Assembly: GCA_944324705.1 (NCBI GenBank)
Contig: CALUXI010000004.1
Span: 1-64,000 of the forward strand
From: an uncultured Acholeplasmatales bacterium
Lineage (GTDB): Bacteria > Bacillota_I > Bacilli_A > Acholeplasmatales > Anaeroplasmataceae
Direction of reading: 5' to 3'
DNA length: 64,000 nucleotides
This document shows positions 1 to 64,000 of this stretch, piece by piece (position 1 is the stretch's first letter; each line of letters begins with the position of its first letter). The notes beneath the pieces were generated by a model. It searched no databases and was not told the origin of the DNA. It was given only the letters and a program-made list of their open reading frames with translations. A program made the position numbers and the translations under genes.

Positions 1-54
1 CGAGTATTAAAATTATTCAATAAGTACATAATATAAGTACATATTTTTCAAAAG

Positions 55-102
55 AAAAAACTAAGCTTTGAGACGATTAAATTGTTTCGTGCTTAGTTTT
101 TT
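55..102 (+). terminator. Intrinsic terminator, possibly bidirectional
   Basis: A 12-bp perfect inverted repeat (AAAAAACTAAGC at 55-66, GCTTAGTTTTTT at 91-102) is followed by a T-run on the plus strand, and the A-run makes it usable on the minus strand too. No gene is visible from 1 to 324. This probably ends a transcript entering from outside the window, or the minus-strand transcript that ends with the NUDIX copy at 325. Confidence 0.6.
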
Positions 103-324
103 TATTCTGATATTCAATATTAAGTGGCAAATTTCAATTATATCATAATCTACTAAATTTTTAAAGATCACAATAAATTTATGGGCATTTATGTTTAAGC
201 TAATAGTGTGTACTTTTTAAAAACAATATAGTTAATTTATTAAAACCAAATATTCAAAAATTATATTCATTTTTAAATAAAAAATAATCCAACTAAAATT
301 TGATAAGCTGGGTATAGTAAATGA

Positions 325-717
325 TTATTTTATAAAAACTTTATCTGCTGCAGAAAAATTCATATTTTTCATTTCTTCAATAGTTTTCCAAGCTTTTTCT
401 ACATGTTCAGTTAATTCTAGATTGCCTTTTATTAGCTTACATCTATAAGCATACATAGTAATACTAAAGCCTTTATAAGGTGGCATATCAGGGTAGTTAT
501 AATTAGAGACTCCTATATATTCTAGAGGAACAATATCTGACTTTAATTCTTCTTTAATGTCTCTTACGATTGTTTCTTCATGAGTTTCGTGAGCTTCAAC
601 TTTGCCACCTGGAAATTCCCAATATTCTTCAAGTGCTCGACCTGGACCTCTTTTACAACAAAATATTTTGCCTTCTTCATTTTCAATTAAAGCACAAACA
701 ACTTCGATATGTTTAAT
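325..717 (-). pseudogene. Duplicate NUDIX hydrolase gene whose start codon is ATT
   Basis: This is a near copy, of the same 393-nt length, of the NUDIX gene at 2450-2842. I read the frame through by hand and found no internal stop and no frameshift. The codon aligned with the ATG of the intact copy is ATT (715-717), and an in-frame TAA lies immediately upstream, so no ATG, GTG or TTG can replace it. The NUDIX box is kept apart from one Glu to Asp change (VRDIKEEL). The ribosome-binding region (AGAGGTG) is also kept. Just upstream the sequence still encodes VNK-stop, the last codons of the helicase that precedes the intact copy. The duplicated unit therefore once included a helicase 3' end. 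It is either a freshly silenced copy or one translated weakly from ATT. Confidence 0.75.
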
Positions 718-748
718 TTATGTACACCTCTACTTATTAACAAAGCAA

Positions 749-1972
749 TTATTTTAATAGCCAGTCTACTATATTAACGATATTTATACCTTCATAGTTT
801 CCTAAACCTATATAATCATCAGTAATAACAAACTTTGGATAATTGTCCTTAATTATTTTTAATGGTTCCATTTCTCTATTAAAAGTAGATTCATCTAGCA
901 TGGTTAAAGTAACCTGATAATATTCAAATATACCATCCTTAAAAGCTACAAAATCTACTTCTTTATCATTAATCTTACCTACATTAACCTTATAACCTCT
1001 TCTAAGTAATTCTAAGTATACAACGTTCTCTAGTGAAAAACCAACATCATATTTCTGCTTAGGAAGAATATACTTTCTAAAACCTAAATCTACCATATAA
1101 TATTTATAATTTGTTTTTAAAAGACTCTTACCGCTTACATTTATTCTTTCTGCTTTGTAATATAGATATGATTCTTCTAAAGCGTCAACATAAGCACCAA
1201 CGGTTACATGGGAAGTTTTTCTCCCATTAGAAGATAAATAGTTAGCTATATTATTCATAGAAACTGGACTGCCAATAATGCTAGATAAATATTTTGAAAT
1301 ATCCTTTAATAATTGAATATCTGTAATTTTAAGATCATTAGAAGCTAACTCTTTTCTTTTTTGTCTTTCCTCAATATCTTTAACAAAAACAGTATTATAG
1401 ATACCTTCAATATAACCAAGATCATCACCTAAATTACTCTTTCTAATTAAAGCAGCATAAGGTAGTCCACCATTGATAAGATAGTCAGAAAAAAGTTTAT
1501 TATTATCAAAATCACCCATAAATTCTTTATATTCTTTAAAAGATAAAGGCAATAAATTAATTTCGATATATCTTCCCGATAACAATGTTCCTAATTCACT
1601 AGATAATAAATAAGCATTTGAACCCGTTATATATATATCAATATTTTCTTTAACATACAAACTATCAATTACTTTTTCAAAATACTTAACTTGTTGAATT
1701 TCATCTAAGAAAAAATAGGTATATCTTCCACTAACAATTTTAGATTTTAAATATTCATATAGCTTTTTATAATCTAATAATTCTTCATTTTCTAATTCCT
1801 CAAAATTTAAACTAACAATTTGATTATCATTAATTCCAGCCTCTAACAACTTATCTTGAAATTGTTTTAATAATGTTGATTTGCCACATCGTCTAATACC
1901 CGTAATAACCTTGATTAATTCTAATTCTTTTAATTGCCATAATCTATCAATGTATTCTTTTCTAATAATCAT
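749..1972 (-). CDS. AAA_14/DUF4143 family ATPase (first copy)
   Basis: The protein has the typical layout of this family. An N-terminal P-loop ATPase carries a Walker A GIRRCGKST at about residues 25-33, a Walker B-like FFLDEIQQ and the sensor stretch ITGSNAYLLSSELGTLLSGR. A winged-helix-like middle follows (around NNIANYLSSNGRK). The C-terminal DUF4143 half contains KEVDFVAF and YYQVT, like a PD-(D/E)XK nuclease fold. I start it at the ATG of MIIRKEY because GGTGG lies about 8 nt upstream; an in-frame ATG 15 nt further up lies inside that ribosome-binding site. The family is abundant in gut Bacillota, but its cellular role is not established. A second member lies at 5807-6994. A palindrome sits in the promoter region. 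Confidence 0.85.
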   Translation of the reverse strand: MIIRKEYIDRLWQLKELELIKVITGIRRCGKSTLLKQFQDKLLEAGINDNQIVSLNFEELENEELLDYKKLYEYLKSKIVSGRYTYFFLDEIQQVKYFEKVIDSLYVKENIDIYITGSNAYLLSSELGTLLSGRYIEINLLPLSFKEYKEFMGDFDNNKLFSDYLINGGLPYAALIRKSNLGDDLGYIEGIYNTVFVKDIEERQKRKELASNDLKITDIQLLKDISKYLSSIIGSPVSMNNIANYLSSNGRKTSHVTVGAYVDALEESYLYYKAERINVSGKSLLKTNYKYYMVDLGFRKYILPKQKYDVGFSLENVVYLELLRRGYKVNVGKINDKEVDFVAFKDGIFEYYQVTLTMLDESTFNREMEPLKIIKDNYPKFVITDDYIGLGNYEGINIVNIVDWLLK

Positions 1973-2022
1973 AAATATCACCACCATCCAGTGTAATTTT
2001 AAAACAAAGGTTTGCTTTTTTC

Positions 2023-2054
2023 AACAGTTTTGTTCGAAATCAAACAAAACTGTT
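2023..2054. promoter_or_regulatory. Palindrome upstream of AAA_14 ATPase 1 (operator candidate)
   Basis: AACAGTTTTGTT (2023-2034) and its exact complement AACAAAACTGTT (2043-2054) are separated by 8 nt, with a further partial copy (AACTGTTTTGTTAG) running on from the right arm. It lies about 50 bp upstream of the ATPase start and has no T-run in the gene's direction. An operator is more likely than a terminator. The intergenic stretch 2055-2330 shows nothing else that I can support. Confidence 0.5.
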
Positions 2055-2330
2055 TTGTTAGGCTTTAAGATATATAAAAAACCTAACTTACATTTTAGTA
2101 TTAAATTACGTGATGTATATTGTAGAAAAATAATCCTCTTCGCATAATAATATTTAGGAAGACATTCACACAAAGGAAGAATCATTTCTAATTTTGAATT
2201 CATCAAACGAGATGACTTGAACTGTATTATAAATATGAAGAAAATCATATAATTTCTTTAATACTAAGCCAATAATCATACCATAATTGTTAACTTATTA
2301 AAATGTGATTCTTACATTTGCTTTCGTTAA

Positions 2331-2373
2331 AAATGGAGTGATACATTTGAATTAAAATGGTACCACTCCATTT
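2331..2373 (-). terminator. Terminator of the NUDIX-helicase operon
   Basis: AAATGGAGTG (2331-2340) pairs with CACTCCATTT (2364-2373). On the minus strand the stem is followed by a run of five T. It lies about 80 nt after the stop of the intact NUDIX gene. Confidence 0.65.
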
Positions 2374-2449
2374 CACTTTACAGTTCTATATACATCAAGG
2401 ATTTTAAATAACCCAATTTTTGCAAGTCAGACTACTGCCTTATTATATA

Positions 2450-2842
2450 TTAAATTATAAAAACTTTATCGGCTTCAGCAAAATTCATATTTTTCATTTC
2501 TTCTATAGTTTTCCAAGCTTTTTCTACATGCTCAGTTAAATCTAGATTGCCTTTTACTAGCTTACACCTATAAGCATACATAGTAATACTAAAGCCTTTA
2601 TAAGGTGGCATATCAGGATAAGTATAATTAGAGACTCCTATATATTCTAGAGGAATAATATCTGACTTTAATTCTTCTTTAATTTCTCTTACGATTGTTT
2701 CTTCATGAGTTTCGTGAGCTTCAACTTTGCCACCAGGAAATTCCCAATATCCTTCAAGAGCTCGACCTGGACCTCTTTTACAACAAAATATTTTGCCTTC
2801 TTCATTTTCAATTAAAGCACAAACAACTTCTATATGTTTCAT
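2450..2842 (-). CDS. NUDIX hydrolase, (d)NTP pyrophosphohydrolase, MutT-like
   Basis: This 130-residue protein has the size and layout of MutT-type 8-oxo-dGTP/CTP pyrophosphohydrolases. The NUDIX box is clear at about residues 37-59 (GGKVEAHETHEETIVREIKEEL, matching Gx5Ex7REUxEE), except that the usual late Gly is replaced. The start ATG at 2840-2842 has AGAGG upstream. It lies 12 nt after the helicase stop and is surely co-transcribed with it. NUDIX genes next to PLD-helicase-DUF3427 genes are a recurrent pairing, which suggests the hydrolase acts on a nucleotide connected with that enzyme rather than in general housekeeping. That link is inference. Confidence 0.9.
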   Translation of the reverse strand: MKHIEVVCALIENEEGKIFCCKRGPGRALEGYWEFPGGKVEAHETHEETIVREIKEELKSDIIPLEYIGVSNYTYPDMPPYKGFSITMYAYRCKLVKGNLDLTEHVEKAWKTIEEMKNMNFAEADKVFII

Positions 2843-2854
2843 TTATGTATACCT

Positions 2855-5764
2855 CTATTTATTTACAATATAATCAAAAATATCTTCTCTAACTGGAGTT
2901 TCTAATAAAAACTCAAAATTTACAGCATGATCACCTGATGCCATAGTTGTTTCCTTAGGCTCAGAAATAGGACTTATCTCACCTAAGAAATAGAATTCTT
3001 TGAAATTTTCTTCATCCTTTTTATTTTTACGAACAAATAATAGCATTTTTGTTTCATTAATTTTAGCTGCAGTAATATTTTTCACATCTGGTGAACTTAA
3101 ATAACGTTTATTCTTAGATATCCATGATAAGACATTCCTGGATATAAAATAGTCATTATATTTGATAGACTCAGCAATATCATCATCCTTATGATAATTA
3201 ACAAAAATCGGTAATGTATTAGTTTTAGCATCATATTTATAGCCACCAATATTAGTTGCTACCGCATTTTTATCCCAGTCTAATAATTTACATACATCAT
3301 CATAACTATACTTTTGATAAAGGGAGAACGCTAAATCCTCATAATTATTATCAAAATTTTTAGAGTATGTATGTAATCCAAAGTCAATGATTTCATCAAT
3401 TTCTTTTCTAAAATTTTCACTCTGTAACATATTTTTAAAAGTTGGATCTATTGTAAGCTTATTGCCATTGCATGAGGCAAACTTCACTTTATTATATTGT
3501 GGAGCTTCGCTACCAACTAAGTAGTTTCCAGTAAACTGATTAATTAAATTATCAATTGTATTTTGATTAAGCGCTATACGAGAATATTTATTAGACATAT
3601 TTTCTCTAAATGACATTAGATCAACTTCATTATTATCTATCAATTGTAGTAATAATTCTAGTTCAAAAGGGCGTTTACACTTTATATATTTTTGGGACAG
3701 TAATTTTAAATATAATTCTTCGAGGTAATTATACTTAATATGATAATCAGCTTCATATTTGGTTAAAAATTCATGATAGCTATCAAATTTATCAAAAAAT
3801 TTAAAGACTTCTATTGAACCATATTTTTCATAATCAAAATAGTTAGGAATTCTACCAATTTTATACTTTAATTCTAGATAAGAATCTTTTAAGATTTTGG
3901 TTGTATTTAAACGAGCCTTATCAATTTTGTCAAAGATATTTTGTTCTACTACTCTTTCAAAGTTAATGGTTGATTCACCAGGAATTGTATTGTTACCCTC
4001 ACTTATAAAACGTCTTATATTATCTTTGTTATAACTGCGATCTCCTGATAGGGCAATTGGAATTAAAAAGTTATTATCATAATTGCCTATAAAATCTAGA
4101 ACTACTAAGTATTCCTTATCAATATATTTTCTCAGTCCTCTACCTAATTGTTGAACAAAAATTATGGCTGATTCAGTTGGCCTTAGCATAATTATTTGAT
4201 TAATACACCTAATATCTATACCTTCATTAAATATATCTCTGGTAAAGATATAATCTAAATAATTTTCTTTATCATCTGACTCAAGCAATTGAATTGCTTT
4301 TTCTCTTTCTTGTTGTGAATTTTCGCCTGATAAAGCCGTTGTTTTAAAACCATATTTATTAAATTCTTGTGATAAAACTTTAGCTTCTTCAAGCCTACTT
4401 ACAAAGACTAATCCTTTTACTTTAGAACCACAAAATCCATAATATTGGGCTTGATTAATAACATGCTCAACTCGATCTTTTGACACCAATTTATTAAATT
4501 CAGTTTTATCGTCTACCATTTTGCCATCAGCCATAAAATCTGATATGGCATAATAATGGAATGGACAAATTAAATCTTCTTTCATTGCATCTTGTAATCT
4601 AATATTACAAGCAATATTATAATTAAATAATTGATAGATATCATAGCCATCTGTACGTTCCGGTGTTGCTGTCATACCTAAAACAAATTTAGGCTTAAAA
4701 TAATTAAAAACCTTCAATGTACCTGAGGCTCCCAGATGGTGAACTTCGTCAAAAACAATATAATCAAATTCAGTCGGTTTAAAATAATTTAAAATGTTAT
4801 CTTTAGATAAAGTTTGAACCATAGCAAAAATGTAATCTGCATCCTCTTTATGTCCACCACCTAAAATACAAGCATTTATGTCATTACCAATAACTCTCTT
4901 ATACGTTTCAAGAGCATCTTTAGCAATTTGTTCCCTATGAACTACAAACAAAAATTTTTTTGGTTTAAATGCCTTAACATCTAATGCTGATAGGATAGTC
5001 TTACCAGTACCTGTACTAGAAATGCAAAGTGCTCTTGTTTGATTTGCTTCTCTCAGAAGTTTTAAATTTTCTAGAGCCTCCTCTTGCATTTTATTAGGTC
5101 TTATGGTCATTGGTACTATTTCAATATTTTGTTGTTGACGCTTCTTTTGGTTATAGATTTTTTTATATTCATTTATAAAATCATCATCGACTTTAATTGA
5201 TTGAGCTAATAAACTTTTAAATTCATCAATTACCTTAATAGCATACGAACCATCGTTTGTGGAAGTTAATTTAACATTCCATTCCTTATTAACACTTAAA
5301 GCATCAGCAGTTAAATTACTACTACCAACTATAATTTTAATATCTTGGTTAGCTTTAAATATATATCCTTTTGAATGCATTTTAACAATATCTTCTGTAA
5401 CTATTCTTAAATCAATATTAGGAAATTTATCTATGATATTTTTTAAAGCCTGAGGATCCGTAAAATTTTGATATTGAGAAACAATAATTTGTCCTTTAAT
5501 GTTTTTTTCTTTTAGTTCATTAAAGGTATTAAATAATTGTTGATAACCACCCATTGTTAAAAAGGCGACACAAAATAAAAATTCATCACATGATTTTAAC
5601 TCTTTTATAATATCAGTTAATACTTTTTCTCCATCATCAGGATTATTAACTAATAATCTTGGCACGTAATCAATATTTGCTAAATATTTAGAATCTATTA
5701 ATCCTTTTTCAATACCGTCAAATATTTTTTTTGTTCTTTCATCTAAAATATCGATATTTTCCAT
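2855..5764 (-). CDS. PLD-like nuclease / SF2 helicase / DUF3427 protein
   Basis: This is a large three-part protein. The N-terminal quarter is a phospholipase D-like nuclease domain with an HKD-type motif (HSKGYIF, then GSSNLTADAL about 20 residues later). A superfamily 2 helicase core follows, with motif I STGTGKT, motif II DEVHH, motif III TATPERTDG and motif VI QQLGRGLRK. The C-terminal third matches the DUF3427 region of such helicases, including the ending with the SPISEPKETTM stretch. I start at MENIDIL because GAGGG lies 7 nt upstream; an earlier ATG eight codons up lacks a site. It is followed by a co-transcribed NUDIX gene. Family members occur in mobile or defence neighbourhoods, and a role in DNA processing or defence is inferred. 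No methyltransferase is nearby. Confidence 0.88.
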   Translation of the reverse strand: MENIDILDERTKKIFDGIEKGLIDSKYLANIDYVPRLLVNNPDDGEKVLTDIIKELKSCDEFLFCVAFLTMGGYQQLFNTFNELKEKNIKGQIIVSQYQNFTDPQALKNIIDKFPNIDLRIVTEDIVKMHSKGYIFKANQDIKIIVGSSNLTADALSVNKEWNVKLTSTNDGSYAIKVIDEFKSLLAQSIKVDDDFINEYKKIYNQKKRQQQNIEIVPMTIRPNKMQEEALENLKLLREANQTRALCISSTGTGKTILSALDVKAFKPKKFLFVVHREQIAKDALETYKRVIGNDINACILGGGHKEDADYIFAMVQTLSKDNILNYFKPTEFDYIVFDEVHHLGASGTLKVFNYFKPKFVLGMTATPERTDGYDIYQLFNYNIACNIRLQDAMKEDLICPFHYYAISDFMADGKMVDDKTEFNKLVSKDRVEHVINQAQYYGFCGSKVKGLVFVSRLEEAKVLSQEFNKYGFKTTALSGENSQQEREKAIQLLESDDKENYLDYIFTRDIFNEGIDIRCINQIIMLRPTESAIIFVQQLGRGLRKYIDKEYLVVLDFIGNYDNNFLIPIALSGDRSYNKDNIRRFISEGNNTIPGESTINFERVVEQNIFDKIDKARLNTTKILKDSYLELKYKIGRIPNYFDYEKYGSIEVFKFFDKFDSYHEFLTKYEADYHIKYNYLEELYLKLLSQKYIKCKRPFELELLLQLIDNNEVDLMSFRENMSNKYSRIALNQNTIDNLINQFTGNYLVGSEAPQYNKVKFASCNGNKLTIDPTFKNMLQSENFRKEIDEIIDFGLHTYSKNFDNNYEDLAFSLYQKYSYDDVCKLLDWDKNAVATNIGGYKYDAKTNTLPIFVNYHKDDDIAESIKYNDYFISRNVLSWISKNKRYLSSPDVKNITAAKINETKMLLFVRKNKKDEENFKEFYFLGEISPISEPKETTMASGDHAVNFEFLLETPVREDIFDYIVNK

Positions 5765-5806
5765 AAGTATACCCTCGTGTAATATCATTTATTGCATCGT
5801 ATTTTT

Positions 5807-6994
5807 TTAATCTAATTCATCTAAAGTTAGAAATTTATCTAATTTAATATGTCTAACTGTACTAGTTGAAAAATCAATATCATCATTGGTTATAATAATC
5901 TTTTGATTAGAATTATCCAAATTATTAAATGCACCAAATTCTCTCTGATAAGCCTTTTCATCTACAACACTATATGCTACCTGAATTAGATAAGTTTTAT
6001 TATTTTTTTGTGCTATAAAATCTATTTCTTTTCCATCATTATCATATAACTTTACAGTGTATCCCATGTACAATAATTCATTATATATAATATTTTCTAA
6101 ATTGTGATCAATATCAAATCTATTATTACTAATATGCAATGAATTAAAACATACATCAGAATCATAAATTTTACCATAATATGCTAATTCTCTTTTTGCC
6201 TTTAGACTATATTGCGGTATTTCATCAATAATATAAGCTTCTTTTAGATATTCTATATATTTAATTACTGTATTTAATGAAATATTTTCACATTGTGTTT
6301 TAATATTTTTATGTATTGTTCTAGCTGAATAAACTCTTGAATTATTCATTAAAATATAACTTACTATTTTTTTGAATGGCACAGTTTTTTTAATTTTGTA
6401 TCTTTTTATCAAATCATTAAACACTATAGTGTTTTCTAAGTCTTCTAGATATAATTTAGTAGATTCAATATCGTTAATATTAAAACGAGCTGGAAAACCA
6501 CCCCATATTAAATAATCAGAAACTGTAGTCGTTTTACCAATTTCATCACAATATTCAAGTATTTCTTTATAAACAAAAGGTCTAATTCTAAATGAAACAA
6601 ATCGACCACTTAATAGTGTCAATAGTTCACTAGATAATAGTTTTGAATTACTTCCCGTAATAAATATTGAATTATTATTATCTAGACGTAAATCTTTAAC
6701 AGCTATTTGCCAATTATCTACCTCTTGAATTTCATCTAAAAATATATAGCATTTACCATTTTTTTTATTTTTTTCAATATATTTAACCAAATCAATCTCA
6801 TTTGAAGCTTTCATCAGATCATTTGTTTTTTCAAAATTCAAGTATATAATATTGTCTGTTTTTTCCTTCAATTCTTCCATTATTGATTGAAGAATTACTG
6901 ATTTACCGCATCTTCTTATTCCAACAATAACTTTAATTAAATCACTGTCGTAAAAATTTCTTATTTGACTAATGTACTTTTCTCGTTTTATCAT
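5807..6994 (-). CDS. AAA_14/DUF4143 family ATPase (second copy)
   Basis: It has the same architecture as the gene at 749-1972. Walker A is GIRRCGKSV near residue 25, Walker B CYIFLDEIQEV, and the conserved ITGSNSKLLSSELLTLLSGR. A winged-helix-like segment (YSARTIHKNIKTQ) and a C-terminal nuclease-like DUF4143 part (KEIDFIAQ, YLIQVAY) follow. The ATG of MIIKREKY-type start at 6994 is chosen, since TTGGAG sits 9 nt upstream and the earlier in-frame TTG falls inside that site. The overall similarity to copy 1 is architectural rather than close, so this is not a recent tandem duplication. Three copies of a 12-nt motif lie upstream. The function of the family is unknown. Confidence 0.85.
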   Translation of the reverse strand: MIKREKYISQIRNFYDSDLIKVIVGIRRCGKSVILQSIMEELKEKTDNIIYLNFEKTNDLMKASNEIDLVKYIEKNKKNGKCYIFLDEIQEVDNWQIAVKDLRLDNNNSIFITGSNSKLLSSELLTLLSGRFVSFRIRPFVYKEILEYCDEIGKTTTVSDYLIWGGFPARFNINDIESTKLYLEDLENTIVFNDLIKRYKIKKTVPFKKIVSYILMNNSRVYSARTIHKNIKTQCENISLNTVIKYIEYLKEAYIIDEIPQYSLKAKRELAYYGKIYDSDVCFNSLHISNNRFDIDHNLENIIYNELLYMGYTVKLYDNDGKEIDFIAQKNNKTYLIQVAYSVVDEKAYQREFGAFNNLDNSNQKIIITNDDIDFSTSTVRHIKLDKFLTLDELD

Positions 6995-7052
6995 AATGAA
7001 ACACTCCAATCATAAATAGTATAATATATATGAATATATTCATATATATTAT

Positions 7053-7131
7053 ACTGAACACTTTTTTATAATTCAAGAAAAATGTTAATTCACACTGAAC
7101 ACTTTTGTGTTTCAAAGTGAAAGTGTTCAGT
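7053..7131. promoter_or_regulatory. Triple ACTGAACACTTT motif upstream of AAA_14 ATPase 2
   Basis: ACTGAACACTTT occurs at 7053-7064 and 7094-7105, and inverted at 7120-7131; the last two form a palindrome. Read on the minus strand, the copy nearest the gene runs into GTGTTCAGTATAAT. The motif therefore abuts a TATAAT-like -10 box, as an operator would. The same motif returns as a palindrome at 11202-11241. Confidence 0.6.
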
Positions 7132-7184
7132 ATATATTCAAAATAAACTAAAATCTAATCAAAACATCTCGATGCCTCATCTCT

Positions 7185-8873
7185 TTATACTAAATTCTTA
7201 TTAAACCTATTTAAAGCACCCTCAATAACGTTTAATTGTATATCTAAGGCCTGTAAAATAGCCTTTTCTTTTTTGGTATAAGGTGTTTTCTTACTATATT
7301 TACCATCTTTGTCTCTTGTAGCTTGAATACAACTAAGTTCATTTAATATTTCAGGAGTTGTATAGGTTTTTCTATCCTTACAATTGTTTCTTAAATTTTT
7401 AGTTCTAACAAATACTTCATTTCTTAATATTAATCCTACAAAAAGACATAAATTTTTAGATTTTAAATGTTTAACATCATGACATCTTACACAATCAAAT
7501 TGTTCATACGTTTTCATCATCATAATTAATTTTTCTGTATAGTCTCTATTATGATAAACTTTATATGCTTCAGCTGGTGATGATATATTACTAGCTATAA
7601 TAACAAAATAGCCATAGTATTTTGAATCAGTATCAACTTTAGTTTTATTAATAGCACATGATTCTAATTTATTATTTATGATTTCTAAATCAAGATATTT
7701 TTCATACTTTTTAATTTCACTAGCTGTTAAAGTTTTACCTAATAATTTCTTTACTTCCATAAACATTTTAGTTACTTTTAAATGAAGATTTTTAGTGGCT
7801 TCATTTTTAGCCTCTGAACTAAAGTAAACATGATAATATAAATTTTTATTAATCGATTCAAAAGGTTTATATGCTGTCCAAGCACCATATAAATCTAATT
7901 CTGGTATATAATTTTCTACACTATTAACCTTATCAATCATTCTATCTAATACGGTTTTTAGTTGATTATTATTCTTAGCCATCATAATAAAGCCATAATC
8001 CAATTCTAGTAAAGATTTCATTAAACCAGAAGAAAAATATCCCCTATCTAAAACAAAATTTATAGATTTTGGTTTACCATTTTTCAATATCTTAACTATC
8101 TTTTTACCCTCATTTAAGTCATGAATAGTTCCATTATATTCTTTATAATAAACAGGCGTATAATTTTGTTGTTCAGTAACTAAAGAAAAAGCAAATTGAT
8201 TTTCAAAAGCTTTATTTTTACTATAAGCTATATCAACAAGTTCAATTATATTAGCTTCTGTTGAAACACTAGAACCATCTATAGATAAAACTAGATCTTT
8301 ATCTTTACAAGTATGTTCAATCCAGTCATTTAAAAAACTATCTATATCAGCTTCTTCAATACTACCTAACATATTTTCTAAAGCTGTATCACTTTCTATT
8401 TTATTACCAAGTATTAAATGATTTCTAGCAAAATGGGGATAGCTAACAATTGATGAATTATTAGTAAGTATAAACTTAGTAGCTAGATTAATAATTGAAT
8501 TACTTCTTAAATTATCATCTTCATCGAAGTTATTTTTTAATATTGGAAGTAATCCAATATTACTAGCTAGCTTATGTAAAACAGCAGTAACACCATAAGT
8601 AATCCCATCAGAAAAATTAAGTTTATTAGACAAAACATCACTGTTAGATTTTTCTTCATAAACTTCTGAAAAATACTTTTTAAAATTATCGTTTATATAC
8701 ATAGTATTAGTGTTTGGAATTTGAATACCAATGGTTACCCGAACATCAGAATTATTTTGTCTTTTCTTATCATATCTCTTTTCAACAACGTGATAAACAT
8801 AGGTTTTATTACAATTTTTAGCTAAAATGGAACCCTTAGGAATTGGAACAATAAAATTTTTATCATAAGGCAT
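7185..8873 (-). CDS. IS4-superfamily (IS1634-like) DDE transposase
   Basis: This is a 562-residue transposase with the catalytic pattern of the IS4/IS1634 group: first Asp in LSIDGSSVS, second Asp in VLDRGYFS, and a perfect YREK signature (Y-2-R-3-E-6-K in YHNRDYTEKLIMMMK) carrying the Glu. The length is right for IS1634 relatives and the frame is intact, so it is probably active or recently active. AAAGGGG lies upstream of the ATG. I could not define terminal inverted repeats or a target duplication by eye; the element must lie within about 7140-9330. It separates the AAA_14 ATPase from the ATPase-TOPRIM pair, which share an operator-like motif. Confidence 0.9.
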   Translation of the reverse strand: MPYDKNFIVPIPKGSILAKNCNKTYVYHVVEKRYDKKRQNNSDVRVTIGIQIPNTNTMYINDNFKKYFSEVYEEKSNSDVLSNKLNFSDGITYGVTAVLHKLASNIGLLPILKNNFDEDDNLRSNSIINLATKFILTNNSSIVSYPHFARNHLILGNKIESDTALENMLGSIEEADIDSFLNDWIEHTCKDKDLVLSIDGSSVSTEANIIELVDIAYSKNKAFENQFAFSLVTEQQNYTPVYYKEYNGTIHDLNEGKKIVKILKNGKPKSINFVLDRGYFSSGLMKSLLELDYGFIMMAKNNNQLKTVLDRMIDKVNSVENYIPELDLYGAWTAYKPFESINKNLYYHVYFSSEAKNEATKNLHLKVTKMFMEVKKLLGKTLTASEIKKYEKYLDLEIINNKLESCAINKTKVDTDSKYYGYFVIIASNISSPAEAYKVYHNRDYTEKLIMMMKTYEQFDCVRCHDVKHLKSKNLCLFVGLILRNEVFVRTKNLRNNCKDRKTYTTPEILNELSCIQATRDKDGKYSKKTPYTKKEKAILQALDIQLNVIEGALNRFNKNLV

Positions 8874-8890
8874 AATACAGCACCCCTTTC

Positions 8891-8910
8891 TTTAGTATAA
8901 TTATACTAAA
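8891..8910. promoter_or_regulatory. Perfect 20-bp palindrome at the transposase promoter
   Basis: TTTAGTATAA is followed directly by its complement TTATACTAAA, 18 bp upstream of the transposase start. On the minus strand it contains AGTATAAT, usable as a -10 box, with another AGTATA just upstream. It may serve as promoter and repressor site for the transposase. It could also simply be AT-rich chance structure. Confidence 0.4.
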
Positions 8911-8967
8911 AATATACTAAAAAATCAACAAAAAAATCGCGTAATTACATAGAAAAAACGTCGATGA

Positions 8968-9249
8968 TTACATATCATTAGTCTTAATTTCAATTAACAT
9001 AATATAAATATATATTAAATTTAAATCTAAATTTTCATTAAACTTTTGCCACTTATTGGTACTAAATATTCTAACCTTCATCTTATCTTTAATGAAAATT
9101 AGTAATATATAAAAGTAACATAAACTAATAATGAAAATTATATATTTTTCTAATAGTTTAAATTTAGCTAAAAACTTATTGGAATTTGTATTAAAAAAAC
9201 AATTATCTCGCTTTGTGTCATCAAAGAAATTAATGCGTGAATACGCCAT
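8968..9249 (-). CDS. Hypothetical small protein, doubtful
   Basis: This is a 93-residue open frame between the transposase and the TOPRIM gene. It has a central hydrophobic stretch (about residues 35-54, rich in Ile, Leu, Phe and Tyr) that could be a membrane segment. I recognise no family. There is no convincing ribosome-binding site before the ATG, and the composition is what very AT-rich DNA gives by chance. It may be the degraded flank of the insertion sequence. Confidence 0.2.
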   Translation of the reverse strand: MAYSRINFFDDTKRDNCFFNTNSNKFLAKFKLLEKYIIFIISLCYFYILLIFIKDKMKVRIFSTNKWQKFNENLDLNLIYIYIMLIEIKTNDM

Positions 9250-9331
9250 TTTATTTGGGGTGATTGTTAGAGTATCTATATGATAATTGGAATTATAGAC
9301 ACTAAAAACATATTCAGTCTAATAATAATTT

Positions 9332-9838
9332 TTACTTTTTAATATCATTAATCTGATTTTTAATATATTTAGAAAATGGTAATTCTTTAGTTTTTCTTGT
9401 CCATAATTTATTAATTTCAAAATTAACTGTTGCCAATTTATTTAAAATATTATTACAATGAATAAAATTGGTTTTGAATTCATCCAAGCCTTGGGTTTGA
9501 AACAATTGATGAATATTTTTAATTTGACAAGTAAATAATATTTCATCTTCAAAATTAGCAACTGATTGTATGTGAAAGATATTATTAAAACCATGTTTTT
9601 TTAGTACTTCTACATTCTCTATTAGTTTTGAATCATCTTTGACATCTATGTCATAAACTAAGATAATCGTTGCATGAGGACGAATTGATAATATTCGTTG
9701 TTTTGAAAGTTTATTTTGAATAACATTAAAAACATCAACTCTACCTGAAATTAAATAATTACAAGGTGGAGTTTTTAAGGCATTTATCAACTTCTCCTCA
9801 CATTTTCCCTCTACAAAATATTGAAAGTACTTAGAGAT
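9332..9838 (-). CDS. TOPRIM-like nuclease partner of an AAA ATPase
   Basis: The first canonical start (TTG, 9790) would cut off the key motif. Upstream codons in the same frame encode YFQYFVEGKCEEKL, whose hhhEGxxE pattern is the opening of TOPRIM domains. The later acidic VYDIDVKDD matches the second TOPRIM motif. The frame opens just after a TGA, and AGGAG at the end of the ATPase gene is followed only by ATA, ATT and ATC codons. I therefore place the start at ATC (9838) or ATT (9841), overlapping the ATPase stop. The unit is ATPase then TOPRIM protein, as in AbiL, PARIS and two-gene OLD-like defence modules. The later FEDEILFTC and LDEFKTNFI stretches fit a recurrent small family partnered with such ATPases. 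Defence function is inferred. Confidence 0.65.
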   Translation of the reverse strand: MSKYFQYFVEGKCEEKLINALKTPPCNYLISGRVDVFNVIQNKLSKQRILSIRPHATIILVYDIDVKDDSKLIENVEVLKKHGFNNIFHIQSVANFEDEILFTCQIKNIHQLFQTQGLDEFKTNFIHCNNILNKLATVNFEINKLWTRKTKELPFSKYIKNQINDIKK

Positions 9839-9840
9839 AA

Positions 9841-10971
9841 TTATTCTCCTAACTCAAAAATTTTATTCAAATCAGGTGCAGTAGCCAACATATCATTGTC
9901 CAAGATGCTTTTAGCAGAAACATTATTTCTATTTTCAATTAAACTTGCACAATAGCTTTTAATAATAGTCTTATTTTCTACTTTTTCTTTTTTCATAAAA
10001 TTAAAGGCATGAAATGGATACTTAATTTCTAACACATTTGAATTATGAGTGGTAATAAATAACTGCTCATTAGGACCTAATAATGATACCATTGTGTTGA
10101 TTAAAGCAACTTCTACATCTGAATTTACATATGAAAATTGTTCATCTACTATATATATACCATTATTATGATTTTTTATAAAAAAAATAATATTAGCAAT
10201 ATTGATTCCATATTTTGTTCCACTAGATAAAAAATTAATATTAGCAATTTTGTAACCACTCTGAATAATAATTTTACCTGTATTTTCATGTTCAATAACA
10301 TAGGCATCTTCACTATCTAAGCTTGGTATTACTCTAATGATAGCTGGATCTAGAGTTTTTAAAACGTCATTTAGAATTTTTAAATACTCTTGTTTTTCAG
10401 CATTATTTCTAGTTTCACAAAATCTAACGATATCAAAGCCTTCTTCAGTTGCTGGTAAGGCTGTATACCAACCAATATTTAAACTGTTTTTGGTTAAACA
10501 ATTAACATAATTTTCAAAAGTATATTCTTGACTATCTAAATCCTTAGCACAAGATTCATAGGAGTCTCCATTTTCTAAATCAATTTTACCAATAGCTACT
10601 AAAATATTATTATCCTTATTGTCAATTTTTATTTTTACCCGTAATAATTTAGGTGTTTGATTAGCAGTATCTTCTACTAAATCTAACTCAATATATGAAT
10701 CGTCAAATAGTTTATTAGAGATGCTATCTATAAGTGTTCTTTCTTTATTTTTCAAAAATATTAAGCAGTGCCAAATACATTTCATAAGTGATGTCTTACC
10801 GGTTGCATTAGCACCTATGAAAATATTAACCTTCTTATATCTAAATGATGTAATTGAACTTAAAAATTCATTATCAATAGTAGACTTGCGTAATTTCATT
10901 GGGTAAGAAAAATTGATTTCAAAATCACTAAAAGCTAGTATATTTTTTAATTTTAAATTCATTAAAATCAT
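9841..10971 (-). CDS. AAA_15/AAA_21-type ATPase, OLD/AbiL/PARIS-like
   Basis: This 376-residue ABC-like (SMC/OLD-type) ATPase has Walker A GANATGKTSL near residue 55, an ABC-signature-like LSSGTKYGI, Walker B GIYIVDEQFS and the switch His in ITTHNSNVL. The start ATG (10971) has AAGGAG 7 nt upstream. The stop TAA touches the next gene, a TOPRIM-like protein. ATPases of this group paired with TOPRIM or RloB-type proteins act in abortive infection or virus sensing (AbiL, PARIS, OLD). By analogy the ATPase would sense or gate the partner. A palindromic promoter-like element identical in motif to that of the AAA_14 ATPase lies about 230 bp upstream. Confidence 0.8.
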   Translation of the reverse strand: MILMNLKLKNILAFSDFEINFSYPMKLRKSTIDNEFLSSITSFRYKKVNIFIGANATGKTSLMKCIWHCLIFLKNKERTLIDSISNKLFDDSYIELDLVEDTANQTPKLLRVKIKIDNKDNNILVAIGKIDLENGDSYESCAKDLDSQEYTFENYVNCLTKNSLNIGWYTALPATEEGFDIVRFCETRNNAEKQEYLKILNDVLKTLDPAIIRVIPSLDSEDAYVIEHENTGKIIIQSGYKIANINFLSSGTKYGINIANIIFFIKNHNNGIYIVDEQFSYVNSDVEVALINTMVSLLGPNEQLFITTHNSNVLEIKYPFHAFNFMKKEKVENKTIIKSYCASLIENRNNVSAKSILDNDMLATAPDLNKIFELGE

Positions 10972-11201
10972 AATATCACTCCTTAATATGCTAAGTTTAT
11001 TATATCTCTTTTAAGTCAACTATCCAATATTTTTGAATAGTTAAATGCTATTTATATAATGATTAGTACATGACACTACCATTTATTAGTATAAAAACAT
11101 AACTAATAATTTGATTCCTGTTTCATTGGAAACACCTAATATACTTCAAATTGAGTTATTTTATAAAATATTAATTTTTTTCCTTATGTATATAAAAATT
11201 A

Positions 11202-11241
11202 TACTGAACACTTTTGCTATTTTTTAAAAAAGTGTTCAGTA
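11202..11241. promoter_or_regulatory. Second ACTGAACACTTT palindrome, with -10 box
   Basis: TACTGAACACTTTT (11202-11215) and its exact complement (11228-11241) flank a 12-nt loop. On the minus strand it ends AAAGTGTTCAGTATAAT, identical over 17 nt to the promoter-proximal copy of AAA_14 ATPase 2. It points towards the ATPase-TOPRIM pair. The remaining 10972-11201 shows no coding remnant that I can recognise, so a long leader or a lost small gene are both possible. Confidence 0.6.
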
Positions 11242-11347
11242 CGAATTAAAATACTTTTTATCATAATATAGTGTTATACTTAAATATTTTTTAATGACCA
11301 TCTAGTTTTTAAGTTTTACCTATTATAATTATATTTTTAGAGTTCTA

Positions 11348-12142
11348 TTAATTATTTTTAATCTTTAAACTAAACTCGTCTATTACTTCTAGCATTTCTT
11401 TAGTTAATTTAGATCTCACATTTTTCACTAAGTTTAAATCAATATTCTTGTAATAGGCCTCAGCAACTGCACAACTAATAGCAGATGTTGTATCACAATC
11501 ACCACCAATACTGATAGTTGTTCTTAAAGTGTCTTCAAAGCTAGTTGATATTAAAAAACAGTAGATTGCTTCCGGAACTGTTACCTCGCATATTTCTGCA
11601 CCGTGAACATATGTTTTTCTTAAGGTTTCATAGTCTAAATCCTTTATTTTAGGATATTCACTAATCGCATAGTTTTTAAGTTCCTCTTTAGAAGAGTTAT
11701 GAAGAGCCATATATACTAATTTAGCTGTTACATAAGCTCCCTTTAGACCTTCTTTGTGATTATGTGTAACTTCGGTAATAGTTTTAGTTAATGCATATAG
11801 TTCTTCTTCATCTTTTGCAAACCAGCCAACTGCACTTATTCGCATAGCTGAGCCATTTCCACATGAGTTATATGGTTTAGGATTTGCCAAATTCATCCAA
11901 GTAATAAAGCTTGTACCATAACCAGCATCAGGATATTTTCTAGCCCATTTTTGTAAGAAACTGGCAGCTTCATTTAAATCACTTTTATCTTTAGCATGTA
12001 ATAACCAATCCGTTACCGCAATTGTTAAAACTGTATCATCCGTATAACAAGATTCATTTGTTATTAACGTAAATTTCTTTGTTTTAATGTTATTAAATTC
12101 AAATCTTGAACCAACCACATCACCTATAATTGCCCCTAACAA
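11348..12142 (-). CDS. ADP-ribosylglycohydrolase (DraG family)
   Basis: The 264-residue protein fits the DraG/ADP-ribosylhydrolase fold. The start MLGAIIGDVVGSRFEF is the family's glycine- and Asp-containing opening. CYTDDTVLTIA supplies the metal-binding Asp pair, and GGDCDTTSAI near the C-terminus supplies the second conserved Asp site. It would remove ADP-ribose from protein, nucleic acid or small molecules. The start is TTG (12140-12142) with GGAGG 7 nt upstream. It is the last gene of a three-gene unit with a macrodomain protein and a NERD-HRDC protein. Together these suggest handling of ADP-ribosylated targets. No ADP-ribosyltransferase is seen. Confidence 0.9.
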   Translation of the reverse strand: MLGAIIGDVVGSRFEFNNIKTKKFTLITNESCYTDDTVLTIAVTDWLLHAKDKSDLNEAASFLQKWARKYPDAGYGTSFITWMNLANPKPYNSCGNGSAMRISAVGWFAKDEEELYALTKTITEVTHNHKEGLKGAYVTAKLVYMALHNSSKEELKNYAISEYPKIKDLDYETLRKTYVHGAEICEVTVPEAIYCFLISTSFEDTLRTTISIGGDCDTTSAISCAVAEAYYKNIDLNLVKNVRSKLTKEMLEVIDEFSLKIKNN

Positions 12143-12153
12143 AATATAACCTC

Positions 12154-12600
12154 CTACAGATTAAGTTTATATATTTTTAAGGTGTAACCAGCTAGTTTTT
12201 TAATAAAAGTCTCTTTGACTATTTCCCAGTTACCACTAGCTATACCACAGCCATATTTATAAGGTATTGCTACACTATCTAAATTATGACTTTTTAAATA
12301 AGCTACTACTTTATCTAGACATTTACCTAAAGCTTCATAATCCGTTCTAAAGTCATTTCTTTGACTAAAGCAATTAGCTATTACATAGTTCTTGGTTTTA
12401 GCAAAACAAACAGCTCCTAATTCTTTAGGTTTAAAGCTTTGATATTCTTTTTCTACATTGGGATATTTAGTAGCTATACTAAGTGCTATACCTCCACCCA
12501 TAACACCAGCTAAATTAACTTGATGACATAAGACATCACAATCATTTTGAAGGGCGTCACCAACAAGTTCAACAACTTTACAATCTATCACATTATTCAC
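12154..12600 (-). CDS. Macrodomain protein (ADP-ribose binding or hydrolysis)
   Basis: This 148-residue single macrodomain has LCHQVNLAGVMGGGIALSIA, giving the ADP-ribose-binding loop with its Gly run, and YKYGCGIASGNW, the second phosphate loop. The type resembles DarG-like and ALC1-like (GVMGGGIA) macrodomains that bind or remove ADP-ribose. It starts at GTG (12598-12600), overlapping the stop of the preceding gene in GTGA, so translational coupling is likely. Only 11 nt separate it from the DraG-type gene. An antitoxin role is imaginable, as in DarTG, but no DarT toxin is present in the window. Confidence 0.88.
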   Translation of the reverse strand: MNNVIDCKVVELVGDALQNDCDVLCHQVNLAGVMGGGIALSIATKYPNVEKEYQSFKPKELGAVCFAKTKNYVIANCFSQRNDFRTDYEALGKCLDKVVAYLKSHNLDSVAIPYKYGCGIASGNWEIVKETFIKKLAGYTLKIYKLNL

Positions 12601-13901
12601 CGATTCATTTTAACTATTTTTAAAATTTCGTTGCCATACAATTCAACTTTTTTATTACCGATACCATTAATTTTAAGTAACTCTTCTTTGGTACTTGGGC
12701 ATTTTTCAACAATATCTATTAATTCAGCATTGGTAAAAATATAGTATTGGGGAATATTTTCTTCGTTAGCTTTAGCATATCTAAAGGCTTTTAGTTTTTG
12801 ATAGAGGGGAGATGCTTCTAATTTACTCTTTTTTTCAAACTCTATTTTGGAATGTTTAATAATAATATCTAAAATATCTTGGCCATATAGTTCATATTGT
12901 TTGGCGTTTAATATCTTACTCTTAGACAACTCATTTAAATCTAATGGCCTTTTTAAGATAAGTTTCTCCAGTTGTTCATTATTGAAAATATAGTAAGGTT
13001 TATAATTTAATTCTTCTGATTTGGTTTTACGATACTTTCTTAGCTCCTCATATAAATCATCATTTTGAGGAACTTCTACAACAACCTCTTCTCTTACTAT
13101 TTCTTTAGTATTAGGCGCTGTTTCAATTGTTTTTTCTTCAAATTTAGTCGCCATTAGTTTTAATTTTAATTTACTTACATAATCGATATCACGTTCAACA
13201 ATATGATCAGATATATAATCGATGATATTCATCATTTGTTTCTTCTTGATTTCAAAATCACTTAAACTATTATAATAAACTAATAGCTTATTTGCTAATT
13301 GATCGGTTTTAATTACAATCTCTTGTATTTCTCTTGGCGCATAAGCTTTCTTTATTATAGCCTTACTATTTGAACAACAAATTAAAGATAAGATTGGAAA
13401 ATTCTTAATAAGTTTATTTGATGTAAGTAATTGTTCTAATAAATTACAATGTTTTTTATTTTGTTCAACTGGAGAATCCATACCTTCTTTTTTGTATACA
13501 TTGCCTTTAGCATCAATAAAAGTTCTAATAAAATTACCTTCTTTATCAATATCAATATTCCCATTTAGTTTCTTAGCTTCAATTACACAAATAAATCTTT
13601 GAGTAACAATTATGAAATCATATTGTAAGGTAATCTCATTATACTTTAAGCAAACATCATGGAAGACAAATCCGTATAAAGAATAGATGTTTTCTAATTC
13701 ATAAGCAACCTTAGATTCACCAGCTAATCCAATATTTACTTTATTTAATTCACGTTCCACAACTTCCTTTTGATCATCACCTACTTTTAACAGTAAATCT
13801 TCTAATTGTTCTTTTTGGCGACAATTATCCTTTTCAAAGGGCTTTACAAAATATAGTTTTTTTGTCTCTTCTGAACCAAAAATCTTATCTATTATTCCCA
13901 T
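12597..13901 (-). CDS. NERD-domain protein with C-terminal HRDC-like domains
   Basis: The N-terminal half carries a nuclease-related NERD domain: LAGESKVAYELENIY, then YDFIIVTQRFICVIEAKKL with the conserved Asp and the E-x-K that define the nuclease-like core. The C-terminal half holds two HRDC-like helical modules, around LYEELRKYRKTKSEELN and LYQKLKAFRYAKANEEN, each followed by an I-N/IL helix-turn segment of the kind that binds nucleic acid in RecQ helicases. The start ATG at 13899-13901 has GGAGG 8 nt upstream; 13 further in-frame codons upstream are not needed. It leads the operon with the macrodomain and DraG genes, so the three may deal with modified nucleic acid. Confidence 0.8.
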   Translation of the reverse strand: MGIIDKIFGSEETKKLYFVKPFEKDNCRQKEQLEDLLLKVGDDQKEVVERELNKVNIGLAGESKVAYELENIYSLYGFVFHDVCLKYNEITLQYDFIIVTQRFICVIEAKKLNGNIDIDKEGNFIRTFIDAKGNVYKKEGMDSPVEQNKKHCNLLEQLLTSNKLIKNFPILSLICCSNSKAIIKKAYAPREIQEIVIKTDQLANKLLVYYNSLSDFEIKKKQMMNIIDYISDHIVERDIDYVSKLKLKLMATKFEEKTIETAPNTKEIVREEVVVEVPQNDDLYEELRKYRKTKSEELNYKPYYIFNNEQLEKLILKRPLDLNELSKSKILNAKQYELYGQDILDIIIKHSKIEFEKKSKLEASPLYQKLKAFRYAKANEENIPQYYIFTNAELIDIVEKCPSTKEELLKINGIGNKKVELYGNEILKIVKMNR

Positions 13902-13991
13902 ATGATATTCCTCCAAAATATTATTAATTTTTACATACATTCTTTTATTTAGTATAGCAAATTTTAGTTATCTTTTAAATAATTAAAAGGC

Positions 13992-14025
13992 AAAAAAGCT
14001 AGCTAGAATCAAATCTAACTAGCTT
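13992..14025 (-). terminator. Terminator of the xdh/mocA-like unit
   Basis: AAGCTAGCTAGA (13996-14007) pairs with TCTAACTAGCTT (14014-14025) with one mismatch, followed on the minus strand by six T. The stem overlaps the TAG stop of the nucleotidyltransferase gene. Confidence 0.75.
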
Positions 14026-14593
14026 CAGCTATATGGTAATCGATATCTTTAACTTCAGCACTATTAACTTTTACTAAAATAGTATCAGCTAAATTATTTA
14101 AAATAATCTTTTTACCCCCTTTATCTCCCATAAGGGCTAAAAGATCATTATAGTATTTTTGACCAAATAGACAGGGATTTGCCGTTTGACCGGTTTCATC
14201 AATTAAGGTAGCTAAATTTTTATCACTATTATGATAAGCTAAGACTAACTTAACCAGTGTATCACAGGTTAAATAAGGTTCATCAGCTACCATAAAAAGA
14301 AGATCATTTTGGCTATTTTTAACCCCTAAATGAATAGATGTAGAAATACCTTTAGAACTATTTACATTTTCAATATATTTATAGTTATATTTTAAAGCTA
14401 GAGCTTTAACTTCTTCGTAACAAGACACGATAAGTAAATTAGATATTAAATTTGGTAAAGCAGCCTTTAAATTAGCCCCTAATAAAAGAGCTCTTTCAAT
14501 TAGGCTTTTTCCTGCAATTTTTACTAAAAGCTTATTTTCTTTACCATAACGTTTTGAACTACCAGCAGCTAAAATAACTACATCAATCTTCAT
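14015..14593 (-). CDS. MobA/MocA-like NTP transferase (molybdenum cofactor)
   Basis: The opening VVILAAGSSKRYGKENKLL is the LAAGxSxRxGxxK nucleotide-binding signature of MobA/MocA-type transferases. ADEPYLT at about residue 97 takes the place of the usual metal-binding motif. At 192 residues it is a full single-domain enzyme that transfers a nucleotide to molybdopterin. It overlaps the end of the xanthine dehydrogenase-like gene by 11 nt. This fits a role in supplying cytosine-dinucleotide cofactor to that enzyme, whose gene is now truncated. Confidence 0.82.
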   Translation of the reverse strand: MKIDVVILAAGSSKRYGKENKLLVKIAGKSLIERALLLGANLKAALPNLISNLLIVSCYEEVKALALKYNYKYIENVNSSKGISTSIHLGVKNSQNDLLFMVADEPYLTCDTLVKLVLAYHNSDKNLATLIDETGQTANPCLFGQKYYNDLLALMGDKGGKKIILNNLADTILVKVNSAEVKDIDYHIAEAS

Positions 14594-15692
14594 TTTTTAA
14601 TAAACCAAAATAAACTTTTTCAGGCGTAATAGGTAGTTCTCTAATTCTTACCTTACAAGCATTATAAATAGCATTAGCAATGGCAGGAGCTGGGGTATTA
14701 ATAACAATTTCGCCGATTGATTTAGCTCCAAAAGGACCCGTTGGTTCGTAAGAACTTCTAAAATCAACCTCAATATTACCAATATCTTGACGAGTTGGAA
14801 TCTTATATTGCATAAAGGAATTATTTCTTAAACGACCAAAAGAATCATAATTAATGTCTTCAAATAAAGCCATACCAATTCCTTGAACTAGACCGCCTTC
14901 CGTTTGGACGCGCGCTAAATTAGGATTAATAACCGTACCGCAATCAACAACGGCTTTGTAGTTAATTAAATCTACCTTACCTGTTTCTAAATCTACTTCA
15001 ACTTCGGCCATTCCAACCATAAATGGTGGCGGAGAAACTGGTGAAGAATGAGATTCGGAAGCATATAAGGCATTACTATTATTACACATTGAAGAATTGG
15101 CAATATCCTTTAGACTTATCTTTTTTGTTTTATCAAGCTTATAAATATAAGACCCATCAAAATCAACTTCCTCTTCTGTTAAGTTTAAAAGCGAAGCACC
15201 ATATTTCTTAATCTTACTAATAAGACTAGCTGCGGTTTTAACAACTGCCATACCAGTTAAATAAGTAGTTGAAGAAGCATAAGAACCTGAATCATAAGGT
15301 GAAGTATCCGTGTTTACACCTGAAACAATGATATTATCAACATCACATAAAAGACAATCAGCAGCCATTTGGGCTAAAATGGTATCACAACCGGTACCCA
15401 TATCAGAAGCCCCAATCATCAAACTATAAAAGCCATCGTCATTAACCTTTAAGGCAACAGAAGCCACATCTACATTAGATATTGCTGAGCCCTGCATAGC
15501 AAGAGCCATACCTACCCCTCTAACCTTTGTTTTACTAATCATTTTATAAGGGTATTTAGCATCCCAATTCATCATTTCCTTACAACGAGCTAGGCATTTA
15601 TCAAGGTTACAGCTATTAGCTGTTAGCGCTAAAATAAGAATGTACAAATGATTTTCTTTAGCAGCATTACTAAAGAGCTTTTTCTTTGGCAT
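14583..15692 (-). pseudogene. Truncated xanthine dehydrogenase molybdenum-binding subunit
   Basis: The 369 residues match only the C-terminal half of XdhA/XdhD-type subunits (usually about 750). Visible are the KTKVRGVGMALAMQGS segment, MGTGCDTILAQMAAD, the DTSPYDSGSYASSTTY loop, MAEVEVDLETG, and the active-site region GLVQGIGMALFED to GAKSIGEIVINTPAPAIANAI with its conserved Glu. The N-terminal alpha/beta hammerhead and first cofactor domain are missing. The first nine residues (MPKKKLFSN) are unlike the family, yet they have a good ribosome-binding site (AAGGAG). The 5' leader and start appear to have been joined to mid-gene by a deletion. The FAD and iron-sulfur subunits are absent too. 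It is likely non-functional as xanthine dehydrogenase. Confidence 0.78.
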
Positions 15693-15768
15693 AATCTGTT
15701 CTCCTTCTTTTAATTATAAAAAGTAATCGAAGTTTCCCATTTCTGCAAAAAAGCGAAAAAGAGTTGTC

Positions 15769-15839
15769 CAATTCGTAGTGCTATAGATAGGCCATAGCGT
15801 AGAGACTTTCCCACCATTTTAGGGCAATTATACGAATTG
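15769..15839 (-). promoter_or_regulatory. Purine riboswitch aptamer (guanine-type, C74)
   Basis: On the minus strand P1 is formed by CAATTCGTA (15831-15839 read in reverse) with TACGAATTG (15769-15777). J1/2 reads TATAAT, P2 is CCC/GGG closing a loop AAAATGG, J2/3 reads AGTCTCTAC, P3 is GCTATG/TATAGC with a 7-nt loop GCCTATC, and J3/1 reads ACTAC. These match the purine riboswitch, and the C in ACTAC at the specificity position predicts guanine, hypoxanthine or xanthine rather than adenine. It lies about 80 nt upstream of the xanthine dehydrogenase remnant, a known kind of target. I see no clear terminator in the leader, so control may be at translation. Confidence 0.75.
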
Positions 15840-15916
15840 CTTTTCACAAGCGCGATTATAACATACTACTATTAAAACAATCACTTTTATAGATAAATCC
15901 GCTTTTCATTTTTTAA

Positions 15917-17320
15917 CTAAAGTAAAAACACATCATAATTGTAAAAATAAGACTTAGCTAAACGGGAAAAGCGGTCATGAATATAATTCATTTTGTCATC
16001 ATTAAAGATGGTTTTTAACTCATCAATTATATCTTCTCTAACGTTACCGTATAACAAAACTAAATATTTTTTAGTAACATTTATTTTACTAAGCTCTTCT
16101 TTAGCTTGAATTAATCTAGCAAATTCCTTTTGATAATCAATGGCAACTAAATCATATTTGGCTGTAGCAAATTCTACTACACTATAAGTCATAGTATAAT
16201 TTCCATTAGTATAAATATTACCCGTTTTCTTAAAACCCGTTCTAAGAATATTATTATCGATATAATACTTAAGATTTGCCAAATATTTACTATAGGTAGT
16301 TTTAGCATTTAAAGGATGGTCATAATAAAAATTACAAATACTACCTTTAATATTTAAAATGAGTGGATCCTTATCTTCTAAGGCATCAATTAACTCATAT
16401 AAATCACTTCTAATACTTATTTTCATGGCTTCATCATATATTATATAAAAAGGGGAATATTTACGACAAAAATCAAAGATTAAATCATAAGGTGCCTTAA
16501 TATCAGCTAGTAAACCATTACTGGTATTTCTTAACTGATAATTTACAAAGACTTCATCAATAAATTCAATTGACCAGTCATAAATAATTCCTAAAGTAAT
16601 TTGATAGTCTAAATCAATTTTTGTATAGGGTATTTGATCAACCTTATCTAAAAGTTGAATATTTTTCATATATTTAATTTTTATTCCACAATAAGATAAA
16701 GGCCAGGCTTTATCATAAGTCATTAAATAATACATGTTATACATATATTTTATGGCGAAAGGAATTACATAATAAGTTACCCTAACCGGCTTAAACTTGC
16801 CATTCTTATTAAAAATTAAATATTCGTAGCTAATTGTGCGATGATTTCTAATAGCCTCATTTAAAATATTTAAGTTATTAATTAGATTATAATGTTCAGA
16901 CTCTGCATAAATTTTCCCTTGATATCTTTCATCTAATTTGAAATATTTTTCTTTTAGTCCTATTGATGTATCAATGGTCAAGAAATTATAAATATGATTA
17001 GTCGTTGCCATGTCTAAAGTTTTTTCACTATTTAAAGCGTTAAATAAAACATTACGTTCATTTTCATCAATGATTCTTTTTTTGACATAATAACCTTTAT
17101 TATATTCATGACCAATTTGAATATCCAATTCTAATTCCATTAAAGTATTTAGATAATCTAAAATTGTCTTATAGTCTAATTTGATACCAAATTCATTTAA
17201 AAGTTGTTCTCTAATATCTTGAACACGATAATAATCTAAACGGGCTGGGTTTTCTACCAGTAACCATAAAATATTAAACATAGCTCCTTTTTTGGCTATC
17301 GAAACTTTGGGCTTTTTCAT
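15917..17320 (-). CDS. WYL-domain transcriptional regulator
   Basis: The N-terminus has the helix-turn-helix layout of YafY/WYL regulators (AMFNILWLLVENPARLDYYRVQDI, then YKTILDYLNTLMELE and KGYYV as the wing). A WYL-type sensor follows at about residues 155-215: HRTISYEYLIFNKNGKFK, then YYVIPFAIKYMYNMYYLMTYD. The C-terminal part is a WCX-like segment. At 467 residues it is longer than usual, with an extra C-terminal region of unknown role. WYL proteins sense nucleic-acid or nucleotide ligands and often control defence or DNA-damage genes. Its target here is unknown. Confidence 0.8.
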   Translation of the reverse strand: MKKPKVSIAKKGAMFNILWLLVENPARLDYYRVQDIREQLLNEFGIKLDYKTILDYLNTLMELELDIQIGHEYNKGYYVKKRIIDENERNVLFNALNSEKTLDMATTNHIYNFLTIDTSIGLKEKYFKLDERYQGKIYAESEHYNLINNLNILNEAIRNHRTISYEYLIFNKNGKFKPVRVTYYVIPFAIKYMYNMYYLMTYDKAWPLSYCGIKIKYMKNIQLLDKVDQIPYTKIDLDYQITLGIIYDWSIEFIDEVFVNYQLRNTSNGLLADIKAPYDLIFDFCRKYSPFYIIYDEAMKISIRSDLYELIDALEDKDPLILNIKGSICNFYYDHPLNAKTTYSKYLANLKYYIDNNILRTGFKKTGNIYTNGNYTMTYSVVEFATAKYDLVAIDYQKEFARLIQAKEELSKINVTKKYLVLLYGNVREDIIDELKTIFNDDKMNYIHDRFSRLAKSYFYNYDVFLL

Positions 17321-17690
17321 ATGCTACTCCTCTAAACTTTTTAAAATTATAACTTTATATTTAATTTTTTGCAATGGATATCCGGATTTTTCCAAATCTA
17401 GTTTGTTAAAATTCTAATGGGATGAGTTGACAAGAGGTTATGCTTACTAGTATAACCTTTTTATTTTTCCACACCTATAGATTATCTCTTACTTAATTTT
17501 GTGTTATTAAATCGCTCAACTTATATCTAACAATGGTATTAGTTTATATATTAATGCCGATAGAAATCCGTTTTTTTCCAATTTTAGTGTGCTATACTTT
17601 TATTACAATAGGTATAATATTGTCATACATTAAATATTAAAACGCCTACTATAAATAAATCAAGTAAAAAAATAAAAAAAATATAAAATT
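17321..17690. other. Gene-free stretch with a plus-strand terminator-like hairpin
   Basis: The only clear structure is AGGTTAT (17435-17441) pairing with ATAACCT (17452-17458), followed on the plus strand by TTTTATTTTT. No plus-strand gene leads into it. It also holds the sequence CTATAGATTATCTCTT (17475-17490), which recurs at 26012-26027 and, with changes, near 27571. The promoter of the WYL gene must lie at its left end, where the self-complementary words GGATATCC and ATCCGGAT overlap. Confidence 0.4.
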
Positions 17691-17807
17691 ATTTATAGGA
17701 AGCGTAAAAAGGGCCTTTCACCCTTAATTTTTAAAAATTAGTTTATGGTGTTATAGAAATAATCACCAGATTTGTAATATCTCTTGATCTTTGAAAATTT
17801 TATATGG

Positions 17808-18491
17808 TTAATTTTGTGGAATAAAAAGCACCTTATTTTTAAGGAGGGAAAAAATAACTCTTATTAGTTTTTTGTCAATATGGCCAATCGTTACATAATG
17901 ATGCCTTCCTTCTTGAATCTTCTTATCATAATATGCTTTAAATGTTTTATCCCATTTCCAAATACTTGATGAAACCTGGTGAATAGCCCATCTTAAGTAC
18001 TTAGAACCACGTTTAGATGGTTTGTTATTTGATGATGAAAAATTACCGGACTCATAAACACTAGGATCTAAACCTGCAAAAGCCAATAATTGATGAGTAT
18101 TATTAAAATTATTAATATCTCCTATTTCTGAAATAATCATTGCACCAGTAATGACACCAACACCAGAAATAGATGTAATAATTGAACCATATTCAGTTTG
18201 CATTAATTCGTGTTCAATTTGTTTATTGTAAATTTCAATTTGAGATTGATAAAATCTTATCATATCAATGGTGTGCTTTAATTCAAAAGCTAAATAATCT
18301 TCAGATTGACCGATAGATGACTTAGCTATTTCAATCAATTTACTTGCAGTAATGTTACTTTTATGATGAAGTATTTTATCTATACTAGAGATACGAGCTT
18401 TGGCTGATTTTTTAGAGAATACTTCACCTGTATTTCTCATAATAAAGCAGTCGTGTTTTTTAGAGGCCACGTCAATACCTACATAAATCAT
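17808..18491 (-). pseudogene. Internally deleted IS110-family transposase
   Basis: It starts like every IS110 transposase (MIYVGIDVASKKHDCFIM, with the first catalytic Asp) and AAGGA lies upstream of the ATG. After about 30 residues it jumps (EVFSKKS to AKARISSID) past the part that should hold the Glu and later Asp of the DEDD/RuvC-like domain. The C-terminal Transposase_20 domain is complete: SISGVGVITGAMIISEIGD, the serine-bearing ESGNFSSSNNKPSKRGS and LRWAIHQV. About 150 residues are missing in frame relative to the usual 400, so the element cannot move by itself but could be mobilised in trans. Confidence 0.85.
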
Positions 18492-18690
18492 TGTATCTTG
18501 TCCTTTCTTAATTAACACTGGTGCTATCCACAATTTTTAATCCACGTTACCTCGCTTTTGATATACCAGTCACCAACGTGCTGTAACCTACTCATAACCA
18601 TATAGAATTAAAAACTGTAGCTATTCCCTTTCTAAACCAGTCAAGGAACACTTGCTGTAGGGATTTGATTAAAATAGTCTACAGTGTTAT
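18492..18690 (-). ncRNA. Candidate IS110 bridge-RNA region
   Basis: The 200 nt before the transposase start are more GC-balanced than the surroundings and carry many short complementary words, such as CCACGTTACC and GGTTACAGCACGT around 18540-18590. In IS110-group elements this left-end non-coding region encodes the bridge RNA that guides target and donor recognition. Position and length fit. I cannot assign the loops by eye, and no sequence motif proves it. The element ends are not defined. Confidence 0.4.
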
Positions 18691-18796
18691 CAATTATATA
18701 TTAACATGTATTCAACAATGCTTGAATATAAAATAGATGTTTATGTGTTAGCATCATTAAATAATTAATACAAATAGATTATACGAGGAGAAGTAT

Positions 18797-21700
18797 ATGA
18801 AAATTAAAAAAGTTTGTGGAATCTTATTGATCTTGTTATTATTCTTTTTAGTGTCTTGTAATGAATTAATAAATGACAAAAATGAGATAAATCTTTCTCA
18901 AGATCAATTAGAATTACGGATGAATGATGGTCATATTGAATGGCGCTTAAATGATTCTGATGATTGGAAAATAGTCATTGATTCTGATGACTTCAAGGGG
19001 AAAGATGGAAGAGAAATCGAACTTGATGTGAATGCAGAAGATATCTTGTGGCATTACAAGGGAGATTCTGACTGGATTACCTTAATGCCGATTGATAAAT
19101 TAGTTGGCCAAAGCGGAAAATCTGCCTATGATATTGCCGTCTCTTTAGGTTTTGTGGGAACTGCGGAAGAATGGCTTTCTTCTCTTAAGGGGACAAATGG
19201 TAGAGAGATTGAACTAAATGTCACAGCAGATACGATTGATTGGCGCTATAAAGGTGATACAACTTGGACTACACTTTTACCACTAAGTACCGTTGCTGGT
19301 CAAAATGGAAAATCAGCTTATGAAATTGCTGTTTCTTTAGGTTTTACCGGTTCTGCCGAAGAATGGCTTGACTCCCTTAAAGGTAATGACGGCCTTTCAG
19401 CCTATGAAATTTATCTAAAACACCACCCTGAATATAATAAGTCCGAAGAAGAATGGATTTATGAACTGGTAAATGGTGATTTATCAACTAAAGAAAGTTT
19501 TACTATAACATTTATAACTGGCTTTAATGATATTGTTGTACCAAGTCAAATAGTAACAAAGGGCTCTGAAATTGTTGAGCCGGATATAGAATCTATTCCA
19601 GGTTATGACTTCATTGGTTGGTATTGCGATGATACCAAATGGTTTTTTGAAGGCTTCATTCCTACCAAAGATTTAACGTTAGTAGCTAAATGGGAAAAAA
19701 CAAAGTATAAGGTAACTCTTGACCTAGATGGTGGTACAATCGATGGCGAAGAAACTATTTATTTCACTAACGGACAAGAAATTGAACTTCCAACTCCTAC
19801 AAAAGATAATTGTGCCTTTATGGGATGGTATATTGGAAATGAAGAATTTGATTATTCGACATATCCATATTATGAAAATATTGAACTTCAAGCAAAATGG
19901 TACGACACTACTAATACTATTGATGCAATAATTTTAACTGATTCAGAAACAGGTATAACTTATCGTCGATATGATTCAGCTAATTTACCTGATGGTACAG
20001 TACTTAATTTTGGAGATGTTCTACCAACATGGAAGGAAATTGGAAATAAATTTAATGTTACATTTAATGATGAAGGTAACTACATAGCTAATACAAATAA
20101 TAATTCTATAGATCGTTGGAAATCTAATAATTACCATGGTGTTAATGGTAGAAATGTAGATTTAATAATGATCAATCAGCAAGTAAGTGAGTTAGCAAAT
20201 AATGATAAATTAATTGCTTTATCAGATTACTTAGATTTAATGCCAAATTATAAACAATTTTTAGAGGAAAATCCTTCCATTGCTGCACAACTCAAACAAG
20301 CTGACGGAAAAATATACTCTACACCAATGTTCGATGGTTATAACTATATTGAAAAGACATTAATGTTGAATGCTGATTTTGTTACAAAACTTCTTGATTC
20401 TGATACAACAAGCTTTGACACTGATACCATAATTGATAGTTATTATACAGAATTTTATCCTAATATGAGTGGGGAAATTTTAACAGTTGTTAATAGTACA
20501 CAATCTGGATCAATTGATATAACTATTGGAGAAACCAAAGCTTCTTCTGCTATCACTGCCCAAGAAAGCTTAGGTGTTTTAAATGGTTATAATACTGCAA
20601 CTGCGCTAAGAGATTATATAGATGAAGCTTATCGGTATAATGACGAATTAAAAACATTATATCCAAAGCGTTCTGATGTATTCTTATCAGCTAGTGCTTG
20701 TTACAACGTAGATGATTTGGTAGCTTTATTTAGAGCCGTTAAGACAAATCCAAAATTTTTAATAAATAAAAATACTATCAATGTCTTCTTTACTAGAAAT
20801 GGAATGGCTAATAGAGAAAAAGATTTAGCAGCTATTTCTGCCTTCTTTGGCGCCCGTGGTTTAGATAGTGAATATGATGAGCTATATTTTGATAATGATG
20901 GTAATCTTCATGATGCTAGAATTGAAGAAACAACCTACAAAGCCTTCCAAAAAATTCAACAAATATACCAAGAAGGCTTAATAGTTGAAGACTTTGATAA
21001 AGGATATGGTGGCGTTGAGAGTAGTGAATGGCGCAAGAATTTGTTAGAGGAAGGTTCTGCGTTTGCTACTTATGACTATTTTAACTCTACTGCATACTAT
21101 TGTAGGGGGGGATAGTCTTACACCAAACCTAATTGCAACACTTCCTCCAGTTGTTAATTGGCAAGTCACTAATGCTCCAAATGGAACAAAATTAAACAAT
21201 TTTTTCCATTTTTCTGAATCTAACCGTTCTGTCAAAATAAGTGGTTTTGCAATACCATATAATTATGATGCTGATTTAAAAACTCTTTTAGTAATACTTG
21301 ATTTTATGTATACTGATGAAGGTTCCGATTTACAAAATTATGGTCCAAATACTATTTATTATCGTTCAGCAGTAACAACTTATGACGAGGACACTGGTAA
21401 ACGTATTTTAGATGATAGTATTATGACTGCCGTTGACTATTCATTTGTTAAAATATCTGACTATGTTTTGAATGAAATGAATAATCGTAATCTTCAATGG
21501 AAAGAGTATTATAATAAATTTGTTGGTTCATGCTTTGGAATTGGACATATACGTTCATTTGGATTAGAATATCAAACCATGACAGTTCCTATGCAAAATG
21601 GTTTAAATAATATAAACTTGGCAATTAAATATAAAGCTATGTATTTAGCTAATAATAAAACAGAAAATATGGGAACATTCTTTGGCTCTGTACCTTTAAC

Positions 21701-21932
21701 ATTTGTCTTAACCAAAGATGAACAATCAAACATTGATAATTATTGTCAAAATATAATTAATCTATGGTCAAAAACTGGAAATAGTTGTGGTTATGTTGAG
21801 TTGTTAAAAAATGCAGATATGATATCAGATGAAGCTATTGCTAAAATACTTACTGAAGACAACATATATAATATAAATACCTATTATTTACCTGCTTACG
21901 AAAGAGCCTACCAATGGTCAATTAGTTCATAA
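18797..21932 (+). pseudogene. Lipoprotein with extracellular solute-binding domain, frameshifted at a G tract
   Basis: A lipobox signal peptide (FFLVSCNE, Cys21) is preceded by GAGGAG. Two 64-residue tandem repeats follow at residues 71-134 and 135-198, each ending GKSAYxIAVSLGFxGxAEEWLxSLKG, with partial copies on both sides. Two InlB/Flg_new modules (GYDFIGWY, FMGWYIGNEEFDY) come next, then a large domain starting GTVLNFGDVLPTWKEIGNKFNV that looks like an ABC extracellular solute-binding protein. The frame breaks at seven consecutive G (21105-21111), giving a stop after CRGG. With six G it would read CRGDSLTPN and continue to 21932. It is therefore a broken gene, a phase-variable one, or a sequencing error. 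No partner permease is adjacent. Confidence 0.8.
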
Positions 21933-21960
21933 AATTCCTGTTTAAAATTAATCATATAAT

Positions 21961-22010
21961 AAAAAGGGCATTACTAGTTTATCAAAATACTATTAGTAAT
22001 GCTCTTTTAT
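21961..22010 (+). terminator. Terminator after the frameshifted lipoprotein gene
   Basis: GGGCATTACTA (21966-21976) pairs with TAGTAATGCTC (21994-22004) with one G-T pair, followed by TTTTATTA. It lies about 30 nt after the stop at 21932. The upstream A-run could also make it work on the minus strand. Confidence 0.75.
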
Positions 22011-22076
22011 TATGTAAGCGTCAAAAATGATACGTGAAAAGCCCCTATTTCTAGGGGTTGATATATAAGCAGCACT

Positions 22077-22105
22077 AAAAAGCTCATATCGAGCTTTTTA
22101 TTTTT
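22077..22105 (+). terminator. Hairpin with T-run beside the IS66 remnant
   Basis: AAAAAGCTC (22077-22085) pairs with GAGCTTTTT (22091-22099), followed by ATTTTT. A second small hairpin, CCCCTA/TAGGGG at 22042-22057, lies just before it. These may mark the end region of the former IS66 element. Confidence 0.5.
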
Positions 22106-22247
22106 GAACCTTCAAATATTCAGGTAAATCAGGTGAATATGGTAATAACTTCCTTAAGTTATCCACATCATCGTTATTTATTTTTGGTAATGTATCGAAT
22201 AAATGAACTAAGTATTCGTATACATTAAGTTTATTGGTGTTAACACC
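22098..22247 (-). pseudogene. C-terminal remnant of an IS66 TnpC transposase
   Basis: The minus strand encodes about 50 residues including NKLNVYEYLVHLFDTLP, then LRKLLPYSPDLPEYL and a stop. This is the typical tail of IS66-family TnpC (NGLNPYxYLxxLFxxLP, LLPWxxxLPE). Everything upstream is missing: a stop codon precedes the fragment by a few codons, next to the terminator at 22255. The element sits where the reverse transcriptase gene of the adjacent DGR would be expected. Confidence 0.7.
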
Positions 22248-22254
22248 ATAAAAA

Positions 22255-22306
22255 AACTAAGGGGTGATCACTCAAATAAACTAACTAGTAATTATTCCCC
22301 TTAGTT
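22255..22306 (-). terminator. Terminator ending the DGR avd-TR transcript
   Basis: AACTAAGGGG (22255-22264) and CCCCTTAGTT (22297-22306) form a perfect 10-bp stem, followed on the minus strand by seven T. Between it and the template repeat (22310-22440) I see only a 27-codon open frame starting MGYIEIKEYYPSP, which resembles no reverse transcriptase. This stretch could be the spacer part of the DGR RNA. Confidence 0.7.
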
Positions 22307-22443
22307 ATATTTTTCCTGTTATTACTAATCCGTTATTGTTCTTCATAATAGGAGAAGGATAATATTCCTTTATTTCTATATATCCCATATAAGATACTTA
22401 CCTTATATCCCCTTATATCCCAAATGTACTTCCGGAACTAAAT

Positions 22444-22545
22444 CTGGCACAACCCCGTTGTTAGAATTGTTTACGTTGTTGTTGCTGACGTTACCATTGT
22501 TGTTGACATAGCGCGCATTATTGTCGTTGTTGTAGTTAGGACTAC
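22444..22545 (-). repeat. DGR template repeat (TR)
   Basis: The 102-nt segment aligns with the 3' end of the target gene (23046-23144). In the reading frame of the target it encodes an Asn-rich string (codons AAC and AAT at 17 positions, for example AAC AAC AAT GGT AAC) typical of template repeats designed for adenine mutagenesis. By hand alignment 22 of 25 substitutions in the VR are at TR adenines. The others are one C, two T and a missing GAC codon. The shared 13-nt GGGGTTGTGCCAG at the 3' end is the likely IMH/IMH* core. It lies 42 nt after the Avd gene. Confidence 0.92.
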
Positions 22546-22587
22546 AATGATAAGCGTTTAATAATACTATCCTTATATCAACACAAA

Positions 22588-22965
22588 TTATTGTGTTAAT
22601 ACCACTAAATTTTTTTTAGTGCTATTCATCCAAACTACTAATAATTTTAATGATTCAGCTATCGCTAATGAAATAACTTCATACTGATGAATTGTTATAC
22701 AGTTTAATTCACACGCTAAATTCGCAAAATAATCAGTCATAGCTATTGATGATTTCGCCTTATCCTGTAATATTAATCTTCGATTGATATCTTTCTCACA
22801 ATTAGCACGATAGATTAATTCAATACTATCAAGCGAAAAATTACAAAGTCTATTGCATAAGGAAAAGCGATATTTCTTTGGCGATTTTTCACATGCATCA
22901 AATATATATTTACTAAGTTGTCTAACCTTAGTCATTACAGCTAATGTTGATTTTTTATTTCCCAT
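22588..22965 (-). CDS. avd: Avd-like accessory protein of a diversity-generating retroelement
   Basis: The 125-residue, mostly helical basic protein fits the four-helix-bundle Avd family (related to the 23S rRNA intervening-sequence protein fold). It has a Lys/Arg-rich start (MGNKKSTLAVMTKVRQLSKY) and four amphipathic helices. In other DGRs Avd binds the reverse transcriptase and the template RNA and is needed for mutagenic retrohoming. GGAG lies 6 nt before the ATG. Its place between the target gene and the TR is the classic DGR order. Identification rests strongly on this context, because the sequence itself is short and divergent. Confidence 0.8.
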   Translation of the reverse strand: MGNKKSTLAVMTKVRQLSKYIFDACEKSPKKYRFSLCNRLCNFSLDSIELIYRANCEKDINRRLILQDKAKSSIAMTDYFANLACELNCITIHQYEVISLAIAESLKLLVVWMNSTKKNLVVLTQ

Positions 22966-22978
22966 AATAAACTCCAGG

Positions 22979-23019
22979 TTTTAGCTTAGCTATTCTAAAA
23001 GAATGACGCTAAGCTAAAA
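22979..23019. promoter_or_regulatory. Hairpin/cruciform just downstream of the VR
   Basis: TTTTAGCTTAGC (22979-22990) and GCTAAGCTAAAA (23008-23019) form a perfect 12-bp stem with an inner ATTC/GAAT extension. It lies between the target stop codon and the Avd ribosome-binding site, about 26 nt beyond the IMH core. Known DGRs need such a hairpin or cruciform beside the IMH for target recognition. There is no T-run, which argues against a terminator. Confidence 0.65.
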
Positions 23020-23025
23020 CAGATA

Positions 23026-25296
23026 TTAGATTGATAATCTTAAAGCTGGCACAACCCCGTAGTAAGAAAAGCCGACGTAGTCGGCGCTGTCGCCACCATC
23101 GCTGCGGACACCTCGCGCATAATTGCTGTAGTAGTAAGGACTACGTAACCACCAATATCCATTAGCATACTTATCTGTAGATACTCCTTTAAATGAAGCA
23201 TAATCTGTTACTTGTTTTACTCTACTATTATCATTATCAAAACCATAAGAACCATTTTCAACATCTTTTACTGATAACAACCATAAATAATCATTTGTAT
23301 CATTACAAATGAATTCATTACTACTATCAGTAGTTGATGCTAAACTATTATCTACTAATGATTTTTGAATCAATGCTTTTTCTTCACTACTAAATGCAAT
23401 GTCATAAAATCCTTTGTTTGTATAATTTTCAACACCGTATTTTGTTCCATCATAACCATTTAAGAAAGCTCTTATTGTTGAATATTCGTAATTATTACCA
23501 TAGATAGTATTTCCTTCAAGTAATCTTTCATCACCAGTATAGTTAAATTCCATTTGATCTAAAATATACTTGCTAAAAAGAAGACCATCACTATTAACTT
23601 GCCATAAAATTGGTTCAACAAGGAAATATTGATCCTCATAATTTCCTTCCTCAACCTTATATTCTTGATTTTTATATTCTAAATAACCATCACCATCTAT
23701 ATCTTTAGCCATTTCTAAGTTACTAATTAAGTACTCATCATCTATTTTGGCTTGAGGATATTTACCAAAATATAAATAATCACCTAATGTACTTAAATTA
23801 TCACCAATATATTTAGCTTTTAATGTACATGTTTTATTTTCAGATAAAATGCTGATTACATATTCTACATTAAATAAACCGTCTTCATTTACAAGAATTT
23901 GATTTTCAAATTCATAGCTATAAAATTTATAACCACTTTTAGTTGGTAACTCAAATTTATAGCCGTGATAAATATCTTCATTTGTAATTTGAAGTATTGT
24001 ACTAGATGATATGTTCCCACCATTTAAATCTAAAGTTAAATTGTATGTTTCTTTTTCAACCCATTTAGCTGCTAGCCAAATATCTTCTTTAAGTTTATAT
24101 GTTCCTTCAAACTCAAAACGTTCTTCACCTAAATACCAACCAGCAAATACTAAACTACCTTTAGTTACATCTTTAGGTAAAGTGTATGCCTCATTTGGTT
24201 TTACTGTAATTTGGGTAGAACCCATAAATGTTCCACCATTTAGGTTTAGGTTTATTTTGTATTCTTTACTAACTTCATATTTAGCAACTAAAGTTATATC
24301 TTCATATTCATAACGTCCTTCATTAGGTATTAATTGATCATCTAAAAACCAACCTATAAAGTCATAACCTTTTTTTGTTATTGCAGTTGGCAATTTATAT
24401 TCTTCACCATATCTATATGTTAAAGTTGTATCACCTTCATATAATCCACCATCTAGATCTAAGGTAATATTATATGTACCAACTTCATATTTGGCATATA
24501 AATCTAAATCTCTAAATACTGCGTCATATGAAGTGAATTTTTTATCATTAGGTCCTTCACCAGTATACCAACCTATAAAGTCATAACCAAATTTACTAGG
24601 AATAGGTAAGTCAAGTGTATCACCCCAATTAACTGTTTTATAACTATCATAATCACTAGGAAGATTTCCACCATTAGTATTAAAATAAACACTAAATGTT
24701 TCACCATAATGCGGTGGTGTTATTGCTTCTGCTCTTATGTTAGTATTTACACCATCAATATACCAATTACCATTTTCTCCAATTGTTATTACTGGTGTAT
24801 GTCCGTCTTTTCCTGGTTCACCTTGAATTCCATCAACACCATTTTCACTATTTGTTACTGTAAATGTTGTAGTTGTTCCATCAGTAAATGTTATTGTATA
24901 TGTATCTACTAGACCATCACTTGATGTCTTTTCGATACTTGCTATTCCATTACCTGTCTCGCCTTGAATTCCCTCTGCTCTTATATTAGTATCAACGCCA
25001 TCAATATACCAATTACCATTTTCACCTATTGTAATTACTGGTGTATGTCCATCTTCACCTGGTTCACCTTGGATTCCATCTACACCATCTTCTCCATTTG
25101 TTACAGTAAATGTATATGTTGATCCATCTCCATAAGTTATAGTATATGTATCTACTAAACCTTTTGTTTTTGTTTTTTCGATTGATTCGATTTTATCTTT
25201 TATACTGTCGTTGTCACATGATGTTAAAACGAATGTAAAAGATAAAACTAACAATATCATTGCAAAAACTGAAAATATTTTGTTTTTCATAAACAT
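23026..25296 (-). CDS. DGR target: lipoprotein with InlB repeats and variable DUF6273 domain
   Basis: The 756-residue surface lipoprotein has a signal peptide with lipobox LTSC and then two similar blocks with collagen-like GxY runs (GVDGIQGEPGEDGHTP) and WYIDGVxTNIRAE. About four InlB/Flg_new modules follow (GYDFIGWY, GYDFIGWF, LVFAGWYLGEERFEF). The C-terminal DUF6273 domain runs from about residue 520 (LGDYLYFGKYPQA) to the end and contains YWWLRSP. Its last 33 codons are the variable repeat: the segment between WLRSP and GVVPALRLSI is rich in Tyr, Ser, Asp and Gly where the template has Asn. The C-type-lectin-like end would be the diversified binding face. AAGGAG precedes the start, which may be 25296 or 25290 (MKNKIF). 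Ligand unknown. Confidence 0.88.
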   Translation of the reverse strand: MFMKNKIFSVFAMILLVLSFTFVLTSCDNDSIKDKIESIEKTKTKGLVDTYTITYGDGSTYTFTVTNGEDGVDGIQGEPGEDGHTPVITIGENGNWYIDGVDTNIRAEGIQGETGNGIASIEKTSSDGLVDTYTITFTDGTTTTFTVTNSENGVDGIQGEPGKDGHTPVITIGENGNWYIDGVNTNIRAEAITPPHYGETFSVYFNTNGGNLPSDYDSYKTVNWGDTLDLPIPSKFGYDFIGWYTGEGPNDKKFTSYDAVFRDLDLYAKYEVGTYNITLDLDGGLYEGDTTLTYRYGEEYKLPTAITKKGYDFIGWFLDDQLIPNEGRYEYEDITLVAKYEVSKEYKINLNLNGGTFMGSTQITVKPNEAYTLPKDVTKGSLVFAGWYLGEERFEFEGTYKLKEDIWLAAKWVEKETYNLTLDLNGGNISSSTILQITNEDIYHGYKFELPTKSGYKFYSYEFENQILVNEDGLFNVEYVISILSENKTCTLKAKYIGDNLSTLGDYLYFGKYPQAKIDDEYLISNLEMAKDIDGDGYLEYKNQEYKVEEGNYEDQYFLVEPILWQVNSDGLLFSKYILDQMEFNYTGDERLLEGNTIYGNNYEYSTIRAFLNGYDGTKYGVENYTNKGFYDIAFSSEEKALIQKSLVDNSLASTTDSSNEFICNDTNDYLWLLSVKDVENGSYGFDNDNSRVKQVTDYASFKGVSTDKYANGYWWLRSPYYYSNYARGVRSDGGDSADYVGFSYYGVVPALRLSI
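23046..23144 (-). repeat. DGR variable repeat (VR) with IMH core
   Basis: The 99-nt 3' end of the target gene is homologous to the TR. Examples of changes are AAC to TAC, GAC, AGC, CGC, GGC and GCC, AAT to TTT, GAT and TAT, and GTA to GTC. TCT, GGT, GCG, one AGC and the GGGGTTGTGCCAG end stay constant. Variation stops at that GC-rich end and is framed upstream by CCTNAC. Three non-adenine differences and a one-codon deletion suggest that time has passed since the last retrohoming, or that the TR itself drifted. Confidence 0.92.
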
Positions 25297-25511
25297 TCAT
25301 CTCCTTCTGTAATATTTTAACAATAAATATTGAAAACTACAATAGAAATACAAATTTGAATCATGAATATGAAATTACTTTCTTTAATATTCATAGTATT
25401 AAATTATATTATAATCAGCAATAAAAAATACCTATAGAATAGTTTTCAATGTTTAGTGAATTCTCTTCTATAGGTACAATTTTCTTACTGGTTATATTAT
25501 TTACTTTTTTA

Positions 25512-25937
25512 TTACCACTCTAATAGGAAATGATTCCATCTTTTCTTTCTTCTTGAACCATCTTCTTGTAAATCGAATGTCCAAAATGAATATTTAACAT
25601 CTAATTTCGAAATTACTGTGTATTCTTTACTTTTAGAAGAGTTATCATCCATATCAAATACGTATGTAACTAACTGTGGATTAAATTCACCATTATTGTC
25701 TTTACCACCAACGATAACTCTATCGATTAGTTCCGAAAACACCTCAGGATCAAATACTAAGATTGTATCCGTTGATAAGATTTTTTCTTTAATTGCTTCA
25801 AGCTTATCTTTAAATAGTTTTCTAGCAATTTGCTGGTCTTGGATATCTTTAATTTCCTTTTTTTCTAGGATTTTACTACTTAAGTATTCAGCCTTCAAAT
25901 CGTAATGAGCATTATATCTATAAGACCAAATAGTCAT
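25512..25937 (-). pseudogene. C-terminal fragment of a large serine recombinase (probable)
   Basis: The 141 residues resemble the tail of clostridial-type serine integrases and resolvases: a helical KxxLEAIKEKI segment, then FDPEVFSELIDRVIVGG and LVTYVFD, matching the usual FxxELFxxLVxKVIV then IxFVF pattern. The catalytic N-terminal domain, recombinase domain and zinc ribbon are absent, and the ATG has no ribosome-binding site. It is a leftover of a mobile element. The assignment is moderate because only the least conserved part of the family remains. The gap 25938-26118 holds one copy of a repeat discussed below. Confidence 0.5.
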
Positions 25938-26010
25938 TATATGTTTTTATAAACAGGCCTTAATTCTTTTATCTATTCATTTTATGGTGTTTACTATAAA
26001 ATTAGGATGA

Positions 26011-26031
26011 ACTATAGATTATCTCTTTTTT
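26011..26031. repeat. Direct repeat flanking the fic gene, copy 1
   Basis: ACTATAGATTATCTCTTTTTT at this site is matched, with two changes, at 27570-27590 on the other side of the Fic gene. Similarity extends on both sides: CTATTCATTTTAT before, and AACTTTTAAA plus ACTTTT after, about 80 nt in all. A third short match is at 17475-17490. Confidence 0.45.
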
Positions 26032-26118
26032 AAACTTTTAAAGTAACTTTTAAACCTATCAAAGAAATAGATTTAGTAATATAGACATTCAATTTATAAT
26101 CAACTAACATATTAAGTT

Positions 26119-27225
26119 TTACTCAGCAAATCCCAAGTCAGATATTTTTAGGCTTTCATATTCATAAGATAAATTATAACTTGTTATTCTAGTTGTACCT
26201 GAATTAGGAATTAAAATTCCTTTTTCTACCCATTCAATCATCCATTTAGATATTGCCCTTGGTGTTACCTTAAATAATTCAGCCAGTTCTTTATTTTTAA
26301 TTACTTTTTTTCTATTTTCTAAACAGTAACGTAATAAAGTTAAATCCTTTTTATTCAAACCTTTTAAAAGTTCATTAGATTGTTTTTTAGAAACCTCAAA
26401 AGCTTGTTCATAGACTTTCTCTGCATTGAGTGCCATTATCTTACAGAAATATTCTATCCATATTTCTAAATGAGGTGGATTTTCTCTTCCCATATAAAAT
26501 AACGCCGGCAATCCCATTTGTATGGATTCATAATAGCCATTTAAATCAGACATATAGTATTCTTCAAATGAATTAAATCCCTTAAAATCATATTTATGTT
26601 GCATTAAAACATATGTAGCTAATGCTCTAGAGGTTCTACCATTACCATCCGTAAATGGATGTATTGTTACGAGTGCATAATGCATAATTGCAGATAAAAT
26701 TGGAGCAGGTAAATTTTGATTATTATAATACCAATTAATTAATTCATCCATTAATGGTTCAATATCGTTGTATTCAGGTGGTATATATTCAGCTGCTTTA
26801 GTTACTGAATCATACACAGCAAACAATACTCCTGGTGGCATTTGTCCTCTTAACGGAATACGTATAAGTTTACCTTGTCTTTGAATAATATCATGCAATT
26901 TAAAAATGAATTCCTTATCAATTTTTGTATTCTTATCATTTTCCTCTTCCAAAAAAGTTAATGCATCCCAATAATTTTGAACTTCTTGTTCAGCAGTTAA
27001 ACGCTTAAAATCATTCTTATTGGCAATAACCTTTTCTACCTGATTATAAGAAAGAACATTTCCTTCTATGCTTGTAGAGAAATGTGTTTTCTTTAACTTA
27101 GCTTCATACATTAACTTTTGTCTTTCCCTTGTAGGTAAGAATAAATAATCTAATGCTGTTTTATATTTTTCAATTTTTATTAAATAATTGACTAATTCAT
27201 TTGTATATTTAAATTCTAATTTCAT
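26119..27225 (-). CDS. Fic/DOC family AMPylase with C-terminal winged helix
   Basis: The catalytic motif HPFTDGNGRTSR (HPFxxGNGRxxR) is complete at about residues 190-201. An N-terminal inhibitory helix motif STSIEGN near residue 52 marks a self-inhibited class II Fic protein. The C-terminal 70 residues (LTLLRYCLENRKK, ELAELFKVTPRAISKWM) form a winged helix-turn-helix. Such proteins transfer AMP to target proteins, and the HTH suggests DNA binding and autoregulation. A repeat-type operator lies at the promoter. The gene stands alone between a recombinase fragment and an exonuclease gene, and it is flanked by a direct repeat. Confidence 0.9.
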   Translation of the reverse strand: MKLEFKYTNELVNYLIKIEKYKTALDYLFLPTRERQKLMYEAKLKKTHFSTSIEGNVLSYNQVEKVIANKNDFKRLTAEQEVQNYWDALTFLEEENDKNTKIDKEFIFKLHDIIQRQGKLIRIPLRGQMPPGVLFAVYDSVTKAAEYIPPEYNDIEPLMDELINWYYNNQNLPAPILSAIMHYALVTIHPFTDGNGRTSRALATYVLMQHKYDFKGFNSFEEYYMSDLNGYYESIQMGLPALFYMGRENPPHLEIWIEYFCKIMALNAEKVYEQAFEVSKKQSNELLKGLNKKDLTLLRYCLENRKKVIKNKELAELFKVTPRAISKWMIEWVEKGILIPNSGTTRITSYNLSYEYESLKISDLGFAE

Positions 27226-27253
27226 AATATCATCTCCGCATTTATTATAAAAA

Positions 27254-27300
27254 AATAAGGAACAAAAATCAACATTTTCGTTCCTTATTAGTTCCTTATT
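27254..27300. promoter_or_regulatory. Triple AATAAGGAAC motif at the fic promoter
   Basis: AATAAGGAAC (27254-27263) faces GTTCCTTATT at 27280-27289 and again at 27291-27300. On the minus strand the gene-proximal copy is followed by TTTTTTATAAT, a -10 box. The two-plus-one layout mirrors the motif arrangement before AAA_14 ATPase 2. It is a likely binding site for the Fic protein's own winged helix (inference). Confidence 0.55.
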
Positions 27301-27787
27301 TTCTGCTATTTGTTCTCTTTTTTATAAACCATCCTTAATGAAATGTGAGACATACAACGATTTTGAGACAACTATACACGATATCAATTTGAATTCAAAC
27401 CAAACTATCTCATCATAAGTACATTTTTGCAATAAGTTTACCTTTCATAATAATGTAACTACTTAAAACGATAACACCATTGCTTTTATTATTTCAAAAA
27501 TTGCCTCAAAAGATATTAATTTTCTTAGTCTAACTTATAATTACTCCATCTATTCATTTTATAGGATTCACTATAGATTGGCTCTTTTTTCAACTTTTAA
27601 AATCACTTTTTTTGTTCTAGCAATGTGACTGATTCAACAGTAATATCTCTTTCCCACAAAGATCATGATTCGGACTAACTCATATTTGAATTTGGATATC
27701 CAAATTCAGTGCTTGATAAGACATACATACCCTTTTTCATCTTATTATTCGATAGAATATTGAACCTGACTTTCTCATATCCTTCTG
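27301..27787. other. Gene-free stretch containing direct repeat copy 2
   Basis: No open frame with a ribosome-binding site is visible. The repeat copy at 27547-27612 matches 25968-26060. The short palindrome TTTGGATATCCAAA lies near 27697-27710. Composition changes from very AT-rich to more balanced close to 27,650, just before the exonuclease gene, which suggests a junction of transferred DNA. Confidence 0.35.
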
Positions 27788-28630
27788 TTATTGTATGCCT
27801 ATTCCTCTTAAAACATCTTTTGTGGTTATTGCGTTAAAGGCATATGCAAGCTCCACCATAGCGAATGGTAACGGCATAAAATTGCCAAGCTTGATAAGCT
27901 TATAATTCGTTCTTAATTTTTCGGAGTTTCTAATGATAGATTCTTTAACTGACGGTTTTTTTATATTGTTTGCATTCGCAATTATATTTTCAAGAGTGCC
28001 AAACTCACCGAGCAGCAAGGCTGCTGTTTTTGGACCGACTTTATCTGCGCCTTTGATATTATCCGAGACATCTCCCGTAAGTGATTTGAAATCAGCGTAT
28101 TGTAAAGGCGTAATTCCAAATTTTTTATTTATATATTCAGGTGTACATATAACGGTATTATCACCACGATATCTAAGTACCGACACATTATCTGTTATTA
28201 ACTGAAAGAAGTCGCTATCAAATGATGAAATAACTATCTCATTTTCTTGACCATAGGTAATAGCATATCCCGCAATCCAGTCATCAGTTTCACATGTCTT
28301 TGTTTCTGCATATTTGATGCCGAGATAATCAAGTGCAGCATATACATCCTGCAACTGCGAAAACGGGTTATTCTCCTCCGGTATTTCGCTATAATTAACC
28401 CTGTCAGTTTTATAATCTGGGTCAAGTGCCGAACGGATATTTTCGTGTTCGCCATCAAAAAATACGGCAATATGCGTAGGTTCGGTTTTGCGTATTATTT
28501 TCAGCAATGCCCCAACAAAACCGAGCGTGCCCTGAATGGCTTTCCCTTGTTTGTTTACTATTCTTGCAGGCATTCCAAAGAACATTTGAAACAGTAGATT
28601 ACTGCCATCAATGATTAAAATTCGATTCAT
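27788..28630 (-). CDS. 5'-3' exonuclease (FEN/PIN-like, polymerase I N-terminal type)
   Basis: The 280-residue free-standing 5' nuclease has metal-binding motifs typical of the family: ILIIDGSNLLF, VFFDGE, ETDDWIAGYA, SSFDSDFFQL, and the helix-hairpin-helix region SLTGDVSDNIKGADKVGPKTAALLLGEFG. It would process flap and 5' ends. Codon and base use (many GCC, CGG and GCG codons) are clearly less AT-biased than neighbours, which suggests recent horizontal transfer. It is not fused to a polymerase, so it may be an extra enzyme beside a chromosomal polA. Confidence 0.85.
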   Translation of the reverse strand: MNRILIIDGSNLLFQMFFGMPARIVNKQGKAIQGTLGFVGALLKIIRKTEPTHIAVFFDGEHENIRSALDPDYKTDRVNYSEIPEENNPFSQLQDVYAALDYLGIKYAETKTCETDDWIAGYAITYGQENEIVISSFDSDFFQLITDNVSVLRYRGDNTVICTPEYINKKFGITPLQYADFKSLTGDVSDNIKGADKVGPKTAALLLGEFGTLENIIANANNIKKPSVKESIIRNSEKLRTNYKLIKLGNFMPLPFAMVELAYAFNAITTKDVLRGIGIQ

Positions 28631-28657
28631 AACAAATACTCCTTTAATATCCCTGTA

Positions 28658-29998
28658 TTATTTGTGGGAAAGACGTACTACCGTCTCAATATGACTAGTT
28701 CGAGGAAACAAGTCAACAGGAGTTACTTCAACAACTTGATATGTATCCTTAAGGTAAGCTATATCACGAGCTAGAGTAGCTACATTACATGATATATATA
28801 CTATGTTTTTTATTTTTGCTTGTTTAACTGCATCTAAAAAAGTTTTATCACAACCCTTACGTGGTGGGTCAAATACCATTTTAGTTATGTTTTTAGTTTT
28901 AACTAATTCTTCTATTTTATCTTCACATTTACCTAAGATAAAAGTAGCATTATTAATATTATTATTAACAGCATTTTCTCTTGCATTAATTATAGACGCT
29001 TCTACAACTTCAATACCTATTATTTCTTTTACTTTATTAGCTAAAGATAAAGTAATACTTCCCATTCCGCAATATGCATCAATAATAACATCTTCTTTTG
29101 TAGGGTTTAGTAATCTAGTAGCTTCTTTATATAATAATTCTGTCATTAAGTTATTAACTTGCATAAAACTATTAGGCGATACATTATATTTATTATTTAA
29201 TATTTCTTCTTTTAAATAAGTATCACCATATAACAACTTATTAATATTACCTAATAATACATTATTATTTAAATCATTTATATTTAAATAGATTGAAACA
29301 ATTTCTTTAATTTCTTTTAATTCATTCACTAAATTAGAAAAATCATAACTAGCTGTAGCTATTAAAACTATCATATATTTATCATATTTACTTTTACGAC
29401 ACATTATGGCTCTAAATAGACCTTTTTTAGTAGTTTCATCATAGATAGAAATATTATTTTTTTCTAAATAATTAACAACAATATTTAATATTTTTTCTAA
29501 TAAAATAGGTTCTATTAAACACTTTTTACTATCAATTATTTCATGACTATTAGCTTTAAACATACCACAAATTATCTTACCATTTTCTTTCTTAAAAGGA
29601 ATGATTGCTTTATTACGATAATTATAAATATTATCATTAGAAATTAAATCATTCATTTTAAAATTATTTATTTTAGCTTGATGAATAATTGTATTTTTAA
29701 CTTTATTATACTTAGTTATTTTTTCTAATTCATAAGACATGTGACGCATATTACAACCACCACATGATTGATAAATCGGACAATCTATATTAATTCTATC
29801 TTTTGTTTCTTTTATTACTTTTGTTAAAGTTCCTTCTATATATTTAGATAAAATTTTAGTTATTTTTATTAAACATATTTCGCCAATTAAGGCACCAGCA
29901 ATAAAGATTATTTTTTTATTGTTATAAGCTATTCCTCTACCATCTTTATCCATGCCTTCTATTAAAACTTCTAATTCATCATTAATTTTCATTTTCAT
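28658..29998 (-). CDS. rlmD: 23S rRNA (uracil-5-)-methyltransferase RlmD/RumA family
   Basis: An N-terminal TRAM domain (KINDELEVLIEGMDKDGRGIAY) is followed by the iron-sulfur Cys cluster CPIYQSCGGCNM. The SAM-binding methyltransferase core has DAYCGMGSITL, FDPPRKGCD and the catalytic-Cys motif YISCNVATLARD. The product is the 23S rRNA uracil C5 methyltransferase or its TrmA-like paralogue; RlmD, RlmCD and TrmA cannot be separated reliably here. It overlaps the serine dehydratase gene by 17 nt. The better start may be the second ATG (29992), 6 nt after AGAGG. Confidence 0.88.
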   Translation of the reverse strand: MKMKINDELEVLIEGMDKDGRGIAYNNKKIIFIAGALIGEICLIKITKILSKYIEGTLTKVIKETKDRINIDCPIYQSCGGCNMRHMSYELEKITKYNKVKNTIIHQAKINNFKMNDLISNDNIYNYRNKAIIPFKKENGKIICGMFKANSHEIIDSKKCLIEPILLEKILNIVVNYLEKNNISIYDETTKKGLFRAIMCRKSKYDKYMIVLIATASYDFSNLVNELKEIKEIVSIYLNINDLNNNVLLGNINKLLYGDTYLKEEILNNKYNVSPNSFMQVNNLMTELLYKEATRLLNPTKEDVIIDAYCGMGSITLSLANKVKEIIGIEVVEASIINARENAVNNNINNATFILGKCEDKIEELVKTKNITKMVFDPPRKGCDKTFLDAVKQAKIKNIVYISCNVATLARDIAYLKDTYQVVEVTPVDLFPRTSHIETVVRLSHK

Positions 29999-31184
29999 CC
30001 TCTTTAAAAGTTTTAGCTAAACCACCTTCAGAAGTTTCTTTTAATGAATGTGGCAAAGATAAACCTGTATCTAACATAGTACTTACTACTTTATCAAAAC
30101 TAATTTTAGCATCTTTAGGGTTTAAATATAGGGCTAATAATGCCGAATCAATAGCTCTTAAAGCTCCTAAGGCATTACGTTCAATACAAGGAATTTGAAC
30201 ATATCCTTCAACTGGGTCACATGTTAGACCTAAATTATGTTCAAGAGCTATTTCAGCTGCCCTTTCTATTGTTTCTAAATCACCATTCAATATATAAGCT
30301 GCATAACTTGCGGCCATTGAACTGGCTGTTCCGACTTCAGCTTGACAACCAGCATAAGCTCCTGATATTGAGGCATTAGTTGCGACTATATTACCAATTA
30401 TACCTGCTATTTTAAGCCCATCTATTTCTTGTTTTATGGTTGTGTTATACTTTTCTCTTAAATAAAAGATAACCGCAGGCATTACCCCACAAGCCCCACA
30501 AGTAGGAGCCGTAACTACCTCGCTACCTGACGCATTTTCTTCGGCTACACCATAGGCATAAGCCATGATTTTTCTTTTATCTGCGTCATTATTTAATTTT
30601 GTTAATGATTTAGCGAAATAAAGTTCTCTAGCTTTACGTTTAACTTTTAATTTACCTGGCAAAACACCAGTTTTACTAATACCACTAATTAAAGCTTTAT
30701 GCATTACTTCTATTACTTCTATAAAATAATTGTCTAAATATTCATAACTATTAACATATTCTACTAATGTCATATTTTTTTCTTTTAAATGTTCTTTGAT
30801 GGCATTAAAAGTATTTAAAGGATAAATATCTCTTAATTTAGCATTTTGTTCACCTTCAATAACTATATTGCCGCCACCTATTGAATAAAAAACAACTTCT
30901 TTAACTAATTCATCATTTAAATATCCACGTATTTTTAAAGTATTAGGATGTTTAGTTTCTGTTTTATAATCAAAGATTATTTGACAATTAGGAAGAGTAT
31001 CAATTAATATAGCGTCTGTTAAATGCCCTTTGCCAGTTAGAGCTAAACTACCGTATAAATAAACAATAAATTTATTACAATTAGGATATTTTTGTAAAAA
31101 ATATAAAGCTGCGTTCTTAGGACCCATTGTATGACTAGAGGATGGACCATTACCTATTTTATAAATTTCTTTTAACGAATACAT
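29982..31184 (-). CDS. sdaA: L-serine dehydratase, iron-sulfur type, single chain
   Basis: The beta-type domain comes first (YKIGNGPSSSHTMGPKNAA) and the alpha-type domain second, in one 400-residue chain. The alpha part has TAPTCGACGVMPAV, AYAGCQAEVGTASSMAA and LTCDPVEGYVQIPCIERNA, which supply the cysteines for the 4Fe-4S cluster. The enzyme deaminates L-serine to pyruvate and ammonia. The Firmicutes usual form is two genes; a fused chain is the enterobacterial and some Mollicutes-related layout. It starts one nucleotide after the uvrB stop, so it is in the same transcript. Confidence 0.9.
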   Translation of the reverse strand: MYSLKEIYKIGNGPSSSHTMGPKNAALYFLQKYPNCNKFIVYLYGSLALTGKGHLTDAILIDTLPNCQIIFDYKTETKHPNTLKIRGYLNDELVKEVVFYSIGGGNIVIEGEQNAKLRDIYPLNTFNAIKEHLKEKNMTLVEYVNSYEYLDNYFIEVIEVMHKALISGISKTGVLPGKLKVKRKARELYFAKSLTKLNNDADKRKIMAYAYGVAEENASGSEVVTAPTCGACGVMPAVIFYLREKYNTTIKQEIDGLKIAGIIGNIVATNASISGAYAGCQAEVGTASSMAASYAAYILNGDLETIERAAEIALEHNLGLTCDPVEGYVQIPCIERNALGALRAIDSALLALYLNPKDAKISFDKVVSTMLDTGLSLPHSLKETSEGGLAKTFKEDENEN

Positions 31185-31185
31185 T

Positions 31186-33138
31186 TTACTTTTCTCCTTT
31201 TAATTCCATAATTGCATCTCTAACTTGCGCTGCCATTTCAAAGTTAAGTTCTTTAGCATATTGTAACATTTCTTCGTTCAATCTACTAATTAGCTCTTCT
31301 TTTTCAAGTTTTGTCAATTTCTTATTCTTCTTTGTTTTATCTTCATAATCTTTAATTTGAATTTTAGCTGGAATAGGTTTAACAATCGTTTTAGGGATAA
31401 TATTATGTTCTATATTATATTCATTTTGAATTTGTCTTCTTCTAAAAGTTTCATCAATTGCTTCTTTCATTGAAGGAGAAATGCTATCAGCATACATAAT
31501 AACCTTACCTGAAGCATTACGGGCAGCTCTACCTATAGTTTGAATTAAACTTCTTTCACTTCGCAAAAACCCTTGTTTATCAGCATCTAAAATACAAACT
31601 AAACTTACTTCTGGTAAATCTAGACCTTCTCTTAATAAGTTAATACCAACTAATACATCATATTTACCAGCTCTTAAATCTCTTAAAATTTCAAGTCTCT
31701 CTAAACTTTTAATTTTAGAATGTAAATATGCCACCTTTAAATCTAATTTCTTTAAATAGGCTGTTAAATCTTCGCTCATTTTAATAGTTAAAGTTGTAAC
31801 TAATACTCTTTCATTCTTTTCCATTCGGGCTTTTATTTCAGCATAAATATCATCAACTTGACCTTTAGTTGGTCTAACTTCAATAATCGGATCTAAAAGT
31901 CCGGTAGGTCTAATAATTTGTTCAACAATTGGATATTCTTTTTCAAAATCACCAGGAGTAGCTGATACATATAGTGCATGTTTAATATGCTTATCAAACT
32001 CATTGAAAGTTAGTGGTCTATTATCTAAAGCACTTGGTAAACGAAAACCATAATCAACTAAATTTTGTTTACGTGATCTATCCCCATTATACATTCCTCT
32101 AACTTGGGGCAATGTTACATGAGATTCATCAACAATTAATAAAAAATCATCAGGGAAAAAGTCTAAAAGTGTTGCCGGAGTTTCTCCCTCTTTTCTTAAT
32201 GTTAAATGTCTTGAGTAGTTTTCTACACCCGGACAAGTTCCGATTTCTGCTAACATTTCAACATCATAATTAGTTCTTGATTCAATTCTTTCGGCTTCTA
32301 AAGGTTTATTTTCTTTTAAGAATTTATTTCTTTGAACAACTAATTCAGCCTTTATTCGCTTAATTGCTTCATCTAATTTTTCTTTACTAGTCATAAATAA
32401 AGTAGCAGCAAAAATATTAACATATAAAACTTGTTCTAAAGCTTCACCTGTTGTAATATCAAATAATCTAATACGTTCTATTTCATCATCAAAAAATTCA
32501 ATCCTAATACCATTTTTATGTTCAGATGGTTGAATTATTTCGAGTACGTCACCCTTAGATCTAAAACTACCTCTAGCAAAATCTATTTCATTGCGGGTAT
32601 ATTGCATCTCAATTAGTCTACGCATCAATGCTTTTCTATCATAAGATTCCCCAACTCTCAAACATAACATTGATTTTTTATATTCTTCTGGGTCACCTAT
32701 ACCATATATACAAGATACGGAAGCTACTACTATGACATCATCATAATCAATCAAAGCCGCTGTAGCACTATGACGCATTTCATCAATTTCTTCATTTATT
32801 TTAGCATCTTTTTCAATATAAGTATCACTAGAAGCCACATAAGCCTCTGGTTGATAATAGTCATAATAAGAAATAAAATATTCAACATGATTATGAGGAA
32901 ACAACATCTTAATTTCATTATATAATTGACCAGCTAAGGTTTTATTATGGGCTAATATTAAAGTCTTTTTACCATATTTAGCTATGACATTAGCCATAGT
33001 AAAAGTTTTACCTGTACCGGTAGCACCAAGTAGTGTAACTCTATCATTTCCCTTATTAAAATTATCTATAATTTCATTAATAGCTTTAGGTTGATCACCT
33101 GTTGGCTTATATTCAGAAACTAAGTCAAAAACTGCCAT
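31186..33138 (-). CDS. uvrB: Excinuclease ABC subunit B
   Basis: At 650 residues it is full length. Walker [13 protein letters not shown], the beta-hairpin region [44 protein letters not shown] and QTIGRAARN are all present. The C-terminal UVR motif ([33 protein letters not shown]) binds UvrC. It loads onto DNA with UvrA and verifies lesions in nucleotide excision repair. No uvrA or uvrC is adjacent. It sits at the start of a uvrB-sdaA-rlmD unit. Confidence 0.97.
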
Positions 33139-33192
33139 TTTCTACACCTCATTTATCATTTAATTTTAGCATAAAATTAATCTATAATAAAC

Positions 33193-33227
33193 AAAAAAAG
33201 TCCATAAAAGTATAACTCTTATGAACT
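33193..33227 (-). terminator. Terminator of the Na/Pi transporter gene
   Basis: AGTCCATAA (33199-33207) pairs with TTATGAACT (33219-33227) with one mismatch, and the minus strand continues with seven T. It lies a few nt after the stop at 33235. Confidence 0.75.
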
Positions 33228-33234
33228 TCAATTA

Positions 33235-34932
33235 TTAGCCTTCTAATAATTTATTTTCTTTACTTCTATTTTTACCTAAAACAGTATCAGCTAAATTCTT
33301 ACAATGATCCCCAATTCTTTCTAGGTTAACTAATAATTCATCATAATAATCTGAATCAAGATATGAACATTGACCATTAGCAACCCTATGAGTATGACGT
33401 TCGTGGAATATCTCTTCCATATTATCTACTGTATGTTCAGTTTCTGAAACAACTTTAGCATCTTCATCAGACCATTTTTTAATTGAATTAACACCTTTAT
33501 CAATCATTGTATTAACAGCTTCAAACATTTGTTCTAAATCTTGCATGCTATCTTCTGATAATGTTAATTTGCGTTTATACCTATCCTCATAGAAACCACA
33601 AATATTAGAACAATGATCTCCAATTCTTTCATAATCTTTAATTGTATCAAGATATTTAGAAATTTTATTCATTTCATCAGAATGAACATGTTGAACACTA
33701 ATATTTATTAAATAATCATGTATTTTCTTATCAAATTCATCTAACATATTTTCTAAAACTTGAGCTTCTTTTGGAACATTGTTATTATTTTCTTTAGAAT
33801 AAGCTTTAACTAAATTAAAATATTTAACAACTGTATCACCCATAAAATCCATACATTTAGCAATAAATTCAATAGCTAAGGCAGGTGATTTTTTAATTAA
33901 AGAATAATCGCCTAATTCTTCTAATAACTTAGTTCCTTCTTCTTCAGTTGAAGGTGTACCCTTAATAATTTTACAAATGAGTTTACATATAGGCTTAATA
34001 AACCAGAATAAGATAAATGTAGTAACACAGTTAAATATAATATGAGCAATCGCAATTGACATCGGACTATTACCACCTAATGCCGTATCAATTGGGTTAA
34101 GTAATAAAATGAATGGGTATAACAAAATCATAAATATGATTGCCCCGATTATATTAAATGTAGCATGGAATAAAGCTGTACGCTTAGATTCACTACCACC
34201 ACCAATAGAAGCCAAAACAGCTGTAACAGTTGTACCAATATTAGCACCAATTAAAATAGGTACAGCACCAAGTAAAGTCATATTAGATGCCGCAAATAGA
34301 CCTTGTAAAATACCTATTGAAGCTGATGAAGATTGGATAATAGCAGTTACTATAATACCAACAAATAAACCAATAATTGGCCAATCATTTAAAGCTGTAA
34401 ATAAAGCCTCAGTTTGTGTTTTATAAGTTTCTAATAAATAAGCAAGGCCAGAATCCATTAATTGTAGGCCAAAGAATAATAAACCAAAACCAAGAACTAC
34501 TCGGCCTAAGTCTTTAACTTTTCTATTATTAATAAAAAAGATTAAAACCGCACCGATACCAACAAATATCAATGATAATTGTCCGATATTAAAACCAATA
34601 ATAAGGGAAGTAACAGTTGTACCAATATTTGCCCCCATAATAATACCAACCGCTTGTGCTAAAGTCATAAGTCCAGAACGAACTAAACCAACAGTTAAAG
34701 CAGTTGTTCCTGATGATGATTGAATAATAGCTGTTAAGCCTGCCCCAATTAAGATTCCTCTAAGGGGAGTACTAGTAGATTTTTCAATAATCATTTTGAG
34801 TTTTGAACCAGCTAAATCTTTTAAGGCATCTCCCATTAAATTGATACCATATAAAAAGACCCCTAATCCACCAAATACTAATAATATACATTCCCATATA
34901 TTATTAGCAGCCATTGTAACTTCTAGTAACAT
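33235..34932 (-). CDS. Na/Pi cotransporter family protein with PhoU-like domain
   Basis: The N-terminal 310 residues are an NptA-type transporter with two inverted halves, each carrying the QSSS signature (IIQSSSGTTALTVG and IIQSSSASIGILQG) and about eight membrane helices. The C-terminal 200 residues are a PhoU-like helical bundle (SKYLDTIKDYERIGDHCSNI and LVNLERIGDHCKNLAD). It would import phosphate with sodium, the PhoU part giving control. GAGAGGG lies 5 nt before the ATG. It is monocistronic between two terminators. Confidence 0.93.
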   Translation of the reverse strand: MLLEVTMAANNIWECILLVFGGLGVFLYGINLMGDALKDLAGSKLKMIIEKSTSTPLRGILIGAGLTAIIQSSSGTTALTVGLVRSGLMTLAQAVGIIMGANIGTTVTSLIIGFNIGQLSLIFVGIGAVLIFFINNRKVKDLGRVVLGFGLLFFGLQLMDSGLAYLLETYKTQTEALFTALNDWPIIGLFVGIIVTAIIQSSSASIGILQGLFAASNMTLLGAVPILIGANIGTTVTAVLASIGGGSESKRTALFHATFNIIGAIIFMILLYPFILLLNPIDTALGGNSPMSIAIAHIIFNCVTTFILFWFIKPICKLICKIIKGTPSTEEEGTKLLEELGDYSLIKKSPALAIEFIAKCMDFMGDTVVKYFNLVKAYSKENNNNVPKEAQVLENMLDEFDKKIHDYLINISVQHVHSDEMNKISKYLDTIKDYERIGDHCSNICGFYEDRYKRKLTLSEDSMQDLEQMFEAVNTMIDKGVNSIKKWSDEDAKVVSETEHTVDNMEEIFHERHTHRVANGQCSYLDSDYYDELLVNLERIGDHCKNLADTVLGKNRSKENKLLEG

Positions 34933-35032
34933 GTTTGCCCTCTCTTTACATTATTTACAATTTTTACAAAATTTACAATTTATTTTACACTACAATTTAT
35001 CTAACTGCAACATTAAATTTATTATATCAATT

Positions 35033-35059
35033 AAAAAACTCTAGGCTAAATTCCTAGAG
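35033..35059 (-). terminator. Terminator overlapping the rnhA stop
   Basis: CTCTAGG (35039-35045) pairs with CCTAGAG (35053-35059), followed by six T on the minus strand. It closes the YlmH-udk-mtnN-rnhA unit. Confidence 0.8.
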
Positions 35060-35624
35060 CTTCCTTTGCTAACTTATCAGCTAAATCATTATAATAATTT
35101 CCCGTATGACTTTTTATCTTTTCAAAATGAATCTTAATTTTATTTTTTAAATCTTTAATAAAATTAACATATAAAATAGCTATATCTGATTTAGCTTCCC
35201 ACGAACCCTCATACCACTTTTCAATTCCTAAATAATCATAACATAATTTAAATTCTAAAATATTGTTTTTATAACAATAATTTATAATATAAGCAGCCCC
35301 TTTTATCTCTCCCGCTACATTATGATATTTAGAAAAATCATCAGCTACATATGCTCTTTTAAAACTAATTTTTTTATCATTTAATAATAAAATACCGCCA
35401 AAAGAATAATTACCAGTTTTCTTATCATAACTACCATCAATATAACAAGTTGGTAATTCATTACTAGTTAAATTTTCATTTTCAGAGATAAAATTATAGG
35501 CTTCTTCATAAGTACTAAAACTTTTATAAACAGCCCCCTTAAAACCATTTACCTCTTTTAAACATTCTTCCCAAGTATTATAAATTCCTGGATTATTACC
35601 TACTTTAACTGCATAAAACTTCAT
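35046..35624 (-). CDS. rnhA: Ribonuclease H1 with N-terminal hybrid-binding domain
   Basis: An N-terminal caulimovirus-type hybrid-binding domain (FYAVKVGNNPGIYNTWEECLKEVNGFKGAVYKSF) precedes the RNase H fold. Catalytic acids are in YIDGSYDKKTGNYSFGG, the Glu of AGEIKGAAYI, and the Asp of the C-terminal DLADKLAKEA. It removes RNA from RNA-DNA hybrids. The start ATG (35622-35624) overlaps the mtnN stop as ATGA, and no strong ribosome-binding site is seen, so it is translationally coupled. Confidence 0.92.
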   Translation of the reverse strand: MKFYAVKVGNNPGIYNTWEECLKEVNGFKGAVYKSFSTYEEAYNFISENENLTSNELPTCYIDGSYDKKTGNYSFGGILLLNDKKISFKRAYVADDFSKYHNVAGEIKGAAYIINYCYKNNILEFKLCYDYLGIEKWYEGSWEAKSDIAILYVNFIKDLKNKIKIHFEKIKSHTGNYYNDLADKLAKEALGI

Positions 35625-36289
35625 AAAGATTTTACCACATTTAAACAAATATTAGCTGATCTTTTAGCCATTTCATCTTCAAATTTTGCATAATTTTCAA
35701 TTTGACTTTCTTCACCTACAACATCTGAAATATAGCGTAATACCAAGGTTTTTACATCAAAATGACTTGCCACATGAGCTATTGCACAACTCTCCATTTC
35801 AAAACAAGAGACTTCTTCTACATTATCTGGTAAATAAGTCATAAAAGTATCACTTGTCAAACTAGTTACCTCATTAACTTTATAACCTAAGTCATTAATT
35901 ATTTTTTCTACTTTTAAATTTAAAGTGTTATCTGTTAAAAAATAAGGTTTTTCCCCTGGAACTTGACCAAAAGCATAGCCAAAAGTTGTAGCATTAACAT
36001 CATTATATTTTAATTTAATAATTAAACAAATATCTGTCATTTTTAAAGGCTTCATACCGCCTGCTATACCAGTAGATATAATTAAATCTACTTGGTATTT
36101 AACAATTAATATGGTTGCGGCAATAGCGGCATTAACCTTACCTACTCCTGACTTAACTAATATAAATTCTTTATTTTCATATTCTAAATTATAAAAAGTT
36201 AAACCACCAATTTTTTCTTCTTTTTTTACTTCAGCAACCAATAGAAAATCAGCCACTTCATTTTCCATTGCCCCAATTATTCCAATCAT
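35621..36289 (-). CDS. mtnN: 5'-methylthioadenosine/S-adenosylhomocysteine nucleosidase
   Basis: At 222 residues it is standard for MtnN/Pfs. The start MIGIIGAMENEV, GVGKVNAAIAATILI, ISTGIAGGM, and the substrate-binding CFEMESCAIAHVA with the conserved Glu are all seen. It hydrolyses MTA and SAH, recycling methionine and removing by-products of SAM use. It is sandwiched between udk and rnhA with overlaps, giving tight coupling. Confidence 0.95.
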   Translation of the reverse strand: MIGIIGAMENEVADFLLVAEVKKEEKIGGLTFYNLEYENKEFILVKSGVGKVNAAIAATILIVKYQVDLIISTGIAGGMKPLKMTDICLIIKLKYNDVNATTFGYAFGQVPGEKPYFLTDNTLNLKVEKIINDLGYKVNEVTSLTSDTFMTYLPDNVEEVSCFEMESCAIAHVASHFDVKTLVLRYISDVVGEESQIENYAKFEDEMAKRSANICLNVVKSL

Positions 36290-36912
36290 TATATCCCCCT
36301 AATATATTCCTTAACTTTACTTAAAATAACATCTAAAGCTACATCATGCTTAACATCATTAGGAATAATAATATCAGCATAACGTTTTGTCGGGTTAACA
36401 TATGCTTCATGACTCGGTTTTACAGTTTCTAAATATTGTTTAATAATAAAACTAATACTTCTACCTCTTTCAACAGTATCTCTTTCTAACCTTCTAATAA
36501 ATCTAATATCACTATCAGATTCAACATAAATTTTAAGATTAGCTAAATCTCTTATTTTTTTATCATATAAAGCTAATATACCTTCTAAAATTATTACCTT
36601 TTTCGGTTCAACTGTAATAAATTCATTTTCTTTACGATTATGAACTTTAAAATCATATACAGGTTCTTTAATACTTTTACCTTGTAACAAATCTTTTAAT
36701 TGACTATATAATAATTTTGTATCAAAAGAATTAGGATGATCATAATTTGTTTTCATCCTCTCTTCCATTGATAAATTAGATTGATCATTATAATAATTAT
36801 CTTCACAAATTATTCCTACTTCATTTGGATCTAAATTTTGCATCATTTGACTTACTACTGTAGTTTTACCGCTTGCACTCCCACCAGCAACAATAATTAA
36901 TATACTAGACAT
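36289..36912 (-). CDS. udk: Uridine kinase
   Basis: Walker A is VAGGSASGKTTVV, and the family segments CEDNYYNDQSNLSMEERMKTNYDHPNSFD, EGILALYD and RFIRRLERDTVERGR are present. At 207 residues it is full length. It phosphorylates uridine and cytidine for pyrimidine salvage. One nucleotide is shared with the mtnN start region, and the YlmH-like gene lies 9 nt upstream. Confidence 0.95.
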   Translation of the reverse strand: MSSILIIVAGGSASGKTTVVSQMMQNLDPNEVGIICEDNYYNDQSNLSMEERMKTNYDHPNSFDTKLLYSQLKDLLQGKSIKEPVYDFKVHNRKENEFITVEPKKVIILEGILALYDKKIRDLANLKIYVESDSDIRFIRRLERDTVERGRSISFIIKQYLETVKPSHEAYVNPTKRYADIIIPNDVKHDVALDVILSKVKEYIRGI

Positions 36913-36921
36913 AATATCCTC

Positions 36922-37656
36922 CTATTTTGGTAGTTTTATTTTTAAAACTAAATTACCACTTTTCGCTTTCCCTTTTATATTTTCTAAAATTACTCTACCC
37001 TTACCTTTAACACTTAATAAATCATTTTCCTTTAATATTTTAGCACCTTTAAGTACAACTTCATGATTAACTTTTACTAAACCATTATTAATCATTTCTT
37101 GAGCTCTTGCTCTACCTAAATTATAACTATTAGCTAAAACATTATCTAAACGCATACTAGCTATAAATATTTCTTTTTCTTCATACTCTTTCTTAACATT
37201 AACTTCTTTATCATATAATTCTAAACTAATGTTATATTTACCTATTTTATTTAAGTTTTCTTTTACGAAATTAGCCATACTGCTACATAAGAAAAAATAA
37301 TAATAATTTCCATCAAAAACAATATCCCCAACTATTTCTCTTTTAAGACCTAAACTTAAAATAGAACCCAATAACATTCTATGATTAACTTCTATATCTT
37401 TATCATAAAATATTATTTTATAAATTGTTATTTGATAATCTTCTAATTTGGGTTCATTAACACTTAATATAACTCTTTTATATTCAGCATCTAAATAACC
37501 ACCATAAAAATAAGCTTTAACATAATCAGTATTTTTAAAACATCTTTTTATCAATATTTGATTTTCTAAATTATAAAAAGGTAAAATGACATCTTTATCA
37601 TACGCTTCATCTTTTAATGTAAAAATTCTATTTCTAAATGCTTCTATCTCATTCAT
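36922..37656 (-). CDS. S4-domain RNA-binding protein, YlmH-like
   Basis: The C-terminal S4 domain (MRLDNVLANSYNLGRARAQEMINNGLVKVNHEVV) binds RNA, and the N-terminal part fits the YlmH ribosome-associated family. YlmH proteins act on stalled large subunits or near cell-division genes in Bacillota; here division genes are absent. The ATG at 37654-37656 is chosen, with GAGG 6 nt upstream; the in-frame TTG four codons earlier lies in that site. Confidence 0.85.
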   Translation of the reverse strand: MNEIEAFRNRIFTLKDEAYDKDVILPFYNLENQILIKRCFKNTDYVKAYFYGGYLDAEYKRVILSVNEPKLEDYQITIYKIIFYDKDIEVNHRMLLGSILSLGLKREIVGDIVFDGNYYYFFLCSSMANFVKENLNKIGKYNISLELYDKEVNVKKEYEEKEIFIASMRLDNVLANSYNLGRARAQEMINNGLVKVNHEVVLKGAKILKENDLLSVKGKGRVILENIKGKAKSGNLVLKIKLPK

Positions 37657-37720
37657 ATATAACCTCAAAACATTTCTTTTAAATTATATGAAAAAGTTAA
37701 AAAAAATACAATCAAAACTT

Positions 37721-37744
37721 AAAAAAAAGAAAGGCTAAGCCCTT
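37721..37744 (-). terminator. Terminator of the Bax-inhibitor-like gene
   Basis: The palindromic AAGGCTAAGCCCTT (37731-37744) is followed on the minus strand by CTTTTTTTT. It lies at the stop of the membrane protein gene (37746). Confidence 0.6.
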
Positions 37745-37745
37745 C

Positions 37746-38495
37746 TTAACTTCTATCGCTATTAGCAAATATAATCATTAATAAATATAATACTTGAACA
37801 TAAATATATATTAAACTAACTATTAAGCCTAATGAGACAGACCATTCTGCACTCTTATCACAGCCACTAGCTACAACTATATTTGCTTCATCAAAATTAA
37901 ATATTAAAGTAATTGCTCCATATATTAATAAGAAAGCTTCAATAGCAACAACTACCCCAATATTAGCGAATAAACTTGGAACAAATAAACCAAACAATGA
38001 AACAAATAATACTAAAACAATAGCACCTATAGATATAGCATATGCTAATTTTCTTAAGAAACTACCTTGTTTAAATACTCCTGTAGCATAAAGTAACAAC
38101 ATTACACCAAATATTAAAGCGGTAGAGAAAACAGCAACTGTACCAATACCAGGGAATGCAGCTTCTACAATAGCAGATAATGTTCCTAAAAATAAACCTT
38201 GGCAAACGCCATAAATAATGCCACCATATTTAGCAGCTCGACTAGACATTCTACCAACAATTACAGCAATAAAACCAACAATTGCTGAAATTACTAAAGC
38301 AACATATAGTCCCATTGCATTATTAACTAACATATATGGTAAACCTAATGCTGTAAGTACTGCAACTACTACAGTCACTAATAATAAAATACCTGTCTTA
38401 ATTACTATACCTTTATAACTAGCGGCATCAACATCTTCATAATGAGTTGTTCCAGTAGCTATAGTTTGAAAAACTGGGTTTTGATTTCTAATCAT
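37746..38495 (-). CDS. Bax inhibitor-1/YccA family membrane protein
   Basis: The 249-residue protein has seven predicted membrane helices and the family's DUF2716/YccA-like pattern (YGGIIYGVCQGLFLGTLSAIVEAAFPG, then FNFDEANIVVASGCDKSAEWSVSLGLIVSLIYIYVQVLYLL with the conserved Asp residues). Bacterial relatives (YetJ) are pH-sensitive calcium leak channels. It is monocistronic, with terminators on both sides. Confidence 0.88.
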   Translation of the reverse strand: MIRNQNPVFQTIATGTTHYEDVDAASYKGIVIKTGILLLVTVVVAVLTALGLPYMLVNNAMGLYVALVISAIVGFIAVIVGRMSSRAAKYGGIIYGVCQGLFLGTLSAIVEAAFPGIGTVAVFSTALIFGVMLLLYATGVFKQGSFLRKLAYAISIGAIVLVLFVSLFGLFVPSLFANIGVVVAIEAFLLIYGAITLIFNFDEANIVVASGCDKSAEWSVSLGLIVSLIYIYVQVLYLLMIIFANSDRS

Positions 38496-38613
38496 TTAAC
38501 ATGACCTCCATTACGACTTAAATTATATCATTATTCGTCTAATAAACAATATGTAAAATTGATTTTACATAATTTCCCATAATAAAACCTGCAATTCTAA
38601 CATTTAATAACAC

Positions 38614-38643
38614 AAAAAGCAGTATACAAAAAACATATACTGC
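38614..38643 (-). terminator. Terminator of the polC unit
   Basis: GCAGTATA (38619-38626) pairs with TATACTGC (38636-38643), followed on the minus strand by TTTTTG. It follows the polC stop (38654) directly. Confidence 0.8.
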
Positions 38644-38653
38644 TAATTAAACA

Positions 38654-41600
38654 TCAAGAATTTAATTCTTTAGCAAACAAACCTTGTGTCTCTATTTCAT
38701 CTTCTTCAGCTAAATCACCAAAAACTCGCATTATTTCAAATTCATGGAATAATGATTGATTTAGTTTTGTTCTCCTTGAAACATCTTTTTTAGAAGTAAA
38801 TGGCTTTTCATTTCTTTTTTCAACAATGTCAAAAGCTACTGAATCACCTAAACCATCAACTGCCGCAAATGGAATTCTAAGTCCACCCTCTTCAATCTTA
38901 AATTCTTTAGCTTCTGATAAATTAATATCTAATGGTAAAAATTTAATACCACGGGCTAACATTTCTAAGGCAACATATAAGGCATTAATTAAATCTTCAT
39001 CTTTTGCGGTTTTATCATCTTTATTATTTAATTCACTAATTAAAGCTTTAACTGCTAATTTACCACCCATAAAGGCTTTAACACTATAAGCTTTAGCTCT
39101 AGCGGTAAACCATGCTGAATAGAATAATTCCGGACTATAAACTTTAAACCAAGCTATTCTTAAAGCCATTAAAATATAAGCCGTCGCGTGCGCTTTCGGG
39201 AACATATATTCAATTTGTTCACATGACCAAATATACCAATTAGGAACTTTCATTTCTTCCATATAAGCTTTATATTTAGCCCATTTTTCAAGGTCTTTTT
39301 TAACTTTACCTTTACGGACAAATTCCATAATTTCAAAAGCTTTAAGTGGTTCTAAGTTTTGATATAATAAGTAAACCATAATATCATCACGACAACCAAT
39401 AACATCACTAAATGGAATTTTTCCAAATTCAGTTTTACCTAAAACTAATTCTTGTGAGTTGCCAGCCCAAACCCCAGTTCCATGTGATAAACCTGAAATT
39501 TTAACTAATTCAGCAAAAGTTTTAGGCATAGTATCAGCTAAAAGTTTACGAACAAAAGTTGTCCCTAATTCTGGTACCGCATAGCTTGCTACCGGTGAAT
39601 CAATATCTTCTGGTTTTAAACCAATGACATCTGTAGATGAGAATAATCTATAAACATTCTTATCATCAATTGGAATATCTTCCGGTTTTGTAAATGGATA
39701 TTTGTCCTGATGTTTATGAACATAATCCATCATATATTTAATAATAGTCGGATCATCGTGTCCTAAGATATCAAGTTTTAAAAGGTTGTTTTCAAAACTA
39801 TGGTAATCATAATGGGTAGTCCGCCATTCATTTTCTGTATTATCAGCAGGATACTGTATTGGAGTTACATCATAAATATCTACATAATTTGGAACAACAA
39901 TAATCCCCCCTGGGTGTTGACCAGTTGACCTTCTTACCCCAACTAGTTTACTGGCAAGACGATCCATTTCGGAACTTCTTAAATTAATTTTCTTTCTTTC
40001 ACAATAACCTTTAACATAGCCAAAGGCATTCTTTTCTTGTAAAGCCCCAACTGTCCCACCTCTAAAGGCGTGTTCATAACCCATAAATTGGCGAACAAAT
40101 TCATGGGCAGTAGCTTGATAGTCACCACTAAAGTTAAGATCAATATCCGGAACTTTATCACCATTAAAACCAAGGAAAGTTTCAAATGGAATATCATGAC
40201 CATCCTTGATTAACTTTTCGCCACAAATCGGACAAACAGCATCTGGCAAGTCATAACCTGATTCAACACTTTTTAAAACATCAGCAAATTCTTTTTCATG
40301 TTCAGATAGATTATATTCTTTAGTTTCTTCTTCATTCATCTTAAAAACATGAAACTTACATTTAGGACAACGATAATGTGGAGCTAATGGATTAATTTCG
40401 GTTATTCGCATCATAGTAGCAACTAAACTAGAACCTACGCTACCTCTACTACCTACTAGATACCCATCACTTAATGATTTAGTAACTAATAGATGACTCA
40501 TATAATAAACAGAGGCATAACCATTAGAAATAATAGAATTAAGTTCTCTTTCTAAACGTTTTTTAACAATAGGATGAGGATTATCACCATAGTATTTATA
40601 AACATTTTCATTAACAATTTTCTTTAATTCTTCAACTATACTAGGAACACCTAAACTGTCTTTAAATTCATCATCTCTAGGAGCAAACATTTCCTTTGGA
40701 AAAGGTAGGACATCTTCTACCATATCAGCAATTAAATTAGAATTAGTAACAACAATTTGATAAGCTTCATCATTACCTAAGAAATTAAATTCTTCTAACA
40801 TTTCATCGGTTGTTCTTAAATGCATTGAAGGAGTATTATCATATCTATTTAAATCATGATATCTTCCGCCTAATTGGGGTGAAGCTATTAAAATATCACG
40901 ATATTTCTTTTCTGTTTTTCTAACATAATGACAATCTGAAGTAGCTACTACTATTTTATTCATTTCATTAGCAGCCTTAATTATCTTATTTATTACCTCA
41001 ATGACCCTATCTTTACCACCTGTTATGGCATCATAAAGTTGACCATAAGCTGATGGCGGTTGAACTTCAATAAAATCATAATATGGCATTAAAGTTTTTA
41101 ATTTTTCATAACTACCATTTAAAGCTTCTTCAAAAACTTCACCATTAACACAACCTGAAGAAACAATTATACCATCACGATACTTATCTAAAACACTTCT
41201 TAAAAGTCTTGGTTCTTCACCACAATGTATAGTTAAAGCATCTGATAATAATTTATACATATTTTTAAGACCAGCCTGATTTTTAACTAAGATATTAATA
41301 TGACGTGGAATTAATGTTTTATAAAAATTATCATCACATAATTTATTGATCTCATTATAATTACTAATTTGATGGATATTGAACATTTCTTGTAACATCA
41401 AAATAAAACATTCTGCAGTAACCCTAGTATCATCAATAGCTCTATGATGATGTTCTTGTTTTACTTTATAAAATTTAGCAAATTCTTTTAAATTAAACTT
41501 TTTCAATTCCTTATTATGCATTGCTCTTAAAGCATTTAAAGTATCAATAACTGCAACATCTTTAACTTCATAACCTAAACGACGCATATTAGCTTTAATC

Positions 41601-43099
41601 ATACCCACATCAAATGAAGCATTATGAGCTACTAAAATAGAACCTTCTATGAATTCTAAAAACTTAGGTAATATTTCTTCAATTGTAGGACTATCCTTAA
41701 CCATTTCATCAGTTATACTAGTAAGTTCAGTTATTTTTTCACTAATTGGCATATTAGGATTTACAAAAGTTTCAAAAGAGTCAATTTCACCACTAACATT
41801 ATATTTTGTAGCTGCTATTTCGATAATTCTATCACAGTCTTGACTAAAACCAGTAGTTTCTAAGTCAAATATAACATAAGTAGCATTCTTTAAATCAATA
41901 TCTTCATCTGTAAAAGCAATCTTACTATTTATATCATCAATATAATTAAGTTCAACGCCATAAATTGGTTTAATATTATATTTATCTTTAATATGCGCAA
42001 TATCAGGGATTGAATAAACTCCATTATGATCAGTGATAGCTATAGCTTTATGTCCCCATGCTGATACAGCATCATAGTAATCTTTAACATCAGCAATACC
42101 ATCAAGGGCACTCATTTTTGTATGAGCATGTAATTCTACTCTCTTTACCTTAGCCTCATCTTTAATTTCATCTTCTTTTTTAGTTCCTAATATTTCAATT
42201 TTAGTAGCCATCAATACTACATTTTTAGCATAAGGATCATATTCAGCTTTACCTTGAACTTTTAAAATAGTGTTAACTTTTAGTTCTTTAAAGACTTTAA
42301 TTTCTTCTTCGCCTCTTAACCACTTTTTAACAACTATTGAATCAGTTTCATCAGTAATCTTAATTTGGGCTAAATTAGAATTAGTAAATGTCTTTACTTC
42401 ACTAGCAAAAACATAACCTTGGATTAAAAATACTGTCATACCTTTAGTATTAGCATAAATTGCTAAATCATTACTAGTTAAAGGTATTTCACTAATTGGA
42501 GTAACTTCCTTAATTTGATATGCTCTATAATTTTTACTATCATTTATAGCTTTCTGATTAGCTTGCAATATTTTAGCTTCTTCATTCATTTTTCTTAATT
42601 CCTCTTGTTTTTGCATATCTAATTGTCTGATTTCTTCTTCAATAGATTTATTAGGATCTTGTTCAAAATAAATTGAAATATTTAAACCATAATAATTAAA
42701 TTCCTTTTCAATATCTAAAGCTAATTGACTAATCCCTACTGCATCTTTTTCAATTAAATATGTAAAACTATAATCATCAAATTTAGGTACTATATTTTCT
42801 AATGCTTTAAAACGAGGAAAATTTGAAGCTAAATAAGAAACAATATTTTTTAAATAAACTCTTAATTCTTCTTCACTTATCATGTTACTTAAATAATTAA
42901 CCTTTAGACTAATCTTTATTCCTTCTGGGCTAAAATAATTAATAAATTCTTCTTTCAAACTATTATATTCAACAAAAGTTAGTGGTTTAGCAAAATTAAC
43001 ACTAATTTCTAAAGAATGTCTAATTTTATCATATAGAGCTTCTTTAAATTCAAATTCTTTGTCAATATTTACCTTCTTTATAAAATCTTCATACCTCAT
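38654..43099 (-). CDS. polC: DNA polymerase III alpha subunit, PolC type
   Basis: The 1481-residue replicative polymerase is of the low-GC Gram-positive kind. In order it has an N-terminal domain, an OB-fold (YIKEVTPISEIPL onwards), a PHP domain (VELHAHTKMSALDGIAD) interrupted by the proofreading exonuclease (YVIFDLETTGFSQDCDRIIEIAA, HNASFDVGM, HHRAIDDTRVTAECF), a zinc site (CPKC and CPIC), and the polymerase core (GSRGSVGSSLVATMM, PDIDLNFSGDYQ). The end holds the HhH region. It lies upstream-coupled to a membrane protein gene (4-nt overlap). Confidence 0.97.
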   Translation of the reverse strand: MRYEDFIKKVNIDKEFEFKEALYDKIRHSLEISVNFAKPLTFVEYNSLKEEFINYFSPEGIKISLKVNYLSNMISEEELRVYLKNIVSYLASNFPRFKALENIVPKFDDYSFTYLIEKDAVGISQLALDIEKEFNYYGLNISIYFEQDPNKSIEEEIRQLDMQKQEELRKMNEEAKILQANQKAINDSKNYRAYQIKEVTPISEIPLTSNDLAIYANTKGMTVFLIQGYVFASEVKTFTNSNLAQIKITDETDSIVVKKWLRGEEEIKVFKELKVNTILKVQGKAEYDPYAKNVVLMATKIEILGTKKEDEIKDEAKVKRVELHAHTKMSALDGIADVKDYYDAVSAWGHKAIAITDHNGVYSIPDIAHIKDKYNIKPIYGVELNYIDDINSKIAFTDEDIDLKNATYVIFDLETTGFSQDCDRIIEIAATKYNVSGEIDSFETFVNPNMPISEKITELTSITDEMVKDSPTIEEILPKFLEFIEGSILVAHNASFDVGMIKANMRRLGYEVKDVAVIDTLNALRAMHNKELKKFNLKEFAKFYKVKQEHHHRAIDDTRVTAECFILMLQEMFNIHQISNYNEINKLCDDNFYKTLIPRHINILVKNQAGLKNMYKLLSDALTIHCGEEPRLLRSVLDKYRDGIIVSSGCVNGEVFEEALNGSYEKLKTLMPYYDFIEVQPPSAYGQLYDAITGGKDRVIEVINKIIKAANEMNKIVVATSDCHYVRKTEKKYRDILIASPQLGGRYHDLNRYDNTPSMHLRTTDEMLEEFNFLGNDEAYQIVVTNSNLIADMVEDVLPFPKEMFAPRDDEFKDSLGVPSIVEELKKIVNENVYKYYGDNPHPIVKKRLERELNSIISNGYASVYYMSHLLVTKSLSDGYLVGSRGSVGSSLVATMMRITEINPLAPHYRCPKCKFHVFKMNEEETKEYNLSEHEKEFADVLKSVESGYDLPDAVCPICGEKLIKDGHDIPFETFLGFNGDKVPDIDLNFSGDYQATAHEFVRQFMGYEHAFRGGTVGALQEKNAFGYVKGYCERKKINLRSSEMDRLASKLVGVRRSTGQHPGGIIVVPNYVDIYDVTPIQYPADNTENEWRTTHYDYHSFENNLLKLDILGHDDPTIIKYMMDYVHKHQDKYPFTKPEDIPIDDKNVYRLFSSTDVIGLKPEDIDSPVASYAVPELGTTFVRKLLADTMPKTFAELVKISGLSHGTGVWAGNSQELVLGKTEFGKIPFSDVIGCRDDIMVYLLYQNLEPLKAFEIMEFVRKGKVKKDLEKWAKYKAYMEEMKVPNWYIWSCEQIEYMFPKAHATAYILMALRIAWFKVYSPELFYSAWFTARAKAYSVKAFMGGKLAVKALISELNNKDDKTAKDEDLINALYVALEMLARGIKFLPLDINLSEAKEFKIEEGGLRIPFAAVDGLGDSVAFDIVEKRNEKPFTSKKDVSRRTKLNQSLFHEFEIMRVFGDLAEEDEIETQGLFAKELNS

Positions 43100-43881
43100 T
43101 TTGCACCTTCTAACTTAACTATACTTTTTAAAGCTAACATCATATATATAAGTGGTAATACATAAGCAACATATTGTAAAAATGCAATATTTAACATATA
43201 ACTAAACAAGAAAATAACAATTGAAATTAAGCCACAATGAATTAATAAATTAAATCTAAATTTTCCTCTTATTGAGCCATTTATATTAAGTGTTAATAAA
43301 AATGTAACTAATAGAATTAAGGCCAATGTAACTATATTTTGCCCTGTTATTATTAAAGCATTTGCTATAGAAATAAGATTGGTATATAAATCAAAACTAG
43401 TACTTATTAAAGTAGCTAAACTAATTCTATCAATAGCCGTTATTTGAATATCACTTTTAATACTAAAATTAGGAATCGTCAAATTAGAATAATTTTCTTC
43501 ACCTATTAAAACACCATTAATATATGACTTACATGAATTATTGCTGAAAACCATACAAAGTGGTGCCTCATTTATTTTCTCTTCTAAAAAACATAAATTA
43601 ATTTTTAAATCACCTGATGAAATAGTAAAAGTTTTAGGACTTCCACTCAAAGTATTATTGCTATATTCTAAGTTTATTTCTTCATCTTTTGCCATTTCTG
43701 TAACTAGATAATTAACTTCACTAGAAGTTAGGTAAGCACTAGAACGCACTAAAAAAAAGATTAATATGCCCATCAATAGAAATAAAATTACATATAAAAT
43801 CCATATTTTATACATTTTTTCAATAATAAATTTACCTATAAAACGAGGATGTAATATACAAATACGTAATCTATCAAACAT
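43096..43881 (-). CDS. Membrane protein, DUF1189-like
   Basis: The protein of about 260 residues has one membrane helix near the start (WILYVILFLLMGILIFFLV), an extracytoplasmic domain of about 120 residues, and three closely spaced C-terminal helices. This is the layout of DUF1189 proteins of Bacillota, whose function is unknown. The start ATG at 43879-43881 has AAGGAGG upstream. It overlaps polC by 4 nt, so the two are translated together; no functional link is known. Confidence 0.6.
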   Translation of the reverse strand: MFDRLRICILHPRFIGKFIIEKMYKIWILYVILFLLMGILIFFLVRSSAYLTSSEVNYLVTEMAKDEEINLEYSNNTLSGSPKTFTISSGDLKINLCFLEEKINEAPLCMVFSNNSCKSYINGVLIGEENYSNLTIPNFSIKSDIQITAIDRISLATLISTSFDLYTNLISIANALIITGQNIVTLALILLVTFLLTLNINGSIRGKFRFNLLIHCGLISIVIFLFSYMLNIAFLQYVAYVLPLIYMMLALKSIVKLEGAK

Positions 43882-43891
43882 TTTGTCCTCC

Positions 43892-45862
43892 TTAAATTGG
43901 CCAAGATTTATCAAATAATAATTCTCTACTATTAAGATATGTGTAATTTATTTCTTCTGCTAAATACGGGGCTACAATACTTAATAATACAGCAAATTCA
44001 CTGGCCTGTTTTTTAGTCATTTGTTCACTTTCTAAATTAGTTTTCACAAAGTCTTCTATATATGTAATATAAGAACTAAAATCTAAGCTTACTAATGCAT
44101 CATATAATTTATTTTTTAATTGATAAAAAGGAAATTCTAGATTATAGTTACTTGTTAAAAAACCTTTATTATAAATAGCTTTAATTTTATTTAAAAACTG
44201 TTTATAACTAAATATTTTGTTTTCCGTAAAATAAATAGGATCCAAGACTTTATTATGTAGATAATATAATCTAATGGCATCTTTGCCATAAGATGCTATA
44301 ACATCATTAATTTTTATACAATTATTAGAACTTTTTTTAATAACATTACCAAAATCATCATAGACATTGTCAGTAACTACTATTTCTAAATTTTCTAAAA
44401 TATTTAGTTTTTCCTCTTTACTAACAATAGTTAAAATTATAATAGGTAATAATAAACTAGGAATAATTCGTTCTTTTTTAATTATTAAAGTAGTATGCTC
44501 TAACCACTTAGCTAGTTCTTTAAAACTATCTTTATTAACTAAATTATTAACCTCTTCCATATTATCGTATAAAATATTTAAAATTATTTCTATACCCTGA
44601 CAAAATAAAGAATTTAACGTTTCTTTAACTAATTCTGCATTAATTGGTAAACTATTTTGATAATTTTTCTTAAACCCTTCATCAAAATAAATAGGAATAT
44701 TTTTATCTAAAGCTACTAAATTACCATCAACTAAAGCTAAAGGTATACTAGCTCCATAAGGATCTAAATTAGAAATTAAAATATCAGTTTTAGCATAGTT
44801 TTTAATTTTCCTAGCCATACCTTCTTCAACAAAAGTCTCAACTAATTTTTCTCTTGCTTCTTCTTTTGCTAAACCATTTAAAAAATCACTATTAATTAAA
44901 TAATTACCATCATAAATATCATAACCTACAATATCTAAATCATATAATATTTGACTATCACACGTACTAAATAAAGGTTTAATAGCTTCATTATATTTTT
45001 CTCCTAAAAATATAGGTATTTGTCTACCAGTTAAAGGGTTTATTACATAATTACCAGTATATAAATATTTCTTAGTTTTTCTAACTAAAAAACTTTCTAA
45101 GGCAAATATTTCCTCAGGAGCTATATATTCTAATATATCTTCATATTTAGGATTGATCATAATAGCTGTCAAAGCTCCTAATTCTTCTGGCTTAGCTAAA
45201 AATAATTCAATTTTTTTATTATTTTGAGCATATAAGTCAATATATAATGAATCATATGGCTTAAAACAGGCTAGCATTTTATTTTTTAATTCATTATCAA
45301 TACTTAAATTAGAAACAGTCTCTACAATTTCGTTAATATATTTTTCAAAATCTAAAGTAAATACTTTCTCTTCTTTTAATTCCTCTTTATGAATTAATTC
45401 TATTTCATCATAAACTTTAAAGTCATCATGATATACTTTTAAATCTTTATATTTAATAAAACCCTTATTATAAAAATATAAGAATATTTTATCAATTAAA
45501 TAAATAACATCTTTGTCTCTAGTACTTACTAATTTATTTTTAATATATCCAACACCTAAATTTTCTAATTCTTGTAAATATATTTTACTTAACTTATCAT
45601 CTAGTATTTTACCTTTTTGTTTACTAGCCATAAAAGATGTATAAGCTAAAGTATCAAAACCAATATTATATAAAACTCGTAAATTTTTATATCTATAATA
45701 TCTAGCCAAACTATCTGCGATTAAATATGTTCTAAAATCAGCATTCAAAAAGCCTTCATCATTAACTTTTATAAAAGGAGTAAAGACAAATTGTTGTTTT
45801 TTTAAAACATTATTTTCAACTAAAAAACAATGTCTTTGTTGCCATACATTATACCAATCCAC
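43892..45862 (-). CDS. Leucyl-tRNA synthetase-derived paralogue without HIGH and KMSKS motifs
   Basis: The 656-residue chain can be matched by eye to LeuRS in order. The Rossmann start FVFTPFIKVNDEGFLNAD stands where LeuRS has FPYPSGxxHVGH. NIGFDTLAYTSFMAS corresponds to MGWDAFGLPAE. An editing-domain-like middle follows (NPLTGRQIPIFLGE). IKKSSNNCIKINDVIASYGKDAIRLYYL corresponds to KMSKSKGNVVNPxxIxxxYGADALRLY, and PYLAEEINYTYL with SWPI to the anticodon-domain end. Both signature motifs are destroyed (HVGH to LNAD, KMSKS to KKSSN), so it should not charge tRNA. The frame is intact, which suggests a kept non-catalytic function. It precedes the DUF1189-like gene and polC. Confidence 0.75.
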   Translation of the reverse strand: MDWYNVWQQRHCFLVENNVLKKQQFVFTPFIKVNDEGFLNADFRTYLIADSLARYYRYKNLRVLYNIGFDTLAYTSFMASKQKGKILDDKLSKIYLQELENLGVGYIKNKLVSTRDKDVIYLIDKIFLYFYNKGFIKYKDLKVYHDDFKVYDEIELIHKEELKEEKVFTLDFEKYINEIVETVSNLSIDNELKNKMLACFKPYDSLYIDLYAQNNKKIELFLAKPEELGALTAIMINPKYEDILEYIAPEEIFALESFLVRKTKKYLYTGNYVINPLTGRQIPIFLGEKYNEAIKPLFSTCDSQILYDLDIVGYDIYDGNYLINSDFLNGLAKEEAREKLVETFVEEGMARKIKNYAKTDILISNLDPYGASIPLALVDGNLVALDKNIPIYFDEGFKKNYQNSLPINAELVKETLNSLFCQGIEIILNILYDNMEEVNNLVNKDSFKELAKWLEHTTLIIKKERIIPSLLLPIIILTIVSKEEKLNILENLEIVVTDNVYDDFGNVIKKSSNNCIKINDVIASYGKDAIRLYYLHNKVLDPIYFTENKIFSYKQFLNKIKAIYNKGFLTSNYNLEFPFYQLKNKLYDALVSLDFSSYITYIEDFVKTNLESEQMTKKQASEFAVLLSIVAPYLAEEINYTYLNSRELLFDKSWPI

Positions 45863-45883
45863 TTAAATTAACCTCCTCTATGT

Positions 45884-45910
45884 TAAAAAATACTGTGTCA
45901 AACACAGTAC
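45884..45910 (-). terminator. Terminator after acpP
   Basis: TACTGTG (45891-45897) pairs with CACAGTA (45903-45909), followed by six T on the minus strand. It separates acpP from the LeuRS-like gene, which must therefore have its own promoter or rely on read-through. Confidence 0.75.
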
Positions 45911-45911
45911 T

Positions 45912-46145
45912 TTACTTTTGAGACTTTTCAATATATTCAACTAAATCTTTAACAGTCTTAATATTTTCAGCTGCATCATCAGCAATAGAAATATTAAAAC
46001 ATTCTTCTAAATCCATTATAATCTCAACTGCATCTAAACTATCAGCACCTAAATCATCAGCTAAAGAAGATTCTAATTTTATATCATCTTTATTAATATT
46101 TAAGTTTTTAGCAATAATAGCTTGTACATTTTCTAATACTGTCAT
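45912..46145 (-). CDS. acpP: Acyl carrier protein
   Basis: The 77-residue acidic protein has the phosphopantetheine-attachment motif GADSLDAVEIIMDLE, with Ser in DSL. It carries acyl chains in fatty acid and phospholipid synthesis. It has a good ribosome-binding site (GGAGG) and its own terminator. No fab genes are adjacent, so it is a stand-alone copy. Confidence 0.97.
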   Translation of the reverse strand: MTVLENVQAIIAKNLNINKDDIKLESSLADDLGADSLDAVEIIMDLEECFNISIADDAAENIKTVKDLVEYIEKSQK

Positions 46146-46199
46146 TATTATTCCTCCATAAACATCTATAATTTTAGCAAAAATTTAGTTAAAAGTAAA

Positions 46200-47030
46200 C
46201 TAGAAACGTGTAACTTCTAAACTTGTTGCTAGTTTTTCTACTTCACCATCAACTTGTAAAATATCATAGTTCGGTTTGGCAATAAAATTCTTGCCAGTAA
46301 TAAATTTAACATATTTTTTAGCTATTGTATGTTTACCTAAAAATATTAATGGGAAAATGCATAATAATTTCTTAAATCCAACTTTGTGAACAACAACAAA
46401 TTCTAATTTGTCATCTAAACGACATGAATTAGGACTAACCTTCATCCCACCACCAAAGTATTTACCATTTTGAATAACAAAAAACCAAACTTTAGCAAAA
46501 TTATATTCTTTGCCATCAATTGTAATATTTAAATCAAAAGGTTTAAAATTAAAGAAAGCTTTAAAAGCAATTTTGAAATAAGACTCTTTTTTACCTATTA
46601 GATAATTTTGCATCTGCTTTTCACATGTTAAAGCATCAATACCAACACCTAAACCATTTAAAAAGAATTCTTCCTTACCATTAATTTTTACAATTGGTAA
46701 ATTTTTAACTAATTCGGTGATTTCAAAAAACTTACCTTTATGATCGCGGGCAAAATCATTCCCACGACCACAACGATACATATATATTTTATTGTTTAAT
46801 GTTTGAAATTGTTTTGTATTAACAACTCGGTGTAATGTTCCATCCCCACCAGCTATTACAATTAAATCATCTTCTTTAACATTACTTCTAATCGTATCAT
46901 AATCAGTTAAGGTAAGTAAATTAACTAATTCACATCGATTACCCTTTTTCTCTAATTTTTTGGCAAATTCGACTATTTGTTTAGCAGTTTTACCAGAATT
47001 AGACTTTGGATTATAAAGAATATAATACAT
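46200..47030 (-). CDS. Diacylglycerol kinase family lipid kinase (DagK/YegS-like)
   Basis: The 276-residue protein has the DAGK catalytic domain opening YILYNPKSNSGKTAKQIVEF, the nucleotide loop VIAGGDGTLHRVVN, and the YegS/DagK C-terminal domain (FFLNGLGVGIDALTC, YFGGGMKVSPNSCRLDD). It phosphorylates diacylglycerol or a similar lipid to recycle it. Specific substrate unknown. Its nearest neighbour upstream is the P-type ATPase gene, 18 nt away. Confidence 0.9.
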   Translation of the reverse strand: MYYILYNPKSNSGKTAKQIVEFAKKLEKKGNRCELVNLLTLTDYDTIRSNVKEDDLIVIAGGDGTLHRVVNTKQFQTLNNKIYMYRCGRGNDFARDHKGKFFEITELVKNLPIVKINGKEEFFLNGLGVGIDALTCEKQMQNYLIGKKESYFKIAFKAFFNFKPFDLNITIDGKEYNFAKVWFFVIQNGKYFGGGMKVSPNSCRLDDKLEFVVVHKVGFKKLLCIFPLIFLGKHTIAKKYVKFITGKNFIAKPNYDILQVDGEVEKLATSLEVTRF

Positions 47031-47047
47031 TTTATCGCCCCAAATAA

Positions 47048-49672
47048 CTATTTTTTAGATATTTTTCTTCTAATTAGTTTATAAATCTCCATAAATAAAA
47101 TTACAGATATTGCTAAACCAAATACAGTTCCTAATTGAGCTATATTTAATGGTTCTAATTGGAATACTACATTATTTAAACCTGGAATATATAATACAGC
47201 AAATTGTAAAGCCATACCAATTATAAACGCAATATTTAAAGTTTTATTATTAAATGTAGCTTTACTGAAGATACTATTTTCAGATTTAACATTATAAGCA
47301 TGGAATAATTCAGCAGTAGCTAAAGTCATGAATGCCATAGTATGACCTAATGCTTCACCACCAAAACAGAATTCACCAATTAAGAAAGCAGCCAATGTAA
47401 TTAAACCAATATAAATACCTTCACATGCTATATTTATAGAAACGTGACCTGCAAAGAAACTTTCTCTTTTTGCTCGAGGCTTCTCAAGCATTACACTATC
47501 TTCTGGATCTTCCATACCAAGACCAAAAGCAGGAAGACTATCAGTAATTAAGTTAACCCATAATAATTGTACCGCTAAAAGTGGTGTACCAATAGGTGTA
47601 AATAAACCAATAACTGTAGCTAAGAAAATAGTAATTACTTCACCAATATTGCTTGATAATAAGAATCTAATACATTTTTTAATATTAGAATAAATACCTC
47701 TACCTTGTTTTACTGCTTCAACAATGGTTGAAAAATTATCATCTGTTAATATCATGTCAGCAGCTTGTTTAGATACATCAGTACCAGTAATACCCATTGC
47801 ACAACCAATATCGGCACGTTTTAAGGCTGGAGCATCATTAACACCATCACCTGTCATGGCAACTACCATATCATTCTTTTGCCATGCATCTACAATTCTA
47901 ACTTTATCCTTAGGTGCAACACGAGCAAATACACGATAATCATCAATAGTTTTAGCTAAAGTTTCATCATCAATTTTATCTAATTCTTGACTTACAATTG
48001 CTTTTTTACCATCTTCTAAGATACCTAAATCACGAGCTATAGCTTGTGCTGTAGTAATATGATCACCTGTAATCATAACTGTTTTAATACCAGCACGTTT
48101 TGCAATAGCAATACTATCTTTAACTTCTGGTCTAGCTGGGTCAATCATACCAACCAAACCAATAAATTCCATATCTTTTTCTAAATCTTCTTTATTAGGT
48201 AATTTATCAAATACTTTAACTGCTAAAGCTAAAACTCTTAAAGCACTATTAGCCATTTCTTCATTCATGTTTCTAGCCTTAGTTAATTCTTCTTTACTAT
48301 TAGTAGATAGGCCAATTACGATATCTGGTCCACCTTTAGTAATAGCAACAAACTTACCATCTTCTTCAATAACTGTTGTCATCATTTTTCTTTCACTATC
48401 AAAAGGTAAGTCTAAAACTCTCTTTATCTTAGAAATATCAGTTCCTACGTTATTATTAACATCAAGTAAAGCTAATTCAGTCGGATCCCCAATTCGTTTG
48501 TCACCTTCAATTTTAGCATCACAACAAATTGCAAAGTAAGCAAGCATTTTAGCTTCTTCTGGCTTAATATCCTTAACTTCTTTTAACTCATTTTGGTATA
48601 ATTTAACAACTGTCATCTTATTTTGAGTTAAAGTACCAGTTTTATCAGAACAAATAACATTAGTTGAACCTAAAGTTTCAACCGCAGGTAATTTTTTAAC
48701 AATGGCATTATGTTTAACCATTTTTTGTACACCAATTGACAAAACAATTGTTACAACAGCTGCTAAACCTTCAGGAATTGCCGCTACTGCTAAGGCAACA
48801 GCTTCTTTAAAACTTTCAAGCCAAATATCAGCTACACTTTCAAAACTTTCAGGATGAACATAACCACCTACAACTTCAAGAACAAATACAACCGCACAAA
48901 TGATTAAGCATAACATACCAATCATTTTACCAACTACTGCTAATTTATTTTGAAGTGGGGTAGCTTCCTTCTTACTTGTTTGAAGCATTGAAGCAATCTT
49001 ACCAATTTCAGTTTGCATACCTGTAGCTATAACAATAGCTTTAGCTTTACCATTAGTAGCAAAGGTAGATGAAAATAATCTATTCTTTTGATCACCCAAA
49101 GGTAAATCTCCATCTGGTAATTCTTTATTATGTTTACTTACTGGTAAACTTTCACCAGTTAAACTTGATTCATCAACTTTTAATTCAGTAGCATCAATAA
49201 TTCGACAATCAGCAGGAATAAAATCCCCAGCTTCAACATAAACTATATCTCCTACAACGACATCACGACTAGGAATTACTTCTATTTTACCATTACGTAA
49301 AACTCTACAATTAGGTTGACTCATTTTCTTTAATGCTTCAAGTGATTTTTCTGCTTTATTTTCTTGGAATACACCTAAAATTGCATTTAAGATAACAACT
49401 ACTAAAATAATAATTGTCTCAATCCATTCTGTAGGTTCAATATGACCTTTGTTTACCGCAGCTTCTACAATAATTGGAACAATGGCTGCAATAATTAAAA
49501 TGATAATTAAAACATCTTTAAATTGTTCTAAAAACTTCAATATTAATGGTTGTTTTTTCCCTTCTTCTAGTTCATTAACCCCATTTTTTTCTCTACTTTT
49601 TAGAACTTGTTCTTCGTTTAACCCTGATGCTGGGTCAACTTCGTGTTGTTTTAGTACTTCTTCTAATTTCAT
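47048..49672 (-). CDS. P2-type cation-transporting ATPase (Ca2+/Mn2+ class)
   Basis: The 874-residue pump has an N-terminal cation-ATPase domain (EVDPASGLNEEQV), the A-domain TGES, the M4 ion motif AAIPEGLAAVV, phosphorylation site SDKTGTLTQN, MITGDH, and the hinge MTGDGVNDAPALKRADIG. M6 has NLITDSLPAFGLGMEDPED, with the Asn and Asp residues of P2A pumps. Sequence alone says calcium-type. The yybP-ykoY riboswitch in its leader responds to Mn2+, and such pumps in Bacillota (for example YoaB) can export manganese, so Mn2+ efflux is the better guess. Ten membrane helices are expected. Confidence 0.92.
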   Translation of the reverse strand: MKLEEVLKQHEVDPASGLNEEQVLKSREKNGVNELEEGKKQPLILKFLEQFKDVLIIILIIAAIVPIIVEAAVNKGHIEPTEWIETIIILVVVILNAILGVFQENKAEKSLEALKKMSQPNCRVLRNGKIEVIPSRDVVVGDIVYVEAGDFIPADCRIIDATELKVDESSLTGESLPVSKHNKELPDGDLPLGDQKNRLFSSTFATNGKAKAIVIATGMQTEIGKIASMLQTSKKEATPLQNKLAVVGKMIGMLCLIICAVVFVLEVVGGYVHPESFESVADIWLESFKEAVALAVAAIPEGLAAVVTIVLSIGVQKMVKHNAIVKKLPAVETLGSTNVICSDKTGTLTQNKMTVVKLYQNELKEVKDIKPEEAKMLAYFAICCDAKIEGDKRIGDPTELALLDVNNNVGTDISKIKRVLDLPFDSERKMMTTVIEEDGKFVAITKGGPDIVIGLSTNSKEELTKARNMNEEMANSALRVLALAVKVFDKLPNKEDLEKDMEFIGLVGMIDPARPEVKDSIAIAKRAGIKTVMITGDHITTAQAIARDLGILEDGKKAIVSQELDKIDDETLAKTIDDYRVFARVAPKDKVRIVDAWQKNDMVVAMTGDGVNDAPALKRADIGCAMGITGTDVSKQAADMILTDDNFSTIVEAVKQGRGIYSNIKKCIRFLLSSNIGEVITIFLATVIGLFTPIGTPLLAVQLLWVNLITDSLPAFGLGMEDPEDSVMLEKPRAKRESFFAGHVSINIACEGIYIGLITLAAFLIGEFCFGGEALGHTMAFMTLATAELFHAYNVKSENSIFSKATFNNKTLNIAFIIGMALQFAVLYIPGLNNVVFQLEPLNIAQLGTVFGLAISVILFMEIYKLIRRKISKK

Positions 49673-49695
49673 TTTTCCTCCTTATTTATTTAAAA

Positions 49696-49817
49696 AAGAC
49701 CTTTATTCCACATAACAGAATAAAGGTCTTGCACATCATGATAGATTATTATATCCGGATTATAAAATCGGTATGTCGAATATAATTAACTTAAATAAGT
49801 CTGCTACTCCCCTTTAA
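49696..49817 (-). promoter_or_regulatory. yybP-ykoY (Mn2+) riboswitch with terminator
   Basis: The minus-strand leader of the ATPase gene reads TTAAAGGGGAGTAGC at 49803-49817, the hallmark of the yybP-ykoY aptamer, and closes about 70 nt later with GCAAGACCTTT, the family's usual 3' side (AAAGG pairs with CCTTT as P1). The same AAGACCTTTATTC (49718-49730) can instead pair with GAATAAAGGTCTT (49696-49708), a 13-bp stem followed by a T-run. Ligand binding would hold P1 and prevent the terminator, so metal turns the pump on. The first A-strand is repeated upstream at 49821-49831. The rest of the 49,818-49,885 gap carries the promoter. Confidence 0.8.
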
Positions 49818-49885
49818 TTAAATAAAGGTCTATTCAGTTTAGTTGTAAAACAACGGGAATATTATATTTAATTTTATAGTTAAAG

Positions 49886-50956
49886 TCAAGATTTTTTAAA
49901 GTTTTTAAGCGGTAAAGCATAAGCATAAACTAAATCAGATTCATTTAAGTTAGCTAATTTAGCTAAAATATCAAAGTAATATAATACTTGCTCATTACCG
50001 TTAGCTCTTTTAATAAATTTATTTAAAGTTTCATTAAAATAAGGATGACTTAAATCACATAAATAAATTCTATCATTATATAAGTCTAAATTTTTACGCA
50101 TAAATCTATAACAAGCTTTAATAATATTACTACGTCTAACTTTATTAACTTCCTTAGAACTAATAATATTATATAACTTAGTTAATTGTAAATATATAAC
50201 ATCATCTTTTAAGTTTTTATCAATTTCTATTTTATTAAAACTATTAATTTTAATAATTAAGTTATAACGATATACAAAACGATTTCTTACTTCTTTATTA
50301 AAATGTTTTTCTAAATAATCATTATATATTTTTCCTAAATCAACTAAAAAATCTGAATATGGATATTTTTTTAATAAATTATTTAATAACAATATAATAT
50401 GTTCATTACCAATATTTAAATTAGAAATATTTAATAAACTCTTAAGTAAACTATTTGTTTCTTCATAATATGCATTAACAAGTGGTAATAATAATACTTC
50501 TTTTTCAACTATTTCTTTATCTTTACATATTAAATAATTAAACTTAGCATTAGTTATACTATTTTTATCTAATATACAATAAGCTGCCTCTTTTGATCTA
50601 GTATTACGATTTGCCGGATGTCCTACTACATCATTTCTTATATGTTTAAGGTTTCTTAAATCTTTATTTTGGTTAATATTAATAAACTTTTTTGATCCAC
50701 TTACTAAATATGCTAATTCATATAAACCATCAATAGAAACAAATAAAGATTGTAATAAACCATATAAGTGCATTAACTTTTCTGATATATCTTTATTTTT
50801 ATTTAAGGTAGCCGAAAAGAATTTTTGTACTTCATTAGTAACCTCTAAAGCACAAAGTGCACCAACTACTGCATAATCCTTCTTATTATAATAAGCTTTA
50901 ATATTAAATTTTTCTATTAAATATTCGTTTTCTTCTACTAATTTTTCTAATTCCAT
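49886..50956 (-). CDS. Hypothetical helical protein with a HEPN-like RxxxxxH motif
   Basis: I do not recognise the family. The 356-residue protein is mostly alpha-helical, with a RNDVVGHP segment near residue 107 that matches the Rx4-6H motif of HEPN ribonuclease or nucleotidyltransferase-partner domains, preceded by helices with LYGLLQSLFVSIDGLYEL. The rest (from about 170) is a long helical region rich in Leu, Asn and Lys without repeats that I can define. It starts 3 nt after the pyk stop, so it belongs to the pyk transcript. The HEPN assignment is only suggestive. Confidence 0.5.
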   Translation of the reverse strand: MELEKLVEENEYLIEKFNIKAYYNKKDYAVVGALCALEVTNEVQKFFSATLNKNKDISEKLMHLYGLLQSLFVSIDGLYELAYLVSGSKKFININQNKDLRNLKHIRNDVVGHPANRNTRSKEAAYCILDKNSITNAKFNYLICKDKEIVEKEVLLLPLVNAYYEETNSLLKSLLNISNLNIGNEHIILLLNNLLKKYPYSDFLVDLGKIYNDYLEKHFNKEVRNRFVYRYNLIIKINSFNKIEIDKNLKDDVIYLQLTKLYNIISSKEVNKVRRSNIIKACYRFMRKNLDLYNDRIYLCDLSHPYFNETLNKFIKRANGNEQVLYYFDILAKLANLNESDLVYAYALPLKNFKKS

Positions 50957-50958
50957 AA

Positions 50959-52377
50959 TTAAATTATATGTAATTTAAATGTATCAGTTCCGTAATCACC
51001 AATACGTGAACCACCAGTTACAATTACTTTATCGCCTGTTTTTACTAAACCTGTACTCTTAGCCTTTTCAATAGCATATTTAAATAAATCATCTGTGTTA
51101 TTCTTTTCTTCACCATAAATAGGATATACATTCCAAGCTAAATTTAATTGACGACATGCCTTTTCGTTTACACAAATCGCTATAATAGGGCAATTAGGAC
51201 GATAAGCAGCTAAATTAAAAGCAGTAATACCATTAATAGTCACACAAATGATTGCTTTAGCATCAATTTGATAAGCACTATTAACAGCAGCATTACAAAT
51301 AGCACTATTAAAACTATCTCCTAAATCTAAACTATTAATATGATATCTACGTTCCCAATTAATATTACTTTCTGTAGCTTCTGCAATATCTGCCATAGCT
51401 GTAACAGCTTCAATAGGATATTTACCAGCTGCAGATTCACCTGATAACATAATTGCTGTAGTTCTATCATAAATTGCATTTGCAACATCACTAACTTCAG
51501 CACGAGTAGGACGTGGATTTTGTTGCATTGAATCTAACATTTGTGTTGCAGTTACAACAATTTTACCTGCTCTAAAACACTTAGAAATAATTTCTTTTTG
51601 AATTCCTGGTAAAATCTTAAATGGCACTTCTACTCCCATGTCACCACGGGCTACCATTACACCATCAGAAGCTTCAATAATTTCATCCATCTTCTCTATA
51701 CCTTCCGTATTTTCAATTTTAGAAATTATTTTAATTTTCTTTGATGTATCATATTTATCTAATAATTCTCTTAAGGCATAAACATCTTCTTTACGACGAA
51801 CAAAAGATGCTGCTATATAATCTACACATTGTTCAATTCCAAAAATAATATCACTTCTATCTACTTCACTAATATATGGCATATCAATAATTACATTAGG
51901 AATATTAATAGATTTATGATTTGATAAATTACCATCATTTAATACTTCGGTAACTATATTTCTACCATCTACTTTAGTTACTTTAAAACTAACTTTACCA
52001 TCATCAGCTAAAATCTTATCTCCAGGTTTAACAAAATCAGCTAAATTAGGATAAGTTAAACCACAAATAGTTTCATCACCTAATAAATCTTTATCAGGAC
52101 TAAATGTAAAAGCATCTCCTGTTTTTAAACTAATTTTACCATTTTTAAAGTCTCTAATTCTAATTTCTGGACCTTTTGTATCTAATAAGATTGGTAATGG
52201 AATGCCTAATTCTTCTCTAATTCTTTTAACTCTATCCATTCTAACTTTTTGTTCTTCATGTGTTCCATGGGAAAAATTTAATCTCGCACAATCTAAACCT
52301 TTTTGAATCATTGTCTTTAATGTCACATCATCATCACATGCCGGACCTAGTGTACAAATAATTTTTGTTTTACGCAT
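50959..52377 (-). CDS. pyk: Pyruvate kinase
   Basis: The 472-residue enzyme opens with TKIICTLGPACDD and has LNFSHGTHEE, LDTKGPEIRI, MVARGDMGVEVPF, ATQMLDSM, and a C-terminal domain ending VTGGSRIGDYGTDTFKLH. The extra phosphohistidine-like domain of many Bacillota enzymes is absent. It makes pyruvate and ATP at the end of glycolysis. A ribosome-binding site AGGTG precedes the start. Confidence 0.97.
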   Translation of the reverse strand: MRKTKIICTLGPACDDDVTLKTMIQKGLDCARLNFSHGTHEEQKVRMDRVKRIREELGIPLPILLDTKGPEIRIRDFKNGKISLKTGDAFTFSPDKDLLGDETICGLTYPNLADFVKPGDKILADDGKVSFKVTKVDGRNIVTEVLNDGNLSNHKSINIPNVIIDMPYISEVDRSDIIFGIEQCVDYIAASFVRRKEDVYALRELLDKYDTSKKIKIISKIENTEGIEKMDEIIEASDGVMVARGDMGVEVPFKILPGIQKEIISKCFRAGKIVVTATQMLDSMQQNPRPTRAEVSDVANAIYDRTTAIMLSGESAAGKYPIEAVTAMADIAEATESNINWERRYHINSLDLGDSFNSAICNAAVNSAYQIDAKAIICVTINGITAFNLAAYRPNCPIIAICVNEKACRQLNLAWNVYPIYGEEKNNTDDLFKYAIEKAKSTGLVKTGDKVIVTGGSRIGDYGTDTFKLHII

Positions 52378-52433
52378 ATTAACACCTCAAATTTTGCATT
52401 ATTTACATACATATGATACTACAAATCATAGAT

Positions 52434-52454
52434 AAAAAAAAGGCTAAAATAGCC
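52434..52454 (-). terminator. Minus-strand terminator upstream of pyk
   Basis: GGCTA (52442-52446) pairs with TAGCC (52450-52454), followed on the minus strand by eight T. It would end transcripts arriving from the ABC transporter side before pyk. Confidence 0.6.
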
Positions 52455-52526
52455 CTTTATTTAAAATTATAACAAGTTGTCAATTTTTATTTAAAAACGT
52501 TTTTAAATATGATATAATTCTCATAT

Positions 52527-52601
52527 GCCGCAATAGCACAGTGGTAGTGCAACGCTCTCGTAAAGCGGAGGTCGTAGGTTCAAATCCTATTTGCGGCACC
52601 A
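52527..52601 (+). tRNA. tRNA-Thr(CGU), CCA encoded
   Basis: The full cloverleaf is readable: acceptor GCCGCAA with TTGCGGC, D-loop AGCACAGTGGTAGTGC, anticodon loop CTCGTAA giving CGU (codon ACG), variable loop, T-arm GTAGGTTCAAATCCTAT, discriminator A and encoded CCA (52599-52601). An extended -10 box TGATATAAT lies just upstream. It is the only stable RNA gene I can find and it runs opposite to its neighbours. Confidence 0.95.
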
Positions 52602-52615
52602 CTATAACTATCTAT

Positions 52616-52665
52616 GTCCGATACACTTTTAGTAAGTTCTATTGCGTACGGACTTTTTTATTTTT
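52616..52665 (+). terminator. Terminator after tRNA-Thr
   Basis: GTCCG-A-TAC (52616-52624) pairs with GTACGGAC (52645-52652) with one bulged A, followed by TTTTTTATTTTT. The convergent ABC transporter gene ends at 52671. Confidence 0.75.
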
Positions 52666-52670
52666 AAAAA

Positions 52671-54743
52671 TTATCTATCATATATTATATTTATAGTTTT
52701 CTTCTTAATAAAAATTATATTTAAAATTATAAAACAAATAATAAAACACGCTAATAATATTCCAAAAGTTGTAAAAACAGCTAAAATATCAAATCTTATC
52801 AATTCAATATAAGAATGAACAAATAAAATTTCTAATATAATATTATTTAAAGGTTTTATTACAAACAATTCTACTATACTACCTAAACATAAAGCTAATA
52901 AAGTTACTGTTAACAAAGGAGTGAAATATACAAAGATTAATTTCATTTTGCTTGATCCTAATGATAAAACAAATCCCATATCTTTTTTATAATTTCTATA
53001 AAATGAATAAAATATAAAAATTACCATTAAAATCACTACAAATATAACTATTGGATAAATAACTAATAAAGTATTGCCAACTGTTTGTTTATGAAAACTT
53101 AATATTTTACTAATATCATTTGCTAATGGTGAGTCAATATTATATTTTTCATTGCCTAAATTATCCCTATTTTTAGTAATAAATTCAATTGTATCATCAT
53201 TTATTTTATATTCTTTTCCTATAAAAGTAGCATTATTAAATAATGTGTATGAATATTTAGCTACAATATTAGCAAATACATTTTCACTAAAAAAGGTAGT
53301 ACTATCATTTGAAAATTCTACAATTTTATAATTATCATCAAAAACTTTAACTATGTCACCGCTAGAAAATTCATTTTTTGTAAAATCTGGCATTATAATT
53401 TCATCATCTTTTAAATTTAAATCATAATATATTCTTTCAGATATAATGTAATTATCTGTACACGGTTGATAATTGCTATTTATAAAATAAGCACCATAAT
53501 AATCTTTCATAGTTTCTTCATCATTTAAAAGCAAAAAAGATTTAGCATTTAAATATAAAGAATTGTTAAATGTATACGACATAGATACACTATTAGAATC
53601 ATAATGTTTATAGTTATATATTTTAGTGATTGTAAATGTTATCCCTGCTAATTTAATTTGATAATCATCAATTAGACCATCAGCTAAAAAAACTTCTTTT
53701 AATCCTTCATCAATATATATTTCATTATCTTTTATTGAATTATCAATAACTATTCCATAACTTAAATCTCTTTTATCTATTTTTGTATAATATATTGTAT
53801 TATCTTCTAAGTCCATTTTATCAGCAAAATCTTTATAATAAAAACTATTATACATCTTATCATATAAAACTACTTTATCTATATCATAAGAACTAAATAA
53901 ATTCTTAATTTGTTTACTTTCACCATTAAAATAAGCAGTAAATAAAAGAATTGAAATAAAAGATATAATCCAAAAAAACAACAAACTAAATAAATATAAC
54001 AATTTACTTTTCTTAATTAGTTTTAAGGAATATTTTAAATAATTTAAAGGATTAATTTTATTATAATTCTTCTTTTTATTTATTACTAAATTATTACTAA
54101 AATCATAATTATTATTAAATAAATCACTTAATAAAATATTATTTTTAATATTTTCTATTAAATAAGAATCGTGACTAACTATTAAAACAAGTCTTTCTTT
54201 ACTTATTTCTTCTAATATTTTAAATACTTCTTTTCTTGTTTCTTCATCTAAATTTGAAGTTGGTTCATCTGCTAGTATTATTTTAGCGTCCTTAATTAAA
54301 GCTATAGCTATGGCTACTCTTTGTTTTTCACCACCAGAAAGTATATTAGGATATTTATTAATTACATTAGCTATACCTAGTTTATTTAATACTTCTATTA
54401 TATCTATATTAGTTTTAGCTATTAATTTAACTAACTCTAAATTATCTTTAATAGTTAAATTATTAATTAAATTACTATCTTGAAAAATAAAACCTATTTC
54501 TTTTCTTAAATTAGCTATATCATTTTCTTTCATTTCTTTATAAGATTTACTATTATAACAAATATCACCATTTGTAGGACTATCTAAATGGCTTATTAGA
54601 TTAAATAAAGTTGTTTTACCTATACCACTTTTACCTTTAATTAAAAATAAACCAACATCAGGTAATTTTAAACTAATATTTTCTAATACTTTTTGATTAT
54701 CATAATACTTAGATACATTCTTTAATTCTAGCAAATAAACCAC
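52671..54743 (-). CDS. ABC transporter, fused ATPase and FtsX-like permease (MacB type)
   Basis: The N-terminal 220 residues form an ABC ATPase of the LolD/MacB type (Walker A GKSGIGKTTLFN, Q-loop FIFQDSNLI, signature LSGGEKQRVAIA, Walker B ILADEPTSNLD, H-loop SHD). The rest is a permease with one helix, a 300-residue extracytoplasmic domain and three helices at the end (FtsX fold). Such fused exporters move peptides, antibiotics or lipoproteins or sense stress. The start may be GTG (54743) or TTG (54734), which has GAGG 8 nt upstream. It follows a secreted protein gene by 11 nt, so the two may form a peptide export or resistance pair. Confidence 0.85.
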   Translation of the reverse strand: MVYLLELKNVSKYYDNQKVLENISLKLPDVGLFLIKGKSGIGKTTLFNLISHLDSPTNGDICYNSKSYKEMKENDIANLRKEIGFIFQDSNLINNLTIKDNLELVKLIAKTNIDIIEVLNKLGIANVINKYPNILSGGEKQRVAIAIALIKDAKIILADEPTSNLDEETRKEVFKILEEISKERLVLIVSHDSYLIENIKNNILLSDLFNNNYDFSNNLVINKKKNYNKINPLNYLKYSLKLIKKSKLLYLFSLLFFWIISFISILLFTAYFNGESKQIKNLFSSYDIDKVVLYDKMYNSFYYKDFADKMDLEDNTIYYTKIDKRDLSYGIVIDNSIKDNEIYIDEGLKEVFLADGLIDDYQIKLAGITFTITKIYNYKHYDSNSVSMSYTFNNSLYLNAKSFLLLNDEETMKDYYGAYFINSNYQPCTDNYIISERIYYDLNLKDDEIIMPDFTKNEFSSGDIVKVFDDNYKIVEFSNDSTTFFSENVFANIVAKYSYTLFNNATFIGKEYKINDDTIEFITKNRDNLGNEKYNIDSPLANDISKILSFHKQTVGNTLLVIYPIVIFVVILMVIFIFYSFYRNYKKDMGFVLSLGSSKMKLIFVYFTPLLTVTLLALCLGSIVELFVIKPLNNIILEILFVHSYIELIRFDILAVFTTFGILLACFIICFIILNIIFIKKKTINIIYDR

Positions 54744-54754
54744 CTCTATTCACT

Positions 54755-55636
54755 TTAGGCTATTGTCATCATACCACTTGAAATCATAATTTCGTCAAAA
54801 TCGTGTGAATTCGCCCAATCATAATCAATATATAATTGTGTCCCATAACAATATACACATAAAGGAAAACCACCATTATCACTTTTAGGTCTACGATATA
54901 TAAAAGCTATTCCATCTTTCATTTCTTGTTGAAAAGTCTTATAAGAGTCTTCATTATGTCTAACTGTCCCATTTTCTAATAACATTAAACCTTCTAATAT
55001 GACACCACCGCCTAAAAAGCCAAGTAAATAATCTCCCGCATTAAAATTACTAATTGTGTAACCATCATACGTGAAACAAATATCTATAAATTTATTAGTA
55101 GTATTAGATTTATTAATCATCGTTTTAAAATTTGTTGCATAACTAGTAGAAAAAGTATAATCAATTCCTGCTTCTAAATCAGAACCACTAAAACCCAAAT
55201 TTAAATTTAACGCATTATTATATTCTTTTTCTGGCAACTGCGTGTTTGGCGAATAACTTATTAATTCTAAATTGCCTACATCATATCCATCAATATAACA
55301 TAAAAATTCTATCCCAGCATTAAGCCACACATACTTTAGACCACCCCAAAATTTTTCTTCAGCTGTTTGATATTTTTCAAATAATGATAAACTAGCATCT
55401 GCTCTTACAGCATAATAATTATAATCTTCATCTTGATTATACTCTTCATTCAACTTATAGTTTGAAACTTGAAAATTTAGAGTCCCATATTTTCCACTTG
55501 AATTATATGTTCTTCTATAACCTAGAAGTTGCCAAACATTATCGTTGGCTTTTGCATTTGATGTGACATTAAAAACACAAATAAACATTACTAAAATCAA
55601 TATTCCTTTTATATGTTTTAAACTCATTTCGTTCAC
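54755..55636 (-). CDS. Secreted protein of unknown family
   Basis: The N-terminal hydrophobic segment (ILILVMFICVFNVTSNAKA) is a signal peptide with a likely AKA cleavage. The mature part (about 265 residues) is rich in Tyr, Asn, Gly and Asp, with two or more aromatic-rich beta segments. I recognise no domain. The true start is uncertain. AAAGGAG (55671-55677) lies 40 or more nt before the ATG at 55625-55627, but a perfect hairpin at 55641-55666 lies between; folding it brings a GTG at 55634-55636 to about 8 nt. It is transcribed with the downstream ABC transporter. Confidence 0.6.
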   Translation of the reverse strand: MNEMSLKHIKGILILVMFICVFNVTSNAKANDNVWQLLGYRRTYNSSGKYGTLNFQVSNYKLNEEYNQDEDYNYYAVRADASLSLFEKYQTAEEKFWGGLKYVWLNAGIEFLCYIDGYDVGNLELISYSPNTQLPEKEYNNALNLNLGFSGSDLEAGIDYTFSTSYATNFKTMINKSNTTNKFIDICFTYDGYTISNFNAGDYLLGFLGGGVILEGLMLLENGTVRHNEDSYKTFQQEMKDGIAFIYRRPKSDNGGFPLCVYCYGTQLYIDYDWANSHDFDEIMISSGMMTIA

Positions 55637-55640
55637 ATAC

Positions 55641-55666
55641 AATAAATATGTGGTCACATATTTATT
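55641..55666 (-). promoter_or_regulatory. Perfect hairpin between SD and start codon
   Basis: AATAAATATGTG (55641-55652) and its exact complement CACATATTTATT (55655-55666) leave a 2-nt gap. The Shine-Dalgarno-like GGAAAGGAG lies just upstream (minus strand) and the start just downstream. It may hold the site open, act as a temperature- or protein-sensitive switch, or be a dimer-binding operator in DNA. Confidence 0.5.
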
Positions 55667-55744
55667 AATTCTCCTTTCCACAAATTTAATAGTTAGTCAC
55701 TTCAATTTCATTATATAATCTTAAATATATATTTTCAAGCATAT

Positions 55745-55773
55745 AACAAAAAAGACCAGTTTTAAACTGATCT
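55745..55773 (-). terminator. Terminator of trxA
   Basis: AGACCAGTTT (55753-55762) pairs with AAACTGATCT (55764-55773) with one mismatch, followed by TTTTTTG on the minus strand. Confidence 0.75.
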
Positions 55774-55784
55774 AAACATTCTAA

Positions 55785-56087
55785 TTATTTAAGTAAATTT
55801 AAAAAATTTTGTTTAGGTTGATAACCTACTGTTCTAGCTACTTCCTTACCATTTTGGAAAACAATTACTGTAGGGATACTAGATACACCATATTTAGCGG
55901 CAAGTTCTTCCTCTTCATCTACATTTACTTTACCAACTTGATTAGGTACTTCATTAGCAATTTCTTCAATGATTGGACCTAACATACGGCAAGGACCACA
56001 CCAAGGTGCCCAGAAATCTACTAATGTTTTTTCACCACTTTTTATTACTTCATCAAAGTTTTCTTTTGTTAATTTTAATTCTGCCAT
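55785..56087 (-). CDS. trxA: Thioredoxin
   Basis: This 100-residue classic thioredoxin has active site WAPWCGPCRM, cis-Pro segment SSIPTVIVF and the Gly of VGYQPK. It reduces protein disulfides in the cytoplasm. The ribosome-binding site GGAGG is strong. It stands alone with its own terminator between gdhA and the secreted protein gene. Confidence 0.97.
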   Translation of the reverse strand: MAELKLTKENFDEVIKSGEKTLVDFWAPWCGPCRMLGPIIEEIANEVPNQVGKVNVDEEEELAAKYGVSSIPTVIVFQNGKEVARTVGYQPKQNFLNLLK

Positions 56088-56150
56088 AATTATTCCTCCT
56101 TAATTTAGCTACATTATAACCTAAACTAATTATCTTGTCTAAAGATTTGC

Positions 56151-57494
56151 TTATACAATTCCTTGAGCTAGCATAGCCTCTACAACTTTTAAGAAACCAC
56201 AAATATTAGCAGCAGCCACAAAATCATCACCTAAATTATATTTCTTAGCTACTTCAGCCATATTGTTATAAATATTTATCATTATTTCTTTTAATCTAGC
56301 ATCTACTTCTTTAAATGACCAACTTAGTCTTAAACTATTTTGACTCATTTCAAGGCCAGAAGTTGCTACCCCACCAGCATTAGCAGCCTTACCAGGAATA
56401 AATAGCACTTTATGTTTTTGTAAATATTTAGTAGCTTCTAAAGTAGTAGGCATATTAGCTCCCTCACATACAGCAAGACAGCCATTCTTAACTAGTGCTT
56501 TAGCATCTTCTAAATCTAACTCATTTTGGGTAGCACAAGGTAATGCTATATCACATTTTAATTTAAATACTCCTTTACCTTCATGATATGAAGACTGAGG
56601 GCGCATTTTCTTATATTCGGTTAAACGAGCACGTTTAACTTCTTTTATCTCTTTTAATAATGCTAAATCAATACCTTCAGGATCATAAATATAACCATTA
56701 GAATCCGAAACACTAACTACTTTAGCGCCTAATTCCATAGCTTTTTCACAAGCATATATTGCAACATTACCGGCTCCACTTATAACAATTGTTTTACCTT
56801 TAATATCAATATTATGATTTTTTAATAATTCATTAGTAATATATAAAAGACCATAGCCAGTAGCTTCTGTACGAACTAAAGAGCCACCATAAGTTAAACC
56901 TTTACCAGTCAATACTCCTTCATAATTACCAACAATCTTTTTATATTGTCCATATAAATAACCAATTTCACGAGCTCCAACCCCAATATCACCAGCCGGA
57001 ACATCACGATTTGGGCCTATATATTTATATAATTCTGTCATAAAACTTTGACAAAAGGCCATAACTTCCCTATCACTTTTACCTTTAGGATCAAAATCAC
57101 TACCGCCTTTGCCACCACCCATAGGTAGACTAGTGAGTGAATTTTTGAATGTTTGTTCAAAGGCTAAAAATTTTAAGATACTTTGATTAACAGAAGGATG
57201 TAAACGAAGTCCACCTTTATAAGGACCAATTGCGTTATTCCATTGTACACGATAACCCATATTAACTTCTACTTCACCCTTATCGTTTACCCAAGGAACC
57301 CTAAAACTTATGATTCTATCTGGTGTAGTAATTCTTTCAAGAATTTTATTTTTACGATATAATTCTTCATTTTCAGCAATTATTGGTTCAATAGATTCTA
57401 ATACTTCTTTAACTGCTTGTAAGAATTCTACTTCATTAGCATATTTATTTTTTAAATTTTCATACACTTCATTAATATAATTCATTTCTATCAC
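56151..57494 (-). CDS. gdhA: Glutamate dehydrogenase, NADP type
   Basis: The 447-residue protein is of the bacterial hexameric GDH class (subgroup I). PMGGGKGGSDFDPKGKS carries the substrate Lys, DVPAGDIGVGAREIGY is the family segment, and VISGAGNVAIYACEKA is the nucleotide-binding site. The following SDSNGYIYD suits NADP(H). It interconverts 2-oxoglutarate plus ammonia and glutamate. A cre-like site lies about 155 nt upstream. Confidence 0.96.
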   Translation of the reverse strand: MIEMNYINEVYENLKNKYANEVEFLQAVKEVLESIEPIIAENEELYRKNKILERITTPDRIISFRVPWVNDKGEVEVNMGYRVQWNNAIGPYKGGLRLHPSVNQSILKFLAFEQTFKNSLTSLPMGGGKGGSDFDPKGKSDREVMAFCQSFMTELYKYIGPNRDVPAGDIGVGAREIGYLYGQYKKIVGNYEGVLTGKGLTYGGSLVRTEATGYGLLYITNELLKNHNIDIKGKTIVISGAGNVAIYACEKAMELGAKVVSVSDSNGYIYDPEGIDLALLKEIKEVKRARLTEYKKMRPQSSYHEGKGVFKLKCDIALPCATQNELDLEDAKALVKNGCLAVCEGANMPTTLEATKYLQKHKVLFIPGKAANAGGVATSGLEMSQNSLRLSWSFKEVDARLKEIMINIYNNMAEVAKKYNLGDDFVAAANICGFLKVVEAMLAQGIV

Positions 57495-57648
57495 ACCTCT
57501 TGAAATATAATACTATATTTATGAAATAAAATAAAGTATTTTTAGTTATTTTTTAAATTTTACAAAATATAATTGTAACATTTAATAATTAGTTAAAATT
57601 TTTTTAAAAATTAAATTCAAAACTTAAATTATTTTAAGTAAAAATATA

Positions 57649-57663
57649 TTAACAGCGCTTTCA
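57649..57663. promoter_or_regulatory. cre-like site (CcpA)
   Basis: TTAACAGCGCTTTCA closely fits the catabolite-responsive-element consensus (TGWAANCGNTNWCA on the other strand, one position off). It lies between divergent transcription units, gdhA on the minus strand and a possible small RNA on the plus strand. CcpA is not in the window. Confidence 0.5.
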
Positions 57664-57688
57664 TAGTGTGCTAATATATAGGTGTAAA

Positions 57689-57877
57689 GAGGAATACACT
57701 AAGTAAAGAGGAGAAAAACCTTTACTTAGTGTAAATAAATAAGTAGTTCAATGAAAATAGTAATCGGTCGTGAAAAATGTTTTAGCTTTAGAAAAAAGTA
57801 TCTACTATTAGTTGACTACAAGTTTAAGAAGAAATTGAGGTTACCTTTTAAAAGAATCTTGATTTCTTCTTTTTTTT
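57689..57877 (+). ncRNA. Candidate plus-strand small RNA
   Basis: The segment contains a 13-bp hairpin (ACACTAAGTAAAG at 57696-57708, CTTTACTTAGTGT at 57720-57732) and ends in a 10-bp stem (57826-57835 with 57862-57871) plus eight T. A -10-like TAATAT lies just before it. A 44-codon open frame from 57751 runs across the terminator and has no ribosome-binding site, so I do not call it a gene. It is not 6S, SRP or tmRNA by any motif I know. Function unknown. Confidence 0.45.
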
Positions 57878-57904
57878 GTCAATAAAAGTTCATTCTAAAA
57901 CAAA

Positions 57905-57931
57905 AGATGGCATTGTATTGACATGCCATCT
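57905..57931 (-). terminator. Terminator of the MsmX-like gene
   Basis: AGATGGCAT (57905-57913) pairs with ATGCCATCT (57923-57931), followed by TTTGTTTT on the minus strand, 18 nt after the stop at 57949. Confidence 0.8.
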
Positions 57932-57948
57932 CCTTATGAATATTAAAT

Positions 57949-59124
57949 TTAAGCAACTTTTTCTTCAGTTTCTTCTTTAACTTCTTCTTCAGAATTGGCA
58001 TTTGGAATATAGCCTTCATTGAAGATATTCATTTCATCTTCGGCGTTAAAGTAATGACAATTTTCTAAATCAATTGCTACTTTTAATTTTGAACCATCAG
58101 CCACTTTATGTTTAGAACTTACTAAACAAATTATATGTTGATCTTCAATATCAAAATGAACATTAGATTCATGACCTAACATTTCACATAAATCTACAGT
58201 TACTTCAATTTGTGATTTAGCTAAACGAACTATGTTTTCTTCATCTAAATAAATTTCTTCTGGTCTTACCCCAATTACAATCTTATGATTTACTAAACCT
58301 AATTCTTTAATCTTAGTAAATTTAGATTTTGGTAAATTCATTTTATGAGTACCTGATACGGTGGTGAAAACACCTTTTTCATCAACAATACCATTAATAA
58401 AGTTCATGGCTGGAGTACCAATGAAACCACCAACAAAAACATTAGCCGGATGAGTATAAATTTCTTCAGGACTTCCAACTTGTTGAATATGGCCATCACG
58501 CATTACAACGATTCTTGTAGCCATTGTCATAGCTTCAACTTGATCGTGAGTAACATATATTGAAGTTGCCCCAATTCTCTTGTGAATTCTCGCAATTTCT
58601 GAACGCATTTGTCCACGTAACTTAGCATCTAAGTTAGATAATGGTTCATCATATAAGAAAACTTTAGCATCTCTAACTATAGCTCTACCTAAAGCAACTC
58701 TTTGTCTTTGACCACCTGATAAAGCTTTAGGCTTACGTTCTAAATATTGTTCAAGACCTAATGTATGGGCAACCTCATTGATTCTTCTTTTAATTTCATC
58801 CTTTGGAACTTTTCTCAATTTCAAACCAAATGCCATATTATCATAAACTGTCATGTGTGGGAACAAAGCATAAGATTGGAATACCATTGCAATACCTCTA
58901 TTTTTAGGTAAAACGTCATTCATTAATTCACCATCAATATAAAGTTCCCCAGATGTAATATCTTCAAGACCAGCAATCATACGAAGTGTTGTAGACTTAC
59001 CACAACCAGATGGACCTACTAATACAATAAAGTCTTTATCATTTATATCTAAGTTAAAATCAAATACTGCTTGATTTCCCCCTTGATAAATTTTATTTAC
59101 ATTCTTTAATACAACTGTTGCCAT
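57949..59124 (-). CDS. Sugar ABC transporter ATPase (MsmX/UgpC/MalK type)
   Basis: This 391-residue ATPase has Walker A GPSGCGKST, signature LSGGQRQRVALGRA, Walker B VFLYDEPLSNLDAKLR and the C-terminal TOBE/MalK regulatory domain (VIGVRPEEIYLD). It energises carbohydrate uptake and may serve several permeases. No permease or binding protein is adjacent, as is typical for MsmX-like multitask ATPases. It follows the epimerase gene by 15 nt. Confidence 0.93.
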   Translation of the reverse strand: MATVVLKNVNKIYQGGNQAVFDFNLDINDKDFIVLVGPSGCGKSTTLRMIAGLEDITSGELYIDGELMNDVLPKNRGIAMVFQSYALFPHMTVYDNMAFGLKLRKVPKDEIKRRINEVAHTLGLEQYLERKPKALSGGQRQRVALGRAIVRDAKVFLYDEPLSNLDAKLRGQMRSEIARIHKRIGATSIYVTHDQVEAMTMATRIVVMRDGHIQQVGSPEEIYTHPANVFVGGFIGTPAMNFINGIVDEKGVFTTVSGTHKMNLPKSKFTKIKELGLVNHKIVIGVRPEEIYLDEENIVRLAKSQIEVTVDLCEMLGHESNVHFDIEDQHIICLVSSKHKVADGSKLKVAIDLENCHYFNAEDEMNIFNEGYIPNANSEEEVKEETEEKVA

Positions 59125-59139
59125 TGTTTCTCCTCTTAA

Positions 59140-59982
59140 TCATTCAATATATTGAATTATATATTTAGTTACAAAATTACTATTTGGATTTAAACTTATT
59201 AAAGTTTCTTTTTGACTTAAATCTAAGTCAGCATCTAAAATATCTGGCAAACCATACCATGATTCAATACATAAAAATTTAGGATCAGTTTCTGGTATTT
59301 TTTGCCAAAAAGCAGTATATGGCATATCGTGTTTAATTAAAATTTTACTAGTTTTGCCAATAATTCCTATTTCATTTAAATCTTTATAACATAATGTCCT
59401 AGGTTCTATAAGCATTTTAGACATTTTAGAAAATGGCATTATTTCAAGTTTTTCTTTATGTTTACCACTAACGTAACTACCAGTAAAATCTATTGATTCA
59501 TAATTTTCTTTTTTAATTTCTAAACAATTGTCACCAAGTAATTTATTTAAGCCAAAATAATCATATCCCGGATGAAAACCTAAGGCAAAATACATTACAT
59601 TACTACTTAAATTTGTAACTTTAAAATTTATACTTAATATATCATTTACAATCTTATAATTAATAAATAAATTAAAATTAAAGGGATAACTAAACTTATT
59701 ATTAGATAATAATAAAGTTATTTCATCTTTGCGTTTATCAACAACAATGAATTCACTTCTTTTAGCAAAACCATGAACAAAAGCCTCATAAGTCTTATCT
59801 AAATAAATGTATTTACTATCTTTAAAAGATCCAATGTTTGGAAATAAGATTGGACTTTGTTCAGACCATAAACTATTTTTTTGCCACAAGATATTTATTC
59901 CTTTAATATTCAAATAGGCAAGTTCTGCCCCTAGTGAATTTATGCCAACACATAATTTATCACTATTTATTTCTAAAATCAT
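59140..59982 (-). CDS. Aldose 1-epimerase family protein
   Basis: The 280-residue protein has the galactose-mutarotase-like fold (GAELAYLNIKGINILWQ, then PILFPNIGSF with the catalytic-loop Pro, HGFAKRSEF and FALGFHPGYDYFG with the active-site His). It converts anomers of an aldose. It lacks the exact GalM spacing, so substrate is unknown (LacX/YihR-like group). It overlaps the regulator gene by 4 nt. Confidence 0.85.
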   Translation of the reverse strand: MILEINSDKLCVGINSLGAELAYLNIKGINILWQKNSLWSEQSPILFPNIGSFKDSKYIYLDKTYEAFVHGFAKRSEFIVVDKRKDEITLLLSNNKFSYPFNFNLFINYKIVNDILSINFKVTNLSSNVMYFALGFHPGYDYFGLNKLLGDNCLEIKKENYESIDFTGSYVSGKHKEKLEIMPFSKMSKMLIEPRTLCYKDLNEIGIIGKTSKILIKHDMPYTAFWQKIPETDPKFLCIESWYGLPDILDADLDLSQKETLISLNPNSNFVTKYIIQYIE

Positions 59983-60818
59983 TTTATCACCGAATTAGTT
60001 ACTAATTGATTATATGTATGGGTTTTATTTTCATCTTTCAATGCACAATTAGTAATTAAAACGTCACTTATAAATAATTGTGATAGTTTTGAACTAAAAA
60101 AACCACCATTTATATCGTTTTCAAAACCTTTAGTTTGTAAGAAAACATCTGCATAGTTATATAACGTTGAATTTAAATAATTAGATATAGCAATTACTTT
60201 AATATTTTTTTCTTTACATCTCTTAGCAATATTTATTATTTCTTCTGTTTCACCAGAAAATGAATATAATAAACAAACCATATCTTTACTTTCTGCTACA
60301 GCCATATACATATAATTAAAGTGACTATCATCGATAACTATAGCTGGTAAACCAATTCTTAAACATTTCGTAAACATATCAAGAGCCGATGTATGACTAA
60401 TCCCCATACCAGCAATTAAGACATATTTAGAGTTTAACATTAATCTACTTGCTTCTTCAATATTATTCATATTTAGATTTTCTTTAGTCGTATTAATAAC
60501 TTCAATCATATTTTCACATATATTATCAACAAATGGGCTATCATTAGCAACATGTAAATTTTCATAATTTTTATAAACTGCCATTCTAAAATTTGTAAAA
60601 TTAGAATATCCTAATTTTTTAAAATATCTAACTACTGTGGCCTCACCAACACAAATTTTAGCTGCTATACTACTTAAAGATTCATAAACAACTTGTAAAG
60701 GATTAGCTACTACAAAATCATGAACCTTCTGTTCAGACTTAGAAAATTCAATTTTATTAGGATTTAATACACTACTAAATTTTTTTAAATCAAACGCCAT
60801 AATTACTTCACCAACCAT
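59979..60818 (-). CDS. MurR/RpiR family transcriptional regulator
   Basis: An N-terminal HTH_6 domain (SSIAAKICVGEATVVRYFKKLGYSNFTNFR) is followed by a SIS sugar-phosphate-binding domain (VLIAGMGISHTSALDMFTKCL, LLYSFSGETEEIINIAKRC). Such regulators sense phosphosugars and control sugar use, often amino sugars. GAGG lies 8 nt upstream of the ATG at 60818. Its place between the epimerase and the beta-helix protein suggests it controls this locus. Confidence 0.92.
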   Translation of the reverse strand: MVGEVIMAFDLKKFSSVLNPNKIEFSKSEQKVHDFVVANPLQVVYESLSSIAAKICVGEATVVRYFKKLGYSNFTNFRMAVYKNYENLHVANDSPFVDNICENMIEVINTTKENLNMNNIEEASRLMLNSKYVLIAGMGISHTSALDMFTKCLRIGLPAIVIDDSHFNYMYMAVAESKDMVCLLYSFSGETEEIINIAKRCKEKNIKVIAISNYLNSTLYNYADVFLQTKGFENDINGGFFSSKLSQLFISDVLITNCALKDENKTHTYNQLVTNSVIK

Positions 60819-60856
60819 AAAATTTACCTCATTATAACATAATTTAAAATATTTTG

Positions 60857-63418
60857 TTAAGCATTAGTGACAGTAATTATGATATTTATAATCTCATTAT
60901 TCACTTTATTAATAACACTTAAACCGTGACTTCCTACTTTTAAAACCTTAACTTCTAAATTATTAATTTCTATACAACTAGGATTATAAATAAATTCTAA
61001 ATTAGAAATATCCCCACTATAAATTAAATCTAAACTACTTGTTTCATTTAAATTAAGCGTTAAATCACTGACTAAGATATTTTCTTTAGCCCTTACATTA
61101 ATTATATAATTTATAATCTTGCCATCATAATTTAATTCTAGGTTATATGTCCCTACTACTAACCCATAACATAAATTATCTTCAATTTTCAATTTAGTTG
61201 TATCATAGTTTAAAGTACTTTTATTTAGTAGTTCTTGATTTAGACTAAAATTTAAACCAAGTTCAATATTTTTAATAATATTTAAATCATTAGCACTAAC
61301 ATTAATTTTAAAATATTTAACAATTTGACTATAAGTTTCTTTTACTTTAACAATATGACTACCTACTTTTAAACCCATAACTTTTAAATCATTAATGCTT
61401 AGACAATCTTCATTATAACTAAAAGTAAATTCATAAGGATATCCTTCAATGCCACTAAATACTAAATCAGTTTCTTCTCCTAATTTAATATTTAAATCCA
61501 TTACCTCAAAATCACTTAAAACTTCATCATCCACACTAATATTTAAGGTAATATTAAACCCGCCACAATCTAAAGTAATAACTAAATTATTACCAATCAT
61601 TTGAGGTTCTATTAAGATATCATTATTTTTATTTATGGTAAAATAATTTTCATCATAGTTTAAAACATCATAATTACTAAATAAGTCTAAATCTAAGTAA
61701 TCACTTAAATTAATCACTTGATGTAAATGACAATCTATATTAATAAGACTAGGAATATTAAGTTTAAGAATTTGATATTTCGTACTAGGAATTGTTTCTA
61801 TTTCCTCTTCTACTAATATATTTTCATTATTTGTTAAAGTAGTTAAAACTTCATAATTAGTATCTAATTTTAATTCTTCGTTATTATATTTATAATTATT
61901 TAAATAAGTATTTGGCGTTTTAATTTTTTCATTTTCAATTTCTATTTGAGCTTTCTCTATATTTAATAAACTATATTCATCAATATCTTTATAATTATTA
62001 ATTAAATCAGTTTCATACTTAGTTCCTAAATTATAATCATAATCAGAAACAATATTCATATCTTTATTTAGATAATTAGTATTATTTTCTAAATAAATGT
62101 TACTAGTTAAATCATTATTATAGCCTTCAATTCGCATTTCTTCATTTATTAAACCTAAAGATAATATTTTATTATTTTCAATAGTTAAATTAGAAATTTC
62201 TGAACTAGCAATGTAATTTTTAAAATAAATTAAGAAGCTTTGGGTAATATATTTAGATTTAGTATAAGAGTTATTTGGCGATGTTAACTCATATCTAGTA
62301 GATATATAATCTTGATTAAGAAAAATATTATTACTAATATAAGTATTTTTAAAATAATTTTTATTAGAACCTGTTTGAATATAAAGTAAAACTAAATTAT
62401 CTTCAAAAATATTCTTATAGATTAACGCATTTTCCCCATTTCTAATTTTAAGACCACCATCTTGGTTTTTATTTTGACCTTTAAAATAATTCCCTACTAC
62501 CTTTAAATTGTTATACTCTTTAGCATAAACAATATGATCTCTATTATAACCAAGACTTACACCACTCTTATCCTCATAATTAATTTCAGTCAAATTTTTA
62601 TTTAATGAGAAATGATTACTTAAAATCTCTGTATTATTGTCCCCACTAATAACATTAATAGCTGTCATAAAATAACCTTGATTTAAAGTAAAATCAAAAT
62701 CATCTAACTTTAATAATTTATTTTTTAAAGTTTTAACACTATCACTAACAATACTAGAGTCTAAGTCTTCTAAACAACCAAAATAATTATCTTTAATCAC
62801 TACATCATAGCTTTGATAAACAGCAATACCACGCCCTAAACTATATTCATCCCGTAAAAATAAGTTACTAGAAATTTCCCCATTAGTCTTACTCTTTAAA
62901 ATGTAATAACCGGTGTTTTCTCCACCATTTTGGTTACTGCTGTCAGGTTTAAGACCTGGGTCTGTATCTAAACTTACTTTTTTAGCATTTAGGAAAATAT
63001 TATTTTTAATTACCCAATTATTAGAATTAGCTTGTTGACTATAAATAGTAACATTATCAAATATGATACTTTCTATAGTAATATTAGGAGTATTAAGATC
63101 ATCAAAAATTGTTACTTGATAATCTCCATTTTCTCCTTTAAAGATTGTTAAATCTGATCCTAGTAAAGATACTCCTTCAACTAGTTTAACATTTTCTTTT
63201 AAAAGATAGGTTCCACTATTAAAATAGGCATCTTTATTTTGTTCTTGACATATTTCCAAAAAATCTTCAATTTCTTGACTATTATCTTTATTAGGACTTA
63301 AAGTAATATAATTTTTAGCCTCTAAATAGTTTTTTTCTTTAGCTTCAATTTGATAATTAATAATATTAAAAGAAATTATAAGTAGAATTAAGAAGATTAA
63401 ACATTTAATTTTTTTCAT
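60857..63418 (-). CDS. Secreted parallel beta-helix protein, polysaccharide-lyase-like
   Basis: The 853 residues begin with a signal peptide (CLIFLILLIISFNIINYQIEA). The first 470 or so residues carry short repeats with N-N-x-F/I steps (NNWVIKNNIFLNA, SNLFLRDEYS, VIKDNYFG, VVGNYFKGQNKNQDGGLKIRNGENALIYKNIFEDN) that fit a right-handed beta-helix. The GGLKIRNG step recalls PL6/chondroitinase B lyases, and a Lys/Arg pair would be the catalytic base; I cannot verify it. The C-terminal half holds at least three Ig-like modules ending with VGSHxxxV. It likely cleaves an extracellular polyanionic polysaccharide. Confidence 0.6.
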   Translation of the reverse strand: MKKIKCLIFLILLIISFNIINYQIEAKEKNYLEAKNYITLSPNKDNSQEIEDFLEICQEQNKDAYFNSGTYLLKENVKLVEGVSLLGSDLTIFKGENGDYQVTIFDDLNTPNITIESIIFDNVTIYSQQANSNNWVIKNNIFLNAKKVSLDTDPGLKPDSSNQNGGENTGYYILKSKTNGEISSNLFLRDEYSLGRGIAVYQSYDVVIKDNYFGCLEDLDSSIVSDSVKTLKNKLLKLDDFDFTLNQGYFMTAINVISGDNNTEILSNHFSLNKNLTEINYEDKSGVSLGYNRDHIVYAKEYNNLKVVGNYFKGQNKNQDGGLKIRNGENALIYKNIFEDNLVLLYIQTGSNKNYFKNTYISNNIFLNQDYISTRYELTSPNNSYTKSKYITQSFLIYFKNYIASSEISNLTIENNKILSLGLINEEMRIEGYNNDLTSNIYLENNTNYLNKDMNIVSDYDYNLGTKYETDLINNYKDIDEYSLLNIEKAQIEIENEKIKTPNTYLNNYKYNNEELKLDTNYEVLTTLTNNENILVEEEIETIPSTKYQILKLNIPSLINIDCHLHQVINLSDYLDLDLFSNYDVLNYDENYFTINKNNDILIEPQMIGNNLVITLDCGGFNITLNISVDDEVLSDFEVMDLNIKLGEETDLVFSGIEGYPYEFTFSYNEDCLSINDLKVMGLKVGSHIVKVKETYSQIVKYFKINVSANDLNIIKNIELGLNFSLNQELLNKSTLNYDTTKLKIEDNLCYGLVVGTYNLELNYDGKIINYIINVRAKENILVSDLTLNLNETSSLDLIYSGDISNLEFIYNPSCIEINNLEVKVLKVGSHGLSVINKVNNEIINIIITVTNA

Positions 63419-64000
63419 TATTCTTCCTCATAACTAACAAATGTTCTAATTCATCAGGTACATAATAGATATTATTTTCTACTTTTAAATCACTTTCAAT
63501 TAAATTATAACCACTTATTTCTAATTCAATTTTAGTAATTCTTCTTTTACCTGTATTAATTTTAAGATAAATTAAATCATCTACATATTTTAAAAGAATA
63601 GAACATTTACCATTAACTTTCATATCATTATATTTTAAGTTTTTAAAACAGTTTACAAAAATATAATTTAAATATTTTAAGATATGATAATCATTATCTA
63701 TTACTAAATTATAATCATCGAATTTTCCCTTAAATAAAGGATAAATTTGATATGTATAATCTTTAATATTATCAATAATTAATCTCTTACTAGAAATATT
63801 ATAGATTGTATCACTATTATTTAAATTTAAATCTTTATAAGATCTTTGTTCTTGATAATTAATCAATTTAGCTCCATTTACATTTTTTATTAGCACCTTA
63901 TCATTATATGCCTTATCATTATCTATACTTATTACATCATTATCATAAATAACTAAATGTAAGTCTTCCTTGCTCTTAATATTTGTCCCTACACAAACAA
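63405..64000 (-). CDS. 3' part of a probable polysaccharide-active protein (cut by window edge)
   Basis: The frame is open through position 64000 (reading VCVGTNIKSKEDLHLVIYD at the edge), so the gene begins outside the window. The first internal start (GTG 63896) is not the true one. The VCVGTNIKS-type segment and the beta-rich tail recall the C-terminal domain of polysaccharide lyase family 8 enzymes, which have LGSGIxS here. The assignment is tentative. It overlaps the beta-helix gene by 14 nt and is co-transcribed with it. Confidence 0.45.
   Translation of the reverse strand, partial: VCVGTNIKSKEDLHLVIYDNDVISIDNDKAYNDKVLIKNVNGAKLINYQEQRSYKDLNLNNSDTIYNISSKRLIIDNIKDYTYQIYPLFKGKFDDYNLVIDNDYHILKYLNYIFVNCFKNLKYNDMKVNGKCSILLKYVDDLIYLKINTGKRRITKIELEISGYNLIESDLKVENNIYYVPDELEHLLVMRKNNEKN

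Follow-up and report, generated by a model that had tools for sequence, protein, structure and literature searches.

Tandem dyads at the promoter of a PDC-S01 (AAA_14-DUF4143) ATPase gene as probable autoregulatory sites of a family-wide design

Introduction

AAA_14/DUF4143 ATPase genes form a very common group with a suspected anti-phage role. A published ranking places PDC-S01 (AAA_14-DUF4143) fourth in abundance among prokaryotic defence systems, although its function is unproven. An ATPase plus PD-(D/E)XK architecture has been reported for PDC-S01 (PMC12988326), and the Thermus AAA_14/DUF4143 gene TT_P0211 has a value of 6.6 among the genes changed when plasmid DNA is present (PMC4406477). 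In the open-access papers searched, we found no report of promoter sites, or of regulation by such sites, for AAA_14/DUF4143 genes.

RptR represses the native type I restriction-modification/DarTG2 defence-island promoter by binding repeats located there, and the RptR site is conserved together with the RptR gene (PMC12255303). The AAA_14 gene described here would resemble it in having repeats in its own defence promoter and a site conserved with the gene, the binding of the AAA_14 protein being presumed. Nevertheless, RptR is small and dedicated to regulation, and its site consists of three direct repeats and a palindrome core of 6 bp, whereas the presumed regulator of the AAA_14 genes is the defence ATPase itself, with subclade-private sites and a pitch of ~40 bp. 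Orc1/Cdc6 and DnaA-like initiators also combine an AAA+ domain with a winged helix and have repeated or inverted sites near their own gene; the AAA_14 genes differ in that their sites overlap the promoter and their proteins have an extra PD-(D/E)XK-like domain.

Here, we analysed a window from an uncultured Acholeplasmatales bacterium (the window being the whole stretch of 64,000 nucleotides), in which an earlier note had described an operator-like motif. Based on sequence comparison, we consider it probable (about 0.68) that the motif is the half-site of an AAA_14 operator, that the AAA_14 protein represses its own gene through dyads of this half-site, that the design is family-wide, and that an orphan copy by a second operon is a relic.

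The AAA_14-DUF4143 gene and its product

The gene in question and its downstream neighbour are located as follows:
5807..6994, minus strand: AAA_14-DUF4143 ATPase of 395 aa when translation begins at MIKRE (Pfam, PADLOC PDC-S01, AlphaFold2 model)
2855..5788, minus strand: gene for a DUF3427 PLD-type helicase, separated from the upstream AAA_14 gene by 18 bp

The two genes probably form one transcript. The 5807-6994 protein is a clear PDC-S01 member by its matches to Pfam AAA_14 (5.9e-33, 114.1 bits, cut-off 27), Pfam DUF4143 (2.2e-12, 47.4 bits, cut-off 28.1) and the PADLOC PDC-S01 profile (7.8e-118, 391.9 bits), and it has the reported ATPase/PD-(D/E)XK architecture (PMC12988326), with an AAA+ domain, a winged helix and a PD-(D/E)XK-like C-terminal domain. 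Walker A and B motifs, a sensor, the winged helix and the PD-(D/E)XK-like fold were all recognized in the alignment and the predicted model. In the alignment of 41 sequences, G30-K31, D87-E88, S115-N116, R131 and E323-x-D325 are invariant. The winged helix, which the earlier note had attributed to this protein, is indeed present at approximately residues 204-278 of the AlphaFold2 model (pLDDT 90.9), its recognition helix taking in about residues 240-252.

Tandem dyads over the AAA_14 promoter

The genome, of 1.64 Mb, has five copies of the 12-mer ACTGAACACTTT, at 7053(+), 7094(+), 7120(-), 11203(+) and 11229(-), just as the earlier note had placed it, three times before the AAA_14 gene and as a palindrome before the AAA ATPase gene. 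It was found nowhere else in the assembly, and a reversed control pattern gave no match. These copies are in fact parts of a larger unit, the 38-bp dyad ACTGAACA-N22-TGTTCAGT, and the following elements precede the AAA_14 gene:
7053..7090, unstranded: proximal 38-bp dyad (sequence, alignment of orthologous upstream regions)
7094..7131, unstranded: distal 38-bp dyad, its 12-bp arms matching perfectly, spaced 41 bp from the proximal one
7048..7076, minus strand: AAA_14 promoter TTGAAT-N17-TATAAT, lying within the proximal dyad and against its edge
7018..7055, unstranded: A+T palindrome with perfect symmetry over 38 bp, which overlaps the -10 box

The proximal dyad reads ACTGAACA...TGTTAATT, with a strong half-site on the promoter side and a degenerate other half. 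Since the motif copy at 7053 is the left arm of this second, degenerate dyad, the AAA_14 promoter has two tandem dyads. The dyad overlaps the promoter of the AAA_14 gene, as an autoregulated repressor-operator pair requires, and equivalent promoter hexamers were recognized by eye in the orthologues, in which the 7018..7055 palindrome was not seen in the same form.

Conservation and covariation of the dyad arms

Exact 38-bp dyads are present in four of the 55 genomes of the taxonomic family, and in G036 and G037 they lie directly before the orthologous AAA_14 gene. The orthologues keep the two-dyad layout at 60-92% identity, with both arms changing together. In the clade of the 5807-6994 gene, whose covariation alignment takes in four orphan dyads, 14 double-change cells were counted, whereas shuffles gave 4.9 (no shuffle of 500 reached 14; slid controls ≤3). 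A second clade gave 24 double-change cells with no single-sided changes and 97.9% pairing. Each of the six orthologues measured had a pitch between dyads of 40-41 bp, and the pitch was again 40-41 bp in a clade ~38% identical that has another half-site, TATCGAACAAA. A site conserved with its gene and arms that covary are what a repressor-operator pair should present, and the motif, confined in this genome to the five places given above, thus appears to belong to the AAA_14 gene and to be operator-like, as had been proposed. The genome scan used a single AAA_14 protein as query and returned only six loci.

In G037, an insertion of ~1.7 kb between two convergent genes consists of the AAA_14 gene and its dyads alone; no such insertion is present at the corresponding place in G031 and G033. 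This lone insertion indicates that no linked regulator travels with the AAA_14 gene, which would behave as a cis-acting unit. The exact motif was absent from the viral contigs scanned. The general pattern ACTGAA-N26-TTCAGT was discarded, its matches being mostly chance ones in coding DNA.

Pairs of sites 40 bp apart across the family

The lag spectrum of the AAA_14/DUF4143 promoters showed a single peak at 40 bp, both for 56 genes of the order (z = 7.0) and for a second sample of 41 genes from viral contigs (z = 4.8), with no lag peak in the control promoters. A third set of 75 further promoters, drawn to test the prediction, again peaked at 40 (z = 6.4; 24/75), while other spacings had a mean of 1.6% and a maximum of 5.3%. 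When pooled, 52 of 172 AAA_14 promoters had repeats 39-41 bp apart versus 2 of 251 controls (Fisher 1.5e-20), counts in which related genes are not independent, redundancy having been removed at the upstream-DNA level only. The five strongest lag-40 matches of the first control set proved to be AAA_14 genes that had been overlooked, or promoter DNA shared with such genes, and were removed. Approximately 70% of the AAA_14 promoters are without the 40-bp pair, and ~30% of the third set are without both this pair and a significant palindrome; palindromes were enriched in AAA_14 promoters over controls (25/60 vs 9/95) and in a further comparison (14/43 vs 9/71). The earlier note had noticed neither this fixed geometry nor its recurrence across the family.

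The inverted repeats could also be RNA hairpins, of an attenuator or terminator, or chance palindromes of an A+T-rich genome, and their predicted folds are strong (z -3.8 to -6.6). Nevertheless, the right arm lies directly against the -10 box and so is not transcribed from the AAA_14 promoter, almost every arm change is double and one is of the G-U type, and the 40-bp pitch is not a property of RNA folds and is missing from controls. The hairpin reading is largely excluded on these grounds, and we regard it, chance included, as scarcely credible.

The repeat sequences differ from subclade to subclade and follow the AAA_14 subclade across genera, and paralogues within one genome have unrelated sites. 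One such paralogue lies in the window:
749..1987, minus strand: second AAA_14-DUF4143 gene (Pfam and PADLOC profiles)
2023..2054, unstranded: palindrome AACAGTTTTGTT-N8-AACAAAACTGTT, upstream of the second AAA_14 gene (sequence)

The 10-bp arms of this palindrome, at that spacing, had no other match in the 55 genomes of the family. Because the repeats differ between subclades, the sites look like private operators; AAA_14-DUF4143 (PDC-S01) genes would thus have private sites per subclade, often as pairs 40 ± 1 bp apart, i.e., approximately four helical turns.

Dyads alone do not name their binder, and another host DNA-binding protein could recognize them and control the AAA_14 genes. We consider this quite improbable: the different private sites of paralogues in one genome make a single host factor unlikely, the sites track the AAA_14 subclade across genera, the lone G037 insertion holds no other gene, and the AAA_14 protein has a predicted winged helix of its own.

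Proposed mechanism of autorepression

Direct observation shows that the sites exist, that they are dyad-symmetric with covarying arms, that their pitch is constant, that they overlap promoter-like hexamers and that control genes nearly lack them; all this is consistent with the following mechanism. The two dyads, 41 bp apart, cover the AAA_14 promoter. Their most likely ligand is the AAA_14 protein, which would use its winged helix for binding and occupy one face of the DNA as dimers or as a larger oligomer. The bound protein would block RNA polymerase, and by this block the expression of AAA_14 and its co-transcribed genes would be kept low until some signal releases it. The sites may, however, serve activation rather than repression.

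Alternatively, the repeats could be the substrate or target of the AAA_14 protein, either as recognition sites of the PD-(D/E)XK-like domain or as iteron-like assembly sites of an AAA+ initiator. The AAA+ plus winged-helix arrangement, the tandem sites with constant pitch and the invariant E-x-D...Q motif of the C-terminal domain agree with this, as does the best Foldseek match of the model, the archaeal Orc1/Cdc6-origin complex 2qby (E 1.5e-7, with a TM-score of only 0.32 and rmsd 11.6). However, the sites are located at promoters and overlap the -35/-10 boxes, like repressor sites, and the classical ExK lysine is missing from the C-terminal domain in the alignment, so that we give this possibility little credence.

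An extension of the autorepression reading is that PDC-S01 ATPases are a large class of AAA+ winged-helix proteins, each assembling on a private site pair with an invariant four-turn spacing, and that site occupancy is the state of a defence sensor, not mere housekeeping repression, so that disturbance of the complex while a phage or plasmid enters would switch the defence on; this is speculative and, in our judgement, rather unlikely. If the autorepression reading is correct, a promoter site readable from sequence would be a first molecular handle on the PDC-S01 family, predicting the DNA bound by each protein, the spacing, and an expression held down until a trigger, which could help to explain silent candidates in defence screens.

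The orphan dyad and the ATPase-TOPRIM operon

The remaining motif copies form an orphan dyad on the far side of an insertion sequence and a probable defence operon:
7185..8873, minus strand: IS1634-family transposase (NCBIfam NF033559, 2.3e-44, 152 bits, cut-off 100)
9332..9853, minus strand: TOPRIM-like partner of the ATPase (EGxxE motif; DxD conserved in homologues)
9841..10971, minus strand: AAA_21/AAA_15-type ATPase, probable defence operon (best PADLOC match AbiLi, 2.4e-16)
10999..11027, minus strand: promoter TTGGAT-N17-TATAAT belonging to the ATPase-TOPRIM operon itself, immediately ahead of the ribosome-binding site
11202..11241, unstranded: orphan dyad with perfect 14-bp arms, a 12-bp centre and a minus-strand -10-like TATAAT

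The element between the AAA_14 and ATPase-TOPRIM units is an IS, as the earlier note had supposed. The TOPRIM-like gene probably starts upstream of 9790, its frame being open to 9853 and overlapping the ATPase gene. Its product gave no match to any TOPRIM model of Pfam. The operon at 9332-10971 resembles the AbiL/PARIS/Septu-type ATPase-TOPRIM operons.

The orphan palindrome lies 231 bp ahead of the ATG of the ATPase gene, and the minus strand reads AAAGTGTTCAGTATAAT both there and at the AAA_14 promoter, a shared run that had been taken to suggest common control of both units. By that proposal, the AAA_14 protein represses its own gene and, through 11202-11241, the ATPase-TOPRIM operon, as a small defence regulon. 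The perfect arms with the same 38-bp span, the -10-like TATAAT pointing at the operon, a cognate AAA_14 protein 4 kb away and the finding of no terminator-like site between dyad and operon are in its favour. However, the operon has its own promoter 170 bp closer, orphan dyads persist in genomes without the cognate gene, and the search of relatives divided the two units: the dyad precedes the orthologous AAA_14 gene in G036 and G037 and is absent before all nine homologous ATPase genes, most of which have instead an ATTCAA/TTGAAT-type repeat immediately ahead of the start codon. The regulon was rejected on this absence, and common control seems unlikely to us; unlike the AAA_14 gene, the operon is outside the AAA_14 operator system on present evidence.

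Considering these comparisons, the orphan dyad most likely represents what is left of the promoter of a since-lost AAA_14 gene rather than a working switch of the ATPase-TOPRIM operon, an alternative that the earlier note had also offered and that is the better supported one. No AAA_14 coding remnant was detectable within 240 bp of the orphan dyad of the window, and nothing convincing followed that of G031. When the window and G031 are compared at the adjoining ADP-ribosylglycohydrolase gene, the coding ends match and homology ends just past the stop, so that no shared insertion is shown. Orphan dyads also occur in G031, G045 and G050, genomes that lack an AAA_14 gene of the 5807-6994 clade, and in G050 a perfect dyad is followed by a decayed AAA_14 gene start (23/24 bases, 0/200 shuffles as high); orphan sites could thus offer a way to spot the places of lost AAA_14 genes.

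Tandem dyads upstream of the AAA_14 gene

A motif search located ACTGAACACTTT at 7053 (+), 7094 (+), 7120 (-), 11203 (+) and 11229 (-), with no further copies elsewhere in the 1,640,904-base assembly. The earlier note had described the same operator-like motif before the AAA_14-DUF4143 ATPase gene (5807-6994, minus strand) and before the ATPase-TOPRIM operon (9332-10971, minus strand); this observation is borne out, as all five copies lie at these two loci, separated by an IS1634-family transposase. The repeat unit is a 38-bp dyad, ACTGAACA-N22-TGTTCAGT, and the relevant features are as follows:

7076-7048, AAA_14 promoter, TTGAAT-N17-TATAAT
7053-7090, degenerate 38-bp dyad before the AAA_14 gene
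7094-7131, exact 38-bp dyad before the AAA_14 gene
11027-10999, promoter of the ATPase-TOPRIM operon itself, TTGGAT-N17-TATAAT, followed by a ribosome-binding site
11203-11240, exact 38-bp dyad (orphan) before the ATPase-TOPRIM operon

A scan of 55 genomes from the taxonomic family placed the exact dyad in four: the window's genome (G000), G031, G036 and G037. The search of relatives for the motif and its neighbours, proposed with the original claim, showed that the dyad tracks the AAA_14 gene: in G036 and G037 it lies immediately upstream of AAA_14 genes 92-94% identical to that of the window, and the G037 gene, together with its dyads, makes up a lone ~1.7-kb insertion between two convergent genes, which argues that the site is a property of the AAA_14 gene. 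The corresponding place in G031 and G033 lacks this insertion, and in G000 it holds a different AAA-type ATPase gene (Walker motif GARQIGKT; locus L154, G000:C12). Upstream of the latter, at about 6762-6875 of the locus, are four direct repeats of TTGAAAACTGACAAA with a pitch of exactly 33 bp; might this be a sister family with a fixed spacing of its own?

Based on an upstream alignment of AAA_14 genes of this clade (proteins 60-100% identical), two tandem dyads precede the genes, with a single unit in G043 and in one G036 copy. Half-sites of the same orientation are 41 bp apart in five of the six genes measured and 40 bp apart in the sixth. The promoter-side arm leads straight into the -10 box, as AGTATAAT or AGTATGAT, and the dyad centre contains a -35-like hexamer; the equivalent G047 hexamers, read from the alignment, are TTGACT-N17-TATGAT. 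This overlap would have the geometry of a repressor site, in which a protein on the proximal dyad would mask the promoter. A perfect 38-bp A+T palindrome (7018-7055) also spans the window's -10 box, and is absent in this form from the orthologues.

The arms co-vary between orthologues (ACTGAACACTTTT, ACTGAAAACTTTT, ACTGAAAGATTTT, ATTGGACAGTTTG). Over 14 dyads of the clade, four of them orphans, 14 cells were double-changed versus 4.9 +/- 1.6 in shuffles (0/500 as high) and at most 3 in the slid control. Dyads in a second clade of six promoters (proteins at least 52% alike in the comparisons listed) have a central ACAAA-N17-TTTGT; their outer bases covary, with 24 double changes, no one-sided change and 97.9% pairing.

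The orphan dyad

With arms of 14 bp, the orphan dyad stops 231 bp short of the ATPase ATG. The common control of both units suggested in the earlier note is not supported, since the operon has its own promoter and the dyad is missing in front of all nine homologous ATPase genes; five of these are 54-57% identical, and most of the nine have the same partner. Most also have another short inverted repeat, situated between the -10 box and the start codon. This repeat (ATTCAA-N7-TTGAAT or ATTAGTTCA-N7-TGAACTAAT in L158-L166, just before the start codon) sits between the -10 box and the ribosome-binding site, where the window copy seemingly lacks it.

The other proposal, a relic of a lost AAA_14 gene, fared better. 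G031, G045 and G050, three genomes lacking any AAA_14 gene from this clade, likewise contain orphan dyads of the clade type. Downstream of the perfect dyad in G050 lies a degraded AAA_14 start, matching the G047 gene start at 23/24 bases (0/200 shuffles as high), which indicates that relic promoters with intact arms exist. No AAA_14 coding remnant was detectable within 240 bp of the window's orphan, so a relic is the best reading but not a proven one. The orphan's promoter-like hexamers may still supply the ATPase-TOPRIM operon with additional transcription.

A recurrent 40-bp spacing in AAA_14 promoters

The best inverted repeat within 150 bp upstream reached p <= 0.01 in 25/60 AAA_14 genes of the order sample vs 9/95 controls (Fisher 5e-6), and in 14/43 vs 9/71 in the viral-contig sample (p = 0.011); controls were taken from the same contigs. 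The direct-repeat scan brought an unplanned outcome: in 15 of 18 significant cases the repeats were 40 or 41 bp apart. Over lags of 12 to 89 bp, only one lag stood out clearly in the order sample, 40 bp (z = 7.0); the viral sample peaked at 40 and 39 (z = 4.8 and 3.8), and 256 controls showed no peak. The five control matches near lag 40 were overlooked AAA_14 genes or promoter DNA in common with such a gene.

With lags 39-41 and a threshold of 7.5 set in advance, 75 new, non-redundant promoters drawn from elsewhere in the phylum again peaked at 40 (z = 6.4), 24 being positive, while other lag triples averaged 1.6% (maximum 5.3%); 52 of the 75 had a pair or a significant palindrome. Pooled, 52/172 AAA_14 promoters were positive vs 2/251 controls (Fisher 1.5e-20); these counts include related genes that are not independent of one another, were filtered for redundancy on upstream DNA only and come from mostly fragmented assemblies. 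The best pitch was 39, 40, 41 and 42 bp in 10, 32, 10 and 3 cases, respectively. By this simple scoring ~70% of AAA_14 promoters have no detectable 40-bp pair. Between the second copy and the start codon lie 10 to 74 bp. Repeat units vary by subclade, and many are themselves palindromic:

L257, TTTTACGGTTACAACCGTAAAA
L297, AGTTTTGCGGTTACTAACCGCAAAA
L055, TATCGAACAAA
L210, TTTGGAGTGTACTCCAA

Candidate DNA-binding protein

The sites track the AAA_14 subclade across genera, and paralogues within one genome have unrelated sites. The window's second AAA_14 gene (749-1987, minus strand) has its own palindrome, AACAGTTTTGTT-N8-AACAAAACTGTT, whose arms matched nowhere else in the 55 genomes. The G037 insertion contains no linked regulator. 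The predicted AAA_14 structure (pLDDT 90.9) joins an AAA+ domain to a winged helix (recognition helix at roughly residues 240-252) and to a PD-(D/E)XK-like domain; its top structural match, at a TM-score of only 0.32, is an archaeal Orc1/Cdc6-DNA complex, likewise an AAA+ winged-helix protein on repeated sites. In the simplest reading, where we infer both steps, AAA_14 would bind its own sites and would repress its own expression.

Based on profile matches, the protein belongs to AAA_14-DUF4143, PADLOC PDC-S01, reported to rank fourth by frequency among prokaryotic defences, with a PD-(D/E)XK-superfamily domain fused to an ATPase (PMC12988326). A Thermus AAA_14/DUF4143 gene is listed among those changed when plasmid DNA is present (PMC4406477). 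RptR similarly is a repressor acting on repeats at a defence promoter (PMC12255303), but it is a separate small protein, whereas here the presumed regulator is the ATPase itself. In the literature searched we found no report of private operators paired at a constant pitch, here about four helical turns, throughout a defence-type ATPase class.

Neighbouring genes

A NUDIX gene (PADLOC PDC-S07) is duplicated in the window: each AAA_14 gene is followed by one copy (340-718 and 2450-2842), and the two share ~95% identity over 415 bp. At loci L110, L112, L113 and L148, genes whose products resemble AlbA_2/Schlafen-type DNA-binding proteins lie immediately upstream of several AAA_14 genes of the clade and near the G045 orphan dyad, which adjoins a portal-protein-like gene. 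Adjoining the window's orphan dyad, 11348-13940 holds ADP-ribosylglycohydrolase, macro-domain and NERD/HRDC genes in series; past the glycohydrolase, close relatives differ completely, and G031 has a defence island there.
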